DNA of 64,000 bases, taken from Exiguobacterium acetylicum. Lineage in GTDB: Bacteria > Bacillota > Bacilli > Exiguobacteriales > Exiguobacteriaceae. This document shows positions 1 to 64,000 of this stretch, one piece after another. The stretch is from contig NZ_CP082333.1 in the NCBI RefSeq assembly GCF_019890935.1, forward strand, positions 1,018,001 to 1,082,000. Reading direction: 5' to 3'. Made by a program: the position numbers and the translations under genes. The notes under the pieces were generated by a model. The model ran no database searches. It saw only the letters and a list, made by a program, of their open reading frames with translations, and was not told where the DNA came from. Each line of letters begins with the position of its first letter. The first letter of the stretch is position 1.

Positions 1-777
1 AGTTTCGTGTTATTGTTCACGTTCTATCGGGTCGAGAAAAAGGCGAGCGATCCACTCTTACCACCAGCAGTCATTCGCCATCCGGTCATTCTCGTGATCA
101 ACTTAGCGGTCTTCTTTTCCGCCTGGGTACTCGTCTCGATGTCAGCGTATATTCCGATTTTTGCCCAAGGGGTACTCGGCAAGAGTCCGACCGAAGCTGG
201 TTTCATGTTGATGCCACTGTCGCTTTTTTGGACGCTGACCGCCATCATCGGTGGACGGACGATTGGTGTCGCCTCACCCCGGTACCGGACGATGACAGGA
301 ATGGGGCTGCTGATCGTCGGTACAGTGATTTTATCGTTGATCACGCGCGAATCAAGTGATGTTTTCATCTATCTTGCCGTTTCGCTGATCGGAATTGGTT
401 TTGGTCTCTCACAACCCGTCTTTATGGTCGTCTTGCAGACTTCCGTCGATTGGTCACTTCGTGGCTCAGCGACGGCCGTCAACTCGTTCTTGAGTACGAC
501 GGGACAGACGCTCGGTGTTGCGATCTTCGGTACGATCTTCAACCTATCCATCCTTCGTTCGTTTTCAGCGTCGGACACGCTCTCGGGGTACGCGATTGAT
601 CCATTTTTCCAATCGAGTACGGCAAAAACGTTCGGACAGGATGTGCAGTATGCGGCAGAAATCGCGTTATCACATGGATTACGTTACGTCTTCATCGGTG
701 GAGTCGTTTGTGCCATTCTCGCGTTTGCGATGACATGGCGTTTACCGAAAGTTCGACCTGACGATCCACGATCGTAA
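1..777 (+). CDS. MFS drug-efflux transporter, C-terminal part (5' truncated by window)
   Basis: The reading frame is open from base 1, so the start lies outside the window and about 259 C-terminal residues remain. They form several hydrophobic membrane helices, among them stretches beginning VILVINLAVFFSAW, IYLAVSLIGIGFGLSQPVFM and GLRYVFIGGVVCAILAFAM. The segment VDWSLRGSATAVNSFLSTTGQTLGVAIFG resembles the second-half signature of 14-helix DHA2-type (QacA/EmrB) proton antiporters. The likely role is drug or toxic-compound export across the plasma membrane. The gene ends three bases before a copy of the structured repeat, which probably acts as its terminator. The substrate cannot be read from the sequence. 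Confidence 0.8.
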   Translation, partial: SFVLLFTFYRVEKKASDPLLPPAVIRHPVILVINLAVFFSAWVLVSMSAYIPIFAQGVLGKSPTEAGFMLMPLSLFWTLTAIIGGRTIGVASPRYRTMTGMGLLIVGTVILSLITRESSDVFIYLAVSLIGIGFGLSQPVFMVVLQTSVDWSLRGSATAVNSFLSTTGQTLGVAIFGTIFNLSILRSFSASDTLSGYAIDPFFQSSTAKTFGQDVQYAAEIALSHGLRYVFIGGVVCAILAFAMTWRLPKVRPDDPRS

Positions 778-779
778 TG

Positions 780-1020
780 AAGGGGCTGACTCAAAAGTCA
801 ATCTTTACAAAGAAAAGGGTGGCAGACTGATGATCTGCCACCCTTATTTCGTAATAAAAGACTCGCCACACGCTACTCCTACAGGAAAAAGCGCACTTTT
901 GCGCTGTCAGAGACAAACAAGACCCGCTTTTCTGCTCAAATGAAGCAGAAAACTGGCTTGTGTCTCGCCTGAGGAAAGGGCGTGAAGAGACGAGTCGTTC
1001 TTTTTTTTAGTCATCCTCTT
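780..1020 (+). repeat. Structured intergenic repeat, copy A
   Basis: This ~241-bp element recurs at 17956-18204 and 20935-21182 in the same orientation. It begins AAGGGGCTGACTCAAAAG. The inverse of this motif closes copies B and C but is decayed here (AGTCATCCTC). Inside are hairpins GGGTGGCAG/CTGCCACCC, GCGCA/TGCGC and TTCTGCT/AGCAGAA, and a long stem joining GACTCG to CGAGTC. Compared with the other copies some stem positions have changed on both sides. It lies between two converging genes (stops at 777 and 1026) and probably terminates both. The element is not recognised as any named family. Confidence 0.85.
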
Positions 1021-1025
1021 CTTAA

Positions 1026-1922
1026 TTAGGAGGATTGACTAGTGGCACTCTCACGCTGGGCAAGTTGTTCACGAATATCCCGTTCATTGCGTCGAAGGAA
1101 CAATCCGATTCCGATCAACAGTAAAGCGGCACCGGTGATTTGAATCCATGTCAACTTCTCATCAAACAGATAGTATCCGAAAATCATCCCCCAAACCGCT
1201 TCACCAAGAATCGTGATGCTGACTATGCTGGCGCTGACACGAGCGAGCGCCCAGTTGAATAAATTGTGACCGAGTAACGTCGGGAAGACGGCGAGAAGAA
1301 TATACAGCCACCAATCCTGTTGGAACGCAGCGACAAGATTCGTCGATTGAATCAACGATAACAAAAGCAAGACGAGCGACGCGACGGCGTAGACACCGAA
1401 CGAATAGAGGTTCGTCGAGACGCTCGTGCGAACATGTTGACCGAGCAACCAGTAACCAGCGACGAGAATCGTTGCGAGCAAGGCAAGACCGTCCCCGATT
1501 AAGGCGCGCATGCCGACGGCGATATCTCCATAAGCGACGAGACCGCCACCAAATAAGGCGACAGCGACGAATAGGAGTGCTTTGCGTGACGGGTGTTGTT
1601 TGAAGAATAACGCGTTACCGGCCAGGACAAAAATCGGACTCGCGGTCACGAAGAGCGTCGAGCTCGCAACTGTCGTATAATCAAGAGAGAGGAACCACAG
1701 CCAAAAATGCCCGGCGAGCAAAATGCCACTTAATAGCATATGCCGGATCGTCGACGAACTGAGTTGCAACAGTTCCTTCAATCGAATGAGTGGGAGCAAC
1801 AACAAGGTCGAAAACAACATGCGGTAAAAGGCGACAGCCTCGATCGGTGTCTCCGCCCACTTGACGAAGATTGCCGATGTTGAAATAAAGAATAAAGCCA
1901 TGAATAACGTAAAATAGGGCAT
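1026..1922 (-). CDS. EamA-family (DMT superfamily) transporter
   Basis: This is a roughly 298-residue, very hydrophobic protein with about ten membrane helices arranged as two EamA-like repeats. It starts MPYFTLFMALFFISTSAIFVKW; the second repeat begins near LVAGYWLLGQHVRTS and includes ILGEAVWGMIFGYYLFDEKL, a typical EamA ending motif. Such proteins export amino acids, nucleosides or metabolites, and the substrate here is unknown. The ATG at 1922 is chosen because GGAGG stands five bases upstream; a GTG twelve bases further out has no such signal. The gene is divergent from topB, with only about 45 bases between starts, so the two promoters are packed together. Confidence 0.85.
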   Translation of the reverse strand: MPYFTLFMALFFISTSAIFVKWAETPIEAVAFYRMLFSTLLLLPLIRLKELLQLSSSTIRHMLLSGILLAGHFWLWFLSLDYTTVASSTLFVTASPIFVLAGNALFFKQHPSRKALLFVAVALFGGGLVAYGDIAVGMRALIGDGLALLATILVAGYWLLGQHVRTSVSTNLYSFGVYAVASLVLLLLSLIQSTNLVAAFQQDWWLYILLAVFPTLLGHNLFNWALARVSASIVSITILGEAVWGMIFGYYLFDEKLTWIQITGAALLLIGIGLFLRRNERDIREQLAQRESATSQSS

Positions 1923-1966
1923 GGGTACCTCCACATGTCTGAAGTAAGGAAATGAGGGTGAAGCGT

Positions 1967-4084
1967 GTGCAATTGATCATTGCTGAAAAACCAAAACAAG
2001 CGGAAAAACTGGCAGCTCCGTATCCGTCGGTGAAGCGGGACGGCTACATTGAAATCAAACCATGTGACCGGTTTCCGCAAGGAGCAAAACTCGCTTATGC
2101 GGTCGGACACTTATGTGAACTGCAGGAGCCGGCGCATTATGACGCCAAATGGAAACGATGGAACTACGATCATCTGCCGATCATCCCGGAACGATTTGAT
2201 TACCGACTGGCAAAAGGCAAGAGTAAACCATACCAGGTCATCAAGAAATTATTGAATGAGCGGACGACGACTTCCATCATTATAGCATCGGATGCCGAGC
2301 GAGAGGGAGAGGCAATCGTCCGATTGATCTTACGTCTCGCGAACAACGCGAAACCACTGCAACGACTCTGGATTTCGAGTCTGACGCCTCAAGCGGTTGA
2401 TCATGGGTTTGCGAACCTGCTCGATGGCAAGGAAACGGAGAACATTTTTCATGAGGCGATGAGTCGCGCTTGCGCCGATTGGTTGATTGGGATGAATGCG
2501 TCACGTGCGTATACGACGTTACTGAAGAAGAAGGGCATCGCCGACGTCTTCTCCCTCGGACGGGTCCAGACACCGACGCTTGCACTGATCGTCGAACGGG
2601 AAAAACAAATCGAGAATTTCCGACCGGAGACGTACTACGAAGTCGAGGCGGATTTTACGCGATACAAAGGAAAATATATCAATGCGAAGAAACAGACGAA
2701 GCTGAATGACCGGGACCAGGCACAAGCGATCGTGGATCGGACAAAAGGAACCGGAATCGTCGCATCAATCGAGAAAAAGCGGCAGACGGAACGACCGCCG
2801 TTTTGGTTCAGTTTGTCGCTCTTACAAACAGAAGCGAGCCGACGGTTTGGTCTCGGTGCAAAAGAGACGCTCGATATTGCGCAAAAACTCTATATCCGTG
2901 GTTGGATCAGTTATCCACGAACGGACTCTTCCTTCGTAACGAAAGAGGAGGCGGGACAGTTCCCGGTCATTCTTGATCGGTTACTGAAGCAAGCGGAATA
3001 TAGCCCAATCAAGGATGTCCTGACGAACAATCCGGCTAACGATAAACGTTACGTGAATCCGGCGAAGGTCAGCGACCACTATGCGATCATTCCAACAGAA
3101 GAAGCGGGTGCCGTCGCGAAGCTCTCCGGACGAGATGCGCAAGTCTACGATTTGATCGTTCGCCGTTTTCTTGCTGCCTTTGCACCGGACGCTGTCTCGG
3201 AGAAGACAGAAATCGTGACGACACGCGAGATGGACCGTTTTTTGACACGCGGCAGTCGGACGATTGATCCGGGTTTTAAACAGGTCTTACAAATCGAGTC
3301 AAAAGAAGTCGAATTGCCAGCCGTCGAACAAGGACAAGAGATGCCGATCAAAGGCTGTCGTCTGCTTGAGAAACAAACGGAGCCGCCGAAACGCTATACG
3401 GAAGGGACACTCATCCTCGGCATGAAAACAGCTGGCAAATTACTCGAAGATGAGCTACAAGCGATTATGAAGGAAGTCGAGGGACTCGGGACGGAAGCAA
3501 CCCGTGCCGGGATCATCGACGGACTAAAACGGCGGGAGTACATCAAAATCGTCAAAAAGGAGATCCATCCGACGCCGAAAGGTCGAATCTTGATCGATGC
3601 CGTGACAGGAAGTATTCTTGCTTCGCCAGAGATGACAGCGAAGTGGGAGAGCCGTCTTGAGCAAATCGGGAAAGGGGAGGCATCTGCTGCCCAGTTCATT
3701 GAACAGGCGAAAAAATTGTCGGAGCATCTCGTCGTCGATGCCAAACAACGAATTGAACAACTCGCCGTTGATCCGACACAAGTCAAAAGCAAGTCCCCGC
3801 GGGGTGCGACGAATCGTCCAGTCGGTCCATGCCCACTGTGTCAATCAGCGGTGCTTGATCGAGGGAAATTCTATGGCTGCAGCGGCTATCAGAAGAATAA
3901 CTGTGGCTTTACGTTACCGAAAACGATCCTTGGTGCCAAATTGACACAAACGGAAGTCAAAAAAGTACTCGCAGGTCAAAAGACAAAGCCACTCGAGATG
4001 AAAAAAAATGCGCGTCAGTTCAAGGCGATGCTCTATCTCGAACGCGATCAATTAAAATTCGAATTCACGAAAGGGGAAGACTGA
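1967..4084 (+). CDS. topB: DNA topoisomerase III
   Basis: This is a type IA topoisomerase that relaxes and decatenates DNA through a 5'-phosphotyrosine intermediate. The N-terminal Toprim fold is visible (LIIAEKPKQAEKLAAPY and the acidic motif SDAEREGEA). The catalytic tyrosine is in ISYPRTDSSF at about residue 316. A C-terminal zinc-finger-like module carries CPLCQSA and CSGYQKNNCGF around residues 620-650. The length of about 705 residues fits the TopB family. GTG at 1967 is preferred because GAGGGTGA lies five bases upstream; the ATG at 1952 in the same frame has a poorly placed ribosome site. The stop overlaps the next start by one base, so the two genes are probably translated together. 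Confidence 0.93.
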   Translation: MQLIIAEKPKQAEKLAAPYPSVKRDGYIEIKPCDRFPQGAKLAYAVGHLCELQEPAHYDAKWKRWNYDHLPIIPERFDYRLAKGKSKPYQVIKKLLNERTTTSIIIASDAEREGEAIVRLILRLANNAKPLQRLWISSLTPQAVDHGFANLLDGKETENIFHEAMSRACADWLIGMNASRAYTTLLKKKGIADVFSLGRVQTPTLALIVEREKQIENFRPETYYEVEADFTRYKGKYINAKKQTKLNDRDQAQAIVDRTKGTGIVASIEKKRQTERPPFWFSLSLLQTEASRRFGLGAKETLDIAQKLYIRGWISYPRTDSSFVTKEEAGQFPVILDRLLKQAEYSPIKDVLTNNPANDKRYVNPAKVSDHYAIIPTEEAGAVAKLSGRDAQVYDLIVRRFLAAFAPDAVSEKTEIVTTREMDRFLTRGSRTIDPGFKQVLQIESKEVELPAVEQGQEMPIKGCRLLEKQTEPPKRYTEGTLILGMKTAGKLLEDELQAIMKEVEGLGTEATRAGIIDGLKRREYIKIVKKEIHPTPKGRILIDAVTGSILASPEMTAKWESRLEQIGKGEASAAQFIEQAKKLSEHLVVDAKQRIEQLAVDPTQVKSKSPRGATNRPVGPCPLCQSAVLDRGKFYGCSGYQKNNCGFTLPKTILGAKLTQTEVKKVLAGQKTKPLEMKKNARQFKAMLYLERDQLKFEFTKGED

Positions 4085-4503
4085 TGCAATACGAACTGAT
4101 TCAAAATCAAACGTTTCGTCCTGTCTTTGAACGACTATTACAGGAAGGTCGCCGCTTGACGGTCTGGTTTCCGGATCATATCGAGGTGCAGTCGGCAGAG
4201 GGACTGGTCGAAGAAGCAGAAGAACTGTTTGGTGTGACAGCGGAAGTGATCGATGATCCACAATCATTCGGCAAGCATATCCTGCTTCCGTACTTGACGG
4301 AAGTCGAGCACCGGGAAGATGGATTCATCCGCTACGAAGCTGAGCTGACGGAAGAATTACGCCAACTCGTGCGCGAATTGACGTTACCGATGCTAACGGA
4401 GGGCGACTTCGAAGTGTTGTATTCATATCAAATCGAGACGGAGACGGAACGCTTCTTCGTTGAAGACTGGTTCCAAGCTGATTTGCAAAAACTACCTAAC
4501 TAG
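4084..4503 (+). CDS. Uncharacterised acidic protein coupled to topB
   Basis: This 139-residue soluble protein has no signal peptide or membrane helix and is rich in Glu and Asp. No family is recognised. Its ATG shares a base with the topB stop (TGATG), a pattern of translational coupling, so it is made with topoisomerase III and may serve it or simply share the transcript. The segment EAEELFGVTAEVIDDP and the acidic C-terminal half ending in DWFQADLQKLPN show no recognisable catalytic motif. Being a real gene is well supported by the overlap and by the lack of any competing frame. Confidence 0.7.
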   Translation: MQYELIQNQTFRPVFERLLQEGRRLTVWFPDHIEVQSAEGLVEEAEELFGVTAEVIDDPQSFGKHILLPYLTEVEHREDGFIRYEAELTEELRQLVRELTLPMLTEGDFEVLYSYQIETETERFFVEDWFQADLQKLPN

Positions 4504-4514
4504 GTGAAACTTTC

Positions 4515-4560
4515 TTGAACAGGATGACGTAATATAACTTAACGTCATCATACTGTTCAA
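4515..4560 (+). promoter_or_regulatory. Long inverted repeat before the His-tailed protein gene
   Basis: TTGAACAG-GATGACGT is followed 11 bases later by ACGTCATC, three bases, and CTGTTCAA, giving two perfect 8-bp arms on each side. No run of T follows; the next bases are the ribosome site GGAGG of the gene at 4575. It could be a processed hairpin, an operator, or a structure controlling translation. It follows the topB transcript by 12 bases, so it could also weaken read-through. Confidence 0.6.
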
Positions 4561-4574
4561 TTGGAGGGTTCATC

Positions 4575-5027
4575 ATGTTCACACTAGCATTCATGGAAAG
4601 CGAACTGGGAGGCGACGGCTTCTTCTCGGGCATGCCAATTTTCATGGTCGGATTTTTCATTCTCATCATCGGTTTCATTCTGTTTGGAGTCATCTCTGCA
4701 GCCTCAAAGGGAATCTCAACGAATTCATTGACGCAACAACTGCGCGAGCATGCGGCGCGTCTCGTCAGTCCGGATGAATCGGATGCACTGAATTACGTCG
4801 CTTACTTAGAAACGTTGACAAGTTTTCCGGTCGAAAAGACGAATCTCGAACCGTTTCGGATTGCGACTGGCATCTTAAGGCTCGTCCAAGGAACAGATCA
4901 GATTTCCGAAACGACGAAAAAACAAGTCGTCGCCCAGTACCTACGGCTCGGCATTTTGGATGCGGATCATTTAGCGGACGAACAGCCGGTCCGGAGTCAT
5001 AGTCATAGCCATCACCATCATCATTGA
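4575..5027 (+). CDS. Single-span membrane protein with histidine-rich tail
   Basis: This 150-residue protein has one strong membrane helix (about residues 20-43, PIFMVGFFILIIGFILFGVI) and a soluble C-terminal domain that includes a helical segment LEPFRIATGILRLVQGTDQI. It ends in HSHSHHHHH, a natural metal-binding tail. No characterised family is recognised. The ribosome site TTGGAGGG stands nine bases before the ATG. The tail suggests Ni, Zn or Cu binding or buffering at the membrane, but that is an inference from composition. A terminator hairpin follows directly. Confidence 0.7.
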   Translation: MFTLAFMESELGGDGFFSGMPIFMVGFFILIIGFILFGVISAASKGISTNSLTQQLREHAARLVSPDESDALNYVAYLETLTSFPVEKTNLEPFRIATGILRLVQGTDQISETTKKQVVAQYLRLGILDADHLADEQPVRSHSHSHHHHH

Positions 5028-5028
5028 A

Positions 5029-5056
5029 AAAGGGTCCTGAGGGGCTCTTTTTTTGT
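5029..5056 (+). terminator. Rho-independent terminator
   Basis: AAAGGGTCC pairs with GGGCTCTTT (one G-T and one T-G pair) around a TGAG loop, followed by seven T. It closes the His-tailed gene and possibly the topB transcript. Confidence 0.75.
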
Positions 5057-5235
5057 TGAAAACGGTTGAATCGTGACATCTAATTGTCATATACAACGAT
5101 TTAGATTAAAGTTGTATGAAATTGAAATCTTTTTGAGCAGAATGCTGTGTATCGATTGAAAAAAGTTTACAATGAATGGACGGGAATACCTTTATTGCTG
5201 GAGAAGGATAAAGGGAAAGGAGTTGAATTCCTTTA

Positions 5236-7791
5236 ATGAAAACATGGCTGAATCGAACAATCGGACGGCAAATCATGTCTGCGTTTTATGTGATTTTTCT
5301 GACACTGCTGCTAACGACAGGTGGTGTCTACCTATATACGAAACAACAGGTGGATGAATCACGCCAAGAGTTAAAGATGTTAAACGAACATCGGACACGG
5401 GCGACGGATTTGTACGAATCATGGCAAAGCATGCAGTACGAGATGCGTGGCTTCGTCTTGCTTGGTGACGAAGAGATGTTAAAAGAAGTCGAAGCAAAGA
5501 AAAATGGCATCAATCGACAAACGACGTGGTTCGAGCGCAATGCACGTTTTAAAGAAGAACGACAGTATGCAACGGATGCACGGGAACTCTACACGGCGTA
5601 TACCCAACGCGTCATGCCGAGCCTAGTCAATTATGTCGCGGCGAAAAAAGACGGAAAAGTGACGGAGCCATTCTTGAAGATGCCGACGCTCGGAAAAGTG
5701 ACGAAATCAAAACCACTTGATCCACAGCGGAAGTTCAATATCAAGACGAAGAGTGCGGCTGATATGAGTTCAAGTATCGTTGATATGGAGACGGTCTTCA
5801 CGAAATATCGTAATTCCTTAAACGATCAAGAGATGGCAGCGCAAGAGCGGCTTGGTAAACAAGTCAACTCGTCGCAAATTCTCGGAGCCGTCAATATTGC
5901 AATCCTCTTATTGATTACTCTCGTTTTCGTCCGACCATTCGTCCGCCGCTTGACGCGTCAGTTGCGTCAGTTGAACCGGGAAAGTGGACGACTCGCTAAA
6001 GGTGAGGATGCGACACCGATCGTCATCACGAATCGTCAAGATGAGATTGGTGAGTTGACGACGACGTTCAACCAGATGGCAGCCGCCATTTCCGGGCAAA
6101 AACATCAACTCGTCGCAAGTAACGACGAACTACAAAGTCAACAGGAAGAATTAATTGCCCAGCAAGAAGAACTTCAATCGCAACAGGAAGAACTCGAAGA
6201 AGCACTCGACATCACGTTACGTAACGAGACCCATTTGCGTTATCGCAATGAGTTGACCGAGACACTTGCGTCTCGCGAAACGTTGACGGCGTATCCGGCG
6301 ATCATCGAAAAATTGATCACGATCACTGATGCGGAGCTCGGAGCGATCGTCTTCTTAGAGCAGGACCGCTATACGAATCTCGTCTCGTACGGGATGACGG
6401 CAGCTCAGGAGCACCAGTTATTACATGCTTCGACGTCATTACTCGAACGCACACGTCTAAACAAACGTGCTGTTCGCTCGACGAAACAAGTCGCGAGTCA
6501 TCATCCGCTCCCATATCCGTACACGATGTACGAAATCGTCGTACCGGTGATGGATCCAGCGACGAACACGATGATTGCAAGCATTTACCTCGTTCGTTAC
6601 CGGGATGCCTTTACGGAAGACCAGACGAACGAAATCTGGTCGTTCTCCCGTCAATTGGCACTCTCCTTGCTCCGGATGCGTGTCTTTGAAGAAGTCGAAC
6701 GAGAACGGGAAAAGACGTCCAAACTTCTCCATTCGATTCGGGAAGCGGTCATCTATATCGAAGGAGAGACGATTTTTGCCAATAAACCATTGCTCGCTTT
6801 ATTCCATCATCCGGCGCACGATCAAGTGGCGGAAGAAGGATTGATGACGCTCGACGTCAAAATCGAAGAGTTGGCAGTGCAAGTCGATCAACATGAGGCG
6901 TTCTTAACCTACATGGATCATGTCTGCAGTCAGGAAATTCCGACGGAGAGCTTGGCGTTGTCCTTAAACAAGGAAGAGCGATTCGTCACGCTGTATGCAG
7001 AGGAAATTCATTACGGTGGTTGTTTCCGCGGTACGATGCTCGTCTTACGTGACGTGACGGCAGAGACAGCAATCGACCGGATGAAATCGGAATTCGTCTC
7101 GACCGTCTCGCATGAGTTGCGGACACCGCTTGCCTCGATTTACGGCTACACGGAATTGATGCTCGCGCGCGACGTCCAGGAATCAAAACGTCAACGGTAT
7201 CTCGAGACGATTCATGCAGAAACCGAACGGTTGACGAATCTCGTCAACGACTTCCTAGATGTCCAACGCATGGAATCGAGTCAGCAACAATATGACTTCA
7301 AACCGCTTGATTTGACGAAAGTCATTCAGGAAACGGTCGAGTTCCATACGGCTTCGGCAAAAGATCACGAACTCGTCCTTGATTTTGAAGAAACGACGAC
7401 GGGACGGATTCATGCGGACGAACAAAAAATGCGTCAGCTGTTCACGAACCTGATCAACAATGCGATCAAGTATTCACCGGATGGTGGTCAAATCACGATT
7501 ACGATGCGTCAAGTCGAAGATCGTGTCCAGCTGAAGATCGAAGATGAGGGAATCGGCATTCCGCGTCACGCGTTACCACAACTGTTTAGTAAGTTTTACC
7601 GAGTCGATAATTCGGATAGTCGAAAAATCGGCGGTACCGGTCTTGGTCTTGCGATTTGTCAGGAAATCGTTCGTTCGCACGAAGGAATGATTCATGTCGA
7701 ATCAACGGAAGGTGTCGGGTCCGCGTTCATCGTCGAACTACCGATCGTCCAGTCCGTCGTACCGGTCACGGAATCGGCAGATGACTGTTAA
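5236..7791 (+). CDS. Orphan membrane sensor histidine kinase (HAMP, coiled coil, GAF-like, PAS-like, HisKA, HATPase)
   Basis: This 851-residue protein has membrane helices at about 14-34 and 215-235 enclosing an extracytoplasmic helical sensor of about 180 residues that resembles CHASE3-type domains. A HAMP linker, a Gln/Glu coiled coil with repeated QSQQEEL units (about 295-325), a GAF-like domain, a PAS-like domain and a full kinase core follow. The phosphorylated histidine is in SHELRTPLAS at residue 626. The N, G1 and G2 boxes are NLINNAIKYSPDGG, DEGIGIP and GGTGLGLAI. The start is supported by AAAGGAG. No response regulator gene is adjacent; candidate partners are the REC-phosphatase at 22895 and the free HPt protein at 25137. 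The signal sensed is unknown. Confidence 0.9.
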   Translation: MKTWLNRTIGRQIMSAFYVIFLTLLLTTGGVYLYTKQQVDESRQELKMLNEHRTRATDLYESWQSMQYEMRGFVLLGDEEMLKEVEAKKNGINRQTTWFERNARFKEERQYATDARELYTAYTQRVMPSLVNYVAAKKDGKVTEPFLKMPTLGKVTKSKPLDPQRKFNIKTKSAADMSSSIVDMETVFTKYRNSLNDQEMAAQERLGKQVNSSQILGAVNIAILLLITLVFVRPFVRRLTRQLRQLNRESGRLAKGEDATPIVITNRQDEIGELTTTFNQMAAAISGQKHQLVASNDELQSQQEELIAQQEELQSQQEELEEALDITLRNETHLRYRNELTETLASRETLTAYPAIIEKLITITDAELGAIVFLEQDRYTNLVSYGMTAAQEHQLLHASTSLLERTRLNKRAVRSTKQVASHHPLPYPYTMYEIVVPVMDPATNTMIASIYLVRYRDAFTEDQTNEIWSFSRQLALSLLRMRVFEEVEREREKTSKLLHSIREAVIYIEGETIFANKPLLALFHHPAHDQVAEEGLMTLDVKIEELAVQVDQHEAFLTYMDHVCSQEIPTESLALSLNKEERFVTLYAEEIHYGGCFRGTMLVLRDVTAETAIDRMKSEFVSTVSHELRTPLASIYGYTELMLARDVQESKRQRYLETIHAETERLTNLVNDFLDVQRMESSQQQYDFKPLDLTKVIQETVEFHTASAKDHELVLDFEETTTGRIHADEQKMRQLFTNLINNAIKYSPDGGQITITMRQVEDRVQLKIEDEGIGIPRHALPQLFSKFYRVDNSDSRKIGGTGLGLAICQEIVRSHEGMIHVESTEGVGSAFIVELPIVQSVVPVTESADDC

Positions 7792-7795
7792 TGTC

Positions 7796-7837
7796 AAAAG
7801 CGTTCTTTGATTTTTTAATCAAAGGACGTTTTTTTGT
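7796..7837 (+). terminator. Rho-independent terminator of the kinase gene
   Basis: AAAGCGTTCTTTGATT pairs with AATCAAAGGACGTTT around a short T loop and ends in seven T. Confidence 0.85.
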
Positions 7838-7893
7838 TGGTTTCATCTGCAAAACGGGAATTAACTACTATCAAATAGAAAGGAAGTGAGGAG

Positions 7894-7920
7894 ATGCGGC
7901 GAAGCAGATGGCCTTGTTAA
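7894..7920 (+). other. Eight-codon ORF or original start of the MFS gene, ended by an in-frame stop
   Basis: An ATG with a strong ribosome site opens the same frame as the MFS gene at 7936 and ends after eight codons at TAA. Five sense codons then join it to the MFS ATG. It could be a leader peptide coupled to the transporter or the true N-terminus broken by one base change. Confidence 0.45.
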
Positions 7921-7935
7921 GTCCGACGATCACTC

Positions 7936-9045
7936 ATGCTTTGGATCCTGATCGAAGCCAGTAGTTCGTTCATTCCAGCTTATGTGATTGAGCGCTTTTA
8001 CTGGGAAGACCGAGGAATGAGCATTGCTGACGTCGTCATCGCAGAAATCATCTTTGCTTGGGTCATGTTGATTGGTGAGGTCCCGTTCGGTTTGTTATCC
8101 GATCGGTGGGGCAGAAAGCCGTTCATTCTGGCTGGTTTCGTATGTGAGTGGTTATCGTTTACGGTGTTGCTTGAAGCCTACTCATTACCTGCCTTCCTCT
8201 TGGCGATGGTCCTTGCCGGCGTCGGTGGCGCAGCACTTAGTGGAGCGCTTGAAGCCCACGTCTATGAAACATTGCGAATGCATAGGATGGAAGAGCGATT
8301 CGAGACGGTCTGGCGAGTGATTTCAATCGGTGGTTTATTGACATCAGGACTTGCGGCACTTGTCGGGAGTTACGCCGTGCGATCGGTAGACTTGATTTGG
8401 CACTATCACGTGTCTTGGTGGGTTTTGCTCGGAACAGTACTGCTGACGTTTTTCTTAAAGGAAGCAGCGCGAGAACAAGACGGAGAGACGAGTTCGTTGA
8501 AGACATTGCTAAACGGTTTTTCGTTTCGACGCGTCTACGTCCGAATTCTTTGTCTTGTCTTGTTATACGGGGTGACGATTGATTTCGTTGATGAGTTTTG
8601 GCAACTCTATCTACGGGATCAAACGATACCGATGGTCCATTTCGGATTCGTTTTCGTGTTATTTCAAATCATGCAGGCGATTGGTGCGTCCTTATCTCGG
8701 TTCCGATCGCCCGTCGGATGGGCGATGATCTATATCGTGTGTCTTGCCGGATTGTCGGTTGCCTCTCCGCTCGTCAGTATCGGTTTACTCGGTATGCTGT
8801 ACTTGTGCTATGGCTGGGCTGAGCCGTATGTGACCACTGTTATCCAAGATGTTGCGCCGCCAAATGGACGCGCAACGTTTACGTCGCTGATCTCAGTCAT
8901 TGAACGTTTAGCTGTGCTTGGAACCGGTACGCTATTCGTCTTCGTCGAACGTGTCTTCTCGCTTCAGATGACCTATGCCGCGCTCGGTCTCGTCTCACTT
9001 ATGTTGCTTCTGTTGTATAGTGTGACGCGCACGCGTCAGAACTGA
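7936..9045 (+). CDS. MFS transporter with interrupted 5' end
   Basis: This 369-residue, about 12-helix protein begins inside what looks like the first helix (WILIEASSSFIPAYVIERFYW). The MFS loop motif GLLSDRWGRKPF lies between helices 2 and 3. The odd part is the start: a good ribosome site (GGAAGTGAGGAG) precedes ATG at 7894 in this same frame, but that frame reads MRRSRWPC and then TAA at 7918-7920. The next in-frame ATG, at 7936, has no ribosome site of its own. Either ribosomes re-initiate 15 bases after the stop, or the gene carries a recent nonsense change that lowers expression. The rest of the frame is intact. The substrate is unknown. Confidence 0.75.
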   Translation: MLWILIEASSSFIPAYVIERFYWEDRGMSIADVVIAEIIFAWVMLIGEVPFGLLSDRWGRKPFILAGFVCEWLSFTVLLEAYSLPAFLLAMVLAGVGGAALSGALEAHVYETLRMHRMEERFETVWRVISIGGLLTSGLAALVGSYAVRSVDLIWHYHVSWWVLLGTVLLTFFLKEAAREQDGETSSLKTLLNGFSFRRVYVRILCLVLLYGVTIDFVDEFWQLYLRDQTIPMVHFGFVFVLFQIMQAIGASLSRFRSPVGWAMIYIVCLAGLSVASPLVSIGLLGMLYLCYGWAEPYVTTVIQDVAPPNGRATFTSLISVIERLAVLGTGTLFVFVERVFSLQMTYAALGLVSLMLLLLYSVTRTRQN

Positions 9046-9048
9046 ATC

Positions 9049-9086
9049 AAAAAAAGGACAAAGGTGCATTGACCTTTGTCCTTTTG
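9049..9086. terminator. Bidirectional terminator between converging MFS genes
   Basis: AAAAGGACAAAGGT and ACCTTTGTCCTTTT form a perfect 14-bp stem with a six-base loop. A-rich and T-rich arms serve both strands. Confidence 0.88.
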
Positions 9087-9097
9087 ACTGTCATTTA

Positions 9098-10270
9098 TTA
9101 CGACACGTGTCGTTGCTCCTGAGAGGAATGTGCCAATAGCTGGCGAGCCGGTTGCCACATCAACAAAGAGAGGGCTCCTGCGAGCGCATAGACAAGCTCG
9201 ATCGCAAACACATCGGCAAGCCATCCGAACAATAGACTGCCGAGGCAGAAACAGAGTGCATACACGGTTTGTTGCACGCTATAGACATACGGTAACCGTT
9301 CGAGTGGTGTCGTCGTCTGCAACAACGTATTCAGCTCAATCGCCCGGACTTGACTCGCAAACCCTTGGATCAGACAAGCGATCACGGCAAGTGTGACGAT
9401 TGGAGCGAAAGCAAACAAGAAGGTCGCAACAATCGAAAAGCCGATGCTGCGATAAAGCAACGAACGCGTTCCACGACGACGTAACATCATGTAACTACCG
9501 GCAATCATGCTCAGCAGATAGAAGGCATTTAGAATGCCCCACCAGCGTTCCGATAGCTGGAAATGTGTATCGATATAGACGAGGAACAGAGCAGAAATCC
9601 AAGCCGTACTGACGAACGCATCGATTCCGACGAGATACGTGTTGGCTTTCGCGAAAGAATGCGCTCGCGTGTAGCGAATACTCGACCGGAAGGAAACGTC
9701 TTCCCCTTCCATCGAAGGGTCGGGTAGAGAGCGGACGCTTCGATGGAACAGATAGCTGATGAGACTCGCACCTAAAAACAGACCGGCCGAGACGGACAAG
9801 ACGGAAAGCGGCGATAACCAGCTGACCAGAATGGCGCCGAGCGGCCACATGATGAGCTGAATCACTTGATTCGAGCCTTGTACGAGACTGTTAGCCTTTT
9901 GGACATCCTGACACAGTCGAGGGATGAAGGCACTTTCGATCGGACGAGCAAATCCGTCGAAGAAAGCGATACATCCAACGAGTGCGAGGATAAGTGGCAG
10001 TGGTAAATCAAGTCCCCAGATGATGCCTAAGAGAATCGTTTTGAGGAGTTGACTGCCGAACAACAACGAGGCATGGGGAACACGTTGAGCGACTTGGGCG
10101 AATAAGAAGCCGCTTCCTGTCATGCCTGCTGTGACGAGAACAGGAAACAGGGCAGCGAGACTCGCTTGCCCTGTCGTTTGATAGATCATCGCGATCAGGG
10201 AGACGATATAGAGCGCATCTCCCGCATTCGCAATCCATTGACTGACCAATAAAAGCGTAAACCGGTTCAT
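9098..10270 (-). CDS. MFS exporter (MFS_3 / macrolide-efflux-like)
   Basis: This 390-residue protein has about 12 membrane helices. The opening MNRFTLLLVSQWIANAGDALY and the segment FFDGFARPIESAFIPRLCQD resemble the MFS_3 group that holds EntS-like and Mef-like exporters. It is probably an efflux pump, with an unknown substrate. GGAGG stands nine bases before the ATG. A near-consensus promoter (TTGACA, 17 bases, TACACT) lies at 10360-10388 in a segment also copied between the two permease pairs. A 25-codon frame upstream ends in an ATGA overlap with this start. The gene may be read both from its own promoter and from the permease operon. Confidence 0.82.
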   Translation of the reverse strand: MNRFTLLLVSQWIANAGDALYIVSLIAMIYQTTGQASLAALFPVLVTAGMTGSGFLFAQVAQRVPHASLLFGSQLLKTILLGIIWGLDLPLPLILALVGCIAFFDGFARPIESAFIPRLCQDVQKANSLVQGSNQVIQLIMWPLGAILVSWLSPLSVLSVSAGLFLGASLISYLFHRSVRSLPDPSMEGEDVSFRSSIRYTRAHSFAKANTYLVGIDAFVSTAWISALFLVYIDTHFQLSERWWGILNAFYLLSMIAGSYMMLRRRGTRSLLYRSIGFSIVATFLFAFAPIVTLAVIACLIQGFASQVRAIELNTLLQTTTPLERLPYVYSVQQTVYALCFCLGSLLFGWLADVFAIELVYALAGALSLLMWQPARQLLAHSSQEQRHVS

Positions 10271-10344
10271 TCTGAATGACCTCCATATCGTACGTATTTA
10301 GTTAGGAGTGAGAATTCAGAATGACTTACATTGGACGCCCTCAT
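10267..10344 (-). CDS. Possible 25-residue leader peptide overlapping the MFS start
   Basis: The frame MRASNVSHSEFSLLTKYV... runs 25 codons and its TGA overlaps the MFS start codon as ATGA. It begins only about ten bases after the predicted transcript start and has no clear ribosome site. Leader peptides precede some drug-efflux genes, so it is recorded as a weak candidate. A version cut to 16 codons lies in the copied segment at 12455-12537. Confidence 0.25.
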   Translation of the reverse strand: MRASNVSHSEFSLLTKYVRYGGHSE

Positions 10345-10384
10345 TTCATGTTTTTTTCTAGTGTAAGAGGAAAAAAATGGATTG
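10301..10384 (-). repeat. Downstream end of the tandem duplication, copy 1
   Basis: About 84 bases that recur, with few differences, at 12455-12537. Both copies directly follow a DppC-like permease gene and carry a promoter-like sequence on the minus strand. Confidence 0.85.
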
Positions 10385-10388
10385 TCAA
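10360..10388 (-). promoter_or_regulatory. Sigma-A promoter for the MFS exporter
   Basis: On the minus strand TTGACA (10388-10383) and TACACT (10365-10360) are 17 bases apart. The -35 box overlaps the stop codon of the upstream permease. The duplicate at 12513-12541 reads TTGATA and TAAACC, a decayed version. Confidence 0.7.
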
Positions 10389-11413
10389 TCAGAATCGTGA
10401 CGGGAGTTCCGGGCAACGAGTGTAAAGGGATCGACCATCGACGTCGCAGCGGCTTCGTCTTGAGCACGAGATGCCGATAGCTTGATTGGTTTTAGTTGCT
10501 GGCGGAAGCGGAAAGCCCGTTCGAGTCGACTCATGAATAGATTACTGAAAAAGACGACTAATGCTAGCCCAATCAGTGGAACAAGGAACATATGACTGAG
10601 CCAAGACGTCGCTGAAAACTGGTTATAGTAATAACCGAACATCGAGGACCACTCAAAAATCGTTGGGGCAGTTCCTACATGTAAATTAACCGTTCCAGCG
10701 AAGAAAATTTTGAAAAGTGATAAGTGAACGAGTAACATCAACGTTTGGATGAACTGTTGCATAAAAACGATTGTCAACGTTGGAACAAGATGTGGCCAAA
10801 TGTGGCGTCTGAACCGATGCCACGGACTGCCACCAAGCGTCTGGGCGACAATCATGAACTCTTGACTAAGTAACTGACGGGTCTCAGCAATCAGATAAAG
10901 CGATAAAGAGGGGAGACCAAGCAAAATCAAGACGATCAACTCGAACGATACACGGTCGAACAACGGTGGGATAGCAGTCGAATCAAAGAACGTAAGTGAT
11001 GGAAGCAAAAGGAGCAATGCGACAAGAGAGAGCGGTAAAACTAAAAATCCATCAAGAATAAGTTTTAAGTATCGATTGACGCGAGCACTTCTAAAAGCTA
11101 GCGGAATCGCAATCACTAGCGAAAGAAACATTCGACCGAGCGCAACAATCATACAAATACCGGCTGTCCATTTAAATCCTTCAATCATCAATTGAAAGAG
11201 GTCATAGCCAGAGCGGTCTGTACCGAGCCATTGATCACTTGACGGTTTTAGTGGTGACGTCGCAAGGAACGTACCGTCTTCAGCATACCGGTTCGAGATT
11301 TGATCGACTTGACCATCACGGAAGATCGTATTTCCAAAACTAAGGAGCAGTAAACCAGTGAGTAAAAATAAACATAGCCAGAAGACAGGATCTCGCATCA
11401 AAGTACGACGCAT
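10385..11413 (-). CDS. ABC transporter permease, DppC/OppC-like, duplicate 1
   Basis: This is an approximately 342-residue membrane protein with six or so helices. LGTDRSGYDLFQLMIEGFKW matches the OppC/DppC entry motif (LGTDxxGRDxxSRxxxG), and QEFMIVAQTLGGSPWHRFRRH is the EAA-type loop that contacts an ATPase. The start ATG at 11413 overlaps the stop of the preceding permease (TGATG). It is about 70% identical by eye to the gene at 12538, its tandem duplicate. No ATPase or binding-protein gene lies in the operon, so it must borrow one or act otherwise. Confidence 0.85.
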   Translation of the reverse strand: MRRTLMRDPVFWLCLFLLTGLLLLSFGNTIFRDGQVDQISNRYAEDGTFLATSPLKPSSDQWLGTDRSGYDLFQLMIEGFKWTAGICMIVALGRMFLSLVIAIPLAFRSARVNRYLKLILDGFLVLPLSLVALLLLLPSLTFFDSTAIPPLFDRVSFELIVLILLGLPSLSLYLIAETRQLLSQEFMIVAQTLGGSPWHRFRRHIWPHLVPTLTIVFMQQFIQTLMLLVHLSLFKIFFAGTVNLHVGTAPTIFEWSSMFGYYYNQFSATSWLSHMFLVPLIGLALVVFFSNLFMSRLERAFRFRQQLKPIKLSASRAQDEAAATSMVDPFTLVARNSRHDSD

Positions 11414-12273
11414 CAAATCCCCCCTTTCCAGGCGTTAGGAATAAGCCATTCTGCCAACAAATCAATGATGAAAATCGGCAGATAGATTAAGAACAAGATG
11501 ACCATCAAAATCGGCATTTGTCCATTATAAAAGACGAACCGGAACATACCTTGCACTTCGAACGTGTATTCAATGATCACGAGACTCGATAAGACCGTAA
11601 TGATGTTCGCTCGGAAAAACAGATAAAACCGATAGATCATTGTCGGAATCAAATGTTTCCAGAAAAGAGCGGCAGGACGAATGCCTTTAGCCCGTGCGAG
11701 TTCAAGGAAAGGAGCAGCTTCCTGTTCGAGTACTTGCGTCGTTAACCATTTGATGAAGAAGAATAGTGTTGTCAACGTTAGCGTAAGAATCGGTAAAAAA
11801 CGAATGTACTCAGCATAGGATCCCGCAATTTCGATTTTGTCATACCCGGTCGTTTTAAACAGATAGAGGACAAGGAATTGCGAAAGAATGATCCAGAACA
11901 GATCCGGAACCATCTCAAGCGTCCGAGTCGTTTGTTTCAGCATCATGCGTGTTTTGCGGCCACTTCGATAAAACAAATAAGCATAAAAAATCGCACACAC
12001 AGCGGAGACCAGCATAGCTGTCGTAAAGATGATCAACGTCTCTTTAATGAATGGACTGATGGTAGGAAGCAACAAGAATTCCTTTTGAGCGGTTACGTTG
12101 AAATAGGTAATCTCATCAAGTTTCGTTAATTGAGCAAATTGTTGCTTCAGACCTTCCCAGTAGCTTGCTGGGTTGAATTTCATTTGCGCGACGAGCGCCG
12201 GAAGAGCGCTGATCGCAATCAAGACAAAAAAAGCCACGATGAGCTGAATCGATTTTCGGGCGATAAAAACCAT
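11413..12273 (-). CDS. ABC transporter permease, DppB/OppB-like, duplicate 1
   Basis: This ~286-residue membrane protein starts MVFIARKSIQLIVAFFVLIAI. It contains the permease loop FLELARAKGIRPAALFWKH, the EAA motif of DppB-like subunits, and ends in WLIPNAWKGGI. The ATG at 12273 follows GGAG at a slightly long 11-base spacing. It pairs with the DppC-like gene that overlaps its stop. The same two-gene unit is repeated at 12538-14426. A remnant of a DUF58 gene sits just upstream, showing that this copy arose by tandem duplication from the neighbouring unit. The substrate is unknown. Confidence 0.85.
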   Translation of the reverse strand: MVFIARKSIQLIVAFFVLIAISALPALVAQMKFNPASYWEGLKQQFAQLTKLDEITYFNVTAQKEFLLLPTISPFIKETLIIFTTAMLVSAVCAIFYAYLFYRSGRKTRMMLKQTTRTLEMVPDLFWIILSQFLVLYLFKTTGYDKIEIAGSYAEYIRFLPILTLTLTTLFFFIKWLTTQVLEQEAAPFLELARAKGIRPAALFWKHLIPTMIYRFYLFFRANIITVLSSLVIIEYTFEVQGMFRFVFYNGQMPILMVILFLIYLPIFIIDLLAEWLIPNAWKGGI

Positions 12274-12301
12274 GAAGTGAGAAACTCCTTTCTTTGGATC
12301 C

Positions 12302-12454
12302 TCAGCCGATGGCGAGGATCCGGTCATTACCAATCTGGATCAACTGACTGTTCATATGTTTTCGGCGAAGCACATAACGTTCGAACTGTTCCGTCGCGAT
12401 GAATGAATCACGCGTCGAGACCGTCGAGAGCGTCATCAGGACATGTTTTAATTG
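12302..12454 (-). pseudogene. 3' remnant of a DUF58 gene left by tandem duplication
   Basis: These bases match the last ~150 bases of the DUF58 gene at 14450-15517. The frame is still intact for about 50 codons and differs from the parent by one residue (FIATEQFERY against FIATQQFERY) despite about ten base changes, so nearly all the differences are silent. There is no start codon with a ribosome site, and an in-frame TGA lies shortly upstream, so translation is doubtful. It marks one edge of the duplicated ~2.15-kb unit. Confidence 0.85.
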
Positions 12455-12537
12455 AGTAGGAGTGAGAATTCAGAATGACTTACATTGGACGCCCTCATTT
12501 CATGTTTTTTCTGGTTTAAGAGGAAAAAAATGGATTA
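12455..12537 (-). repeat. Downstream end of the tandem duplication, copy 2
   Basis: This is the counterpart of 10301-10384, joined here directly to the DUF58 remnant. The join reads TTTTAATTG-AGTAGGAGTGAG, and only a few bases of similarity are seen at the crossover. Its promoter-like boxes are degraded to TTGATA and TAAACC. Confidence 0.82.
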
Positions 12538-13566
12538 TCAACGTGTTTCTTGCTTGATGTGATGGCGAACGGGAGCGAATGGATCATCGAGTGATGTGAC
12601 CGCTGCCTCGTGTTGAACAATCGATGTCTCTTCGATGACAGGTTGATCGTGACGGCGAATACGATACGCGCGTTCGAGTCGACTCGTTAATAGATTACAT
12701 AAGAAAATCAACAAGGCAATACCAATCGTTGGAACAAGGAACATATGATTGATCCAAGAAACAGCAGAAAACTGATTAAAATAGTATCCAAACATCGACG
12801 CCCATTCGAAAATCAGTGGAGTGATGCCTTCATATAAGATGACCGTACCTGAGAAGAAGATTCCGAATAGCGATAATTGCACCAGGAGCATCAAAGTTTG
12901 AATGAATTGTTGCATGAAGATGATCGATAACGTCGGAACAAGATGTGGCCAAAGGTGGCGACGGAAACGATGCCATGTCCCACCCCCGAACGTTGATGCC
13001 ACGACCATGAACTCTTGCGTTAAAATTTGCCGTGTCTCGCCAATGATATAGAGGACGAGTGAAGGTAAACCCAGTGCGATCAAAATCGTGAATTCAAAAG
13101 TCAGACGATCTGAAAGGTAAGGAACAGCCAACATCTCAGGAAATATAAGAGAGGATAACATAAGCATCAAGGCAAGTAGCGAGACAGGTAGCACTAAAAA
13201 CCCATCCATGACAACTTTTAGTACACCGTGCAGTCGTTTTCCACGAAAGGCTAATGGAATACCTATCATCAGCCCGAGTATGAGGCGTCCTAAAGCAACA
13301 AACGCGCAGACACCAAAAGTCCATTTGAACCCTTCGATCATCATTTGGAACAAGTCGTTTCCTGAACGGTCGGTTCCAAGCCATTGGTCCAATGAAGGTT
13401 TTAGCGGAGAGGTGGCAATGAAGGTGCCATCATCAGCATAACGATTTGAAATACGATCCACTTGTCCATCTCGGAAAATCGTGTTTCCAAAACTCATCAA
13501 AAGCAGACTAGTCAGTATGATGATACATATCCAAAAAATCGGATCACGCACAAGAGTCCGTCGCAT
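12538..13566 (-). CDS. ABC transporter permease, DppC/OppC-like, duplicate 2
   Basis: This ~342-residue protein has the OppC-type motif LGTDRSGNDLFQMMIEGFKW and the EAA loop QEFMVVASTFGGGTWHRFRRH. It is the closest relative of the gene at 10385. ATG at 13566 is chosen because GGAG stands seven bases upstream and the codon overlaps the stop of the previous permease (TAATG); an in-frame ATG 21 bases further out lacks this. It belongs to the original copy of the duplicated unit, directly downstream of DUF58 and MoxR genes. Confidence 0.85.
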   Translation of the reverse strand: MRRTLVRDPIFWICIIILTSLLLMSFGNTIFRDGQVDRISNRYADDGTFIATSPLKPSLDQWLGTDRSGNDLFQMMIEGFKWTFGVCAFVALGRLILGLMIGIPLAFRGKRLHGVLKVVMDGFLVLPVSLLALMLMLSSLIFPEMLAVPYLSDRLTFEFTILIALGLPSLVLYIIGETRQILTQEFMVVASTFGGGTWHRFRRHLWPHLVPTLSIIFMQQFIQTLMLLVQLSLFGIFFSGTVILYEGITPLIFEWASMFGYYFNQFSAVSWINHMFLVPTIGIALLIFLCNLLTSRLERAYRIRRHDQPVIEETSIVQHEAAVTSLDDPFAPVRHHIKQETR

Positions 13567-14426
13567 TAGAGTTCTCCTTTCCATGCATTTGGAATGAGCC
13601 ATTCTGCTAGGAGATCCAATACGAAAATCGGAAGATAGACTAAAAATAAAATAACAAGCAGAATCGGCATTTGTGAATTATAGAGGACGAAGCGGAATAA
13701 TCCTTGTACTTCGAAAGTATATTCAATGATTAATAAACTCGATAACACCGTGATGATATTTGATCTAAAGAACAAGTAAAAACGATAGAACATCGTCGGT
13801 AACAAATGCCTCCAAAAAAGTGTGCTGTTCCTAAGACCTTTCGCACGCGCAAGTTCGAGGAACAAGGACTCCTCTTGATCTAAGATTTGTGTCGTCAGCC
13901 ATTTGATAAAGAAAAAGACCGTCGTCAAAGTTAGACATAGAATCGGTAGAAAACGAATAGAGTCAGCATACGTTCCGGCGACCTCGATTCGGTCAAAGCC
14001 AGTCGTTTTAAAGAGATAAATGACAAGAGATTGAGAAAGGATGACCCAAAATAAATCAGGAACCATTTCGAGCGTGCGGCTCATTTGTCTCAAGAACGTT
14101 CGCATCCATTTACCACTTCGATAAAAAAGAGAGACGTATAAAATCGCAACCACAAATGAGACGGCAAGCGAAGTCAAAAATAGAATCAGAGTTTCCTGAA
14201 TCATTGGTTGTAAAGCAGGGAGTAGCAGATCTTCTCGTTCTGCAGTGACGTTATAGTATGTAATTTCATTCAGCTTGGTGAGTTGATGGAACTGTTCTTG
14301 TAAGCCAGTCCAGTAACTCTCGGGAACGAAATGCATACGGACGACAAGTGATGGAAGCGCACTGATTGCGATCAAAACGAAAAAAGCGATGATGAGCTGT
14401 AGTGATTTTCGAGCAAGAAAAGTCAT
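13566..14426 (-). CDS. ABC transporter permease, DppB/OppB-like, duplicate 2
   Basis: This ~286-residue membrane protein (MTFLARKSLQLIIAFFVLIAI) has the loop FLELARAKGLRNSTLFWRH and ends WLIPNAWKGEL, parallel to duplicate 1. The ATG at 14426 has GGAG eight bases upstream. It starts 24 bases after the DUF58 stop, so the permeases are on the MoxR-DUF58 transcript. The large extracytoplasmic loop after the first helix (about residues 30-85, with YWTGLQEQFHQLTKLNE) is well conserved between the copies and may contact a partner. Confidence 0.85.
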   Translation of the reverse strand: MTFLARKSLQLIIAFFVLIAISALPSLVVRMHFVPESYWTGLQEQFHQLTKLNEITYYNVTAEREDLLLPALQPMIQETLILFLTSLAVSFVVAILYVSLFYRSGKWMRTFLRQMSRTLEMVPDLFWVILSQSLVIYLFKTTGFDRIEVAGTYADSIRFLPILCLTLTTVFFFIKWLTTQILDQEESLFLELARAKGLRNSTLFWRHLLPTMFYRFYLFFRSNIITVLSSLLIIEYTFEVQGLFRFVLYNSQMPILLVILFLVYLPIFVLDLLAEWLIPNAWKGEL

Positions 14427-14449
14427 GAACGAGACTCCTTTCATTAAAG

Positions 14450-15517
14450 TCATCCGATGGCGAGGATCCGATCATTGCCAATCTGGATCAACTGACTGTT
14501 CATGTGTTTACGGCGCAGTACGTAGCGTTCGAACTGTTGTGTTGCGATGAACGAATCACGCGTCGAGACCGTCGAGAGCGTCATCAGGACATGTTTTAAT
14601 TGTGGTTGTCCTTCTTGTAGTGAAAGATGTGTCATTCGGTTCGATCCGTCGAGTCGATTGAGGAACAGTTCAATCTTACAGCCTTCCTTGATCAATTCAC
14701 TGATCAGGAATGCCGCTTGTTCAATGAACGTCTCAAATTGTTGATGGAGACCGTAACCGCTCGGAGCTGATAAATTTAAGGCAATCGTAAACGTATCCTG
14801 ATTGCTCGTTTCGAACACTTTCGCCTGCAGACGACCGGTCTTCGCCGTCGCATACCAATCGATTTCTTTTGACGGTTCCGCCGTATAGGGTTTTGCACCA
14901 AGCTGAACGAGTTTGTTCTTGAGCGGTGAGTAGCGGTCCGGTCGATCACCGATCCGTAAACGTTGTAAAAGAAGCGGCGTCGCTTGCGCCGTCAAGGACG
15001 GCAAGACTGTAAACGATGGATACGTATCGAACGTAAAGAGATAAACGCCCATCTTCCAAGGCAGGCGAATCGTCAAGATGATCTCATCGAATTCGGCGGG
15101 TCCACGACGAACCGTCTGAATCGGGATCGTCACTGCGTCTTCAGAGTCAATCACTGCATGAAACGTCGCCGGGTGTAGTGGATCCATCTCCGGGAAGATG
15201 ACTCCGCCATCCGTGTGCAAACGAAGTGTCGCTTCGAGCCCAAGTTGACTCAAGGATTCGACGCCGAAGACTTGCAAATGGAGCGATGTCTTCTCCTGGT
15301 TGAACATCAATGATTCATAATGTTTCCATTCGATTGCGACATCCCGTCGTAACTGCTTTTCTGTTCGCCCGACGACGAAATGAATCGTCGCCAAAGCTGC
15401 GAACAGAAATCCGAGGACGGAAAGACGCGGAATGAAGAGGAAGATGAACGTCATCGTGACGTACAGTGGAAAAAGTCGGCGTTCAAGCCAAAACGGGACG
15501 GAACGTTCAATCTGCAT
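14450..15517 (-). CDS. DUF58 domain protein
   Basis: This 355-residue protein has two N-terminal membrane helices (FPLYVTMTFIFLFIPRLSVLG and the next segment) and a soluble region. The DUF58 signature is PYTAEPSKEIDWYATAKTGRLQAKVFE-like, at about 215-240, and precedes a vWA-like C-terminal fold. DUF58 proteins regularly pair with MoxR AAA+ ATPases and are thought to act as adaptors for protein assembly or membrane-complex activation. GGGGTGA lies before the ATG, and the MoxR stop is six bases upstream. Its last ~50 codons have been copied into the remnant at 12302. Confidence 0.88.
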   Translation of the reverse strand: MQIERSVPFWLERRLFPLYVTMTFIFLFIPRLSVLGFLFAALATIHFVVGRTEKQLRRDVAIEWKHYESLMFNQEKTSLHLQVFGVESLSQLGLEATLRLHTDGGVIFPEMDPLHPATFHAVIDSEDAVTIPIQTVRRGPAEFDEIILTIRLPWKMGVYLFTFDTYPSFTVLPSLTAQATPLLLQRLRIGDRPDRYSPLKNKLVQLGAKPYTAEPSKEIDWYATAKTGRLQAKVFETSNQDTFTIALNLSAPSGYGLHQQFETFIEQAAFLISELIKEGCKIELFLNRLDGSNRMTHLSLQEGQPQLKHVLMTLSTVSTRDSFIATQQFERYVLRRKHMNSQLIQIGNDRILAIG

Positions 15518-15523
15518 GATTCG

Positions 15524-16447
15524 TCACCCCATCTCGACCGGAACCGGCACGTCGTCCAGAATATGCGTCAAGACAGCCGCTTTCGTCGTTTTGATTCCAC
15601 CTTCGAGTGTCAGTGTCAGGCGATGGGATAAGACGTGTTTTGCAAGATATTTGATATCTTCCGGGATGATGAAGTCGCGTTGATTCAAGAACGCGTAACT
15701 TTGCGAGGCGCGAAGTAATGCAATCGCTCCACGCGGACTGACGCCGACTTCAATGAGTTCATGATTTCGTGTCGCTTGAACGATGTGTAATAGATAATCG
15801 AGCACGTCTTGCGATGCATGGACGCGGCGTGCCTCTTCCTGCCAGGAAATCAAGTCGCCACCTGACGCGATGCCGACGGCTGACCGACGGACGTTCGTCA
15901 GAATCTCAGACAATAAGCGACGTTCATTCTCGAAATCCGGATAACCGACTTCAATTGCGACCATGAATCGATCGAGTTGGGCGTCCGGTAGTGGGAATGT
16001 TCCTGCCGATTCAATCGGGTTTTGTGTTGCGATGACAAAGAATGGGGCTGGCATCTGATAGGTTGTTCCACCAATCGAGACCTGACGCTCTTCCATCGCT
16101 TCAAGTAATGCCGATTGTGTCCGCGGAACGGCGCGGTTGATCTCATCGATCAAGACGACGTTCGCAAACAATGGACCGCGTTTATTCTCGAACTCCTGCG
16201 TCTTTAAGTTGAAGAAGTCCGAACCGATGACGTCTGACGGAAGCAAATCCGCCGTGAACTGGATCCGCGAGAAGGCACTCTCGAAGCTTTGAGCGAGCGC
16301 CTTCGCGAGCATCGTTTTCCCCGTTCCCGGTACATCTTCTAATAGAATATGTCCTTCTGCGATGAGTGCCGTCAGACAGAGATCAATGACGTCCGGTTTA
16401 CCGAGATAGATGGAATTGAGTTGGTCTTTTAATTGTTGTAGTTTCAT
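15524..16447 (-). CDS. MoxR-family AAA+ ATPase
   Basis: This is a ~307-residue AAA+ ATPase. The Walker A is EDVPGTGKTMLAKAL (GTGKT at 41-45), Walker B is VVLIDEINRA (Asp101-Glu102), and the sensor region includes FFVIATQNPIE. These features define the MoxR group, chaperone-like ATPases that work with vWA or DUF58 proteins. ATG at 16447 has GGAGG eight bases upstream. It lies between a DUF4129 membrane gene and DUF58, the common arrangement for this family. Its target here is unknown; the co-transcribed permeases are candidates. Confidence 0.92.
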   Translation of the reverse strand: MKLQQLKDQLNSIYLGKPDVIDLCLTALIAEGHILLEDVPGTGKTMLAKALAQSFESAFSRIQFTADLLPSDVIGSDFFNLKTQEFENKRGPLFANVVLIDEINRAVPRTQSALLEAMEERQVSIGGTTYQMPAPFFVIATQNPIESAGTFPLPDAQLDRFMVAIEVGYPDFENERRLLSEILTNVRRSAVGIASGGDLISWQEEARRVHASQDVLDYLLHIVQATRNHELIEVGVSPRGAIALLRASQSYAFLNQRDFIIPEDIKYLAKHVLSHRLTLTLEGGIKTTKAAVLTHILDDVPVPVEMG

Positions 16448-16464
16448 AGGAAATCCCTCCAATG

Positions 16465-17154
16465 TTAAATGATTGAGTAGCATGCTAGTTGTTGTTCGAA
16501 GCGTAGAATCTCATCGTTCGTGACGATCGTTTCCGACATATCACCGTAGCGGATATTCCGATATAACTGAAAATCGACAGGGACTTCAATCCGACGTAAC
16601 CAGTCTTCGAGCGTTTCGTTCGGACGACGTTGCTGACTGCGCGGTAAATGTTGCTCAAAGCGGATGACGAGGTCACGGACACGTGAAGACGAATACGATG
16701 CATACAGATAAGGCGATTTTCTTAAAGAAGCAGGACGAAAGATTGATTGAGCAAATGGAACGTCATCCGTTACTTCTCCTGTAGACCTGCGCCGTTTTTT
16801 CACGAGACGTGACTGAACGAGTTTCCAGACCATGAAACTAAACAAGCTGATTAAAATGATGTATTGCAGATAAGAAAAGGGGGAGTCAGAAGCATCCGCT
16901 TTAAGAGATTTCCAGAGCTCTTTTGGACTAGGTCGTGGATCGATCGGTTCAAAAGGCATTTTGCCTTTTGTTTTAGTAGGTGAGTGACCGTTTTTAAAAC
17001 TAATTTCGCCGTTCGCTTCAGTTTCTGCAATCGAAGGCTTTTTAAAAGGATCCGGCATGATGTAATGCGTATAGACGTACGTCGTGACGGTTTGAAACAA
17101 GAACAGACCAATCAGAATGACACCAAGCGACATGATAAAGCGTTGCCGTAACAC
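16465..17154 (-). CDS. DUF4129-like membrane protein
   Basis: This 229-residue protein has an N-terminal helix (SLGVILIGLFLFQTVTTYVY) and a second near 92-112 (YLQYIILISLFSFMVWKLV), followed by a basic cytoplasmic domain. The C-terminal pattern RPNETLEDWLRRIEVP...YRNIRYGD resembles DUF4129, which usually travels with MoxR, DUF58 and transglutaminase genes. No transglutaminase is present here. GTG at 17154 is the start, with GGAGG seven bases upstream. It is the first gene of the minus-strand operon. Confidence 0.75.
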   Translation of the reverse strand: MLRQRFIMSLGVILIGLFLFQTVTTYVYTHYIMPDPFKKPSIAETEANGEISFKNGHSPTKTKGKMPFEPIDPRPSPKELWKSLKADASDSPFSYLQYIILISLFSFMVWKLVQSRLVKKRRRSTGEVTDDVPFAQSIFRPASLRKSPYLYASYSSSRVRDLVIRFEQHLPRSQQRRPNETLEDWLRRIEVPVDFQLYRNIRYGDMSETIVTNDEILRFEQQLACYSII

Positions 17155-17269
17155 AAGCGATCCTCCTTCCTGTTTTTAAGGAAAAAATATCCATATGTAC
17201 TTAGGAAGATTTTAGCATACACGCTTAACAAATAAAAACAATTTTCTGAAAATAAAGACAAAGTGAGAC

Positions 17270-17295
17270 GATTCATTTTCAAGTGGTAAGGGTAT
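17270..17295 (+). promoter_or_regulatory. Candidate sigma-B-type promoter
   Basis: GGGTAT (17290-17295) is a perfect sigma-B -10 box. GATTCA (17270-17275), 14 bases upstream, is a partial match to GTTTAA. It would serve the oxidoreductase gene at 17336. Confidence 0.35.
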
Positions 17296-17335
17296 GATGG
17301 AATCAGTGGTTCTTGAAAGAGAAAGGATGTTTTGT

Positions 17336-17950
17336 ATGAAATTGATTATTTTTGGAGCGACGGGTCAAACGGGGCAAGAACTGGTCAAGCAAGCGATTGA
17401 TCACGGTCATGAGGTCACAGCATTCGTCCGTAGTCCGGAAAAACTGACACTACGTGACGAACGGTTACACGTCGTTAAAGGCGACGTGCTCGATCAAGAA
17501 GCGGTGACGGCTGCTGTTGCCGGGCAAGAGGCTGTCCTGACAGCACTCGGTACGGAAAGTCTTGCTTACAATGGCTTTTTAGAACGAAGTCTCGTTCGGA
17601 TCGTGACAGCGATGAAAAAACAGGGGGTAGACCGGATCGGTTATGTTGCGTCTGCCGGTGTTGATGATGAATTACCGGGTGTACAAGGGATGCTCGCTCA
17701 GCGGATTCTGAAAAATCCACTGAAGGATCACCGCCAAGCGATCGCGCTTTTGCAACAAGCAGATTTGAACTATACGGTAGCCCGACCACTCCGTTTACTG
17801 AACGGTCCGTTGACGGGACTTTATCGTCAAGCAGATACAGGTGTACCGGAAGATGCGAAACAGATCAATCGCGCAGATGTGGCGCATTTCCTCTTACAAG
17901 CGATTGAAACAGAAGATCATATCAAATCGAGTGTCGGTCTCGCTGAATGA
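17336..17950 (+). CDS. NAD(P)-binding protein, NmrA/SDR-a like
   Basis: This 204-residue Rossmann protein opens MKLIIFGATGQTGQELVKQA with the dinucleotide loop GATGQTG and continues with AFVRSPEKL and VVKGDVLD, typical of the atypical short-chain family (YwnB/NmrA-like). It lacks a clear YxxxK pair, so it is either a quinone or flavin reductase of the atypical type or a redox sensor. ATG at 17336 has AAAGGA upstream. A GGGTAT box before it suggests general-stress control. It ends six bases before repeat copy B. Confidence 0.8.
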   Translation: MKLIIFGATGQTGQELVKQAIDHGHEVTAFVRSPEKLTLRDERLHVVKGDVLDQEAVTAAVAGQEAVLTALGTESLAYNGFLERSLVRIVTAMKKQGVDRIGYVASAGVDDELPGVQGMLAQRILKNPLKDHRQAIALLQQADLNYTVARPLRLLNGPLTGLYRQADTGVPEDAKQINRADVAHFLLQAIETEDHIKSSVGLAE

Positions 17951-17955
17951 TGAAG

Positions 17956-18204
17956 AAGGGGCTGACTCAAAAGTCAGTCTCTACAAAGATAAGGGTGACA
18001 GAATGATAATCTGCCATCCTTATCTCGTAACAAAAAGAATGACGCGTCACACGCCACTCCTACAGGAACAAGCGCATTTATGCGCTGTCAGAGACGAACA
18101 AGACCCGCTTTCCTGCTTCAACGAAGCAGGAAAACTGGCTTGTGTCTCGCCTGAGGAAAGGGCGTGAAAAGACGCGTCATTCTTTTTTTGAGTCAGCCTC
18201 TTTT
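17956..18204 (+). repeat. Structured intergenic repeat, copy B
   Basis: This 249-bp copy has intact ends: GGCTGACTCAAAA at the left pairs perfectly with TTTTGAGTCAGCC at the right. A 17-bp inner stem joins AAAAAGAATGACGCGTC to GACGCGTCATTCTTTTT. Smaller hairpins are GCGCA/TGCGC and TCCTGCTT/AAGCAGGA. It fills the space between converging genes (stops at 17950 and 18211) and can terminate both. Confidence 0.9.
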
Positions 18205-18210
18205 GATTTC

Positions 18211-19764
<1,554 letters not shown>

Positions 19765-19774
19765 TCATGATTTG

Positions 19775-19788
19775 TGAAAGCGCTTGCA
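19775..19788 (-). promoter_or_regulatory. Perfect cre site (CcpA) at the amylase promoter
   Basis: TGAAAGCGCTTGCA matches every position of TGWAARCGYTWNCW. It lies just downstream of the amylase -10 box and overlaps the predicted transcript start, the classic arrangement for carbon catabolite repression. Confidence 0.9.
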
Positions 19789-19794
19789 TTATTT

Positions 19795-19800
19795 ATTATA
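19795..19800 (-). promoter_or_regulatory. -10 box of the amylase promoter
   Basis: TATAAT on the minus strand, six bases upstream of the cre site. No good -35 box is seen at 17-18 bases, so the promoter may be weak or need help. Confidence 0.55.
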
Positions 19801-20089
19801 GAGAAGCTTCAGACAGGAGGAATATCGTCCCGGATTCTTATTTGTAAGTCTCTTTTGTTCGTGACTTTTGACCCTAGAATATTTATTCTGAAGAACTATT
19901 TTGATCGGATTGACGTCATGAATGAAAAAAATCAGGACCATCTAACCGTTGCCTTTCGATGAATATTCTGAACGACGACTCATCTTCAAAAAAGCAGGTC
20001 TATCGTCCATCTTCCACCAGGAATGGATTCGGTGTGAAAATGAGCGTGTAACATCCGCTTTCATACATACCATTTAAGGGGGAACACAC
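19801..20089. other. Intergenic region between divergent amylase and nuclease genes
   Basis: Nothing clear beyond the amylase promoter side was found. The stretch must also hold the nuclease promoter, but no strong sigma-A pair or operator could be picked out. Confidence 0.5.
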
Positions 20090-20914
20090 ATGAACTGGAA
20101 GTCAAAGGTCACAGGTGCGCTTGCCGCAACACTTGCGCTCGGGTCAATCGTCTTTACACCGGTCACAGCAAAAACAGTTGATCCAAAACAAGTTTCAGCA
20201 GGTCCGCAGATGGTCACGTCACAATCGACGATCGATGCGTACTATCTACCAGCAGCGGGCAAGACAGGGGCAGCGTTGAAGGCATCGCTGCACGATATCA
20301 TCGACAACCATACTCAAGTGTCATACGACACGGTATGGACAGCACTGAAAGAAACGGATCAAGATCCAAACAATGCGAATAACGTTATCGAGTTATACAC
20401 GGGGAAATCGATTTCAAAGAGCAGTAACGGTGGGAATGTCGGTCAGTGGAATCGTGAACATGTCTGGGCAAAGTCACACGGTGACTTTGGTACGTCAAAC
20501 GGTCCAGGAACAGACTTGCATCACTTGCGTCCAGAAGATGTTGTCGTCAACAGCGCACGTGGGAATCTAGATTTCGATAATGGCGGTACAAAATACAGTG
20601 GTTGCGATTGCTACCGCGATGGCGATTCGTGGGAACCACCGAACCGTGTCAAAGGTGACATCGCGCGGATGATTTTCTACATGGCGGTTCGTTATGAAGG
20701 TGGCGGAGAAATCGATCTCGAAGCTTCTGAAAACGTCAATAATGGTACGAACCCGTTACACGGCAAATTGTCGACGCTGAAAGCCTGGAACAAACTCGAC
20801 CCAGTCGATAGTTTCGAGAAACGTCGCAACGATGTCATCTTCGAGAAGTGGCAAAAAAACCGGAATCCGTTCATCGATCATCCGGAATACGTAACATCAA
20901 TTTGGGGAAATTGA
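20090..20914 (+). CDS. Secreted endonuclease I-family nuclease (Bsn-like)
   Basis: This 274-residue protein has a Sec signal peptide (MNWKSKVTGALAATLALGSIVFTPVTA) and the endonuclease I domain (PF04231 type). Its signature WNREHVWAKSHG (His124) and TDLHHLRPEDV, with a conserved NSARGNLDFD stretch, indicates a metal-dependent His-Cys-box-like nuclease. B. subtilis Bsn of this family is an extracellular RNase. GGGGGA precedes the ATG. It likely scavenges nucleotides or phosphate outside the cell. It is divergent from the amylase and is followed 20 bases later by repeat copy C. Confidence 0.9.
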   Translation: MNWKSKVTGALAATLALGSIVFTPVTAKTVDPKQVSAGPQMVTSQSTIDAYYLPAAGKTGAALKASLHDIIDNHTQVSYDTVWTALKETDQDPNNANNVIELYTGKSISKSSNGGNVGQWNREHVWAKSHGDFGTSNGPGTDLHHLRPEDVVVNSARGNLDFDNGGTKYSGCDCYRDGDSWEPPNRVKGDIARMIFYMAVRYEGGGEIDLEASENVNNGTNPLHGKLSTLKAWNKLDPVDSFEKRRNDVIFEKWQKNRNPFIDHPEYVTSIWGN

Positions 20915-20934
20915 TGACGAGTCAGTAAATAGGA

Positions 20935-21182
20935 AAGGGGCTGACTCAACAGTCAGTCTCTACAAAGATAGGGGTGGCAGAATGATGATCTGCCACCCTT
21001 ATCTTGTAACAAAAAGAATGACGCGTTTCACGCCACTCCTACAGGGAAAGTGCATCTTTGCGCTGTCAGAGACAAATAAGACCCGCTTTCCTGCTTGAAT
21101 AAAGCAGGAAGATTGGCTAGTGTCTCGCCTGAGGAAAGGGCGTGAAAAGACGCGTCATTCTTTTTTTGAGTCAGCCTTTTTT
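20935..21182 (+). repeat. Structured intergenic repeat, copy C
   Basis: This 248-bp copy has a perfect GGGTGGCAG/CTGCCACCC hairpin, and the small hairpin is GTGCA/TGCGC, keeping pairing through a G-T wobble. The 17-bp inner stem (AAAAAGAATGACGCGTT on the left) has one change at its end. Closing ends GGCTGACTCAA/TTGAGTCAGCC are intact. It separates two genes on the same strand, unlike copies A and B. Confidence 0.9.
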
Positions 21183-21274
21183 CATGGAGTCCGAACCTGT
21201 TATGCTGAAACTTTTTTGGAGAACCATTCGTATTGCCTACCGTAAGCCATTTTTTAGTAGAAAGGTCGTACGGT

Positions 21275-21859
21275 ATGATCAAACGCACGTTTAACAAACG
21301 AAACATCAAATGGATGGTCGGTGGGGGACTCGTTGCTTGTGTCGCTTTCTGGTACAGTGTCGGTATTTTCGTCAATAAAGGGGAGCGACCACTCGCTGAT
21401 GGAACGTCACCGTATGTCATCGTCCTCGGCGCTGGTGTCAAAGGCGAAAAACCGTCGCAAATCCTACATAACCGGATTCAGGCAGCTGCGGCATATGGGA
21501 AACAACATTCAGAAGTCCGCTTCATCTTGAGTGGTGGACAAGGTCCGGATGAAGATATTTCAGAAGCAGAGGCGATACGTCGTGGGATGGTGGCATCTGG
21601 GATTGCTGAAGAGCGGTTGATCCTTGAAGCTAACTCGACATCAACGACGGAAAATCTACAATTTTCAAAAGCGTTGTTGCCAAAGGACGTTCGTCGCGTC
21701 TCGATCGTCACGTCAGACTTTCATCTGTACCGTGCGCGACAAGAGGCGAAACAACTGGGTTTACAGACGGATGCGATTCCGGCTGAGACGCCACTTTCAG
21801 GAGTCCTTCGATTTGGAATGCGCGAACGCGTTGCGATCGTTGTTCAATTCCTACGCTAA
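21275..21859 (+). CDS. YdcF/SanA-like DUF218 membrane protein
   Basis: This 194-residue protein has one N-terminal helix (IKWMVGGGLVACVAFWYSVGIFV) and an extracytoplasmic DUF218 domain. The typical motifs are PYVIVLGAGVKGEKPS, RFILSGGQGPDEDISEAEA and SIVTSDFHLYRARQEAKQLG. Such proteins (YdcF, SanA) are linked to envelope integrity, but their reaction is unproven. ATG at 21275 is chosen for AGAAAGG about ten bases upstream and because it starts the membrane anchor. The gene stands alone between repeat C and a hairpin. Confidence 0.85.
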   Translation: MIKRTFNKRNIKWMVGGGLVACVAFWYSVGIFVNKGERPLADGTSPYVIVLGAGVKGEKPSQILHNRIQAAAAYGKQHSEVRFILSGGQGPDEDISEAEAIRRGMVASGIAEERLILEANSTSTTENLQFSKALLPKDVRRVSIVTSDFHLYRARQEAKQLGLQTDAIPAETPLSGVLRFGMRERVAIVVQFLR

Positions 21860-21890
21860 AAACCCCGACATGCTGAACATGTCGGGGAGA
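21857..21890 (-). terminator. Terminator for the YtxH-like gene
   Basis: CCCCGACATG and CATGTCGGGG make a perfect 10-bp stem with a five-base loop. The T run lies on the minus strand. It may also slow plus-strand transcription from the DUF218 gene. Confidence 0.82.
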
Positions 21891-21908
21891 AAGAAGTGCA
21901 TTGAATAA

Positions 21909-22460
21909 TTAGATGCCTTCACCTTTATGTTTTTCCTCAGAAGATTGAGAATCATTTGCTTGTTTGTCGGAAGCATCATGCTCAGCAGGTGGTTCTTCTT
22001 TGCCGAGTGCGACATCCTTCGCTTCGACGACTTTATTGCTGATCGCATTCAAGTCACCTTTCGTCTCATTTACTGTCTCTTTCACCGTCGAGGCATCTGA
22101 TTTCACCGTTTCAAGCTCTGTGTTCACTTTGTCATAGACATTTTGAACGTCAGATGCGACTTCTTGAATGATGCTTGAAGCACTCTTCACTTGATTGATG
22201 ACTTGTGATGCTTTACCTGACGGATCTTCCTTAATAGAAGAAGCGAGGGTAGAGACGGAATCTTTCGCTCCCCGTAAACTCTGTTTCGTATTTTGGCGAG
22301 ACGAAGAACTAAGTAGCGTCAATAGACCGCCGACAAGGGCACCGAGCAACATCCCTGTGACGAGATTGATTTGACGACCTGATGATTCTTCCTGATCGAA
22401 CTGGCGATTCGGATGTTCTGCGTGTGTTGCGTGTGGATCATGTTGAAGCTTCGGTTCCAT
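21909..22460 (-). CDS. YtxH-like stress protein
   Basis: This 183-residue protein has a short N-terminal cytoplasmic part, one glycine-rich helix (INLVTGMLLGALVGGLLTLL) and a long helical tail of repeated Val, Lys, Glu and Asn residues that resembles YtxH/DUF883 proteins. These are general-stress proteins of unknown biochemical role. ATG at 22460 follows AAGGGAGTG. A candidate sigma-B promoter with a perfect GGGTAT is 43 bases upstream, consistent with the sigma-B control of ytxH in B. subtilis. Confidence 0.75.
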   Translation of the reverse strand: MEPKLQHDPHATHAEHPNRQFDQEESSGRQINLVTGMLLGALVGGLLTLLSSSSRQNTKQSLRGAKDSVSTLASSIKEDPSGKASQVINQVKSASSIIQEVASDVQNVYDKVNTELETVKSDASTVKETVNETKGDLNAISNKVVEAKDVALGKEEPPAEHDASDKQANDSQSSEEKHKGEGI

Positions 22461-22502
22461 GATGAACACTCCCTTGAGATAATATTTAACCATGATATGG
22501 AT

Positions 22503-22527
22503 ATACCCTTGTGAGTGAATAAAAAAC
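22503..22527 (-). promoter_or_regulatory. Candidate sigma-B promoter of the YtxH-like gene
   Basis: On the minus strand GTTTTT (22527-22522) is followed after 13 bases by GGGTAT (22508-22503). The -10 box matches the sigma-B consensus fully and the -35 box at four of six positions. Confidence 0.55.
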
Positions 22528-22557
22528 ATTTAAAAATAACATGTATTTGAAATGAAT

Positions 22558-22588
22558 ATAAAAAAGACCATCGTGATATGATGGTCTA
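22558..22588 (-). terminator. Terminator of the small YtzI-like gene
   Basis: AGACCATC and GATGGTCT form an 8-bp stem with a seven-base loop and a T run on the minus strand. Confidence 0.78.
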
Positions 22589-22594
22589 AGAGGT

Positions 22595-22768
22595 TCATTT
22601 GTTGGATGAATCATCATCATTTTCGTGACGAAGTTTTCGGTTGATTTCATCATAATCGATTTCGATATCATCTTTGTTGCCTTTGTAGCCATATCCTTTC
22701 GAAATGACGATGATCGAGGCGACCAAGACGAATACGATGATGAGAATGGAGACGACATATAACCACAT
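22595..22768 (-). CDS. Small membrane protein, YtzI-like (57 residues)
   Basis: The frame MWLYVVSILIIVFVLVASII continues VISKGYGYKGNKDDIEIDYD and ends in an acidic tail. One membrane helix is followed by SKGYGYKG, which resembles the SKAYKYKH segment of B. subtilis YtzI as remembered. The ribosome site GGAGGAG stands seven bases before the ATG and a terminator follows the stop, so expression is well supported. The function is unknown. A longer overlapping frame on the same strand is a shadow. Confidence 0.75.
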   Translation of the reverse strand: MWLYVVSILIIVFVLVASIIVISKGYGYKGNKDDIEIDYDEINRKLRHENDDDSSNK

Positions 22769-22894
22769 AGTCCACTCCTCCTTTCGTTCACTTTCTAGTA
22801 TGACGGAAAACGCAGCTTCCGTCTAAACGAAATTGTAGGTTGTGTGCTAAACTGATGTCAGATAAACATGTTAAACGGAACGAGGTGACGGCGG

Positions 22895-23998
22895 ATGAGT
22901 ATTTTGGTCGTAGATGATGAGTTAACGAATTTAATGCTCCTAGAGCGATTGTTAGAAAATGAAGGCTATGACGTCGTCAAGGCGATGAGTGGGGAAGAAG
23001 CAATTGAATTAATGGAGGATCCGTTATTCATCGAACAGTTGGACGTCGTTCTCCTCGACGTCGAAATGCCGGGGATCAGTGGAATCGAGGCAACACGTTT
23101 GATTCGAAAACGGTTTGGTCTTGATGAATTACCGATTCTGATCGTTTCCGGGCGATCAAACGAAGAAGATATCGTTGATGGACTGAATGCAGGGGCATCC
23201 GATTATACGACGAAACCGATCCGAAAAACGGAATTGCTCGCGCGAGTTCGTAACGCGATTGGTCTGAAGCAAGCAATCGATGCGCGAAAACGCTATGAAA
23301 AAGTATTACAGGAAGACTTTGATTTAGCGCAAAAACTGCAACAGAGTGTGCTGAGTGCGAATATCGAAGACGATGAGATCCGCATCATGGCGACGTATAT
23401 CCCGTCTAAGAAATTAGCAGGAGATATGTACGCCTGGTACCGCATCTCTCAGAATAAATACGGCATCATCTTGTTTGACGTCATGGGACACGGTGTCTCT
23501 TCTGCGCTGATCACGATGGGGATGAGTTCGATTTTGTTCGAACTCGTGCACCGGATTGGTGATCCGGCACAAGTACTTGAAGAATTGAATCAGCAGATGA
23601 GTCGATTGTTCCCGGGAGACGAGACGGAAATCTATTTCACTGCCGTTTACCTCTACATCGACCTAGATGAGATGAAGCTCAGCTATGCGAACGCAGGGCA
23701 CCCACCTGGTTTGTTACGCATGAATGATCAAATCATTCCGCTTGAGAATACGGGACTTCCTGTCGGTATGTTCGAAGACTCGACGTATTCGAGTAAGACG
23801 ATCGACATCGTTTCACCCGGATGTGTTTACTTGTATACGGATGGTTTCATGGAACTCTACAGTAAAGGCATTGATGAAGGAATCTTCGCCATCCAGAATC
23901 TGATCGAGCAACAAGGACCGAACATCCATCAGTTGATTCAACCGGATCAGAGCGATGAAGCAGATGATCTATGTCTCGTGACAGTCGAAATCAATTAA
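22895..23998 (+). CDS. Response regulator with PP2C-type phosphatase output (RsbU/SpoIIE-like)
   Basis: This 367-residue protein starts with a receiver domain (MSILVVDDELTNLMLLERLL; phospho-acceptor Asp in VVLLDVEMPG at about residue 55; Lys in TTKPIRK). A coiled linker with DFDLAQKLQQSVL leads to a SpoIIE/RsbU phosphatase domain carrying LAGDMYAW, FDVMGHGVSSAL, NAGHPPGLL and YTDGFME. These are the metal-binding motifs of PPM serine phosphatases. Such proteins dephosphorylate anti-anti-sigma factors in response to phosphorylation. No sigma or anti-sigma gene is adjacent. GAGGTGA precedes the ATG, and a strong terminator follows. Confidence 0.92.
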   Translation: MSILVVDDELTNLMLLERLLENEGYDVVKAMSGEEAIELMEDPLFIEQLDVVLLDVEMPGISGIEATRLIRKRFGLDELPILIVSGRSNEEDIVDGLNAGASDYTTKPIRKTELLARVRNAIGLKQAIDARKRYEKVLQEDFDLAQKLQQSVLSANIEDDEIRIMATYIPSKKLAGDMYAWYRISQNKYGIILFDVMGHGVSSALITMGMSSILFELVHRIGDPAQVLEELNQQMSRLFPGDETEIYFTAVYLYIDLDEMKLSYANAGHPPGLLRMNDQIIPLENTGLPVGMFEDSTYSSKTIDIVSPGCVYLYTDGFMELYSKGIDEGIFAIQNLIEQQGPNIHQLIQPDQSDEADDLCLVTVEIN

Positions 23999-24008
23999 CC
24001 TGTAAATG

Positions 24009-24049
24009 AAAAGACTCAGCGACGGAAGCACCGTCGCTGAGTCTTTTTT
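24009..24049. terminator. Strong bidirectional terminator
   Basis: AAAAGACTCAGCGACGG pairs perfectly with CCGTCGCTGAGTCTTTT around AAGCA. It separates the converging phosphatase and corA genes. Confidence 0.93.
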
Positions 24050-24078
24050 GAGTCATACGAGCTCTGAATCTACTTGAA

Positions 24079-25014
24079 CTAAAAGAACCTTCTCCGCCAT
24101 AAGATGAAGGCGGCAAGACCAGAGAAGAAGATCATCATACCGAAAACAATCCAGAATCCGATGACTTCTCCTTCCCATGGAACGTGGACGTTCATCCCGA
24201 ACATCCCGGAAATCATCGTCGGAATCGAGATGACAATCGTAATCGAGGCAAGGAACTTCATGACGAAGTTGACGTTGTTCGAGATGACAGAACCAAACGT
24301 ATCCATCGTCGAACTGATGATGTCCTTATAGATTTGAGCCATCTCCATCGCTTGTCGGTGTTCGACGAAGACATCTTCCAGTAAATCTTCATCATCTTCA
24401 TGTTTCTCAAGACTCGGTGTCTTAATGATTCGGTCGAGCACACCATCGTTCGATTTCAAGGACGTCATGAAATAGACCAATGATTTTTGAAGGTTCATCA
24501 ATTGAAAGATTTCTTGATTTCGCATCGAACGTTGAAGTTCTTCCTCAAGTTCGTCCATACGACGATCGATTTGACGCAAGAAACGTAAATACGAGGAACT
24601 GACTTTATAGAGAATCTGGAATACGAAGCGCGATCGGTAATTCGTCCGGAATCCTCGCAACTTACCACTCGAGAATAACGTCAGGACATCGAGCTGTTGC
24701 GAACAAACGGTGATGAAATGACGGGATGTCACGATGATACCGAGTGGAATCGTATTATAACGGCGTCCTGATGATTCTTCTTCGATGTAGGGAACGTCGA
24801 CGATCATCAGTAGACCTTCTTCATCTTTTTCAAAACGTGGTTTTTCTTCCACATCCAAAGGGTCATAAATGAAATCCTCTGGAATATTCGTAGCAGCGAT
24901 GACTTGGTCGGCTTCGTCCTTTGTCGGATTGACAAGATGGATCCAGGAACCTTTCGTGAACTCCTGTATCTCGTTGACTGCCCCGGTGACATCGCTTCGA
25001 TAAATCGTCAACAT
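24079..25014 (-). CDS. corA: CorA-family magnesium/cobalt transporter
   Basis: This 311-residue channel protein has a large cytoplasmic N-terminal domain and two C-terminal helices. The selectivity motif is GMFGMNVHVPWEG (GMN) between the helices, and the protein ends with the basic WRRRFF. It carries Mg2+ and possibly Co2+ or Ni2+ into the cell as a pentamer. AGGAGGG stands about ten bases before the ATG. It is a single gene, converging on the phosphatase gene. Confidence 0.93.
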   Translation of the reverse strand: MLTIYRSDVTGAVNEIQEFTKGSWIHLVNPTKDEADQVIAATNIPEDFIYDPLDVEEKPRFEKDEEGLLMIVDVPYIEEESSGRRYNTIPLGIIVTSRHFITVCSQQLDVLTLFSSGKLRGFRTNYRSRFVFQILYKVSSSYLRFLRQIDRRMDELEEELQRSMRNQEIFQLMNLQKSLVYFMTSLKSNDGVLDRIIKTPSLEKHEDDEDLLEDVFVEHRQAMEMAQIYKDIISSTMDTFGSVISNNVNFVMKFLASITIVISIPTMISGMFGMNVHVPWEGEVIGFWIVFGMMIFFSGLAAFILWRRRFF

Positions 25015-25136
25015 ATTGTCTATCCCTCCTGCTCTTCACTGTCTCATTATAGAAATAGATGTGACAGCGTGTAAATGATTCTCCGATTTTTTTTTACGAA
25101 GATTAGTGATAAGATGAAAACAGAGGAGGGGAAGAC

Positions 25137-25505
25137 ATGCCTTTTTTTAATGCTAAGAAGCTCGAAGAACTTCAATCGATCGCAGGTGGAGACCACGCGT
25201 TCCTTCAAAAAATCGGAGAAACGTATATCGCGCAGTTCGATCGAAAGTTTCCTGAACTAAAAGATGCCGTCGTCAAGCAAGATGCTGAGCAAACTGAAAA
25301 GCTCGCTCACTTGCTAAAAGGTGCTTCCTATTCCGTTGCCGCTGATGATTTAGCTGATGATTTCGAACTGCTTGAAAAAGAAGCAGAATCTGGTTCAATG
25401 ACCGGAACACAAGAAATCGTCGATCGGATTGAGCAATGCATGGTAGAATTCCGTGTCGTCTGGCTCGATGTGTTTACTGGAAAAAATATTGACGCCCTGC
25501 GTTGA
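25137..25505 (+). CDS. Free-standing HPt phosphotransfer protein
   Basis: This 122-residue helical protein carries the HPt motif AHLLKGASYSV, with the phosphorylated His at about residue 58, followed by DLADDFELLEKEAESG. HPt domains pass phosphate between receiver domains in phosphorelays. No kinase or regulator is fused. The neighbours CheV (with a receiver domain) and the REC-phosphatase at 22895 are plausible partners, as is the orphan kinase at 5236. AGGAGGGG precedes the ATG. Confidence 0.85.
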   Translation: MPFFNAKKLEELQSIAGGDHAFLQKIGETYIAQFDRKFPELKDAVVKQDAEQTEKLAHLLKGASYSVAADDLADDFELLEKEAESGSMTGTQEIVDRIEQCMVEFRVVWLDVFTGKNIDALR

Positions 25506-25520
25506 GCAATCGAATAGATC

Positions 25521-25549
25521 AAAAAAGCCGACATACTGTCGGCTTTTTT
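25521..25549. terminator. Bidirectional terminator
   Basis: AAAAAAGCCGACA and TGTCGGCTTTTTT form a 13-bp stem with a short loop between the converging HPt and cheV genes. Confidence 0.9.
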
Positions 25550-25550
25550 C

Positions 25551-26429
25551 TTATAAGACGTAGGAATCGACCGTTTCGATCAAACGACCGATTTCCGGTT
25601 TCGTGATTTGTGCATTGACACCAACGGATTCACCTTTATGGCGTAAATCGTCGGAAATCAAGGAAGAGAAGACGATGATTGGCAATTCCGCATAACGATC
25701 ATCTTCACGGAGTCGTTTCGTCAAGTGTAGTCCATCCATCTTCGGCATCTCGATATCGGTGATCAAAAGGTCACAGTTGCTTCCATTCTCAAACGCATCA
25801 AAAGCTTCCTTACCGTTGATGAACCATTTCAGACCATGGTAACCGGCTTCCTCGAGTGTTTCGATGATCAATGTCCGGAGCATTTCCGAGTCTTCGGCGA
25901 TCCAGATGACTTTGTCGGATCGATCACGGGACTGGACGCGACGTCCTTCTTCGCGGGCGAAGATATCCTTGCGTGAGAGCTCGAGTGCGATTTTTTCATA
26001 GTCGAGCAAGATGATCATCTTGTCGCCCGTTTTGACGACACCGTTCGTCAGTCCTTCGATGCCACGAGCGAGTTCGTTTGGTGTATCGATCTGTTCCCAT
26101 GAGATACGACGGATTTCCGTCACGGAGTCAACACGCAGGACGCTCTTTTCTCCATTGAATTCACAGATGATCAATCGATCCTCTGTTGCTTCATCGTGGG
26201 GAACACCGATGACGGTTGGCAAATCGATGACCGTCATGACTTCGCCGCGGAGTTCAATCAATCCTTTGACAGCATCCGGTGTACCTGGGAGTGGTGTCAT
26301 CGGGAGGGGAACGATGATTTCCCGGACCTTCATGACATTGATTCCGAACGTGTATGGTCCGCAATGGAAGATGACGATCTCGAGTTCGTTCGTGCCGGCT
26401 TCTAATAAAATATCGTGCTGATTATACAT
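25551..26429 (-). CDS. cheV: Chemotaxis coupling protein CheV (CheW-REC)
   Basis: This 292-residue protein joins a CheW-like domain (residues 1-~150, NELEIVIFHCGPYTFGINV and IELRGEVMTVIDLPTVIGV) to a C-terminal receiver domain (VIWIAEDSEMLRTLIIE; phospho-acceptor in DLLITDIEMPKMDGL). CheV couples receptors to the CheA kinase, and its phosphorylation takes part in adaptation. The family length is usual. It is a single gene with GGAAAGGGG before the ATG. No other chemotaxis gene is in the window. Confidence 0.94.
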   Translation of the reverse strand: MYNQHDILLEAGTNELEIVIFHCGPYTFGINVMKVREIIVPLPMTPLPGTPDAVKGLIELRGEVMTVIDLPTVIGVPHDEATEDRLIICEFNGEKSVLRVDSVTEIRRISWEQIDTPNELARGIEGLTNGVVKTGDKMIILLDYEKIALELSRKDIFAREEGRRVQSRDRSDKVIWIAEDSEMLRTLIIETLEEAGYHGLKWFINGKEAFDAFENGSNCDLLITDIEMPKMDGLHLTKRLREDDRYAELPIIVFSSLISDDLRHKGESVGVNAQITKPEIGRLIETVDSYVL

Positions 26430-26525
26430 ATGGTTGTGCCCCTTTCCATTACCTTCACTTCACTTCTGACTAGTTATCGGCATGCTACGCTAAAAATTCT
26501 AGTTCTGAATTGACAAAAAAAGTGT

Positions 26526-26539
26526 TGTAATCGCTTTCA
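26526..26539 (+). promoter_or_regulatory. cre-like site upstream of the gapN promoter
   Basis: TGTAATCGCTTTCA matches the cre consensus at 13 of 14 positions. It lies about 63 bases before the predicted transcript start, upstream of the -35 box. That placement is seen at CcpA-activated genes such as ackA rather than repressed ones. Confidence 0.6.
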
Positions 26540-26559
26540 TAATATGTTAAGCAAAAAGT

Positions 26560-26589
26560 TTGGCATTTGTCAGACCAATTGATTACAAT
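26560..26589 (+). promoter_or_regulatory. Sigma-A promoter of gapN
   Basis: TTGGCA (26560-26565) and TACAAT (26584-26589) are separated by 18 bases. Confidence 0.6.
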
Positions 26590-26647
26590 AAGCTATGCAG
26601 CCACACACTGAAATGAGAGAGATAAAAATAAATGGAGGTAGAGTGGA

Positions 26648-28087
26648 ATGACTACAGCAACAACCTACACATTTTTACTAGATGGACAATGGCATGAAAG
26701 TGAATCAAAAGAGACGATTGAAATCTCTTCACCATATAAAGAGGATCTTGTCGGTCGCGTCCAAGCGATGACGAAACCGGAAGTCGATCGTGCCATCGCT
26801 TCAGCGAAAGCGGCACAAGCAGAGTGGGCAAAACAACCAGCGAACAAACGGGCTGAATTGCTTCACGCTTGGGCAACGGAACTCGAAAAACGTGCGGACG
26901 AAATCGGTGAAGTCATCATGCGCGAAGTCGGTAAAGGGCGTGCAGATGGCGTCAAAGAGGTCAAACGGACAGCTGAAATCATTCGCTACACAGCGGAAGA
27001 AGGTCTCCGTTTCGACGGTCAGATGATGCAAGGGGATTCGTTCCCTGGTGGTAGCGCGAAAAAAATCGCGGTCATTAAAAAAGCACCACTCGGCGTCGTG
27101 CTTGCGATTTCACCGTTCAACTACCCAGTCAACTTGGCAGCGGCGAAACTCGCACCTGCCCTCATGACAGGAAATGCCGTCGTCTTCAAACCGGCAACAC
27201 AAGGTTCGATCAGCGGTATCTTGATGGTCGAAGCACTCGTCGCAGCAGGTCTTCCAGCTGGACTCGTCAACATCGTCACAGGTCGTGGATCGGTCATCGG
27301 TGATTACTTGACGGCTCACCCGGGCATCAACATGATCACATTCACAGGTGGTACAGGCACAGGACAACATTTGTCGCGTCAATCGGCAATGATTCCACTT
27401 GTCCTTGAACTTGGTGGAAAAGATCCAGCACTCGTTCTTGAAGATGCGAATCTGTCACTTGCGGCAGATCATATCATCAGTGGGGCGTTCTCTTACTCAG
27501 GTCAACGTTGTACAGCAATCAAACGCGTCTTCGTTCTTGATCACCAAGCGGATGCACTCATCGAAGAACTCAAGACACGAATCGCGAAATTGACAGTCGG
27601 TTCACCTGAACAAGACAGTGTCGTCGTGCCGCTCATCGATACGAAATCAGCGGACTTCGTTGAAGGCTTGATCACGGACGCAACAGACAAAGGCGCAACA
27701 CTCGTCACAGGTGGTGGACGTACGGCGAACTTGATCGAACCAACACTTCTTGACAACGTGACACGCGACATGCGCGTTGCTTGGGAAGAGCCGTTCGGAC
27801 CAGTTCTTCCAATCATTCGTGTCAACTCGGTCGACGAAATGATTGCATACTCAAACGAATCAGAATACGGTCTTCAAGCAAGTGTCTTCACAGAGAACAT
27901 CGATGCTGCGTTTGCAGTAGCGGATGCGCTTGAAACAGGTTCTGTTCAAATCAATGGTCGGACGGAACGTGGTCCTGACCACTTCCCATTCATCGGTGTG
28001 AAATCATCGGGTCTCGGCGTCCAAGGCGTCGGACGAAGCCTCGCTTCAATGACACGCGACAAATTAACAGTCCTCAACTTAAAATAA
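26648..28087 (+). CDS. gapN: Non-phosphorylating NADP-dependent glyceraldehyde-3-phosphate dehydrogenase
   Basis: This 479-residue ALDH-fold enzyme oxidises glyceraldehyde 3-phosphate directly to 3-phosphoglycerate and yields NADPH while skipping an ATP-forming step. The catalytic Cys288 is in YSGQRCTAIKR and the general base Glu is in LELGGKDPALV. The C-terminal NGRTERGPDHFPFIGVKSSG, where GapN proteins have a very similar segment, separates it from ordinary aldehyde dehydrogenases. GGAGG precedes the ATG. The codon choice is highly biased, suggesting strong expression. A cre-like box lies upstream, hinting at control by glycolytic flux. Confidence 0.9.
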   Translation: MTTATTYTFLLDGQWHESESKETIEISSPYKEDLVGRVQAMTKPEVDRAIASAKAAQAEWAKQPANKRAELLHAWATELEKRADEIGEVIMREVGKGRADGVKEVKRTAEIIRYTAEEGLRFDGQMMQGDSFPGGSAKKIAVIKKAPLGVVLAISPFNYPVNLAAAKLAPALMTGNAVVFKPATQGSISGILMVEALVAAGLPAGLVNIVTGRGSVIGDYLTAHPGINMITFTGGTGTGQHLSRQSAMIPLVLELGGKDPALVLEDANLSLAADHIISGAFSYSGQRCTAIKRVFVLDHQADALIEELKTRIAKLTVGSPEQDSVVVPLIDTKSADFVEGLITDATDKGATLVTGGGRTANLIEPTLLDNVTRDMRVAWEEPFGPVLPIIRVNSVDEMIAYSNESEYGLQASVFTENIDAAFAVADALETGSVQINGRTERGPDHFPFIGVKSSGLGVQGVGRSLASMTRDKLTVLNLK

Positions 28088-28096
28088 GTTTTTTGA

Positions 28097-28130
28097 CCGA
28101 CCTTTCAATCTGCGGAAAGGTCGGTTTTTT
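28097..28130 (+). terminator. gapN terminator
   Basis: ACCGACCTTTC and GAAAGGTCGGT form an 11-bp stem followed by six T. Confidence 0.92.
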
Positions 28131-28195
28131 GTGCATCCATTTCTTACGCTTTAACGTAAGCTAGAAAACAAATATCACCCTGTGACGCACAAAGT

Positions 28196-28225
28196 TTGGC
28201 GCTATAGCTTCATTCTCTCTATAAT
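28196..28225 (+). promoter_or_regulatory. Sigma-A promoter of the eight-gene operon
   Basis: TTGGCG (28196-28201), 18 bases, TATAAT (28220-28225). The next terminator on this strand is at 34748-34790, so a transcript of about 6.5 kb is predicted. Confidence 0.72.
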
Positions 28226-28261
28226 GAAAGAAAATGGACGAGAGAAAAGAGGCGTGTAGGT

Positions 28262-29233
28262 ATGACTGTATCAGACGAAATCATCCCGATTCCGATTCCG
28301 ACACCATTTCCGGTTGGAGACGTGAACTGCTATGTACTACGAACGGAAGGGGAAAACATCCTCATTGATTGTGGACCGGATACGCTGGAAGCATGGCAAA
28401 CGATGCAACGGACGCTTGCGCGACATGAACTTCAGGTCGAGGATTTAGATCGTGTCATCGTGACACATCATCATGCGGATCATGCTGGGATGGCACATCG
28501 CTTTTCAGAGAAAGGCATTCCCGTCTATGGACATGCGCGATTACGCCCATACTTGGAACAGGACGAGACCTTCTTGAACAACGGGGACGCATTCTTGCGT
28601 CGATTAGCGACATCGTTTGGCGTTCCGCAAGCGATTCAAGAGATGTTACCAAGCTATCAATCTGCCTTGAAATGGCTTGGTAAAGGTCAGCTTGATTTCA
28701 CATTAAAAGAAGGCGACGCGATTACGCCGTCTGGGCGATACCGTGTCATCGAGCTACCGGGGCATGCAAGTGACCAAATCGGAATTTTAAGTGACGATGG
28801 TGTGTTGTTCGCGGCCGATCACCTGCTCGACCGGGTCGAGCCGAATCCATTGCTCGAACAACCGCAACCAGGTGATGATGTGCTCGTAAAACGACCCGTT
28901 CTTGCGTATCTTGACTCCTTAGAAAAATTACAAAGTGAGCAGATTCGAATCGCCTACACCGGACATGGTGCTCCGATTCGAGATGTTGCGGTACTTGTCG
29001 AAGAACGATTAATGCAACGCAAGGCGCGTGGTGATCAGCTCTTGAAGTATTTTACGGGAGAACATACGTTATTCGAATTAGCACAAGTGACGTATGGAAA
29101 CCGCTTAAAAAAATCATTCCCTCTTGTCATGAGTGAGATGAAAGCACGCCTCGATACACTCGTCGCCCGCGGTGCGATCACGGTCGAGAAACGATCAGAT
29201 ATCCTCTACTATTCAAAAGCGGAGGAAGTCTAA
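28262..29233 (+). CDS. MBL-fold metallo-hydrolase
   Basis: This 323-residue protein has a metallo-beta-lactamase fold with the metal motif THHHADHAG (His69-His74), a later His in LPGHASDQIG and Asp in FAADHLLDR. The C-terminal ~70 residues (LLKYFTGEHTLFELAQVTYG) form a winged-helix-like tail seen in the lactonase/hydrolase branch near LACTB2. The likely activity is hydrolysis of a thioester, lactone or phosphoester; the substrate is not evident. Its stop overlaps the start of the SDR gene (TAATG), so it is the first gene of the operon. Confidence 0.85.
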   Translation: MTVSDEIIPIPIPTPFPVGDVNCYVLRTEGENILIDCGPDTLEAWQTMQRTLARHELQVEDLDRVIVTHHHADHAGMAHRFSEKGIPVYGHARLRPYLEQDETFLNNGDAFLRRLATSFGVPQAIQEMLPSYQSALKWLGKGQLDFTLKEGDAITPSGRYRVIELPGHASDQIGILSDDGVLFAADHLLDRVEPNPLLEQPQPGDDVLVKRPVLAYLDSLEKLQSEQIRIAYTGHGAPIRDVAVLVEERLMQRKARGDQLLKYFTGEHTLFELAQVTYGNRLKKSFPLVMSEMKARLDTLVARGAITVEKRSDILYYSKAEEV

Positions 29234-29991
29234 TGCAACTCATCAACCGGACGATCGTCATCACGGGTGCTTCAAGTGGACTCGGGGAAGCACTGGCGCG
29301 CACTCTGCATAAAGAAGGGGCAAACTTGATTTTAATTGCCCGACGCGAGGATCGATTACAAACATTAGCATCTGAACTCCAGGCAGACTACCTGGTCTAC
29401 GATTTGGAAGAGGCGCCTGAAATTCTTGCGGAGACACTCGCAAATCGTTATGGGCGGATTGATATTTTGATTAATAACGCAGGTTTCGGGGAATTCAGCT
29501 TCTTAGACGATACCTCGATTGAAACGATTGAGTCGATGCACCGGATCAACGTCTTAAGTCCCGTTCGCTTAACAAAGGCATGTCTGCCATTACTCAAAGA
29601 GGGTGGTATGATCGTCAACGTGGCAAGTCAGGCGGGGAAGTTGCCGACACCAAAATCAACGATCTATTGCATGACGAAAGCAGCGATGTTGCAATTTTCG
29701 AACGCGTTACGTCTGGAGTTACGTCCAAAAGGCATCCACGTCATGACGGTCAATCCAGGACCGATCGCGACAGAATTTTTTGTCCGTGCGGATGTCGACA
29801 GGAAGTATGAGCAAAATGTCGCTTCCATCGTCCTATCGAAAGAACGACTAGCTTCGACTGTCGTCCGAGCAATAGAGCGGCGTAAACGTGAAGTCAATGC
29901 ACCATGGTGGATGGAGTTATCGGCAAAAGGGTACGGCGTGATGCCACGGTTGATCGAGTGGTTAGGAAAACCGGGCTTCGATAAAAAGTGA
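29233..29991 (+). CDS. Short-chain dehydrogenase/reductase (classical SDR)
   Basis: This 252-residue enzyme has the cofactor loop TGASSGLGEA, the NNAG motif (LINNAGFGEF) and the catalytic Ser and Tyr-Lys (VASQAGKL, YCMTKAA). An Arg-rich stretch after strand 2 (IARREDRL) suggests NADP(H). It is coupled to the MBL gene by a one-base overlap. Its stop is about 20 bases before the binding-protein gene, so it belongs to the same transcript. The C-terminal ISERRKREVN-like basic region followed by a hydrophobic patch is typical of DltE/YqjQ-like SDRs. The substrate is unknown. Confidence 0.88.
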   Translation: MQLINRTIVITGASSGLGEALARTLHKEGANLILIARREDRLQTLASELQADYLVYDLEEAPEILAETLANRYGRIDILINNAGFGEFSFLDDTSIETIESMHRINVLSPVRLTKACLPLLKEGGMIVNVASQAGKLPTPKSTIYCMTKAAMLQFSNALRLELRPKGIHVMTVNPGPIATEFFVRADVDRKYEQNVASIVLSKERLASTVVRAIERRKREVNAPWWMELSAKGYGVMPRLIEWLGKPGFDKK

Positions 29992-30010
29992 TGACGGAGG
30001 AGAACGACAA

Positions 30011-31207
30011 ATGAAAAAAAAGGTAATCAGCTTTCTTGCCCTAGGTACGCTGCTCGCAGGCTGTGGAACACCGGATGCGACACCGGAACCGAAGAATGTC
30101 TTAGGGACTTCTTATCAGACGATCGAAAAAGAAGCGGAAAAGTCAACGGTTCGGATGTATATGTGGGGCGGCGATGATGGCATCAATGCTTACATCGATG
30201 AATACGTAGCACCGCGTCTGAAGAAGGAACACAACATCACGTTAGAACGGGTCCCGATCGAGACGGCGGATATCATTCAAAAACTGCGTGCTGAGAAACA
30301 GGCAGGTAAGGAAAAAGGTGTCATCGATGTCGTCTGGATCAATGGCGATAACTTTTTAAATGCTAAAAAAGACGATTTACTCTATGGAGAAATCACAAAA
30401 GTCCTCCCGAACATGAAATATGTTGATGCTGCCGCACAGAGTTCAGATAGTGGTACGAAAACAGACGGACTTGAAGCCGCATGGGGGAAAGTTCAATATA
30501 CGTTGCACTATGACGCAGCTGACGTGAAGTCGCCACCGACCGATTTGAAAGCACTGAAGTCATGGGTCAAGGAAAATCCAGGACGTTTCACTTATCCGGA
30601 AGTGACGGACTTTACGGGGAATGCCTTCGTCCGCCACGTCATGTATGGTGTCGAATCGAATGAAACCTTAAAAGACCCGAAAGCAGACTTCAAGAAGACA
30701 TGGGCTTATTTGAACGAAATCAAACCGTATCTCTGGAAAAAAGGGAAGACCTATCCAAAGACACTTGCCCAACTCGATCAGTTATACGCGAAGGGAGACG
30801 TCGATTTCACGATGGGTTTCAACGAACGACGGGCTGAACAAGAAGTAACGTCAGGAACGTTTCCGAAACAAACACGTCCGATCGTCTTGAAGGATGGATC
30901 AATCGCGTCGACGCATTTCCTTTCCGTACCGTTCAACGCACCGAATCCGAAGGGCGCACTCGTTGCGATCAATACGTTGTTATCACCAGAAGCACAGTTG
31001 AAAAAATACGATGCGACGTATTGGGGTGACGGAACGAGTCTTGATTTATCGACACTGAATTCGTCAGAACAAAAGCAATTCGCTGATGTACCGGCTGCGC
31101 CGTCGACACCAAAGCCAAGCGTCTTCAAAGGAAAGGTCCGGACGGAACTCGACCCATCCATTTTCGAGATGATCCGTAAGGAATGGCCGTCTCGTGTGGC
31201 GCGGTAA
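30011..31207 (+). CDS. ABC transporter substrate-binding lipoprotein, YnjB-like
   Basis: This 398-residue lipoprotein has the lipobox LLAGCGT (Cys at about residue 18), so it is anchored outside the membrane. The mature part (VRMYMWGGDDGINAYIDEYV, VIDVVWINGDNF) follows the COG4134/YnjB pattern of extracellular binding proteins distantly related to those for thiamine, iron and polyamines. The downstream genes supply two permeases and an ATPase. The natural ligand of YnjB-type transporters is not established. GGAGG precedes the ATG. Confidence 0.85.
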   Translation: MKKKVISFLALGTLLAGCGTPDATPEPKNVLGTSYQTIEKEAEKSTVRMYMWGGDDGINAYIDEYVAPRLKKEHNITLERVPIETADIIQKLRAEKQAGKEKGVIDVVWINGDNFLNAKKDDLLYGEITKVLPNMKYVDAAAQSSDSGTKTDGLEAAWGKVQYTLHYDAADVKSPPTDLKALKSWVKENPGRFTYPEVTDFTGNAFVRHVMYGVESNETLKDPKADFKKTWAYLNEIKPYLWKKGKTYPKTLAQLDQLYAKGDVDFTMGFNERRAEQEVTSGTFPKQTRPIVLKDGSIASTHFLSVPFNAPNPKGALVAINTLLSPEAQLKKYDATYWGDGTSLDLSTLNSSEQKQFADVPAAPSTPKPSVFKGKVRTELDPSIFEMIRKEWPSRVAR

Positions 31208-31952
31208 CGCGTATCCTGCTGCACTCTTGATGGCAGGAATGGTCTTATATGGGTTATGGGTCAGTATCTCGATGACGTCACTTTCCGACTACCGCGAGCT
31301 ACTGACGGATGAGGTCTTTTTAGAGAGTCTAGCCGTCAGTAGTTATGTTGCCATCGTCAGTACGGTGCTCGCGCTGATCATCGGCGTGGTGCTCGCACGA
31401 CTCTTGAGTAGAACACGACTAGCCGCGTTACTTGCGATTCCTTTATTCATCCCTCATCTAGGAGCGGCTTACCTCGCGATCCTCTATTTGAGTGATGTGC
31501 CTGTCATCGGACCGCATGAAGGGAATTATTTTAGTGTCATCCTGACGTATCTGTATAAAGAAATTCCGTTCGTCTTTTTTTATCTCTTACCGGTGGTCCG
31601 GCGCCTTGATTCGCGTTATCAAGAACTCGGTATGATGCTCGGTTTATCACCAGTGCGCCGATTTTGGCATGCGCGGGGCGTTTTCCTACTCGTTCCGATG
31701 CTTGAGGCAGCATTTATCTTGCTTGCCTTCATCCTGTTCGCATATGAGATCCCAGCACTGCTCGGCGTGACCTATCCAAAATTACTTGGCGTCTATGCGT
31801 TCGATTTGTATACACAAGGCGATTTATCGGAGCAACCACTCGCTTTTGCAATGAGTGTCGTTTTGACGGGAGGACTCTTCTTCCTATTGTTGCTCATGAC
31901 TGGTTTGACACGCCCACTGGCAGCGAAGATCAGTAGGGGGCGAAGTGAATGA
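31194..31952 (+). CDS. ABC transporter permease, YnjC N-half-like
   Basis: This 252-residue protein has six predicted helices. The EAA loop is in QELGMMLGLSPVRRFWHARGVF. Together with the next gene it matches the two halves of the fused permease YnjC known in Escherichia coli. The GTG start at 31194 overlaps the end of the binding-protein gene by 14 bases, with AAGGAA upstream. It overlaps the next start by four bases. Confidence 0.8.
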   Translation: MWRGNAYPAALLMAGMVLYGLWVSISMTSLSDYRELLTDEVFLESLAVSSYVAIVSTVLALIIGVVLARLLSRTRLAALLAIPLFIPHLGAAYLAILYLSDVPVIGPHEGNYFSVILTYLYKEIPFVFFYLLPVVRRLDSRYQELGMMLGLSPVRRFWHARGVFLLVPMLEAAFILLAFILFAYEIPALLGVTYPKLLGVYAFDLYTQGDLSEQPLAFAMSVVLTGGLFFLLLLMTGLTRPLAAKISRGRSE

Positions 31953-32698
31953 TAAAAAAAATCAGTGTGACTGTATTCGTTGTACTCCTGTTCATCGTTC
32001 CTTTAATTGGTTTGATTCCGGGAGAGTGGAATTGGAATCCTCGTCTTGAAGCGACGCTCGGCACGACCGTCGCGATGATTTGTGCCGTCGTATTGTTAAA
32101 TCATCTCTTCGGGTACATGGCAGGAAAAGCGATTGCCTTTCAAACGGGGAAACGGATTCGTACAGCAGAGTTCTTAATTAGTTTGCCGCTGTTCGTTCCC
32201 GTGTTATTGCTATCATTCGGTCTCTATTTGACATGGATCCGTCTTGGTTTGGCAGATCGATTTTTCGGTGTCCTGCTCGTGTTGCTTCTGCCGACTTTGC
32301 CGTATACAGTTCGTTTGTATACGAACGGATTTCAAGCGCTCGGGGAACGGATGCTTGAACAGATGGTCTTGATTGAGGGGAACCGCTTCAAGCGTTGGTT
32401 CTATTTGACGGGACCGATGCTTCGATCGACGTTACAATCCGTGACGCTGCTCGTCACGGTGATCACGATCAGTCAGTATGCACTCGTTGCGTTGATTGGT
32501 GGTGGGATCGTCCGCATGATATCACTCGAAGTATTCCCGGCGTATTCCGGTAATTCTCAAGGGGCGGCGCGTCTAGCGACACTGTGGTTGATCGGGTTGC
32601 CCGTTCTCTTTTATGCTGGACAAACTGTTATTTTTTCTAGTTGGATACGAATCGTACGGAGGCGTTTAAATGGAAGTCACAATACAACAAGTCAATAA
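31949..32698 (+). CDS. ABC transporter permease, YnjC C-half-like
   Basis: This 249-residue protein has about six helices. EQMVLIEGNRFKRWFYLTGPML is its EAA-type loop. The start overlaps the previous stop as ATGA, with GGGGCG upstream. Its last 29 bases overlap the ATPase gene. It forms the second half of the membrane channel. Confidence 0.8.
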   Translation: MIKKISVTVFVVLLFIVPLIGLIPGEWNWNPRLEATLGTTVAMICAVVLLNHLFGYMAGKAIAFQTGKRIRTAEFLISLPLFVPVLLLSFGLYLTWIRLGLADRFFGVLLVLLLPTLPYTVRLYTNGFQALGERMLEQMVLIEGNRFKRWFYLTGPMLRSTLQSVTLLVTVITISQYALVALIGGGIVRMISLEVFPAYSGNSQGAARLATLWLIGLPVLFYAGQTVIFSSWIRIVRRRLNGSHNTTSQ

Positions 32699-33557
32699 AC
32701 GATTTGGAACGAAGCATGTGTTGTCTGATATCGATTTAAATATCGCATCTGGACAATGTGTGGCTTTAGTTGGACCGAGTGGTAGTGGGAAAACGACGCT
32801 TCTCCGCTTGATTGCGGGCCTCGAACGTGTGACGAGTGGAGTGATTCAGTTCGGTGACCGAGATGTGACTGTTCTTTCACCGAATCAGCGAGGTGTGACG
32901 ATGATGTTTCAACGGTCGCTGTTGTTCCCACATTTGAACGTCGAACAGAACATCCGTCTCGGTGCCAAACAATTAACACCGATCGAGCTCGAATCCTGGT
33001 TACATCGCGTCGGACTCGAGGGAAGAGGAAAAAGTGCTGTTCACGAATTGTCAGGGGGCGAACAGCAGCGGGCGAGTTTGGCTCGTGCACTGGCGAGTCA
33101 ACCGGACTTCTTGTTGCTCGATGAACCGTTCTCGAGTCTAGATGTACCGAGACGACGGGAACTACGGACATTGATTCGGAAGTTGACCGAGGAACAAGGT
33201 GTCACGACACTCCTTGTCACACACGATCGGGAAGAGGCAATGGCGATGGCGGATATCGTCTATGTCTTAGAACAGGGGCGAATCGTCGATCATGGTACAC
33301 CGATTACGCTGAGCCAGACCAGCCCGTTTTTTGGCGAAGGCATTCAAATTGAAGAAACATGGCATCCGTTGACGGCAGTCAACTTGGTCTCAAGACCGAC
33401 GAAGGAGACGGATGAACGTGTTACGATTACGAAAGAACTCATTCAATACGGTGTTCGATTCTACGAAGTCGAACGAGCATCCGGAGAACGACTCGTGCTC
33501 TCTTCAGACGAGACGATTCATGAGAAAGAAGGCTATATCGTTAGAAAGGAGGGGTGA
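32670..33557 (+). CDS. ABC transporter ATP-binding protein, YnjD-like
   Basis: This 295-residue ATPase carries Walker A GPSGSGKTT (about 33-41), the Q-loop FQRSLLFPHLN, signature LSGGEQQRASLARAL, Walker B DFLLLDEPFSSLD and the switch His in LVTHDREEA. A C-terminal extension of about 75 residues, after the usual ATPase core, may be regulatory. GGAGG precedes the ATG, within the previous gene. It drives the YnjBC-like importer. Confidence 0.92.
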   Translation: MEVTIQQVNKRFGTKHVLSDIDLNIASGQCVALVGPSGSGKTTLLRLIAGLERVTSGVIQFGDRDVTVLSPNQRGVTMMFQRSLLFPHLNVEQNIRLGAKQLTPIELESWLHRVGLEGRGKSAVHELSGGEQQRASLARALASQPDFLLLDEPFSSLDVPRRRELRTLIRKLTEEQGVTTLLVTHDREEAMAMADIVYVLEQGRIVDHGTPITLSQTSPFFGEGIQIEETWHPLTAVNLVSRPTKETDERVTITKELIQYGVRFYEVERASGERLVLSSDETIHEKEGYIVRKEG

Positions 33558-33558
33558 C

Positions 33559-34140
33559 ATGTTAGATACGCGTGCGCGTAAAATCGTTCAACCCCTATTT
33601 GATCAAGGGGCGACCTTATTTAAGAAAATTGGATTATCGGCGACACAGGTGACGATCATCTCCGGCATCATCGGTGGTGCGACGGGCTTTTTCGTCTATA
33701 ACGACATGATGGGAACGGCGATTGTCTTGTTGTGGATCTCGGGCATGCTCGATGTCATCGATGGAACGATGGCACGAAAAGAAAAGACGACTCCAATCGG
33801 CACGATTCTTGACCTTGTTCTCGACCGGATCGTCGAGCTGTCAGTATTGATTGGTCTTGCGCTTCGGTTTCCGGAAACGCAGGTCGTTATTCTGTTGCTC
33901 GTCGCATCATTCGTCATTGGGATGACGATGTTCCTTGCAATCGGAGCGGTTAGTGAGAATTACGGCTACAAGTCGTTTCAATATCAACCGGGACTCGTCG
34001 AACGGACGGAAGGGTTCTTATTCCTAACAGCGATGATCCTGTTCCCAAGCGCCATCATTTGGATCGCAATTGTCTTCTTGATTGCTGAACTCTATACGGT
34101 CGGAGAGCGATTCCATCAAGCTTCGAAGGTGTTGCGATGA
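33559..34140 (+). CDS. CDP-alcohol phosphatidyltransferase-family protein, YnjF-like
   Basis: This 193-residue membrane enzyme has the family motif DGTMARKEKTTPIGTILDLV ending in D (D-G-x2-A-R-x7-G-x3-D-x3-D), with all metal-binding Asp present. Such enzymes move a phosphoalcohol from a CDP-linked donor to an acceptor in membrane lipid or related synthesis. The acceptor is unknown. ATG at 33559 has GGAGGGG upstream and starts one base after the ATPase stop. In E. coli the ynjBCD genes are also followed by a CDP-alcohol phosphotransferase gene (ynjF). Confidence 0.85.
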   Translation: MLDTRARKIVQPLFDQGATLFKKIGLSATQVTIISGIIGGATGFFVYNDMMGTAIVLLWISGMLDVIDGTMARKEKTTPIGTILDLVLDRIVELSVLIGLALRFPETQVVILLLVASFVIGMTMFLAIGAVSENYGYKSFQYQPGLVERTEGFLFLTAMILFPSAIIWIAIVFLIAELYTVGERFHQASKVLR

Positions 34141-34721
34141 GTGAACAAGAGATGATCATGACCGTGGATCGAGCGGGCAACCTGCTCGGACCTCGTCCAC
34201 GATCGGAAGTCCACGCAAACGGCTTGTGGCATGAAACGTTTCATTGTTTCGTCTATGATCCAAAGCGGGACGTCGTGTTGCTCCAGCAACGGTCTGAACA
34301 AAAGAAGGACTTTCCAGGAATGCTTGATATCACGGCAGCGGGTCACTTGCTTGCGAATGAGACAGTCGAGGATGGTGTCCGGGAACTCGAGGAAGAAATT
34401 GGTTTGACATGTACCTTTGATCAATTGATACCGCTTGGCATCCAGGAAGAGGAGTTTCGGGATGCGTCGCTCTGGGACTGTGAGCGATGCCATGTCTTTC
34501 TTGCTCGAAGTGATCAAGCGATAGACGCATACGTCCTCCAGGAAACAGAAGTGAAGCGATTGATTGCTTTTTCAATCGAGCAGTTTGAACGAATCGCGGA
34601 CATGTCCATCGAGCGCATTCAGGACACGACAGGCGAATGGTTCGATCGTCGTCAATTCGTTCCACATCCTTCTTCTTACTGGAGACATGTCCGACAAGGA
34701 ATCGAGCAATTACGTAAATAG
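34137..34721 (+). CDS. Nudix hydrolase, IPP-isomerase-like group
   Basis: This 194-residue protein opens with an IPP-isomerase-like head (LGPRPRSEVHANGLWHETFH) and has the Nudix box GHLLANETVEDGVRELEEEIG. Its spacing is one residue shorter than the standard G-x5-E-x7-REU pattern, as I count it; the EExG part is intact. The likely reaction is cleavage of a nucleoside diphosphate derivative, possibly a CDP-alcohol. The start overlaps the previous gene (ATGA). It is the last gene before the terminator at 34748. Confidence 0.85.
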   Translation: MSEQEMIMTVDRAGNLLGPRPRSEVHANGLWHETFHCFVYDPKRDVVLLQQRSEQKKDFPGMLDITAAGHLLANETVEDGVRELEEEIGLTCTFDQLIPLGIQEEEFRDASLWDCERCHVFLARSDQAIDAYVLQETEVKRLIAFSIEQFERIADMSIERIQDTTGEWFDRRQFVPHPSSYWRHVRQGIEQLRK

Positions 34722-34747
34722 AACGAATGGAAAAGCAATAACGCATG

Positions 34748-34790
34748 AAGACCTACGATCGAATGTGATTTCGCTCGTAGGTCTTTTTTT
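34748..34790 (+). terminator. Terminator of the MBL-SDR-YnjBCD-YnjF-Nudix operon
   Basis: AAGACCTACGA pairs with TCGTAGGTCTT around a 16-base loop, followed by a T run. Confidence 0.88.
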
Positions 34791-34849
34791 AATCGTACAT
34801 TCGTTCGACGCAAGAGTAGCGAAATTAAGATATATTTGAGATAATTAAG

Positions 34850-34859
34850 TATATATACA
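34850..34859 (+). promoter_or_regulatory. Palindrome before the PadR gene
   Basis: GTATATATAC is a perfect 10-bp palindrome about 25 bases before the PadR start, inside an AT-rich promoter-like region. PadR proteins often control their own gene through such sites, but this one does not match the usual ATGT-N8-ACAT form. Confidence 0.3.
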
Positions 34860-34883
34860 AAAGAAGGAAAGAAGGTGCAGCCA

Positions 34884-35420
34884 GTGGCATTACGATTTGC
34901 ACTACTCGGGCTGCTGACCCAAGGGGAAGCGACCGGTTACGATTTAAGCGCGACTTTTAAAAAACAAATGATCCACTTCTGGACCGCACATCATACTCAA
35001 ATATACCGAGAGTTGTTGAAAATGGAAGAGGCAGAGCTCGTGACAAGTGTCCATATCGTCCAAGAAGACTTGCCGGACAAGAAAGTCTATTCCATCACCG
35101 ATAAAGGACGGACAGAGCTCGTTGAATGGTTACGGACACCGAATGAATTCAAACCGAAGATGAAGGATGAGAACTTGATGCGTGTCTCGCTCTTGCACCT
35201 TCTCCCACCAGAGGAAGCAGTCGCTTATCTAGAAGAATCGAAGCGACACCATCAATTTGCCGTCGAGATGATGCAAAGTTGGCGTCACGATCATCTCGAG
35301 AACGGTGCGACACTAGGGGAGACCTTGACGAGTGAGTACGGCTTGCGTATGATGTTGAATTACTTGGATTGGTGTGATTGGGCAATCGCGGAAATCAAAA
35401 AGAACGAAGCAAACGTCTAA
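34884..35420 (+). CDS. PadR-family transcriptional regulator
   Basis: This 178-residue protein starts with the PadR winged-helix domain (MALRFALLGLLTQGEATGYDLSATFKK) and continues with a C-terminal helical dimer domain of the VirR/AphA type (SSWRHDHLE-like, LNYLDWCDWAIAEIKK). PadR proteins repress genes for phenolic-acid detoxification or drug efflux. GTG at 34884 is chosen because it gives the usual family N-terminus and follows AAGAAGGTG. No obvious target gene is adjacent; the downstream gene starts 80 bases later after a terminator. Confidence 0.88.
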   Translation: MALRFALLGLLTQGEATGYDLSATFKKQMIHFWTAHHTQIYRELLKMEEAELVTSVHIVQEDLPDKKVYSITDKGRTELVEWLRTPNEFKPKMKDENLMRVSLLHLLPPEEAVAYLEESKRHHQFAVEMMQSWRHDHLENGATLGETLTSEYGLRMMLNYLDWCDWAIAEIKKNEANV

Positions 35421-35425
35421 CCAAA

Positions 35426-35473
35426 TTGGCTCGACTGTCATGTAGATGGCGGATTCGAGCCAGTTTTATTTTT
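35426..35473 (+). terminator. Terminator of the PadR gene
   Basis: TGGCTCGA and TCGAGCCA form an 8-bp stem with a 20-base loop and a T-rich tail. Confidence 0.7.
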
Positions 35474-35499
35474 GTAATAGGATAGTAAGGAGAGAATCG

Positions 35500-36117
35500 A
35501 TGTACTTTAATGACTATGAAGACTGGATTGAGGAAGAGGCAGAAGCATTATTTCACTTACATGAAGAACGATTGATACGAGAAGCAATCTCGTATTCACA
35601 ATTCACGGCGTATGTAGAAGAGGCACTCCTTGAACCATTATTACTGAAACTACGTTGGCTCGGAGAAGCAGAAGAAGAGGAGATTCTAGAACGGGCGGAT
35701 TCAATCGTTTGGGAGAATGCCTCGGGTCATTCGGAAGCTTCTCTTCGGCGAGATGTGTTACGACGGGTCATCGAACGAGACTTTACTGCGCATATCCTCG
35801 CGTACCTCACGCCAATTCTTGAAGCGAGACAAGCTACTTATGAGGCGGAATTGAAGCAGCTTCAATTGGCGCATGCTGAACAAATAGATGAGGTCAAACA
35901 ACACGAGCAACAGATTGAACTTGGACCGCCACCTCAAAAGGTCAAAAAATGGTGGTATCTCAAAGAAAAAGAAGTAGCGCGTTCCTATACGGAGGAAGAA
36001 CGATCTGCATTGCAAGCCCAACAACAGCAACTCGAGGACGAGTTAAAGCGACTCGAACAAAAAACACGTGAGACAGAAGCAAATCTCGAACGATTGGATT
36101 CACTTCACCGTCTATAA
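35500..36117 (+). CDS. Uncharacterised coiled-coil protein
   Basis: This 205-residue soluble protein is rich in Glu, Gln, Leu and Arg. The first half is helical (YEDWIEEEAEALFHLHEERL). The second half has two coiled-coil segments (about 115-145 and 165-205, QQQQLEDELKRLEQKTRE) separated by a GPPPQKVKKWWYLKEKE turn. No family is recognised. AAGGAGAGA stands before the ATG at 35500. It is a single gene ending at a terminator. A scaffold or filament-like role is possible but unproven. Confidence 0.65.
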   Translation: MYFNDYEDWIEEEAEALFHLHEERLIREAISYSQFTAYVEEALLEPLLLKLRWLGEAEEEEILERADSIVWENASGHSEASLRRDVLRRVIERDFTAHILAYLTPILEARQATYEAELKQLQLAHAEQIDEVKQHEQQIELGPPPQKVKKWWYLKEKEVARSYTEEERSALQAQQQQLEDELKRLEQKTRETEANLERLDSLHRL

Positions 36118-36125
36118 TGTACGAC

Positions 36126-36167
36126 AAAAAATGGAGCATGCGACATGATGTCGCGTGCTCCATTTTG
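36126..36167. terminator. Bidirectional terminator
   Basis: AAAATGGAGCATGCGACAT and its mirror ATGTCGCGTGCTCCATTTT make a long stem with one G-T pair, between converging genes. Confidence 0.9.
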
Positions 36168-36182
36168 TATGAATACTATCTA

Positions 36183-36842
36183 TTACGCTTGTGTCGCCAG
36201 TTTCGCGAGGACTAGTTTTGCGACTGCTTCACTTGATGCTGGGTTTTGTCCTGTGACGACGTTGCCGTCGATGACGGCGAATTCTTTACCGGCATCCGAT
36301 GTGAGGAAAGTAGCGCCTTCCCCACGGAGTGTCGTCTCAAGCAAGAATGGTACTTTATCTTCGAGACCTGTCGATTTTTCTTCTTCGTCCGTAAAGCCGT
36401 TGATTTGACGACCTGACACGAAAGGTTTGCCATCGATCATGACGTGTGCGAACGCTGCCGGACCGTGACAGACCGATGCGACGACGCCGTCTTTTTTGAT
36501 GACCGCTTCAATGGCACCTGCCACTTGTGGGTTATTCGGGAAGTCGACGACTGCACCGTGACCACCTGGGAAGTAAACAGCATCAAATGATGCTGGATCG
36601 ACTTCCGAGAGTGCTTTCGTGTCGTGCAACGCACGGCGTGCATCTTGGAATTTCGGCAAGATTTCTTTGACGATCGATGCTTTATCGATCGGGACGTCGC
36701 CACCTTTGATCGATGTGACCGTCACGTCATGTCCTGCATCCTTAAACAGGTTGTATGGTGCTGCGAACTCTTCGAACCATAATCCTGTTTTGTGACCATT
36801 CATGTCATCTGCACTTGTTGATACGATTAAAATACGAGCCAT
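36183..36842 (-). CDS. DJ-1/PfpI superfamily protein (Hsp31-like glyoxalase III type)
   Basis: This 219-residue protein has the DJ-1 fold. The nucleophilic elbow is VASVCHGPAAF, with Cys next to His, and the N-terminal Glu is in TGLWFEEFAAPYN. These match the Hsp31/class I amidotransferase-like group that detoxifies methylglyoxal or acts as a protein-repair chaperone. GAGGAG precedes the ATG. The downstream aldo/keto reductase is separately encoded on the same strand upstream; both fit carbonyl detoxification. Confidence 0.88.
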   Translation of the reverse strand: MARILIVSTSADDMNGHKTGLWFEEFAAPYNLFKDAGHDVTVTSIKGGDVPIDKASIVKEILPKFQDARRALHDTKALSEVDPASFDAVYFPGGHGAVVDFPNNPQVAGAIEAVIKKDGVVASVCHGPAAFAHVMIDGKPFVSGRQINGFTDEEEKSTGLEDKVPFLLETTLRGEGATFLTSDAGKEFAVIDGNVVTGQNPASSEAVAKLVLAKLATQA

Positions 36843-36909
36843 AATAAAACTCCTCCTCTGTATGAACGTTACAAAGAAGGAGTTTCCCGGAGAAATGAAG
36901 AGTTAAACC

Positions 36910-37764
36910 TCATCGGTGTTCCGTATAGTGATGAACCGGTAGTGTAGCAAGTGCCTGGTCGATTTGAGCTTGTGAGATCGACTCTTTCATCGCTTGGACG
37001 TTTGCCTGAAGCTGTGACACGCTCGATGCGCCAGGAAGGACGATGTCGACCTGTTGATCGATGGCTTGCAACGCAAGCGCCGGAAGCGGGAAATCTTGAA
37101 GTTTTTGTAGACTCGCTTCAAGGGTTTCCTTATCGAATTGTTCGAACCGATCAACCGACTGCAGGCGTGAAGTACTCTCATGTGTCAAGAGTCCTTTGGC
37201 CAGTGGACCACGAGCGACGACTTGGATGTTTTTCTCTTTTAAGCGTGGCAACAACTCTTCGATGCGGCGATCGAGCAACGAATAAGGCGTCATCAAGTAA
37301 GAGAAATTACTATGCTCGAGCCAATATTCGATGACATTCGGGCGCAGTGATGACAGACCATACTCCTTGATCTTCCCCTCTGCTTTTAAATCCTCCATTG
37401 CGCGGATCGACGCATCGAGATCGTCGTCGATCGTGCCGCCGTGGACGTAATACAAATCGAGATAAGGTGTTTCAAGACGATTCAAACTTTCAAGACAAGC
37501 TTGCTTCAAATAATCATAGCTCGGATCCCATGTCCAACCGGTTCCGGTCGCGTTCATCCGATTCCCACCTTTTGAGGCGAGAAACAATCGACTGCGATCC
37601 TCTTGTGAGAAGGTTTGACCGATGATGGATTCGACCGCTCCGTTCGCATAGACGTCCGCTGTATCGAAGTGCGTGATTCCAGCATCAAGTGCCGTCCGCA
37701 GGATTGCTGTTGCTTCCTCCTGACCGCGCTTTAAGATCGTCATCGTACCTAATCCTAATGACAT
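36910..37764 (-). CDS. Aldo/keto reductase
   Basis: This is a 284-residue NADPH-dependent TIM-barrel reductase. The catalytic set is visible as Asp and Tyr in HFDTADVYANG, Lys in FLASKGG and His in LYYVHGG. It reduces aldehydes and ketones; the physiological substrate is unknown. ATG at 37764 follows AGAGGGA; a TTG two codons earlier is less likely. It lies upstream of the DJ-1-like gene on the same strand with a 68-base gap, so the two may be co-transcribed. Confidence 0.9.
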   Translation of the reverse strand: MSLGLGTMTILKRGQEEATAILRTALDAGITHFDTADVYANGAVESIIGQTFSQEDRSRLFLASKGGNRMNATGTGWTWDPSYDYLKQACLESLNRLETPYLDLYYVHGGTIDDDLDASIRAMEDLKAEGKIKEYGLSSLRPNVIEYWLEHSNFSYLMTPYSLLDRRIEELLPRLKEKNIQVVARGPLAKGLLTHESTSRLQSVDRFEQFDKETLEASLQKLQDFPLPALALQAIDQQVDIVLPGASSVSQLQANVQAMKESISQAQIDQALATLPVHHYTEHR

Positions 37765-37932
37765 GTTCAATTCCCTCTTTTCTTAGATGAACTATAAGTT
37801 TGGAACTTCTGCATTCTAGTGTATCATATCTGATGAAAAAGACGATTTCGAAGTCTTGCGGCAATACGTCGGAAACGGCATACTAATCATGACAGAGAAC
37901 GTAAACTAAGATAGAAGAGGGGAACACATCCG

Positions 37933-38463
37933 ATGGAAGAAAAAACGATTGAACGTGAAGTGATCTATGAAGGAAAAGTCTTTGACGTCGAGAAACATGT
38001 CGTCACGTTACCGAACGGTAATACCTCGGTTCGTGAATTGGTCTATCATAATGGTGCCGTCGCGATCATTGCTTTTGATGAACAAGGTGATTTGATCGTC
38101 GTGGAACAGTACCGGAAGGCGTTCGAGAGTCTATCGATCGAGATTCCAGCAGGAAAACTCGAGAAAGGCGAAGATCCACTCGATTGTGCCGGACGCGAAT
38201 TAAAGGAAGAAACAGGATACGTCGCGAAAGAATTACGACATGTCTTTGATTTTTACGGTGCGCCTGGTTTCTGTAGTGAGCGTGTACATATTTATGAAGC
38301 AGTTGGTCTCACTGCCGGTGATCGTCAACTCGATGAGGATGAGTTCCTTGAGAATAAGACATTGAAGCTCGAAGAAGCACTCGAACTCGTTGCAAACGGA
38401 ACAATCGTCGACGCGAAGACAATCATGGCAATCCAGCATTGGCAAATTCGTACTTTAAAATGA
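37933..38463 (+). CDS. nudF: ADP-ribose pyrophosphatase (Nudix)
   Basis: This 176-residue enzyme cleaves ADP-ribose to AMP and ribose 5-phosphate. The Nudix box is complete: GKLEKGEDPLDCAGRELKEE with TGY after it. The upstream Ala-Gly and downstream FYGAPGFCSERVHIY fit the ADP-ribose branch. In B. subtilis nudF also precedes fur, which supports the name. GAGGGGAACACATCCG precedes the ATG. Confidence 0.92.
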   Translation: MEEKTIEREVIYEGKVFDVEKHVVTLPNGNTSVRELVYHNGAVAIIAFDEQGDLIVVEQYRKAFESLSIEIPAGKLEKGEDPLDCAGRELKEETGYVAKELRHVFDFYGAPGFCSERVHIYEAVGLTAGDRQLDEDEFLENKTLKLEEALELVANGTIVDAKTIMAIQHWQIRTLK

Positions 38464-38486
38464 TTCTCATTTAAATGATTTTCAGT

Positions 38487-38531
38487 TGATAATCATTTTA
38501 ATTTGAAAAAAGACTGATTATCAGCTATGAT
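38487..38531 (+). promoter_or_regulatory. fur promoter with Fur/PerR-box-like repeats
   Basis: TTGAAA (38503-38508) and TATGAT (38526-38531) are 17 bases apart. Just upstream lies TGATAATCATTTTAA (38487-38501), matching 12 of 14 informative positions of the 7-1-7 Fur box. TGATTATCA (38515-38523) sits in the spacer. Control by Fur itself or by PerR, as in B. subtilis, is likely. Confidence 0.6.
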
Positions 38532-38564
38532 AATAGCATCAGTTCGAACAAAGGGGGCGTTATG

Positions 38565-39047
38565 ATGGAAAGTCGTGTAGAACGCATCAAAAAACAGCTA
38601 AGCGGTAAAGGATATAAGCTGACTCCCCAACGTGAAGCGACTGTGCGTGTCCTGCTCGAACACGAGTCGGATCACCTCAGTGCCGAAAATGTCTTTCTCC
38701 TTGTAAAAGAAAAGAACTCCGACATCGGACTTGCGACGGTTTACCGGACGCTCGAATTATTGACGGAGCTTGAAGTCGTCGATAAAGTCAACTTCGGAGA
38801 TGGCGTATCCCGGTTTGATTTACGACAAGAAGGTGCGAGCCATTCGCATCACCATCTTGTCTGTATCGAATGCGGATCCGTCGAAGAGATTTTAGACGAC
38901 ATGCTAGAAGAAGTAGAGAAAGAAATCGTGTCCCGATTCCACTTTAAAATTAAGGATCACCGCCTGACATTCCATGGCGTCTGCCGTGTCTGCCAAGAGC
39001 GCCATGCTCGGGAAGCGTTGGAACAATCGCAAACACAAACAGTCTGA
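38565..39047 (+). CDS. fur: Ferric uptake regulator
   Basis: This 160-residue repressor senses Fe2+ and controls iron acquisition. The winged-helix part contains KLTPQREATVRVLLEHE and GLATVYRTLELL, closely resembling B. subtilis Fur. The metal region has SHSHHHLVCIECG and the second Cys pair CRVCQ that binds structural zinc. ATG at 38565 gives the better ribosome spacing to AAGGGGG and the family N-terminus; another ATG precedes it directly. A terminator overlaps the stop. Confidence 0.95.
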   Translation: MESRVERIKKQLSGKGYKLTPQREATVRVLLEHESDHLSAENVFLLVKEKNSDIGLATVYRTLELLTELEVVDKVNFGDGVSRFDLRQEGASHSHHHLVCIECGSVEEILDDMLEEVEKEIVSRFHFKIKDHRLTFHGVCRVCQERHAREALEQSQTQTV

Positions 39048-39080
39048 CCGTCCGACGAAATTTCGGATGGTTTTTCTTTT
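39047..39080 (+). terminator. fur terminator
   Basis: ACCGTCCGA pairs with TCGGATGGT (one G-T pair), followed by TTTTTCTTTT. Confidence 0.8.
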
Positions 39081-39102
39081 TCAATTTTATAGGTCAGACC
39101 TC

Positions 39103-39131
39103 TTCACAACGGTTTACACCTTTGATATGAT
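39103..39131 (+). promoter_or_regulatory. Sigma-A promoter of xerD
   Basis: TTCACA (39103-39108) and TATGAT (39126-39131) are 17 bases apart. The small palindrome GGTCAGACC overlaps its upstream edge. Confidence 0.5.
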
Positions 39132-39171
39132 GGGAAAGTAAGCGATTTCGTAAACGAAGAGGATGAGTTCA

Positions 39172-40056
39172 GTGCGTGAACAACTGGAAGCATTTATCAA
39201 TTATTTAGTGATTGAACGGCAAATGTCCGCGAATACGGCAGCTGCGTATCGAAATGATTTAAATCAATACTTACAGACGCTTGAAACAGCGGAAGTTTCC
39301 TCGTTCGAACAGGTTCACCGACATCATATCGTCGACCATATTGAACGGTTGCTTGAAGCACGAAAGTCACGATCGACGGTTCGCCGGGCGACGAGCTCGA
39401 TCCGTTCGTTCCATCAATATTTGGTCGAAGAAAGACTTGCAACACATGATCCGTCTCGTCATCTTGATTTACCGAAACCGGAGAAAAAGTTGCCCGTCGT
39501 CTGGAGTCAAACCGACGTCGAACGCTTGCTTGATTCGGTCGTCGGTGTCGATCCGCTTACACGACGAGATGCAGCAATGCTTGAGCTTCTCTATGGAACA
39601 GGCATGCGCGTCAGCGAACTGCTCCAACTGAAGTTGAACGATTTGCAACTCGAACTCGGGTATCTGTCGTGTCTTGGGAAAGGGAATAAATCCCGGATCA
39701 TCCCGATGAGTACGACATCGATTGAGAGCGTCAGAACATATCTTGATCTCGCGCGCAACAGTCTCGGTGGTCAACAGACGGACGATGTCTTCTTGAACAG
39801 TCGTGGTGATCGTTTATCACGGCAAGGATTTTGGAAGATGATCAAGCGACGGGCAAAGGAAGCGGGTATTGAAAAAGAGATCACACCACACGTCCTGCGC
39901 CATTCGTTCGCGACCCATCTACTTGAAAATGGTGCCGATTTACGCGTCGTACAAGAAATGCTAGGACACGCTGATTTGTCGACGACACAAATGTATACAC
40001 ACGTCAACAAAGCACGACTCCACGACGTGTATAAGAAACATCATCCACGGGCGTGA
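39172..40056 (+). CDS. xerD: Site-specific tyrosine recombinase XerD
   Basis: This 294-residue recombinase resolves chromosome dimers at dif with XerC. The catalytic residues are Arg in YGTGMRVSELL, Lys in LGKGNKSR, His-x-x-Arg in HVLRHSFATHLL, His in LGHADLSTT and the Tyr in TQMYTHVNK. GTG at 39172 is chosen because it gives the family start and follows AGAGGA at eight bases; ATG at 39163 is the alternative. It lies between fur and deoB, as in B. subtilis, so it is a housekeeping gene and not a phage integrase. Confidence 0.93.
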   Translation: MREQLEAFINYLVIERQMSANTAAAYRNDLNQYLQTLETAEVSSFEQVHRHHIVDHIERLLEARKSRSTVRRATSSIRSFHQYLVEERLATHDPSRHLDLPKPEKKLPVVWSQTDVERLLDSVVGVDPLTRRDAAMLELLYGTGMRVSELLQLKLNDLQLELGYLSCLGKGNKSRIIPMSTTSIESVRTYLDLARNSLGGQQTDDVFLNSRGDRLSRQGFWKMIKRRAKEAGIEKEITPHVLRHSFATHLLENGADLRVVQEMLGHADLSTTQMYTHVNKARLHDVYKKHHPRA

Positions 40057-40174
40057 TGGTTCTATCTTTTAAAGGTCTGACTTCAGACAAATGATGCGTT
40101 TTGTCTAGTCCCTTTCCGGGAAAAATCGTAACGGGAATCGCACAACTACAGCTCGTATATAGGAGGAACAGCAA

Positions 40175-41347
40175 ATGGCTCAATCATTTAAACGTGTATT
40201 TTTGATCGTCATGGACTCCGTAGGAATCGGAGAAGCACCGGACGCTGAACAGTTCGGAGATCTTGGTTCGCATACGCTCGGTCACATCGCGCGTGAACGC
40301 AACGGACTCAACATGCCGAACATGGCAAAACTCGGTCTCTCGCATATCGAACCGATCGAAGGTGTCTCAGCTGAAGAAGCACCGCTTGCGGCATACGGAA
40401 AAATGCAAGAAGTATCTGCAGGGAAAGATACGATGACAGGACACTGGGAGATCATGGGACTCCGGATTGATACACCATTCCGTGTCTTTGAAAAATTCCC
40501 GGATGATTTGATTCATCGCTTAGAAGAGTTCTCAGGACGGAAAATCATCGGGAACAAACCGGCTTCTGGCACGGAAATTCTCGACGAACTCGGACAAGAA
40601 CATGTTGAGACGGGCGCCTTGATCGTCTATACGTCGGCAGACTCTGTTCTTCAAATCGCAGCACACGAAGAAGTCGTGCCATTAGAAGAATTGTACCGGA
40701 TTTGTGAATACGCACGTGATATCACACGGGATGACCCGTACATGCTCGGGCGTATCATCGCACGTCCATTCCTTGGCGAAGCAGGAGCGTGGGTCCGGAC
40801 AGCGAACCGTCACGACTACGCCCTTAAGCCATTCGACCGGACGGTCATGAACGAACTTGAGACGGCAGGACTCGATGTCATCTCACTCGGTAAGATTGCT
40901 GATATTTACGATGGAGAAGGTGTCACGGATGCAATCCGTACGAAGTCGAACATGGACGGCATGGATCAGCTCGTGAAACAACTCGATCGTGATTTCAACG
41001 GACTTTGCTTCTTAAACCTTGTCGATTTCGATGCGTTGTTCGGACACCGTCGTGATCCGCAAGGCTACGGACAAGCACTCGAAGAGTTCGACGCGCGTCT
41101 TCCGGAAGTGTTTGCTCGCTTAAACGAAGACGATCTCTTGATCATCACGGCTGACCACGGAAACGATCCGGTTCATGCTGGGACTGACCATACACGGGAA
41201 TACGTACCATTGCTTGCCTACCATAAAAATGGTGTTGCAAAACCGCTCGGTATCCGTGAAACGTTCGCTGATCTTGGAGCGACGGTCGCAGAAAACTTCG
41301 CCGTCAAGATGCCGGCACATGGAACAAGCTTTTTAACAGAACTATAA
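40175..41347 (+). CDS. deoB: Phosphopentomutase
   Basis: This 390-residue metalloenzyme of the alkaline-phosphatase superfamily interconverts (deoxy)ribose 1-phosphate and 5-phosphate. It shows the N-terminal metal motif [14 protein letters not shown], the phospho-acceptor Thr in [10 protein letters not shown], and C-terminal [11 protein letters not shown] with DHTREYVP. The ribosome site GGAGGAA precedes the ATG. It begins the nucleoside-salvage set with punA 18 bases later and pdp after that. Confidence 0.96.
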
Positions 41348-41365
41348 TTCGAGGGAGCGATTCAG

Positions 41366-42178
41366 ATGACAGTCAACTGGAATGAAACACGTTCGTTTTT
41401 AGAAAGCAAGATGCAGGCAAAACCGGAGATCGGATTGATTCTCGGTTCAGGACTGGGTGTCCTCGCGGATGAGATTGAAAACCCGATCGCGATTCCATAT
41501 CATGAAATCCCGAACTTCCCAGTATCAACGGTCGAAGGACACGCGGGACAACTCGTCTTCGGTACTCTTGAAGGGAAACAAGTCGTTGCGATGCAAGGGC
41601 GATTCCACTTCTACGAAGGATATTCGATGGACATGGTCACGTTCCCAGTCCGTGTCATGAAAGCGATCGGTGTCGAGACATTGATCGTCACGAACGCAGC
41701 GGGTGCTTGTAACGAAGCGTTCGAACCAGGTGATTTGATGTTGATCACGGATCACATCAACTTCTTCGGTACGAACCCATTGATCGGGAAGAACGTCGAT
41801 GAGATGGGACCACGTTTCCCGGATATGTCGAAGCCGTATGATGCGGAATTACTTCGTCTCGCACAGGAAACAGCGGACGAGCTCGGAATCCGTGTCCGTC
41901 AAGGTGTCTACTTCGGAAACACTGGTCCAACGTATGAGACACCAGCAGAAGTCAAGATGGCACGGATGCTTGGTGGCGACGTCGTCGGTATGTCGACGGT
42001 CCCAGAAGTCATCGTTGCCCGTCATTCAGATATGCGAGTCCTTGGGATTTCGTGTGTCTCGAACATGGCAGCAGGTATTCTCGACCAACCGTTACACCAC
42101 GATGAAGTCATCGAAACGACAGAACGTGTCCGGGCACACTTCCTATCACTCGTTCGCGGTTCGATCAAAAAAATGTAA
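41366..42178 (+). CDS. punA: Purine-nucleoside phosphorylase
   Basis: This 270-residue trimeric-type enzyme splits inosine and guanosine with phosphate into base and ribose 1-phosphate, which DeoB then isomerises. It has the phosphate site GLILGSGLG and RFHFYEGYS, and the base site GNTGPTYETPAE with MSTVPEVIVARH. GGGAGCG precedes the ATG, 18 bases after deoB. Strong codon bias suggests good expression. Confidence 0.96.
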   Translation: MTVNWNETRSFLESKMQAKPEIGLILGSGLGVLADEIENPIAIPYHEIPNFPVSTVEGHAGQLVFGTLEGKQVVAMQGRFHFYEGYSMDMVTFPVRVMKAIGVETLIVTNAAGACNEAFEPGDLMLITDHINFFGTNPLIGKNVDEMGPRFPDMSKPYDAELLRLAQETADELGIRVRQGVYFGNTGPTYETPAEVKMARMLGGDVVGMSTVPEVIVARHSDMRVLGISCVSNMAAGILDQPLHHDEVIETTERVRAHFLSLVRGSIKKM

Positions 42179-42225
42179 CGACTGTTTATAAAACTCACAA
42201 AACACTCCTGAGGAGGAACTAGATT

Positions 42226-43527
42226 ATGCGTATGGTAGATTTGATTGCAACAAAACGAGACGGTGGCGAACTCGCAACAGCTGATATTCAAGCAATGGTA
42301 GAAGGATTCACGAACGGTGAGATTCCAGATTACCAAATGTCAGCGATGTCGATGGCGATTTTCTATCAAGGAATGTCAGATCGTGAAATCGCTGATTTGA
42401 CGATGGCGATGGTCAACTCGGGCGACGTGATCGACCTTTCACGTATCCACGGGAAAAAAGTCGATAAACACTCGACAGGCGGTGTTGGTGACAAGATCAG
42501 TCTGATCGTCGCACCACTCGTTGCGTCAATCGGTATTCCGGTTGCGAAGATGAGCGGTCGTGGACTCGGTCATACAGGTGGAACCATCGACAAACTCGAA
42601 GCGTTCCCTGGTTTTGACGTCGAGCTTTCTGAAGAAGCGTTCGTCTCACAAGTCAACGACATTAAGATGGCAATCATCGGTCAAACGGGTAACCTAACGC
42701 CTGCAGACAAAAAACTCTACGCCCTTCGTGACGTCACGGCGACGGTCAACTCGATCCCATTGATCGCAAGTTCGATCATGTCGAAAAAGATCGCAGCAGG
42801 AGCAGACAGCATCGTACTCGACGTCAAGACAGGTTCTGGTGCCTTCATGAAATCGTTTGAAGATGCAAAAGCACTCGCGACAGAGATGGTTTCAATCGGT
42901 AAGAGTGTCAACCGTAAAACGGTTGCTGTCATTACAGACATGGATCAGCCGCTCGGCTTTGAAATCGGAAACGCAAACGAAGTCAAGGAAGCGATTGAAG
43001 TCCTTCAAGGGAAAGATGTCCGTGACTTGAAAGTCATCGCCTTGACGATTGCATCACACATGGCAGTCCTCGGTGATTTCTACCCGACATTCGACGAAGC
43101 ATATGCGGATCTCGAAACACGTCTCGGTAACGGAGCAGCACTTGACGTCTTCAAGAAGTTCATCGCAGCTCAAGGTGGCGACGCGTCACTCGTTGACGAC
43201 ATGACAAAAGCACTTGAAACGAAATACGAAAAAACATTCGTCGCTTCAAAAGCAGGTTATGTCTCTGAAATCATCGCTGACGAAGTCGGTGTTGCAGCAA
43301 TGATCCTCGGTGCAGGACGCGCGACGAAAGCAGATGAGATCGATCACGCAGCAAGCGTTACGTTGCACAAGAAAGTCGGCGACCGTGTCGAAGTCGGCGA
43401 TGTCATCGCAACACTTCGTTCAAACAAAGAAACACTCGATCAAGCAATCGAAAAAATGGACCATGCGTACCACATCAGTGAAACGAGACCGGCAGAACGT
43501 CCGCTCGTTCACGCTGTTATCCAGTAA
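42226..43527 (+). CDS. pdp: Pyrimidine-nucleoside phosphorylase
   Basis: This 433-residue dimeric enzyme cleaves uridine and thymidine with phosphate. The phosphate-binding region DKHSTGGVGDKISL and the segment GRGLGHTGGTIDKLE are typical of the family. ALDGTMP-type central residues and the C-terminal barrel-sandwich domain (HKKVGDRVEVGDVIATL) are present. GAGGAGG stands nine bases before the ATG. It is the last gene of the deoB-punA-pdp set. Confidence 0.95.
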   Translation: MRMVDLIATKRDGGELATADIQAMVEGFTNGEIPDYQMSAMSMAIFYQGMSDREIADLTMAMVNSGDVIDLSRIHGKKVDKHSTGGVGDKISLIVAPLVASIGIPVAKMSGRGLGHTGGTIDKLEAFPGFDVELSEEAFVSQVNDIKMAIIGQTGNLTPADKKLYALRDVTATVNSIPLIASSIMSKKIAAGADSIVLDVKTGSGAFMKSFEDAKALATEMVSIGKSVNRKTVAVITDMDQPLGFEIGNANEVKEAIEVLQGKDVRDLKVIALTIASHMAVLGDFYPTFDEAYADLETRLGNGAALDVFKKFIAAQGGDASLVDDMTKALETKYEKTFVASKAGYVSEIIADEVGVAAMILGAGRATKADEIDHAASVTLHKKVGDRVEVGDVIATLRSNKETLDQAIEKMDHAYHISETRPAERPLVHAVIQ

Positions 43528-43548
43528 GCAATCCAATCAACAATACTT

Positions 43549-43581
43549 GAGTAGTGGACGTCGTCCGCTACTCTTTTTTTA
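43549..43581 (+). terminator. Terminator of the nucleoside-salvage operon
   Basis: GAGTAGTGGACG pairs with CGTCCGCTACTC (one T-G pair), followed by seven T. Confidence 0.92.
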
Positions 43582-43620
43582 TGATAAAATTGTAAGTGTA
43601 AAAATATGGGAGGGGACTAT

Positions 43621-44265
43621 ATGAAACGTTGGATAATCGGGATTGCCAGTCTAATTGGAGTCATCGGAGGTAGTGCCTTATTGATGACGTTCGCTTTTAC
43701 ACAGGACATGAACTCGGATGGAACGAAAGAGACTGAAGTACAGCGGAAAGCAAAAACTTACTTAGAACAGCATCTTCCGGAAGCGAAGGTGACCGGTAGT
43801 CTTTACGACAACATGGGCAATTTTCCATTTGAATATGCCGCACGCGCGATAGACGAAAAAACGAATACTGAGTTTTTCGTCTATCAACAAGAGGAGTCGG
43901 GGAGGTTCGTTGACTCGTATCACGCGTCACTTTGGGAAGATCGGTTAGAGCGACGGATCCCGTCGCCGACTCTCGAACAACTGAACAATCAATTGAGCGT
44001 GACCGTACTTTATGACAACGATAAAATACAGCAGCTAGGTGACGCGCGTTTTGATTCAAAGGCTTATTTACGGAAGGAAGTCGCTCCGACGCTCTTAGTG
44101 GACGTTCCACGCAAGCGACACGAACAGGATAAAGCGCAGGTCACAGCGTGGGCAAAGTCGTTGCGCGAACAAAAGATTCTTCAACACATGACAGTCAAGG
44201 TCGATTATGTTTCGGAAAAAGGAGAATTGCTTGAGAACGGAGATTCGCTCTTCGTAAAGCTGTGA
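43621..44265 (+). CDS. Membrane-anchored extracytoplasmic protein of unknown function
   Basis: This 214-residue protein starts with an uncleaved-looking signal anchor (MKRWIIGIASLIGVIGGSALLMTFAF) and then has a soluble extracellular domain. That part includes KTYLEQHLPEAKVTGSLYDNMGNFPFEYAA, which resembles YfjL-like/DUF3139-type small lipoprotein-like domains only loosely. GGGAGGGG precedes the ATG. It follows the pdp terminator and shares no clear operon. Confidence 0.7.
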   Translation: MKRWIIGIASLIGVIGGSALLMTFAFTQDMNSDGTKETEVQRKAKTYLEQHLPEAKVTGSLYDNMGNFPFEYAARAIDEKTNTEFFVYQQEESGRFVDSYHASLWEDRLERRIPSPTLEQLNNQLSVTVLYDNDKIQQLGDARFDSKAYLRKEVAPTLLVDVPRKRHEQDKAQVTAWAKSLREQKILQHMTVKVDYVSEKGELLENGDSLFVKL

Positions 44266-44347
44266 GATGGATGGAAAAATGAGAGTACGCGGTTCCTCTT
44301 CGATTTGTTATACTGGAAATACTTGTAATGAAAAAGGGGGAACTCTC

Positions 44348-45352
44348 ATGAAACCACCACGCTTACAAAAAGGGGATAAGATTGCCATCGTCTCGCCGGC
44401 GTCTGCTGTCGCAGCATACGTACCGCGTCGTCTCGCCCGCGGTATCGCAACACTTGAAAAAATGGGCTTCGAGGTCGTCTTAATGCCGAACGCAACGGCT
44501 GTTCATAGTCATACGGCAGGAACGATCGGGGAACGGCTGCAAGATTTACATATGGCGTTCGCAGATCCGTCAATCAAGGCAATCATCTCGACGATCGGTG
44601 GGTTTAATTCACACCAGCTACTCGACGAACTCGATTATGAATTGATCCGGAACAATCCGAAGATTTTCGTAGGTTACAGCGATATCACGGCACTGTTTGC
44701 GGGCATCTATCAGCAGACAGGACTGACGACGTTCGTTGGACCCGCGCTGCTGACGCAGTTCGGTCAATTCGATGGTCTTGATCCGTATACGGAAGAATCG
44801 TTCAAACGTACATTCATGCAGACGGAGCCAATCGGTCGGATCGAAGCGTCTGAGGAGTGGACAGATGAGGTTTTACGCTGGGATGTCGCGGACGACCGAA
44901 GACGAGAACATCAAGTGAACGCAGGATACACGATCATTAAGACGGGCGTCGCAGAAGGTCCGATTCTAACGGGGAACACGGGAACACTTTTACTGCTTGC
45001 TGGAACTCCATACTTGCCATCGTTTGACGGTGTCGTTTTGATGCTTGAGGATGACGAAAGTGAGACACCAGAAACGATTGACCGGTATTTCACGCAATTG
45101 CGACACATGGGTGCGTATGACAAGATTGCGGCACTCGTCGTCGGACGCTTCCCGCGAAAAGTCGATTTTGACCCGGACTTCCCGCTCAAGGACATCATTC
45201 TGCGCGCGACGCGGGGCTATGATTTCCCGATCATTCTCGATGCGGACTTCGGGCATACGGATCCCGTCACGACACTCGCGAATGGAGTGCGGATTCGTGT
45301 CGAAGCAACGGATTCGGTGACACTCGATGTGTTAGAGGCAGCCGTCGAGTAA
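44348..45352 (+). CDS. LD-carboxypeptidase, peptidase S66 family
   Basis: This 334-residue serine peptidase is related to LdcA and MccF. The N-terminal KGDKIAIVSPASAV and the nucleophile Ser in FVGYSDITALF are family marks, and a C-terminal Glu/His region includes LMLEDDESETPETIDRY and DADFGHTDPV. It trims the terminal D-Ala from murein tetrapeptides or cleaves peptide-nucleotide antibiotics. GGGGGA precedes the ATG at 44348. Confidence 0.9.
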   Translation: MKPPRLQKGDKIAIVSPASAVAAYVPRRLARGIATLEKMGFEVVLMPNATAVHSHTAGTIGERLQDLHMAFADPSIKAIISTIGGFNSHQLLDELDYELIRNNPKIFVGYSDITALFAGIYQQTGLTTFVGPALLTQFGQFDGLDPYTEESFKRTFMQTEPIGRIEASEEWTDEVLRWDVADDRRREHQVNAGYTIIKTGVAEGPILTGNTGTLLLLAGTPYLPSFDGVVLMLEDDESETPETIDRYFTQLRHMGAYDKIAALVVGRFPRKVDFDPDFPLKDIILRATRGYDFPIILDADFGHTDPVTTLANGVRIRVEATDSVTLDVLEAAVE

Positions 45353-45399
45353 AAAGGTCTGCACGACGCCCTGAAATTTGGTACACTGTACCATGGAAT

Positions 45400-45418
45400 C
45401 ACGATCTTGAATCGTGAC
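45400..45418 (+). promoter_or_regulatory. Inverted repeat in the ppiB leader
   Basis: TCACGAT-CTTGA-ATCGTGA forms a perfect 7-bp stem with a five-base loop about 38 bases before the ppiB start. There is no T run, so it may be a stability hairpin or operator. Confidence 0.45.
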
Positions 45419-45455
45419 GAATCTCCTGCTGAAAAGCACGAAAGGTTGGTCAAAC

Positions 45456-45893
45456 ATGCAAAAAACTGGTCATATCTTATTAGAAGATGGAAATAAAATC
45501 GAATTCGAACTGTTCAACGATGAAGCACCGATCACGACTGAAAACTTCGAAAACCTTGCAAACTCGAACTTCTACGATGGATTGAACTTCCACCGTGTCA
45601 TCCCAGGCTTCGTCTCACAAGGCGGATGCCCAATCGGTAACGGTACAGGCGGTTCAGGAAAAACGATTCCTTGTGAAACGTCAACATCATACCCACACAA
45701 ACACAAAGCGGGTTCACTCTCGATGGCACACGCTGGTCGTAACACAGGATCAAGCCAATTCTTCATCGTACACGAGCCACAACCGCACCTCGATGGCGTA
45801 CACACGGTCTTCGGACAAGTGACTTCAGGTCTCGAACATGCACAAAAAATGAAGCAAGGCGCTGGCATCAAAGAAATCCGCGTCGAAGCGTAA
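45456..45893 (+). CDS. ppiB: Cyclophilin-type peptidyl-prolyl isomerase
   Basis: This 145-residue cytoplasmic foldase catalyses cis-trans isomerisation at proline. Motifs: [20 protein letters not shown] with the catalytic Arg, and [23 protein letters not shown] central insert [11 protein letters not shown] is common in bacterial PpiB. AAAGGTTGG precedes the ATG. It is a single gene closed by a strong terminator. Confidence 0.95.
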
Positions 45894-45900
45894 GTTCTTG

Positions 45901-45939
45901 CTCCTCTTCGAACGTTCGAAGAGGAGTTTTTCTTTTTTT
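45901..45939 (+). terminator. ppiB terminator
   Basis: CTCCTCTTCGAA pairs perfectly with TTCGAAGAGGAG, followed by a long T run. Confidence 0.93.
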
Positions 45940-45951
45940 AGAACCGGGTAC
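45926..45951 (+). promoter_or_regulatory. Candidate sigma-B-type promoter of the PfpI/YfkM-like gene
   Basis: GTTTTT (45926-45931), 14 bases, GGGTAC (45946-45951). The -35 box lies in the T run of the ppiB terminator, so the match may be chance, but the gene family is sigma-B controlled in B. subtilis. Confidence 0.3.
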
Positions 45952-45990
45952 AATCAGTAATGGAACTCAACTCGAAAAGGAGTGTTTGTC

Positions 45991-46518
45991 ATGCGTTTAG
46001 AAGGAAAACGAATCATCCAAGTCGTCAGCAATGACTTCGAGGATTTAGAATTATGGTATCCAGTCCATCGCTTACGTGAAGAAGGCGCAATCGTCGACAT
46101 CGTCGGTGAGAAAGCAGATGAAACATATATCGGGAAGTACGGTGTCCCAATCAAATCGAATAAGACGTTCGATGAGATCAATCCAGCAGAATACGATGCG
46201 ATTCTTGTTCCAGGTGGTTGGTCGCCCGATCTGTTACGCCGCTTTGACTCTGTTTTAAACATGGTGCGTCATTTTGACCAGAACAAACAACCGATCGGCC
46301 AAATCTGCCACGCTGGTTGGGTGCTGATCTCTGCCGGCATCTTAAAAGGTGTCAACGTCACGAGTACGCCAGGGATCAAGGATGACATGACGAATGCGGG
46401 TGCGATTTGGCATGATGAAGCTGTCGTCGTCGACGGACATATCGTCTCGAGTCGTCGTCCACCCGATCTACCAGACTACATGCGTGCCTTCATCCAAGTG
46501 ATGGAAGAACAAGCGTGA
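45991..46518 (+). CDS. PfpI/DJ-1 superfamily protein, YfkM-like
   Basis: This 175-residue protein has the DJ-1 fold. The elbow is GQICHAGWVLISAG, with Cys followed by His, and the strand-turn AILVPGGWSPDLLR is typical of the YfkM/YraA general-stress group. The Glu of the catalytic set is in SNDFEDLELWYP. Protease or deglycase activity has been claimed for relatives but is debated. AAAAGGAG precedes the ATG. Confidence 0.88.
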   Translation: MRLEGKRIIQVVSNDFEDLELWYPVHRLREEGAIVDIVGEKADETYIGKYGVPIKSNKTFDEINPAEYDAILVPGGWSPDLLRRFDSVLNMVRHFDQNKQPIGQICHAGWVLISAGILKGVNVTSTPGIKDDMTNAGAIWHDEAVVVDGHIVSSRRPPDLPDYMRAFIQVMEEQA

Positions 46519-46523
46519 TTCAG

Positions 46524-46560
46524 ATGCAGGGGACGTCACGTGACAGTCTCCTGCATTTTT
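46524..46560 (+). terminator. Terminator of the PfpI-like gene
   Basis: ATGCAGGGGAC pairs with GTCTCCTGCAT (one G-T pair), followed by TTTT. Confidence 0.82.
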
Positions 46561-46670
46561 AGTGGATTATGAAAAAAATGCAGTAATTCTGTGTGAGAAG
46601 GTGTAGAATGAATGAGTCTCAGTCGTTCATGCTCCTGAGAGTTGTTGAAATTAGGAAGGTGTAGAATCAC

Positions 46671-47018
46671 ATGCTAGTAAAATATAAGAAGTTGAATGAA
46701 CGGACCGCGATGGGGCTGATCGCCTTTTCGTGCGAAGTGAAGGATCCGAAGTATTTGCTTGAAACGGTTCAAGCCTATGAACAGGAAGAAGACCAACGCT
46801 TGTATTTGTACAAACAAGATGAGGATTTCGTCGGTGTCATCGGGTTTCAATTAATGGATGGCCATGCTGAATTGAAACATATCGCCTTATCACCGTCTTT
46901 CCGTGGAGAACGGATGTCGTATCTCCTACTCGATGAAGCAGCCAAGCTTCTGCGAACGGATATTACGGGTGCGACCGAAGAGACGCAACGCCTCGTCGAC
47001 AAATGGAAAAATCAATAA
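46671..47018 (+). CDS. ribT: RibT-like GNAT-family protein
   Basis: This 115-residue GNAT-fold protein resembles B. subtilis RibT in the start (MLVKYKKLNERTAMGLIAF) and in EDFVGVIGFQLMDGHAELKHIALSPSFRGE, which corresponds to the acetyl-CoA strand and loop. RibT is the last, functionally unclear member of the riboflavin operon. Here no ribDEAH genes and no FMN riboswitch precede it, so it is isolated. AGGAAGGTG precedes the ATG. Confidence 0.8.
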   Translation: MLVKYKKLNERTAMGLIAFSCEVKDPKYLLETVQAYEQEEDQRLYLYKQDEDFVGVIGFQLMDGHAELKHIALSPSFRGERMSYLLLDEAAKLLRTDITGATEETQRLVDKWKNQ

Positions 47019-47052
47019 AAAGACCGGTCCATGGCTCAGATGGACCGGTCTC
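47016..47052. terminator. Hairpin terminator shared by ribT and the DUF309 gene
   Basis: AGACCGGTCCA pairs perfectly with TGGACCGGTCT. The better T run is on the minus strand. The DUF309 stop codon lies in its loop. Confidence 0.82.
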
Positions 47053-47500
47053 TTCGGTTTTGTAGCGCTTCTTGTCGTGCCGTGACGACATCCGTACGAT
47101 CGCGTAAACGGTGTTTATGTGTCACATAGTCAAGATCAGGTGCTGTCGCTTCAAGTGCGACGGCTCGGATGACGTCCGAGAAGACAGGTAACGGGATGTG
47201 TCGATAAACCTTATCCGTAAAATGGTCGCAATGATCGAGCAAATATGAGACGTCGATCCCGGACGCAATCAGTGATGCCCGGTGACGTTCGATTTTATCG
47301 AATGCTTTTGCATATGTCCGCTGTGCCCCAGTCGTATTTCCGCGGCGGTGATGATAGCGGGCGACGGCCAGTTGGATCAGACCGACAAGCGCCTCGTCCT
47401 GGCGTTGTCCTTCTTGCCAGACTTCCTCTAAGATTTCATGGCACTCGAAGTAATCGTGCCGAATGTTGAATTCAAATACGAATCGCTCGATTGGATTCAT
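47036..47500 (-). CDS. DUF309 family protein, YpuF-like
   Basis: This 154-residue helical protein has the DUF309 motif HDYFECHEILEEVWQ with conserved His and Glu, followed by LVGLIQLAVARYHHRRGN. The fold is a helical bundle of unknown activity. In B. subtilis ypuF also lies beside scpA, on the other strand orientation as far as I recall. GAGGTGA precedes the ATG. It faces ribT and is divergent from scpA. Confidence 0.85.
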   Translation of the reverse strand: MNPIERFVFEFNIRHDYFECHEILEEVWQEGQRQDEALVGLIQLAVARYHHRRGNTTGAQRTYAKAFDKIERHRASLIASGIDVSYLLDHCDHFTDKVYRHIPLPVFSDVIRAVALEATAPDLDYVTHKHRLRDRTDVVTARQEALQNRRDRSI

Positions 47501-47549
47501 GGAATCACCTCTTCCTTTGAATATAACATAGTCGAACCCATCCGTTGTA

Positions 47550-47558
47550 TGGTATACT
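47550..47558 (+). promoter_or_regulatory. Extended -10 promoter of the scpAB-rluB operon
   Basis: TGGTATACT is an extended -10 element (TGnTATACT). No good -35 box is seen. Confidence 0.5.
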
Positions 47559-47592
47559 AAGGCGCAAAAAACGTTGATGGGCAGGGAGAATC

Positions 47593-48348
47593 ATGGAATC
47601 ATACAGTGTAAAGATGGATGCGTTTGAAGGCCCGCTGGACTTGCTGTTACACTTGGTTGGTAAATTAGAAATCGATATTTATGATATATCCGTTTCCATG
47701 GTGACGGATCAATATGTGTCCTATATCCGTGCGATGCAGCATCTTGAACTAGATGTTGCTAGTGAATATCTTGTCATGGCAGCGACGCTGTTGCAACTGA
47801 AAAGCAAACAACTCTTGCCGATCGAACAGACGGAATACGATGAGATTCCTGATTTCGAGGAAGAACCGACGCGAGAAGGTCTGATTCAACAGTTGATCGA
47901 GTATAAAGCGTACAAGGAAGCAGCACTCGTCCTGAAAGAAAAGGAAGAGGCACGCCTTGAGCTGTTCTCGAAACAACCAGAGGATTTGATGCGTTATCTC
48001 GATACGGATGCACAAGAGTATAACGGTACGTTATCACTGAGTGATTTACTACGTGCCTATGAAAAAATGCGCCAACGGGAAGCCTGGAAGGTGCGTCGTT
48101 CGAAGACGGTCAAACGGGAAGAACGTTCACTCGAGCAACAGATGGAGTCCGTTGCCCGGTACGTCGCGACCCGTGAGCGGACGACATTCTTCGGCTTTTT
48201 TGCGGAGCAACCGACGGTCGAAGAACTAGTCGTCAGCTTCCTCGCTGTTCTAGAACTCGTGAAGCAACGGGTCATTGATTGTGAACAGATGACCGATGAT
48301 ATCCTATTGCGGAGCATGGTGAAGGAGGAGAGTCAGATTGGCGTATGA
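47593..48348 (+). CDS. scpA: Segregation and condensation protein A (kleisin)
   Basis: This 251-residue kleisin bridges the SMC heads in the condensin complex that compacts the chromosome. The N-terminus [21 protein letters not shown] is the family mark; the C-terminal winged helix is around [26 protein letters not shown] precedes the ATG. Its stop overlaps scpB by 11 bases. Confidence 0.96.
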
Positions 48349-48910
48349 ACAAATCATTGAGAGCCTGTTATTCGTCGTCGGAGACGATGGGATCGATCCA
48401 CGTGGTCTCAGTCAAGCACTAGAAATCAGTGAAGCGGCAGCACGTGAACAGTTGCTGGCTCTTCAAACGACATTCGAAACAGAGCAGCGTGTGTTGCAAA
48501 TCGTGGAGTCGGGTGGTGTCTTTAAGATGGTGACACGAAAAGAAATGTCGCCATATATTCAGGCATATGCCGGTTCGCTCGCAGAAGATTCCTTGTCTCG
48601 AGCAGCGATGGAGACACTCGTCATCATCGCATACAAACAACCCGTCACACGTGCTGACATCGAAGTCGTTCGTGGTGTGAAGACGGAGCGTGTCATCCAT
48701 ACGTTAAGTGCAAAAGGTTTGATTGAAGAGGCGGGACGCGCCAAAGGCGTTGGTCGCGCGAAATTGTATAAAACGACGGATCATTTCTTGGACCATTTTG
48801 GTCTGAACAGTATTGAAGAGTTGCCGCCACTCGAATTCGAAGAAACGTTCGAATCGGATGGAGATCTCTTCTTCCGAAATGATCCTTCATTAGAGGAGAG
48901 AGTGAATTAA
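48338..48910 (+). CDS. scpB: Segregation and condensation protein B
   Basis: This 190-residue protein has two winged-helix domains and binds ScpA as a dimer. Key segments are [12 protein letters not shown] and [20 protein letters not shown] with [12 protein letters not shown]. The start is TTG (48338), with AAGGAGGAGAG upstream, inside the end of scpA. It overlaps rluB by one base. Confidence 0.95.
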
Positions 48911-49671
48911 TGGAACGGTTACAAAAAATCATCGCACAAGCAGGTGTCGCTTCGCGGCGTAAAGCAGAGGAATTGATCACAGCAGGTCGCGTCAAGGTCA
49001 ACGGAAAAGTCATTAAGGAGCTTGGAACGAAAGTCGGAGCACGTGCGGAAGTCGAAGTAGACGGTGTGAAGCTCGAACGTGAAGAACACGTCTACTACAT
49101 GCTCTATAAACCAACAGGTGTCGTTTCGACGGTTGAAGACGATAAAGGACGTAAGACGGTCGTTGATCTCGTACCACCCGGACACCGTGTCTTCCCAGTC
49201 GGTCGACTCGACTACAATACGAGCGGTCTTCTTTTAATGACGAATGACGGTGAATTCTCGAACCTCTTGCTTCACCCGAAATATAAGGTACCGAAGCGCT
49301 ACATCGTCAAAATCAAAGGTGTACCAGAATACTTCCACGTCAAAGGTCTTGAAAAAGGTGTCGTCTTACCGGATGGTTTCAAGACAGGTAAAGCCCGTGT
49401 CGAAATGCGCGATATCGATAAGAAGAAAAACACAGCGATTCTTGAAATGGTCATCTACGAGGGACATAACCGCCAAGTTCGTCAAATGGTCGAGACACTC
49501 GGTTCAGAAGTCTTGAAGTTGAAACGTGAACAGTTCGGTTTCTTGACACTGGCAGGTCTTACTTCTGGCGAGTGGCGTGAACTTTCAAAAAAAGAAGTCA
49601 ATCAATTGCGTGAGCTAGCGGATCCAGCCGCTCCACCTACGAAAAGACGTAAGAACACAAAAAAACGTTAA
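48910..49671 (+). CDS. rluB: 23S rRNA pseudouridine synthase B
   Basis: This 253-residue enzyme has an N-terminal S4 RNA-binding domain ([23 protein letters not shown]) and the RsuA-type catalytic domain with the Asp in VGRLDYNTSGLLLMTNDG. It isomerises a uridine in 23S rRNA. A lysine-arginine tail ends the protein. It is coupled to scpB by TAATG. In B. subtilis the sporulation genes spmA, spmB and dacB lie between scpB and rluB; they are missing here. Confidence 0.94.
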   Translation: MERLQKIIAQAGVASRRKAEELITAGRVKVNGKVIKELGTKVGARAEVEVDGVKLEREEHVYYMLYKPTGVVSTVEDDKGRKTVVDLVPPGHRVFPVGRLDYNTSGLLLMTNDGEFSNLLLHPKYKVPKRYIVKIKGVPEYFHVKGLEKGVVLPDGFKTGKARVEMRDIDKKKNTAILEMVIYEGHNRQVRQMVETLGSEVLKLKREQFGFLTLAGLTSGEWRELSKKEVNQLRELADPAAPPTKRRKNTKKR

Positions 49672-49683
49672 TTTGTAAAGCGA

Positions 49684-49717
49684 GAAGCTCATCCTCCGGG
49701 TTGAGTTTTCTTTTTTT
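49684..49717 (+). terminator. Probable rluB terminator
   Basis: An imperfect stem, AAGCTCATCC with GGGTTGAGTTTT, is followed by a T run. Confidence 0.55.
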
Positions 49718-49746
49718 GTGACAAAACGATTAACGAATTTCACATT

Positions 49747-49777
49747 TTGTCAACGGTAAAGCGATTTCAAGTACAAT
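49747..49777 (+). promoter_or_regulatory. Possible sigma-A promoter of resABC
   Basis: TTGTCA (49747-49752) and TACAAT (49772-49777) are 19 bases apart, two more than ideal. Confidence 0.4.
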
Positions 49778-49797
49778 ATGGGTGGAGGCGGTAAAAT

Positions 49798-50388
49798 ATG
49801 AAAAAAACGAAACAAAATCCGGAAGAACGCTTAGCAGCGGCCCAGCAAAAAAAGAAGAAACGCTCCTTCTGGCGTCTAATGATCATGACGATCGTCTTGT
49901 TCGCCGGAGCAGTCGTCATCATGCAATTCGTCGATCAAGCGACACGTGATAAAAACGGTCGTGTCATGGCAGGCGATGATGCCCCTGGTTTCGCACTCGT
50001 CGATCTATATGGTGAGAAACAGCACTCGATGGACGAGTACAAAGGAAAAGGACTTTTACTCAATTTCTGGGGAACATTCTGTGAACCATGTAAGAAAGAG
50101 ATGCCATTGATCAATGACAACTATCAGATGATGCAAGACCAAGGCGTCAATTTCGTAGCGGTCAATGTCGGTGAAACACCAGTTCGTGTCTCAAGCTTCA
50201 TCAAGGATATTGGCGGAACGGACTATCCGATTCTCATGGATACGAACAGTTCGGTCGAGAAGGCTTACGGGATCTACAACTTACCTGTGACGTTCATCAT
50301 CAATAAAAAAGGTGAAGTCGTCGAGAAGTATGAAGGTGAGATTGATCAAGCGAAGCTCGAAGAGATGGTGAAGAAGGCGAACGAGTAA
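49798..50388 (+). CDS. resA: Thiol-disulfide oxidoreductase ResA
   Basis: This 196-residue thioredoxin-like protein is anchored by an N-terminal helix (SFWRLMIMTIVLFAGAVVIM) with its active site outside. It reduces the haem-binding cysteines of apocytochrome c. The CEPC motif is at 95-98 (FCEPCKKEMP), matching the ResA CEPC type, and the cis-Pro loop is LPVTFIIN. GGAGG lies close upstream. It starts the cytochrome c maturation operon resABC. Confidence 0.95.
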   Translation: MKKTKQNPEERLAAAQQKKKKRSFWRLMIMTIVLFAGAVVIMQFVDQATRDKNGRVMAGDDAPGFALVDLYGEKQHSMDEYKGKGLLLNFWGTFCEPCKKEMPLINDNYQMMQDQGVNFVAVNVGETPVRVSSFIKDIGGTDYPILMDTNSSVEKAYGIYNLPVTFIINKKGEVVEKYEGEIDQAKLEEMVKKANE

Positions 50389-50410
50389 CGCATCGAAGGG
50401 GGATTTAAGG

Positions 50411-51958
50411 ATGCAGGAGCAAGAAGATTTCAAACAACTGGACATGCGTTACGAGGAAGCGGAGCTTCGATCGAAACGTAAAAATCCATCTTGGATCGAC
50501 CGGGCATGGACGTTCTTCTCGTCTGTCAAGGTCGGGTTGTGGCTGATCGGGTTGATCATCATCGCGAGTGGGGTCGGTACGATCTTCCCGCAAGAGATGT
50601 ATATTCCACAGGCAACACCACCAGAAGAGTTTTACCAAAAGGAATACGGCACAGCAGGTGACATCTACTATACGTTAGGATTCCATAATCTATTTGAATC
50701 ATGGTGGTATATCGGATTAATCACGCTTTTATTACTCTCGATCATCATCGTGTCGATTGACCGATTCTTCCCGCTCTACCGAGCACTGAAGAAACAACCG
50801 GTCATCCAGTCGGACCGTTTCATGAACGGTCAGCGATTTGGCGCGGAAGCGACTGGCGATATCAAAAAAATCGATGCGATCGCACCATTGCTTGAGAAAA
50901 AAGGTTATAAAGTCCGTCGACAAGACGGAGCACTCTTAGCGGAAAAGCAACGGTTCGGACGATGGGGTCCATACATCAATCATATCGGACTCGTCTTATT
51001 CTTCGGTGGTGCGATGCTTCGAGTCGTACCAGGGATGCACGAAGATGAATTGCTTTGGCTCCGCGAAGGAGAGACGTTGCCGATCGAAGCGACGGACAAC
51101 CAGTACTACTTGAAAAATGAAGCGTTCAACATCGAGTTCTATGATCCTGAGAAGGTCGATGAGAAGTTCAAGAAATCACTTGAAGCAGCAGGCGGAAACG
51201 TACCAAAGAACTATGATACGAAGATGACGCTGTACAAGAAAGTCGGTGAAACATCCGATTTCAAACCGAAGCTTGAAGAAATCAAGTCAGGTGAGACGGC
51301 AGTCAACCGCCCATTCGAATTCGATGATTATCAAGTCTTCCAGGAACAGTACGCGGCAGATCCGGAATTCAAGACGATGTCGTTTAATATCGTCAACCAG
51401 AAAACGGACAAAGTCGTCGATACGATCAAGGTCGACTTGCGTGATCCGAAAGAAACATATGCTTTAAAAGATGGATATGAAGTCGAACTGAAGGACTTCC
51501 TTCCGGACTTCGTCGTCAAAGATGGTCAGCCAACGACGAACTCGGGACGTCCAGTCAATCCTGCCTTCGTCTTCAGTATCAAGTCACCTGAACACCCGAA
51601 AGGTGAGCGGAGTTTGATTGGGATCAAACTGAACGTTGGTGGAGATGAGAACCAGTACAAAATGGCATTCGCCGGTACGGAACTCTCAAACATCTCGGGT
51701 GTCCGGATTAAAAAAGATCTGACGCTCCCGTTCCTGTTTGCAGGTGGTATCATCTTCATGGCAGGCCTATTGATCGGAATGTACTGGCCGCACCGTCGTC
51801 TCTGGTTACGTGAGAAGAACGGTCGCATCCAGATTGCTGGATTTACGAACAAAAATGCATTGGGGCTTCAAAAAGAAGCTAATCTCGCGTTGACGGAAGT
51901 CGGTCTACCAGAACTTGAGGATCGACAAAAGTTGCGGGAAGAGGGGGAAGCTAAATGA
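50411..51958 (+). CDS. resB: Cytochrome c biogenesis protein ResB (CcsB)
   Basis: This 515-residue membrane protein has helices near 38-58, 95-115, 165-185 and 435-455 and a large extracytoplasmic domain. RWGPYINHIGLVLFFGGAMLR carries a conserved His. With ResC it forms the haem exporter and ligase of system II. AAGGGGG precedes the ATG; the stop overlaps resC by four bases. Confidence 0.94.
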   Translation: MQEQEDFKQLDMRYEEAELRSKRKNPSWIDRAWTFFSSVKVGLWLIGLIIIASGVGTIFPQEMYIPQATPPEEFYQKEYGTAGDIYYTLGFHNLFESWWYIGLITLLLLSIIIVSIDRFFPLYRALKKQPVIQSDRFMNGQRFGAEATGDIKKIDAIAPLLEKKGYKVRRQDGALLAEKQRFGRWGPYINHIGLVLFFGGAMLRVVPGMHEDELLWLREGETLPIEATDNQYYLKNEAFNIEFYDPEKVDEKFKKSLEAAGGNVPKNYDTKMTLYKKVGETSDFKPKLEEIKSGETAVNRPFEFDDYQVFQEQYAADPEFKTMSFNIVNQKTDKVVDTIKVDLRDPKETYALKDGYEVELKDFLPDFVVKDGQPTTNSGRPVNPAFVFSIKSPEHPKGERSLIGIKLNVGGDENQYKMAFAGTELSNISGVRIKKDLTLPFLFAGGIIFMAGLLIGMYWPHRRLWLREKNGRIQIAGFTNKNALGLQKEANLALTEVGLPELEDRQKLREEGEAK

Positions 51959-53121
51959 ATTTGCTTCAGTTGAGCAGTAACCTGCTCCTTACATCATTCA
52001 TCGTCTACCTCGTCAGTACAGGATTCTTCGCTGTAGCGACGAGTGGTAAAAAAGGACCGACGCGTTCTGGTAAGATCGCCTATACGCTCGCGATCATCGG
52101 TTTCCTCGCGCAGCTCGGATATTTCTTCACGCGCTGGGCTGGAGCTGGGCATGTTCCAGTCTCGAACTTATATGAATACACGACATTCTTCGGCATGATG
52201 ATGGTGCTTGGTTTCTTGATTGTTTATGCCATCTACAAAAACAATGTTCTTGGCTTGATTGCGATGCCAGTTGCATTGCTCGTCATCGCCTATGCGTCGA
52301 TGTTCCCGGATGAAGTCCAACCGTTGATCCCAGCACTACAAAGTGTTTGGCTCAAAATCCACGTCACGACGGCAGCGCTCGGCGAAGGGATTCTTGCCGT
52401 CAGCTTCGCGACGGGTTTACTGTATCTGATTCACGCGACAGATTTCAGCAAGGAATCGAAAACTCGGACGTGGCTTGAAGTCGTCATGTTCTCGCTCGCA
52501 TGTGTTGTCGGTTACATCTTAGTTGGGCTGTTGTTCAAAGCGACAGGTTCTGCGTCGACGATCGAATACGTTGCGAAAAACGGTGCAACGATGACGCATG
52601 ACTATGTCATGCCAGTCTTGACAGGTCCTGAAGGCGGAAAAGTCTTATCGGGTTCAGGTGCCGTCATCGAATTACCAAACTTCTTGAACGCGAACAAAGT
52701 CAATACGGTCTTATGGTCGATCATTGGCGGTGTCGTCTTATACGTCTTGCTTCGCTTCGTCATTCTTCGCAAGCGTCTTGCTGAAAGCTTGAAGCCGATT
52801 GCGCGTAAGATTGATCTTGAGACAGCAGATGAGATCAGCTATCGTTCTGTTGCGATTGGTCTTCCAATCTTCATCCTGGGCGGTCTGATCTTCGCGATGA
52901 TCTGGGCGCAAATGGCATGGAGCCGTTACTGGGGCTGGGATCCGAAAGAGGTATGGGCACTCATTACGATGCTCTTCTACGTCTTTTATCTCCATATGCG
53001 CATCCAGCGTGGTTGGATTGGTAAAAAATCAGCTTGGTTATGTGTCGGCGGATTTGCCGTCATCATGTTCAACCTTGTCTTCGTTAACCTTGTCGTAGCG
53101 GGATTACACTCGTACGCATAA
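51955..53121 (+). CDS. resC: Cytochrome c biogenesis protein ResC (CcsA)
   Basis: This 388-residue membrane protein has about eight helices. The tryptophan-rich haem-handling motif is WGWDPKEVWALITMLFY, with further conserved His residues in LKIHVTTAALGE and YLHMRIQRGW. It attaches haem to apocytochromes together with ResB. ATGA overlap with resB. A terminator follows, so resDE are transcribed separately or by read-through. Confidence 0.95.
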   Translation: MNLLQLSSNLLLTSFIVYLVSTGFFAVATSGKKGPTRSGKIAYTLAIIGFLAQLGYFFTRWAGAGHVPVSNLYEYTTFFGMMMVLGFLIVYAIYKNNVLGLIAMPVALLVIAYASMFPDEVQPLIPALQSVWLKIHVTTAALGEGILAVSFATGLLYLIHATDFSKESKTRTWLEVVMFSLACVVGYILVGLLFKATGSASTIEYVAKNGATMTHDYVMPVLTGPEGGKVLSGSGAVIELPNFLNANKVNTVLWSIIGGVVLYVLLRFVILRKRLAESLKPIARKIDLETADEISYRSVAIGLPIFILGGLIFAMIWAQMAWSRYWGWDPKEVWALITMLFYVFYLHMRIQRGWIGKKSAWLCVGGFAVIMFNLVFVNLVVAGLHSYA

Positions 53122-53129
53122 GAAAAAGC

Positions 53130-53164
53130 AAGCAGCGGACCCGGAAACGGTCCGCTGCTTTTTC
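53130..53164 (+). terminator. resC terminator
   Basis: AGCAGCGGACC pairs with GGTCCGCTGCT around CGGAAAC, followed by TTTTTC. Confidence 0.88.
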
Positions 53165-53291
53165 GTGTGCGTCTGACCGAAGTGTGCCTTTTCGGAGAAA
53201 TCAGCCAGAGCAAGCCATTCTTTTCGTTTCATAGTATACTAAAAGAGTAGTAGGATAGAGGAGTAGAGTTTAGTTTATAGGAGGAGACAGC

Positions 53292-54008
53292 ATGTCAGAA
53301 GAAGCACGTATTTTAGTCGTCGACGATGAAGAACGGATTCGTCGCCTGTTGAAGATGTATCTGGAGCGGGAAAATTTCACGATCGAGGAAGCAGACAATG
53401 GAGAGACGGCGCTTGAAATGGCGCTTGAGACAGAATACGATGTCATTCTCCTCGACTTGATGATGCCGAAGATGGACGGGATGCAAGTCTGTGAAGAACT
53501 GCGGAAAACGAAAGCGACACCAATCGTCATGTTGACGGCAAAAGGCGAAGAGACGAACCGCGTCCATGGGTTTGAGATGGGGGCAGATGATTATATCGTC
53601 AAACCATTCAGTCCACGCGAAGTCGTCTTGCGTGTCAAAGCGATCCTTCGCCGGGCAAGTGCGACGAAATTCCTCCACACGGATGCGAAAACAAAAGATG
53701 TCATCGTCTTCCCACACTTGACGATCGACAATGATGCGCACCGCGTGACGGTCGAATCGCAAGAAGTCAATTTAACACCAAAAGAATACGAACTCCTGTA
53801 TTTCTTAGCAAAACAAACGGACAAGGTATTCTCGCGGGAACAATTACTCAAGGAAGTCTGGAACTATGAATTTTTCGGAGATCTACGGACAGTCGATACA
53901 CACGTCAAACGTCTGCGTGAAAAGCTGAATCGTTTGTCTCCGAACGCCGCTCAAATGATCACGACGGTCTGGGGTGTCGGATACAAGTTCGAGAATAGTC
54001 CGACCTGA
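53292..54008 (+). CDS. resD: Two-component response regulator ResD
   Basis: This 238-residue OmpR-type regulator has a receiver domain (ILVVDDEERIRRLLKMYLE; Asp in VILLDLMMPKMDG; Lys in YIVKPFSPRE) and a winged-helix DNA-binding domain (EYELLYFLAKQTDKVFSREQLL). It controls respiration and anaerobic genes in response to oxygen limitation and nitric oxide in relatives. TAGGAGGAG precedes the ATG. It is followed two bases later by resE. Its name rests on the resABC context. Confidence 0.95.
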   Translation: MSEEARILVVDDEERIRRLLKMYLERENFTIEEADNGETALEMALETEYDVILLDLMMPKMDGMQVCEELRKTKATPIVMLTAKGEETNRVHGFEMGADDYIVKPFSPREVVLRVKAILRRASATKFLHTDAKTKDVIVFPHLTIDNDAHRVTVESQEVNLTPKEYELLYFLAKQTDKVFSREQLLKEVWNYEFFGDLRTVDTHVKRLREKLNRLSPNAAQMITTVWGVGYKFENSPT

Positions 54009-54010
54009 CG

Positions 54011-55738
54011 ATGAAATGGTTGCAAAGCGTTGTCATCAAACTATGGGGAACGATTCTGTTACTCGTTTCGGTCGTCTTGATCGCCTTGACGATCTTGTTA
54101 CTTGAATTTTTCAACTCGTTCCATATCGAACAGGAACGGGGGCACCTGGCAAAGCTCGGTCAACAAGTCGAGACCGTCTTTCAGGCGCACTCCGGCATCG
54201 AGGAAGGATCGAGTACTGCGGTTGAAATCACGGATATCTACGGGGCGACACTGATCGCAAAGACGCAGGACGATTCCGTCGAAGCGAACATCTCACAAGC
54301 GAAGGCGAACCGGATCATCAAGGAACTTGAACGTCAGAACTGGAAAGCGATTGATGGTGAAGAAGGCGAAACAGCGATCGGCAACTATGAGACGTTCGAT
54401 GGAAAGGCGGCACTCGCATATCGGGCACCGCTCATTACGGACAGTGGCAATGGAACGATCTACTTGATCGAGCAATTGACGAACATCGAGCAGGCGAATG
54501 AAGGCGCACGTCAAATCATTCAACTCTGTGTCCTGTTAGCGATCATCGGGACGACCGTCTTTGCCTTCTTCCTCTCGACACGGATCACGGCACCACTGCG
54601 AACGATTCGTCAAGCTGTCGTTGAGGCCGGTGAAGGAAAGTTCGATCAGAGCCTGACGCAACGTTCACGGGATGAGATCGGTGACTTAGCGCTTGCGTTC
54701 AACGAAATGAGTAGTCAACTCAATCAATACGTCACGGATCTCGACAAGGAGCGGCATTTACTCTCCTCGATTCTGCGCTGTATGGCAGACGGCGTGCTGA
54801 CGTTCTCGAAATCAGGTGAGCTCCTCGCGACGAATCCACCAGCTGAAGCCTTTTTGGCAGGTTCTCCCGTACCGGATGAACTGATTGAACTGTTCCAGAC
54901 GGTCATGCGTGAAGAGACGGAGATGACGGTCTCCTTCGAACGAGAGGGACGCTTCTACATCATCATCGTCAGTCCGTTACTCGAACAAGAAGAACAGATC
55001 GGAGCGGTCGCCGTTCTGCGTGATATGACGGAAGCACAGCAACTCGAGAAGATGCGCGCTGATTTCGTCGCGAACGTCAGTCATGAACTGCGGACTCCAC
55101 TCGTCATGTTGCAAGGGTACTCTGAAGCGATTGTCGATGGGATGACCGAAAGTGACGAGGCGACGAAGGAATTCGCTTCGATCATCTACGACGAGTCCCA
55201 GCGACTGTCGAGACTCGTTAACGATCTTCTTGATCTTGCGCGCATGGAAGCGGGATATCAGGAGTTACGGATTGAATCCGTCGAAGCCATACCTTTTGCG
55301 AAGCGGGTGATCAAGAAGTTCAAACAGATGGGACGCGATAAACAGGTTACCTTCTCGGTTTCTGGTCCGAACATCGCGTTTGAAGCAGACGCTGATCAGA
55401 TGGAGCAAGTCTTGACGAACCTCCTCGGTAACGCCCTGCGTTATACGGAGAACGGTGAAATCAAGATTAAGATTGATGAAGATAGGGAAAACATTACATT
55501 ATCCGTCATTGATTCGGGTGACGGAATTCCAGAAGAAGATCTACCGTTCGTCTTTGACCGTTTTTATAAAGCGGATAAAGCGCGGACACGTGGCAAGACG
55601 GGTACAGGAATCGGTCTTGCGATCGTGGCGAATGTCGTCCGAGCTCATGGTGGTGAAGTCGAAGTCGACAGCCGCTTGGGAGAGGGTGCGACATTCCGGA
55701 TCCGATTACCGAAAAAACAAGGGAAGCGAACATTATGA
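54011..55738 (+). CDS. resE: Two-component sensor histidine kinase ResE
   Basis: This 575-residue membrane kinase has two helices (about 9-29 and 172-192) around an extracytoplasmic domain, then HAMP, a PAS-like domain (MADGVLTFSKSGELLATNPP), HisKA (ANVSHELRTPLVMLQGYSEA, His about 360) and the ATPase boxes NLLGNALRYTENG, DSGDGIPEEDL and KTGTGIGLAI. It phosphorylates ResD. The ATG lies two bases after the resD stop. Confidence 0.94.
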   Translation: MKWLQSVVIKLWGTILLLVSVVLIALTILLLEFFNSFHIEQERGHLAKLGQQVETVFQAHSGIEEGSSTAVEITDIYGATLIAKTQDDSVEANISQAKANRIIKELERQNWKAIDGEEGETAIGNYETFDGKAALAYRAPLITDSGNGTIYLIEQLTNIEQANEGARQIIQLCVLLAIIGTTVFAFFLSTRITAPLRTIRQAVVEAGEGKFDQSLTQRSRDEIGDLALAFNEMSSQLNQYVTDLDKERHLLSSILRCMADGVLTFSKSGELLATNPPAEAFLAGSPVPDELIELFQTVMREETEMTVSFEREGRFYIIIVSPLLEQEEQIGAVAVLRDMTEAQQLEKMRADFVANVSHELRTPLVMLQGYSEAIVDGMTESDEATKEFASIIYDESQRLSRLVNDLLDLARMEAGYQELRIESVEAIPFAKRVIKKFKQMGRDKQVTFSVSGPNIAFEADADQMEQVLTNLLGNALRYTENGEIKIKIDEDRENITLSVIDSGDGIPEEDLPFVFDRFYKADKARTRGKTGTGIGLAIVANVVRAHGGEVEVDSRLGEGATFRIRLPKKQGKRTL

Positions 55739-55771
55739 GTCGCTTCCTTTCGCTATAGGAGTGAATGAAAA

Positions 55772-56323
55772 ATGAAAATTTACACGAAGTCTGGTGACGA
55801 AGGAGAAACATCTCTCGTTGGTGGGAGAGTCAAAAAAAATGATCGGTTGATCAGCTTGATGGGAGAACTCGACGAATTAAATAGTTTCGTCGGACTTGCC
55901 CGGACGAAAGCATCATCAATCGAGGTGCGTGAGCAACTGACAGTGATCCAGCACGCGTTATTCGATTGTGGCAGTGACTTGATGTATGTCGAGCCGCGCC
56001 CGTCACGTTTGAGTCAAGAAGCGACGGTTGATTTAGAAAGTTGGATTGACACGTTAACGGAGTTATCACCGCCGCTCGATAAGTTCATCTTGCCTGGTGG
56101 AACGGAAGCAGCTGCAACGTTACACGTGGCACGGACGGTCTGTCGTCGCGTTGAACGTTCGATGATCGATGTTCCTCAAGCGGCTCATTTGTTACCGTTC
56201 ATCAACCGACTCAGTGACTTCTTCTTTACAGCAGCCCGTTACGAGAATGCCGTCAAACAAAAAGCAGATATTGAATATGTCCGTAGTGCGCATGTATTCA
56301 AACGAAAGGATGGAGAGCAATGA
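55772..56323 (+). CDS. Cob(I)alamin adenosyltransferase, PduO type
   Basis: This 183-residue trimeric enzyme makes adenosylcobalamin from cob(I)alamin and ATP. The ATP motif at the N-terminus is KIYTKSGDEGETSLVGG and the second part VARTVCRRVERSM with INRLSDFFFTAARYEN are family marks. TAGGAGTGA precedes the ATG. Its stop overlaps ymfF by four bases. No corrin-synthesis gene is present in the window, so it probably serves salvage. Confidence 0.93.
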   Translation: MKIYTKSGDEGETSLVGGRVKKNDRLISLMGELDELNSFVGLARTKASSIEVREQLTVIQHALFDCGSDLMYVEPRPSRLSQEATVDLESWIDTLTELSPPLDKFILPGGTEAAATLHVARTVCRRVERSMIDVPQAAHLLPFINRLSDFFFTAARYENAVKQKADIEYVRSAHVFKRKDGEQ

Positions 56324-57573
56324 GTCAGTCATTTAGCACATGGAAAAAGGAAGGAACGAGCTATCATCTCGTTCCGACCGATAAATTCAAGACGACGACG
56401 ATTCTCGTCACATTTTCAGCACCGTTAGAAGCGAAGACGCTGACAAGCCGTGCAATCCTACCGTACATCATGGAAAAATCGACAGCCGCTTATCCGTCGA
56501 TGAAAGCGTTACGTGAGCCGCTTGAAACACTATATGATGCGGGACTTTATGCGGACGCGTCGAAGTTCGGAGAAGAGCATGTCATCTCATTCCAACTCGA
56601 TGTCGTCCGGGGAGAACTCGTCCATCATCCGTCGTTGTTAAAAGAAGCACTCGAATTGCTTGAGCAGATGGTGCTGTATCCAGATTTGACGGAAGGTGGC
56701 TTCCGTGAACAGTTCGTCAAACAAGAAAAACGATTGCATGCCTTACGGATCAGTTCATTATATGATGATAAAATGCGCTATGCACAGCAACGTCTTCTTG
56801 AATTAATGGCACCAGGTGAAGCCGTCGCGTTGCCATCGCTTGGAACACTCGAAGAACTCGAACAGATCACCCCGTCATCCTTGCGTGATACATATCGTTC
56901 GATGATCGAAGACGACCGGATTGATGTCTTCGTCGTCGGACATGTGACGAAGGAGAAGATGGAAGACGCGTTGTCCTTCTTGCCATCGCATTCTGAAAAG
57001 ATCAGTCATTACATTCCGGCTCAAAAAACAGTCAATGGTGTGAAACGGTCGAGCGAAACACAACCGATCAAACAAGGTAAATTGCATCTTGGTTACCGGG
57101 TAGCGGTCGATCCGACATCCGCTGACTCGATTCGGATGCAAATCGTCAATGGTCTGTTCGGTGGCTTCCCGCATTCAAAACTGTTCATGAATGTCCGTGA
57201 AAAAGAGAGTCTCGCGTATTATGCGGCTTCACGATACGCGGCATTGAACAGTGCACTCTATGTTTATGCAGGAGTCGACACGAAAGAAGCGGAACGTGCC
57301 GAGAAGATCATCTTGGAACAACTCGTTGATTTGAAAGCAGGACAGTTCACGGATGAAGAATTGACACAGACGAAGGCGATGTTGATTAATGCACGCCGTC
57401 AAATCCTTGATCAGCCAGGTCAGTTGATTGGTTGGTTGAATGGTTCGAAGATGCGTGGACTGACACTGGAAGATGAGATTCATATCATTGAAACGGCGAC
57501 ACGTGAAGACGTCGTTCGATTAGCAGCGGCAATCGATCTTGATGCCGTATATCTATTGCGAGGTGAAGCATGA
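56320..57573 (+). CDS. ymfF: M16-family peptidase-like protein YmfF (no zinc motif)
   Basis: This 417-residue protein has the M16 fold but lacks HxxEH, so it is probably the non-catalytic partner. Sequences such as FGGFPHSKLFMNVREKESLAYYAA match the C-terminal half of M16 subunits, which supply Arg and Tyr to the active partner. The next gene, ymfH, has the metal site. ATGA overlap upstream and a four-base overlap downstream show tight coupling. In B. subtilis the ymfFHI genes are in the same order. Confidence 0.9.
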   Translation: MSQSFSTWKKEGTSYHLVPTDKFKTTTILVTFSAPLEAKTLTSRAILPYIMEKSTAAYPSMKALREPLETLYDAGLYADASKFGEEHVISFQLDVVRGELVHHPSLLKEALELLEQMVLYPDLTEGGFREQFVKQEKRLHALRISSLYDDKMRYAQQRLLELMAPGEAVALPSLGTLEELEQITPSSLRDTYRSMIEDDRIDVFVVGHVTKEKMEDALSFLPSHSEKISHYIPAQKTVNGVKRSSETQPIKQGKLHLGYRVAVDPTSADSIRMQIVNGLFGGFPHSKLFMNVREKESLAYYAASRYAALNSALYVYAGVDTKEAERAEKIILEQLVDLKAGQFTDEELTQTKAMLINARRQILDQPGQLIGWLNGSKMRGLTLEDEIHIIETATREDVVRLAAAIDLDAVYLLRGEA

Positions 57574-58841
57574 TGGAACAACTGACCTATCACGATACAG
57601 ACGAAACGGTATACCACGAGCAGCTCGATAACGGCTTATCCGTCTATTTGTTGCAAAAAAAAGGATACGAAAAGACGTATGCGACGTTTACGACGCGTTA
57701 TGGTTCGATTGATCAACGATTCAAAAAAGGCGAGGAATGGATCACGGTACCGGACGGCATCGCCCATTTCCTCGAGCATAAGATGTTCGAATCTGAAAAA
57801 GGGGACGTCTTCCAAGAGTTCGGTCGTCTCGGTGCCTCTGCGAACGCCTTTACCTCGTTCTCGCGGACAGCGTATTTGTTCTCAGCGACGTCGCTGATCG
57901 AACAAAACCTCGAGACGTTGATCGATTTCGTACAAGATCCCTACTTCACGCCGGAAAGCGTTGAAAAAGAGAAGGGGATCATCACGCAAGAAATCCAGAT
58001 GTATCAAGATAATCCGGGATGGCGCCTGTTCTTCGGTCTGATCGAATCAATGTATGCATCGCATCCGGTCCGGATCGATATCGCGGGAACTCCGGAATCA
58101 ATCAATCAAATCACAGCCGATGACTTGTACACGTGCTACCGTACGTTCTATCATCCATCGAACATGGTATTGTTCGTCGTCGGAAATATCGATCCGGAAG
58201 AGACACTAGCATTGATCAAGGCGAATCAGGCGAAGAAAGACTATACGGATCGCCCGGCAATCGAACGAGATTACGGTCAAGAGCCGCATGGCGTACATCG
58301 TCCACGTTTTGAACTCGAGCTCGACGTTAAGACACCAAAGGTATTGATCGGTTACAAGGACGAATCGCTTCGCGGCGAGGCACAAGTCCGCCGTGAGTTA
58401 ACGAGTGAACTACTGTTACATCTCTTGTTCGATCAGACATCATCGACGTATTTGGAACTGTACGAAGACGGTCTGATTGACGATACGTTCAGCTTTGATT
58501 ACTCGAGTGAGGAAGAGTTCGCCTTTGCGACGTTTGGAATGGAAACGGAAGATCCAGATAAATTCATCCAAGCGTATGAGACACTCCTGCAAACACGACC
58601 GAATTTTACGGAAGACGAAGTCACACGCAAGCGGAACATGATGCAAGGAAAGTTCCTCCGTGCCTTGAATTCACCGGAATTCATCGCGAATCAGTTCTCG
58701 CGTCACGCACTTGCCGGTACGAACCTGTTCACGCTTCCAACGTTGATTGCTTCGATTACGAAAGAAGAGATTGAAGCTCGTTTTGACGAGTTATTCGCCA
58801 TTGAAAACCGAGCGATCTCAATCGTCAAACCGTACGCGTGA
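57570..58841 (+). CDS. ymfH: M16-family zinc metallopeptidase YmfH
   Basis: This 423-residue protease carries the inverted zinc motif HFLEH in DGIAHFLEHKMFES and the downstream Glu in KEKGIITQEIQMY. It pairs with YmfF. The natural substrate is unknown; relatives degrade peptides. The stop overlaps the ymfI start as TGATG. Confidence 0.92.
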   Translation: MMEQLTYHDTDETVYHEQLDNGLSVYLLQKKGYEKTYATFTTRYGSIDQRFKKGEEWITVPDGIAHFLEHKMFESEKGDVFQEFGRLGASANAFTSFSRTAYLFSATSLIEQNLETLIDFVQDPYFTPESVEKEKGIITQEIQMYQDNPGWRLFFGLIESMYASHPVRIDIAGTPESINQITADDLYTCYRTFYHPSNMVLFVVGNIDPEETLALIKANQAKKDYTDRPAIERDYGQEPHGVHRPRFELELDVKTPKVLIGYKDESLRGEAQVRRELTSELLLHLLFDQTSSTYLELYEDGLIDDTFSFDYSSEEEFAFATFGMETEDPDKFIQAYETLLQTRPNFTEDEVTRKRNMMQGKFLRALNSPEFIANQFSRHALAGTNLFTLPTLIASITKEEIEARFDELFAIENRAISIVKPYA

Positions 58842-59545
58842 TGCGAATCCTCATCACCGGTGCGAGTGGTTCCATTGGTCTTGCGGCAGCAAAACAACTC
58901 GCTGCCGCCGGACATGAATTGGTGCTTCAGACGTATCGACAGCAAGCTGTTTTAGAACGGATGATAGAGGAGTGGCAAGGCGAGCACCACATCCTGACTG
59001 CGAACTTAGCAGACGAGGAGGACTTGCAGGCATTTTGTGCGTCATTACCTGTCGTCGATGCCTTCGTCCATTGTGCCGGAACGAGTTATAGCGGTCTGTT
59101 GCTCGATCAATCGGCAACATCCATGCACGAACTTTGGAAAATCCATGTCGAGGCATTGATGCGCATCAGCCAAACCGTAACACGGACGAAACCGTTCACG
59201 TCGAAGCTTGCGATCGTCGTCATCAGTAGTGTACTAGGGGAACAAGGTGTCGCGGGTGAGGTCGTCTATTCGACGTGCAAGGCGGCACAGCTCGGATTCG
59301 TCAAGGCATACAGCAAGGAACTTGGACCAATGCACGGACGTATCAACGCGATTACGCCGGGGTGGATCGATACGCCGATGAACGCGATTTTCTCGGAAGA
59401 TGAAAAGGAACAAGCGATCGCTGAAATCCCTGTCGGTCGATTCGGAAAAGCAGAGGAAGTGGCTTCTGCCATCCGTTACTTAGTGCAACCCGAATCAAGT
59501 TATGTGTCGGGAGCCATCCTTAAAATAGATGGCGCGTGGATGTAG
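58841..59545 (+). CDS. ymfI: SDR-family reductase YmfI (probable EF-P 5-aminopentanone reductase)
   Basis: This 234-residue classical SDR has TGASGSIGLAAA, the catalytic Ser in VVISSVLGEQG and YSTCKAAQ (Tyr and Lys). In B. subtilis YmfI reduces the 5-aminopentanone group on translation factor EF-P to 5-aminopentanol; gene order here supports the same role. The start is coupled to ymfH (TGATG), without a clear ribosome site of its own. Confidence 0.88.
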   Translation: MRILITGASGSIGLAAAKQLAAAGHELVLQTYRQQAVLERMIEEWQGEHHILTANLADEEDLQAFCASLPVVDAFVHCAGTSYSGLLLDQSATSMHELWKIHVEALMRISQTVTRTKPFTSKLAIVVISSVLGEQGVAGEVVYSTCKAAQLGFVKAYSKELGPMHGRINAITPGWIDTPMNAIFSEDEKEQAIAEIPVGRFGKAEEVASAIRYLVQPESSYVSGAILKIDGAWM

Positions 59546-59639
59546 GTGATGGAATTTCAGTTCAGGAATGCTTTTCATTTTTCAAAAAATCATTTAACAT
59601 GAGGAATGGATAATCGTATTGATAGAGGAGGATGGGCGC

Positions 59640-60422
59640 GTGAGTGAGTTCGAGCAATGGTATCTCGAATATGAATTAAAGGTCAACCGTCCCGGTATAC
59701 TCGGGGACATTGCTTCGTTGATGGGAATGTTACATATTTCGATCGTAACGATCAATGGTGTCGATCATCAACGACGCGGTATGTTGCTCCAAACGAAACA
59801 ACCGGATCAAATTCCACGACTCGCCGCTATTCTCAAGACGATGTCAACCATAGAGGTCATCAAACTACGAAAACCAAAACTACGCGACCGAATCGCGATT
59901 CGTCACGGGCGCTATATCGATCAAAGCAGTGATGAACGAAAGACGTTCCGCTTCGTTCGGGAAGACTTAGGGATTCTCGTCGATTTCATGGCAGAGCTAT
60001 GTAAACAGGATGGGCACTTGTTGATTGGTGTCCGCGGCATGCCACGCGTCGGTAAGACGGAATCGATCGTCGCAGCGAGTGTCAGTGCGAATAAGAAATG
60101 GCTGTTCCTATCGTCGACGTTGATTAAACAGACGGTTCGAACATCGTTGTTCGATGATGAGCGGACGGGTGATTACGTCTACATCATCGATGCGTTAGTG
60201 TCACAACGTAATTTCGATGAGCGACACTGGCAAATCCTGCGTGAAGTCATGCGTCTACCGGCGACGAAGATTGTCGAACATCCGGATGCGTTCGTCAAAT
60301 CCAGTGAGTATACGTGGGATGATTTTGATTACATCATTGAATTACGCAACACGACTGAAGAAATCATTGTGACTGAACTGCCTCGTTCCCATGGTGGAAA
60401 TGATTGGTTCAACTTTGAATAA
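59640..60422 (+). CDS. ymfK: DUF3388 protein YmfK with ACT-like and P-loop segments
   Basis: This 260-residue protein has an N-terminal ACT-like fold (LKVNRPGILGDIASLMGMLHISIVTING), followed by a middle part with a P-loop-like GVRGMPRVGKTES. GTG at 59640 has GAGGAGG upstream. The family is conserved next to rodZ and pgsA but has no known function. The combination suggests a small-ligand sensor joined to a nucleotide-binding unit. Confidence 0.85.
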   Translation: MSEFEQWYLEYELKVNRPGILGDIASLMGMLHISIVTINGVDHQRRGMLLQTKQPDQIPRLAAILKTMSTIEVIKLRKPKLRDRIAIRHGRYIDQSSDERKTFRFVREDLGILVDFMAELCKQDGHLLIGVRGMPRVGKTESIVAASVSANKKWLFLSSTLIKQTVRTSLFDDERTGDYVYIIDALVSQRNFDERHWQILREVMRLPATKIVEHPDAFVKSSEYTWDDFDYIIELRNTTEEIIVTELPRSHGGNDWFNFE

Positions 60423-60449
60423 GTATGAAAAATGGAAGGTGTGTTACCG

Positions 60450-61349
60450 ATGACCGAGCTCGGAACCTACTTAAAAGAACAACGGGAGGCACTTGGTGTC
60501 TCTCTCGAACAAATTCAAACGACGACGAAGATTCAAAAGCGTTACATCGTCGCGATCGAAGAAGGAAATTATGATCAATTGCCGGGTGCTTTTTACGCCC
60601 GGGCCTTCATCAAGACATATGCGGAAGCACTCGGTCTTGACGTCGATGAAGTCTTTACGACCTATAAACGTGATCTTCCGGAACCGGAAGCACAACCGGT
60701 CGTCGAACTGTCACGACGCGCGACGTATTCGAAATCAAGTGCTCCGAAGAAGAGCGTTGCGAAGCGTTGGATTCCGAACATCATCATCATCGTGCTAATC
60801 TTTGCAATCGGTGCTGCCTTGTATTATGGTCTGCAGACGTTCCTCGACGGTAACGAAGAGGCGAAGACGTCCGCACCGAAGCAAAATGATGTCACGATCG
60901 ATCAAGGGGACGCGCCAAGTAAAGAGACGGATGCGCCTGCGAAGACGGAAGAAGAGCCGAAGGAAGAACCGGCGAAGCAGGAAGAAACAAAAGAAGAACC
61001 TAAAAAAGAGGCACTTGCTGCGAAGTCGACATCTGGTCAAGATGTCACGTATGAAGTCGCAACGAAAGATACGATGAGTGTCTCGATTCAAATCAAGAAA
61101 GATGCCTCTCCGTCGCCATTCGTTGGTGTACGTGATACATCACTTGAAGGAGAAGCACTCGCGCCAGACCACATCAACGCATCGGATCCGAATCCGATCG
61201 TCGTGAAGGACGCGAAGACGGACTTGATCCGCATCCGGATCGGTTCGATTAAAGGGATTGATAAAATCGTCGTCAATGACCAAGAACTGAAACTGAACCG
61301 TTCGCTTCTCGTCCAAAACATCTATCTAAAGAAAGTAGCCACGCCGTAA
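60450..61349 (+). CDS. rodZ: Cell-shape protein RodZ (YmfM)
   Basis: This 299-residue protein has an N-terminal helix-turn-helix domain (TELGTYLKEQREALGVSLEQI; AIEEGNYDQLPGAFYARAFIKTYAE), one membrane helix at about 110-130 (IPNIIIIVLIFAIGAALYYG), an acidic Lys/Glu/Pro linker and a C-terminal DUF4115 domain (LIRIRIGSIKG). RodZ links MreB filaments to the cell-wall machinery. ATG at 60450 follows GGAAGGTG; an ATG at 60432 is the less likely start. Confidence 0.92.
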   Translation: MTELGTYLKEQREALGVSLEQIQTTTKIQKRYIVAIEEGNYDQLPGAFYARAFIKTYAEALGLDVDEVFTTYKRDLPEPEAQPVVELSRRATYSKSSAPKKSVAKRWIPNIIIIVLIFAIGAALYYGLQTFLDGNEEAKTSAPKQNDVTIDQGDAPSKETDAPAKTEEEPKEEPAKQEETKEEPKKEALAAKSTSGQDVTYEVATKDTMSVSIQIKKDASPSPFVGVRDTSLEGEALAPDHINASDPNPIVVKDAKTDLIRIRIGSIKGIDKIVVNDQELKLNRSLLVQNIYLKKVATP

Positions 61350-61368
61350 AACGGCGTGCCTTCTTTTA
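61338..61368 (+). terminator. Terminator overlapping the rodZ stop
   Basis: CACGCCGT pairs with ACGGCGTG around AAA, followed by a T-rich tail. It lies upstream of pgsA. Confidence 0.7.
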
Positions 61369-61412
61369 GATGGCATGTCATTTACATATGAAATGAAGGA
61401 GGAGGGCGTTAC

Positions 61413-61991
61413 ATGAACTTACCGAATCAATTGACAGTATTACGCGTTTTATTAATTCCCGTGTTCGTCATCGTACTTGCGATTGATCCGAACTGGGGAC
61501 AGTGGGATGTGTTGGGAGCTGAGCTTCCCGTCTCACACTTCGTTGCAGCTATCATCTTCCTTGTTGCTTCACTGACGGACTGGCTCGATGGTTATATCGC
61601 TCGCAAACAAAAATTAGTAACGAACTTTGGAAAATTCATGGATCCACTTGCCGACAAGATGTTAGTCGCTGCTGCTCTTGTCTACTTGGTGGAACTTGGA
61701 TTCGTCGCAGCATGGATCGTCGTCATCATTCTCTGTCGAGAGTTCGCAGTCACGGGTCTTCGTCTCGTCGCATCTGACGAAGGGATCGTCCTTGCTGCCG
61801 GAAACTCTGGCAAAGCCAAGACATGGGTTCAGCTGACATCGATCACGGCATATTTGTTGCACGATATCATCTTTGCGATGTGGAACATTCCGTTCGCAGA
61901 TATTACGATGTGGCTTGCTTTGATCTTGACGATCTATTCGGGCGTCGAATATTTCTCGAAAAACATTAAGTTAATTACGAAATCCATGTAA
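61413..61991 (+). CDS. pgsA: CDP-diacylglycerol-glycerol-3-phosphate 3-phosphatidyltransferase
   Basis: This 192-residue membrane enzyme makes phosphatidylglycerol phosphate. The CDP-alcohol motif is DWLDGYIARKQKLVTNFGKF with the final Asp residues in MDPLADK, all intact. It has about six helices. GGAGGAGG precedes the ATG. Gene order rodZ-pgsA-cinA-recA matches B. subtilis. Confidence 0.95.
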   Translation: MNLPNQLTVLRVLLIPVFVIVLAIDPNWGQWDVLGAELPVSHFVAAIIFLVASLTDWLDGYIARKQKLVTNFGKFMDPLADKMLVAAALVYLVELGFVAAWIVVIILCREFAVTGLRLVASDEGIVLAAGNSGKAKTWVQLTSITAYLLHDIIFAMWNIPFADITMWLALILTIYSGVEYFSKNIKLITKSM

Positions 61992-62005
61992 GATGGATCA
62001 ATTTA

Positions 62006-62036
62006 GACTGTTCGTCATACCGAACAGTCTTTTCTT
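62006..62036 (+). terminator. pgsA terminator
   Basis: GACTGTTCG pairs with CGAACAGTC, followed by TTTTCTT. Confidence 0.85.
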
Positions 62037-62062
62037 ATACTTCAAGAAGGTGAGGAATCAAC

Positions 62063-63295
62063 ATGAAAGCAGAAATCATCGCAGTCGGAAGCGAACTTCT
62101 CCTTGGGGAAATCGCGAACACGAATGCACAGTACCTTTCCGAATGGTTAGCAAGTGCCGGAATTGACGTTCATTATCATACAGTCGTTGGTGACAATCGC
62201 GAACGGATGCAAGAAACATTCCGTCAGGCACAACAGCGGGCGGATCTCCTTGTCATCACAGGAGGTCTTGGACCAACGGAAGACGATTTGACGAAAGAGG
62301 TGCTCGCTGATCTCCTCGGACGTGATCTCGTCCTTGATCAAGCGGCGTACGAGCGAATCGAAGGGTTTTTAAAGACACGTCAACGGGAGATGACGATCAA
62401 CGAACGAAAACAAGCTCTCGTCATCGATGGTGCGACGGTTTTACGTAACGATGCCGGGCTTGCACCGGGTATGTCGGTCCAGACGGAGCATCACCAATAT
62501 ATCGTCTTACCCGGTGTGCCGCGCGAGATGAAGCAAATCCTCAAAGATCACTTTAGCCATCTATTCGGTCAAGAAACGATTCGTTCTCGGACGTTACGAT
62601 TTTTTGGAATCGGGGAATCGGCTTTAAACGACCGTCTAGAAACGTTGATTAAAGAAGCGACAAATCCATCGGTTGCACCGTATGCGGAGCTTGCTGAAGT
62701 CCGGTTGCGCCTGACGGCTAAAGCACTCGATCAACAGGAAGCTGATCGTATGCTCGATGAACTCGAACAACACGTCCTTGCTGAAGTCGGCATGTACTTT
62801 TATGGATATGGGGAGACGAGTCTGCCGGAAGTCGTCCTAAAACGGTATCAAGAAGCAGGATTGACACTTTCGCTCGCCGAATCACTGACGGGAGGAGCTG
62901 TCGCGAGTGGTCTCGTTGATGTCAGCGGTGCGAGTCAAGTGTTGCGCGGGAGCGCAGTCGTCTATGATGATGCAGCGAAGCAAGCCGTGTTATCGGTACC
63001 AGAGGATTTATTACGAGAGCATACTGCTGTCAGTAAAGAGGTCGCGATTGCGATGGCTGAAGGGGCACGAGAACTGTATCAATCCGATATCGCTGTCGCC
63101 TTGACGGGGGAAGCAGGTCCGACGAGCAACAGTGGAAAAGTGGTCGGAACGGTCTATTGTGCTGTTGCGGACGCACATGGAACACGAATCGTCGAATGGC
63201 AATATCCATCGTTCGACAGAGGTATGATTCGACTGCGCGCCGTCAAGGATACCTATTTCCTTCTACTGAAACATCTCGAAAAAGCACCAGAGTGA
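62063..63295 (+). CDS. cinA: Competence/damage-inducible protein CinA (nicotinamide-nucleotide amidase type)
   Basis: This 410-residue protein has an N-terminal molybdopterin-binding-like domain ([36 protein letters not shown]) and a C-terminal CinA domain ([28 protein letters not shown]). The two-domain form has ADP-ribose pyrophosphatase and NMN deamidase activity in relatives and recycles pyridine nucleotides. It lies before recA, as in many Firmicutes. AAGAAGGTGAGG precedes the ATG. Confidence 0.94.
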
Positions 63296-63320
63296 GAAAA
63301 ATGATCAAAGTGTAAGTATG

Positions 63321-63334
63321 CGAATAAATGTTCG
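63321..63334 (+). promoter_or_regulatory. LexA (SOS) box before recA
   Basis: CGAATAAATGTTCG matches the Gram-positive LexA box CGAAC-N4-GTTCG with one change. It lies directly upstream of the recA -35 element. Confidence 0.75.
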
Positions 63335-63342
63335 TAAAATGC

Positions 63343-63371
63343 TTGTCATTCGGTCTCAAAAGAAGTACAAT
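63343..63371 (+). promoter_or_regulatory. Sigma-A promoter of recA
   Basis: TTGTCA (63343-63348) and TACAAT (63366-63371) are 17 bases apart. Confidence 0.78.
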
Positions 63372-63406
63372 AATCTCAGTAAGATAATTAAAAGGAGGCC
63401 TGCTAC

Positions 63407-64000
63407 GTGAGTGATCGTAAAGCAGCACTTGAGATGGCGTTACGCCAGATAGAGAAACAGTTCGGTAAAGGTTCTATCATGAAACTCGGAGAAAATGCGG
63501 ATCAGAAGGTATCAGTAATCTCTTCTGGATCGATTACATTAGATATTGCCCTAGGTGCAGGTGGATACCCACGTGGACGGGTCATCGAAGTATACGGACC
63601 TGAATCGTCAGGTAAAACAACGGTTGCGCTTCATGCAATCGCAGAAGTTCAAAAACAAGGCGGACAAGCAGCATTCATCGATGCGGAGCACGCGCTTGAT
63701 CCAGCATATGCAAACAAACTTGGTGTCAACATCGATGAACTCCTCTTGTCACAACCGGATACTGGGGAACAGGCACTTGAAATCGCGGAAGCACTCGTTC
63801 GTTCTGGTGCGGTCGATATTCTTGTCGTCGACTCTGTTGCGGCACTCGTACCAAAAGCAGAGATCGAGGGTGAGATGGGTGACTCACACGTTGGTCTTCA
63901 AGCACGTTTGATGAGCCAAGCGCTTCGTAAGTTGTCTGGTGCAACGAATAAATCGAAGACGATCGTCATTTTCATCAACCAAATCCGTGAAAAAATCGGT
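63407..64000 (+). CDS. recA: Recombinase RecA, N-terminal part (3' truncated by window)
   Basis: The first 198 codons of RecA, the strand-exchange and SOS co-protease, are present. The start is GTG at 63407 with AAGGAGG eight bases upstream. The N-terminal helix [20 protein letters not shown], Walker [10 protein letters not shown] (64-72), Walker [11 protein letters not shown]-like region and the segment [18 protein letters not shown] are seen. The frame continues past base 64000 with no stop. Confidence 0.97.

Follow-up and report, generated by a model that had tools for sequence, protein, structure and literature searches.

Folded repeats between the genes of the window

The window, the whole 64-kb stretch of DNA analysed here, contains three copies (A, B and C) of a folded repeat of 235-241 bp that lacks an internal transposase frame. 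All three share one layout: from left to right, a terminal repeat, a hairpin, a closing stem (P1) enclosing a three-way junction, a T-run and a right repeat. The central module, which forms the three-way junction, measures approximately 137 nt. Of the two ORFs on either side of copy B, one (17294-17950) ends 7 nt before it and the other (18211-19752) ends 12 nt from it. A covariance model applied to the window returned exactly three matches, copies A, B and C, confirming the places given in an earlier note on this DNA. The paired changes quoted there, GACTCG/CGAGTC in copy A against GACGCG/CGCGTC in copies B and C, and TTCTGCT/AGCAGAA in A against TCCTGCT/AGCAGGA in B and C, are present as described. 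Its claim of near-mirror ends, GGCTGACTCAAAA/TTTTGAGTCAGCC, holds exactly in copy B only, since the right end of copy A reads ...TAGTCATCC and copy C starts with GGCTGACTCAACA; the ends of the element as a whole, GGGGCTGACTC/GAGTCAGCC, are likewise altered in copies A and C. Elsewhere in the window (10385-14453), two tandem pairs of alike permease-like genes, at 10385-12333 and 12538-14453, look like part of a duplicated operon.

Table 1 Features of the three repeat copies in the window (R2, the broader of the two models of the module)
Feature	Position	Strand	Remarks
Copy A, folded repeat	782-1016	+	Terminal repeat to terminal repeat; terminator hairpin at the same spot in relatives
Copy A, left hairpin (AAGGGTGGCAGA...TCTGCCACCCTT)	815-845	.	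Sequence and predicted fold
Copy A, three-way-junction module	859-994	+	R2 match, 88.6 bits
Copy B, folded repeat	17958-18198	+	Between convergent genes
Copy B, left terminal inverted repeat GGGGCTGACTCAAAAG	17958-17973	+	
Copy B, left hairpin	17988-18024	.	
Copy B, P1 5' arm GAATGACGCGTC, A-run before	18037-18048	+	
Copy B, three-way-junction module	18040-18176	+	R2 match, 90 bits; covariation
Copy B, P1 3' arm GACGCGTCATTC, then seven T	18171-18189	+	Terminator-like
Copy B, right terminal inverted repeat TTTTGAGTCAGCC	18186-18198	+	
Copy C, folded repeat	20937-21176	+	
Copy C, three-way-junction module	21019-21154	+	R2 match, 84 bits

In the window's genome (G000, 3.39 Mb), 66 BLAST pieces were merged into 40 regions. 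Of these, 24 are full-length copies and 13 consist of the right part or the core only; the other three are fragments (L038-L040), left out of the convergent-gene count, the empty-site comparison and the genus core alignment. The earlier note's "three-copy" repeat is therefore three-copy in the window but has 37 whole or partial copies in the genome, and the wider search that the note proposed gave element matches in all 19 genus genomes searched. Copy number varies widely among related genomes. By a rough gene call, convergent gene pairs flank 24 of the 37 copies; a comparable rough call, set to a higher minimum length, gives 8 convergent pairs among the window's 66 gene pairs. Several copies fill the convergent gap to within 20 nt of both stop codons. 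In copy B, both strands bear terminator-like sites (4, compared with 0.5 for shuffled sequence), and no promoter-like site was found around this copy.

Replacement of terminator hairpins

The 37 copies were set against the matching stretches of relatives; a paired ortholog was available for 15, and for 10 of those an empty one. At nine of the ten empty sites (A = L022, B = L001, C = L009, L005, L014, L016, L020, L023 and L025), an intrinsic-terminator-like hairpin, folding at -18 to -30 kcal/mol, stands at the element's place. The flanks of the replaced hairpin are largely kept, mostly including its A- and T-tracts. Empty sites and target duplications had both been proposed as things to look for; the former exist, and the latter are absent at the junctions of the nine informative sites. 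The exception among the ten is L013, where the hairpin is retained to the right of the element; an end of a second kind is also present in this copy.

Site A was compared in 12 relatives. Eight keep the hairpin: G011, G010, G002 and G009, together with the more distant G015, G004, G014 and G018, in which the flanks of the site are 73-79% identical. In G001 the element lies in the plus orientation, as in G000, but has lost an internal part; in G006 and G017 it lies in the minus orientation; and G016 has a complete 1,835-bp IS1182-type element with matching junctions. At the L025 site, the element lies in opposite orientations in G001 and G000, and G016 has the hairpin, so that either orientation at one target is seen at two sites. 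The comparison of relatives' sites shows that the element has been mobile in the past and, as read from the aligned junctions, that it replaces its target terminator hairpin without target duplication. These sites offer natural before-and-after views of a transposon that removes the stop signal of a gene and supplies its own instead, as has been described for IS1272/TnSha1.

IS1272 and TnSha1 belong to the IS1182 family. They are reported to insert at DNA secondary structures formed by inverted repeats, among them several confirmed terminators, with one plasmid terminator hit in two orientations (PMC4923244); the stem-loop is deleted on insertion and target duplication is absent (PMC4923244, PMC5678879), a mode named inverted-repeat replacement (PMC5678879). 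Like these elements as there described, the window element targets terminator hairpins, deletes the stem-loop, makes no duplication and inserts in both orientations. Unlike them, which are autonomous or gene-carrying, it has no transposase gene, and it carries a structured module, none being mentioned for IS1272/TnSha1 in the available text of PMC4923244 and PMC5678879. Because it inserts like IS1272/TnSha1, we read it as a non-autonomous IS1182-type element, a membership supported by the insertion mode together with similar ends. With good confidence, then, the repeat is a non-autonomous transposon (MITE) of the IS1182-family type. Of the three guesses in the earlier note, each catches part: the MITE is supported by the empty sites, the terminal inverted repeats, both orientations and the full IS1182-type element at site A of a relative; the bidirectional terminator is echoed in copies that sit at former terminators and in the terminator-like sites that copy B has on either strand; the third, a family of intergenic RNAs, is taken up below.

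The 1,835-bp IS1182-type elements of the genus (L091-L095, L101, L102 and L193) have ends similar to those of the window element (GAGGCTGGGACATAACT vs GGGGCTGACTCAAAAGTC) and have the site A target in common with it. They encode a 527-aa transposase (L091, L095), whereas the window element encodes none. No module was found in them, either by the genus model R1 (all but L193) or by R2 (L091, L093, L095, L102 and L193). Neither DDE_Tnp_1_6 nor the transposase of the G005 element described below has a match in G000; lacking an IS1182-type transposase, the element cannot at present move on its own in that genome. An autonomous partner in the same genome was thus missing from G000, although relics do not strictly require one. 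Among the loci fetched, no autonomous element had identical ends, those of the G005 element (GAGGGTGACTCATAAGTC...) being close to the window element's but not the same. A 1.9-kb candidate parent at the L012 site in G016 proved to be a mini-element interrupted by an insertion sequence (L213 8548-10220); the inserted element has two ORFs, a layout from which we take it to be of the IS3 type.

Under the proposed mechanism, the element would be the left end of an insertion sequence, the structured module, a hairpin and the right end, the transposase gene having gone. These ends would be recognised by a transposase acting in trans, which would pick out the hairpin of an intrinsic terminator, excise it with blunt cuts and insert the element there instead, facing either way. 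The element would probably keep transcription terminated both ways, since its own hairpins have A- and T-runs on both sides; the sole sign that termination is probably restored is the terminator-like sites on both strands. Termination kept in both directions would make insertions nearly harmless and would explain their persistence between convergent genes. The data make the renewal of bacterial terminators by mobile elements a testable idea.

The module in IS1182-type transposons and across Bacilli

The G005 element is 2,056 bp long (L090 1502-3557, ends GAGGGTGACTCATAAGTC/CTTTTGAGTCACCCTC); its right end coincides with the contig end in L090 and was read in L084. The module lies at its left end (1551-1693, minus strand) and is followed by a strong hairpin and by a 527-aa transposase starting at 1854, 160 nt from the module and antisense to it. 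We read the left hairpin of copy B as the positional counterpart of this hairpin between module and transposase. A tblastn search with the G005 transposase found relatives on annotated plasmids, including many called IS1182 family, with a best identity of 44%.

The module also stands upstream of, and antisense to, the transposase in a second IS1182 type (L096, L303-L306, L097 and L100; ends CAGACTGAAGACAAA/TTTGTCTACGATCTGA), at a distance of 64 nt in L096. It lies antisense and upstream of an IS1182 transposase by 106 nt in L282/L296 (G179) and by 97 nt in L307 (G288), and a weak match in L318 (G007) has the same placement. The measured distances thus span 64-160 nt, and the module occurs beside the transposases of several IS1182 elements. 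Both module matches in G179 adjoin IS1182 transposases, and two further IS1182 copies in that genome have no module match beside them (L316 tested with the model). R2, applied to 26 IS1182 loci outside the genus, matched the module clearly at one (L249, which is the L307 locus again) and marginally at another (L252), leaving 24 without a match. The annotated plasmid IS1182 loci L189 and L190 and the IS1182 loci L308-L317 gave no module match, so that the module is absent from most of the IS1182 loci examined and its presence is no general rule. R1 missed L096, L097 and L100, which R2 found, so loci searched with R1 only are weak negatives. In L307, an ORF at 4547-5434 after the IS1182 element reads like a class A beta-lactamase.

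In L096, L304, L305, L306 and L097, a whole terminator-like hairpin of 20-30 bp is directly repeated at both flanks of the second-type element, whose ends lie near 1790 and 3449 in L096; L303 has a second-type element without hairpin copies on both flanks. The doubled hairpin looks as if it were itself the target duplication of this type. Hairpin doubling also occurs with two-module mini-elements in a sister genus (L127, L150). Replaced hairpins on the one hand and doubled hairpins on the other point to two related terminator-seeking groups, one replacing and one duplicating. The short G000 copies L028, L029 and L031-L034 look to us like composites of both types. In L145 (1351-1746), a copy lies between near-identical GAGGGTGC...GCACCCTC hairpins, one on each side, as if a terminator had been doubled.

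In a sample of 299 Bacilli genomes, R1 had matches in 33 and R2 in 84, the latter spread over 26 of 118 genera; the window's own family accounts for 27 of these 84. In a phylum-wide sample, 3 of 299 genomes matched, all from the window's own class. By pattern matching alone, an exact pattern was found in at least 119 stretches; the genera among the 80 matches listed include Peribacillus, Oceanobacillus, Lysinibacillus, Rossellomorea, Halobacillus, Sporosarcina and others. One exact-pattern match outside Bacilli, among the matches listed, is L335, from a record titled Arthrobacter beigongshangensis. A plasmid search with a window copy gave no match, and one with a Bacillaceae copy gave 16 records. 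The plasmid copies, in Priestia, B. badius, B. subtilis and Paenibacillus urinalis, are intergenic or lie over a small hypothetical ORF; one sits after zwf-gnd. Many module copies in other Bacilli are solitary, with no IS1182-type transposase near.

Modules are also frequently arranged as inverted pairs; in every case listed here the order is minus then plus, with the 5' ends facing, and in none plus then minus. Such pairs were seen in L127, L150, L159, L267, L269, L036, L056, L125, L260, L143 and L144, and further in L146-L148, L154, L157, L161, L271, L274, L289, L211 and L217. Same-strand pairs occur too, in L163, L186, L137 and L143, and L257 contains an overlapping weak self-match of the module.

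No description of the module was found in the titles and abstract openings listed from the open-access literature; the Bacillaceae repeat may have been described earlier elsewhere. Module strings of 12-13 letters led only to unrelated eukaryote papers among the matches listed. Known Bacillus repeat families include bcr1, others of that genus, and Bhal-1 and Bhal-2 of B. halodurans (PMC2267715). As far as their descriptions go, bcr1 and Bhal-1/Bhal-2 resemble the window element in being intergenic, structured and repeated.

Fold, covariation and possible role of the module

The predicted folding energy of copy B is -119.7 kcal/mol, whereas 200 shuffles average -61.6 (sd 4.4; z -13). For the genus alignment, a 94% score cut brought 66 cores down to 34, and the duplicate L090 was omitted. 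In 18 of 40 pairs both sides had changed (shuffles, 4.7), and paired cells made up 97.1%, falling to 32-50% when the arms were slid. The class-wide alignment, with 41 distinct rows fitted to the model, had double changes in 31 of 40 pairs (23.4 shuffled) and in 304 cells (86.8 shuffled); with slid arms, these fell to 9-16 pairs and 38-68 cells. The covariation of the module exceeds both shuffled and slid controls, as expected of a structured RNA. The earlier note's proposal of selection for folding is strongly supported by these counts, obtained through the covariance model and covariation test that it had suggested. It had named many copies with uncoupled differences and no transcript or defined ends as evidence against the idea; copies are indeed many, yet their stem changes are coupled and their ends defined.

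That note left open whether the fold acts as RNA or as a cruciform, and the asymmetry of G-U over A-C pairs favours the former. Identical rows were removed before the covariation and G-U/A-C counts, and pairs with less than 75% Watson-Crick pairing were dropped in the filtered counts. At pairs picked by Watson-Crick covariation alone, G-U exceeds A-C by 62 to 27 cells and by 17 to 4 pairs (p 0.007). At the pairs of the folded structure, the counts are 37 to 12 in the genus (p 0.004) and 58 to 33 overall (p 0.08). As the rows are related and the counts non-independent, these p-values are optimistic. Unfiltered for badly paired columns, G-U stands at 98 and A-C at 108, and a filter taking the commoner of G-U and A-C as paired gives 54 and 89; 57 A-C cells come from a single column pair that is unpaired outside the genus. 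The excess leans towards RNA on the module strand. A search of Rfam 15 at gathering score gave no match in the window or in 16 loci with diverse copies, and with E-values to 5 the best match of copy B was a chance-level miRNA match; a known RNA family was rejected for want of any credible match in these searches.

The module would most likely belong to the parent insertion sequences as an RNA element, transcribed from the strand that does not encode the transposase; lying next to the transposase start, this antisense-strand RNA may shield or regulate the transposase gene. That it is a working transposon RNA we put forward tentatively. Equally tentative is the wider reading, that it represents a large, uncatalogued Bacilli RNA family of IS1182-type transposons, placed inside their left end, antisense to the transposase and active in the transposition of these terminator-seeking elements or its control, which mini-elements have spread to tens of copies per genome and some of which now form host gene ends. 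We regard the whole as neither an artefact nor ordinary: a known style of transposition in a mini-element with an uncatalogued, widespread RNA-like fold. An RNA-like fold without an Rfam match, present in more than a quarter of the sampled Bacilli genomes and tied to a transposase family, makes it testable whether a DDE transposon uses structured RNA.

Alternatively, the fold could act as DNA, a cruciform or hairpin bound by the transposase or by a host protein. The module does lie just inside the transposon end, and the minus-then-plus pairs would suit such a role. DNA folding, however, would not favour the excess of G-U over A-C seen at covarying pairs on the module strand, and a module-less IS1182-type element uses the identical target site; we consider this unlikely. 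Somewhat less likely still, the module would be a host non-coding RNA family with a cellular fold, repeated by chance and only incidentally transposed. Its very strong covariation, its junction nucleotides conserved across Bacilli and the many stand-alone intergenic copies without a nearby transposase fit that account, but copy number differs widely between related genomes, sites filled in one species are empty in the next, and the module recurs at a similar position in IS1182 elements.

Very improbable is a large bidirectional terminator, spread by recombination and not a transposon at all: the location at the 3' ends of convergent genes and the terminator-like sites on both strands agree with it, but the empty sites largely refute it already, and the defined ends, the replacement of unrelated hairpins, and the opposite orientations and full insertion sequence at one site also speak against it.

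REP/BIME elements are intergenic palindromes that occur in inverted pairs. The window element resembles them in being intergenic and palindromic, with modules often in inverted pairs, and the only Y1_Tnp match of G000 lies approximately 1.7 kb from copy A. Its fold is much larger, however, and linked to IS1182-type transposases, not to a Y1 enzyme, and movement by a Y1 transposase (RAYT), the least credible of these accounts, was rejected because 10 of the 19 genus genomes have the element with no Y1_Tnp match and 0 of 15 Y1_Tnp loci had a module within approximately 1.5 kb (R1; the G000 locus does not quite reach copy A). The G000 match itself is a 137-aa open frame at G000:C1:1016710-1017066, 0.9 kb before the start of the window.
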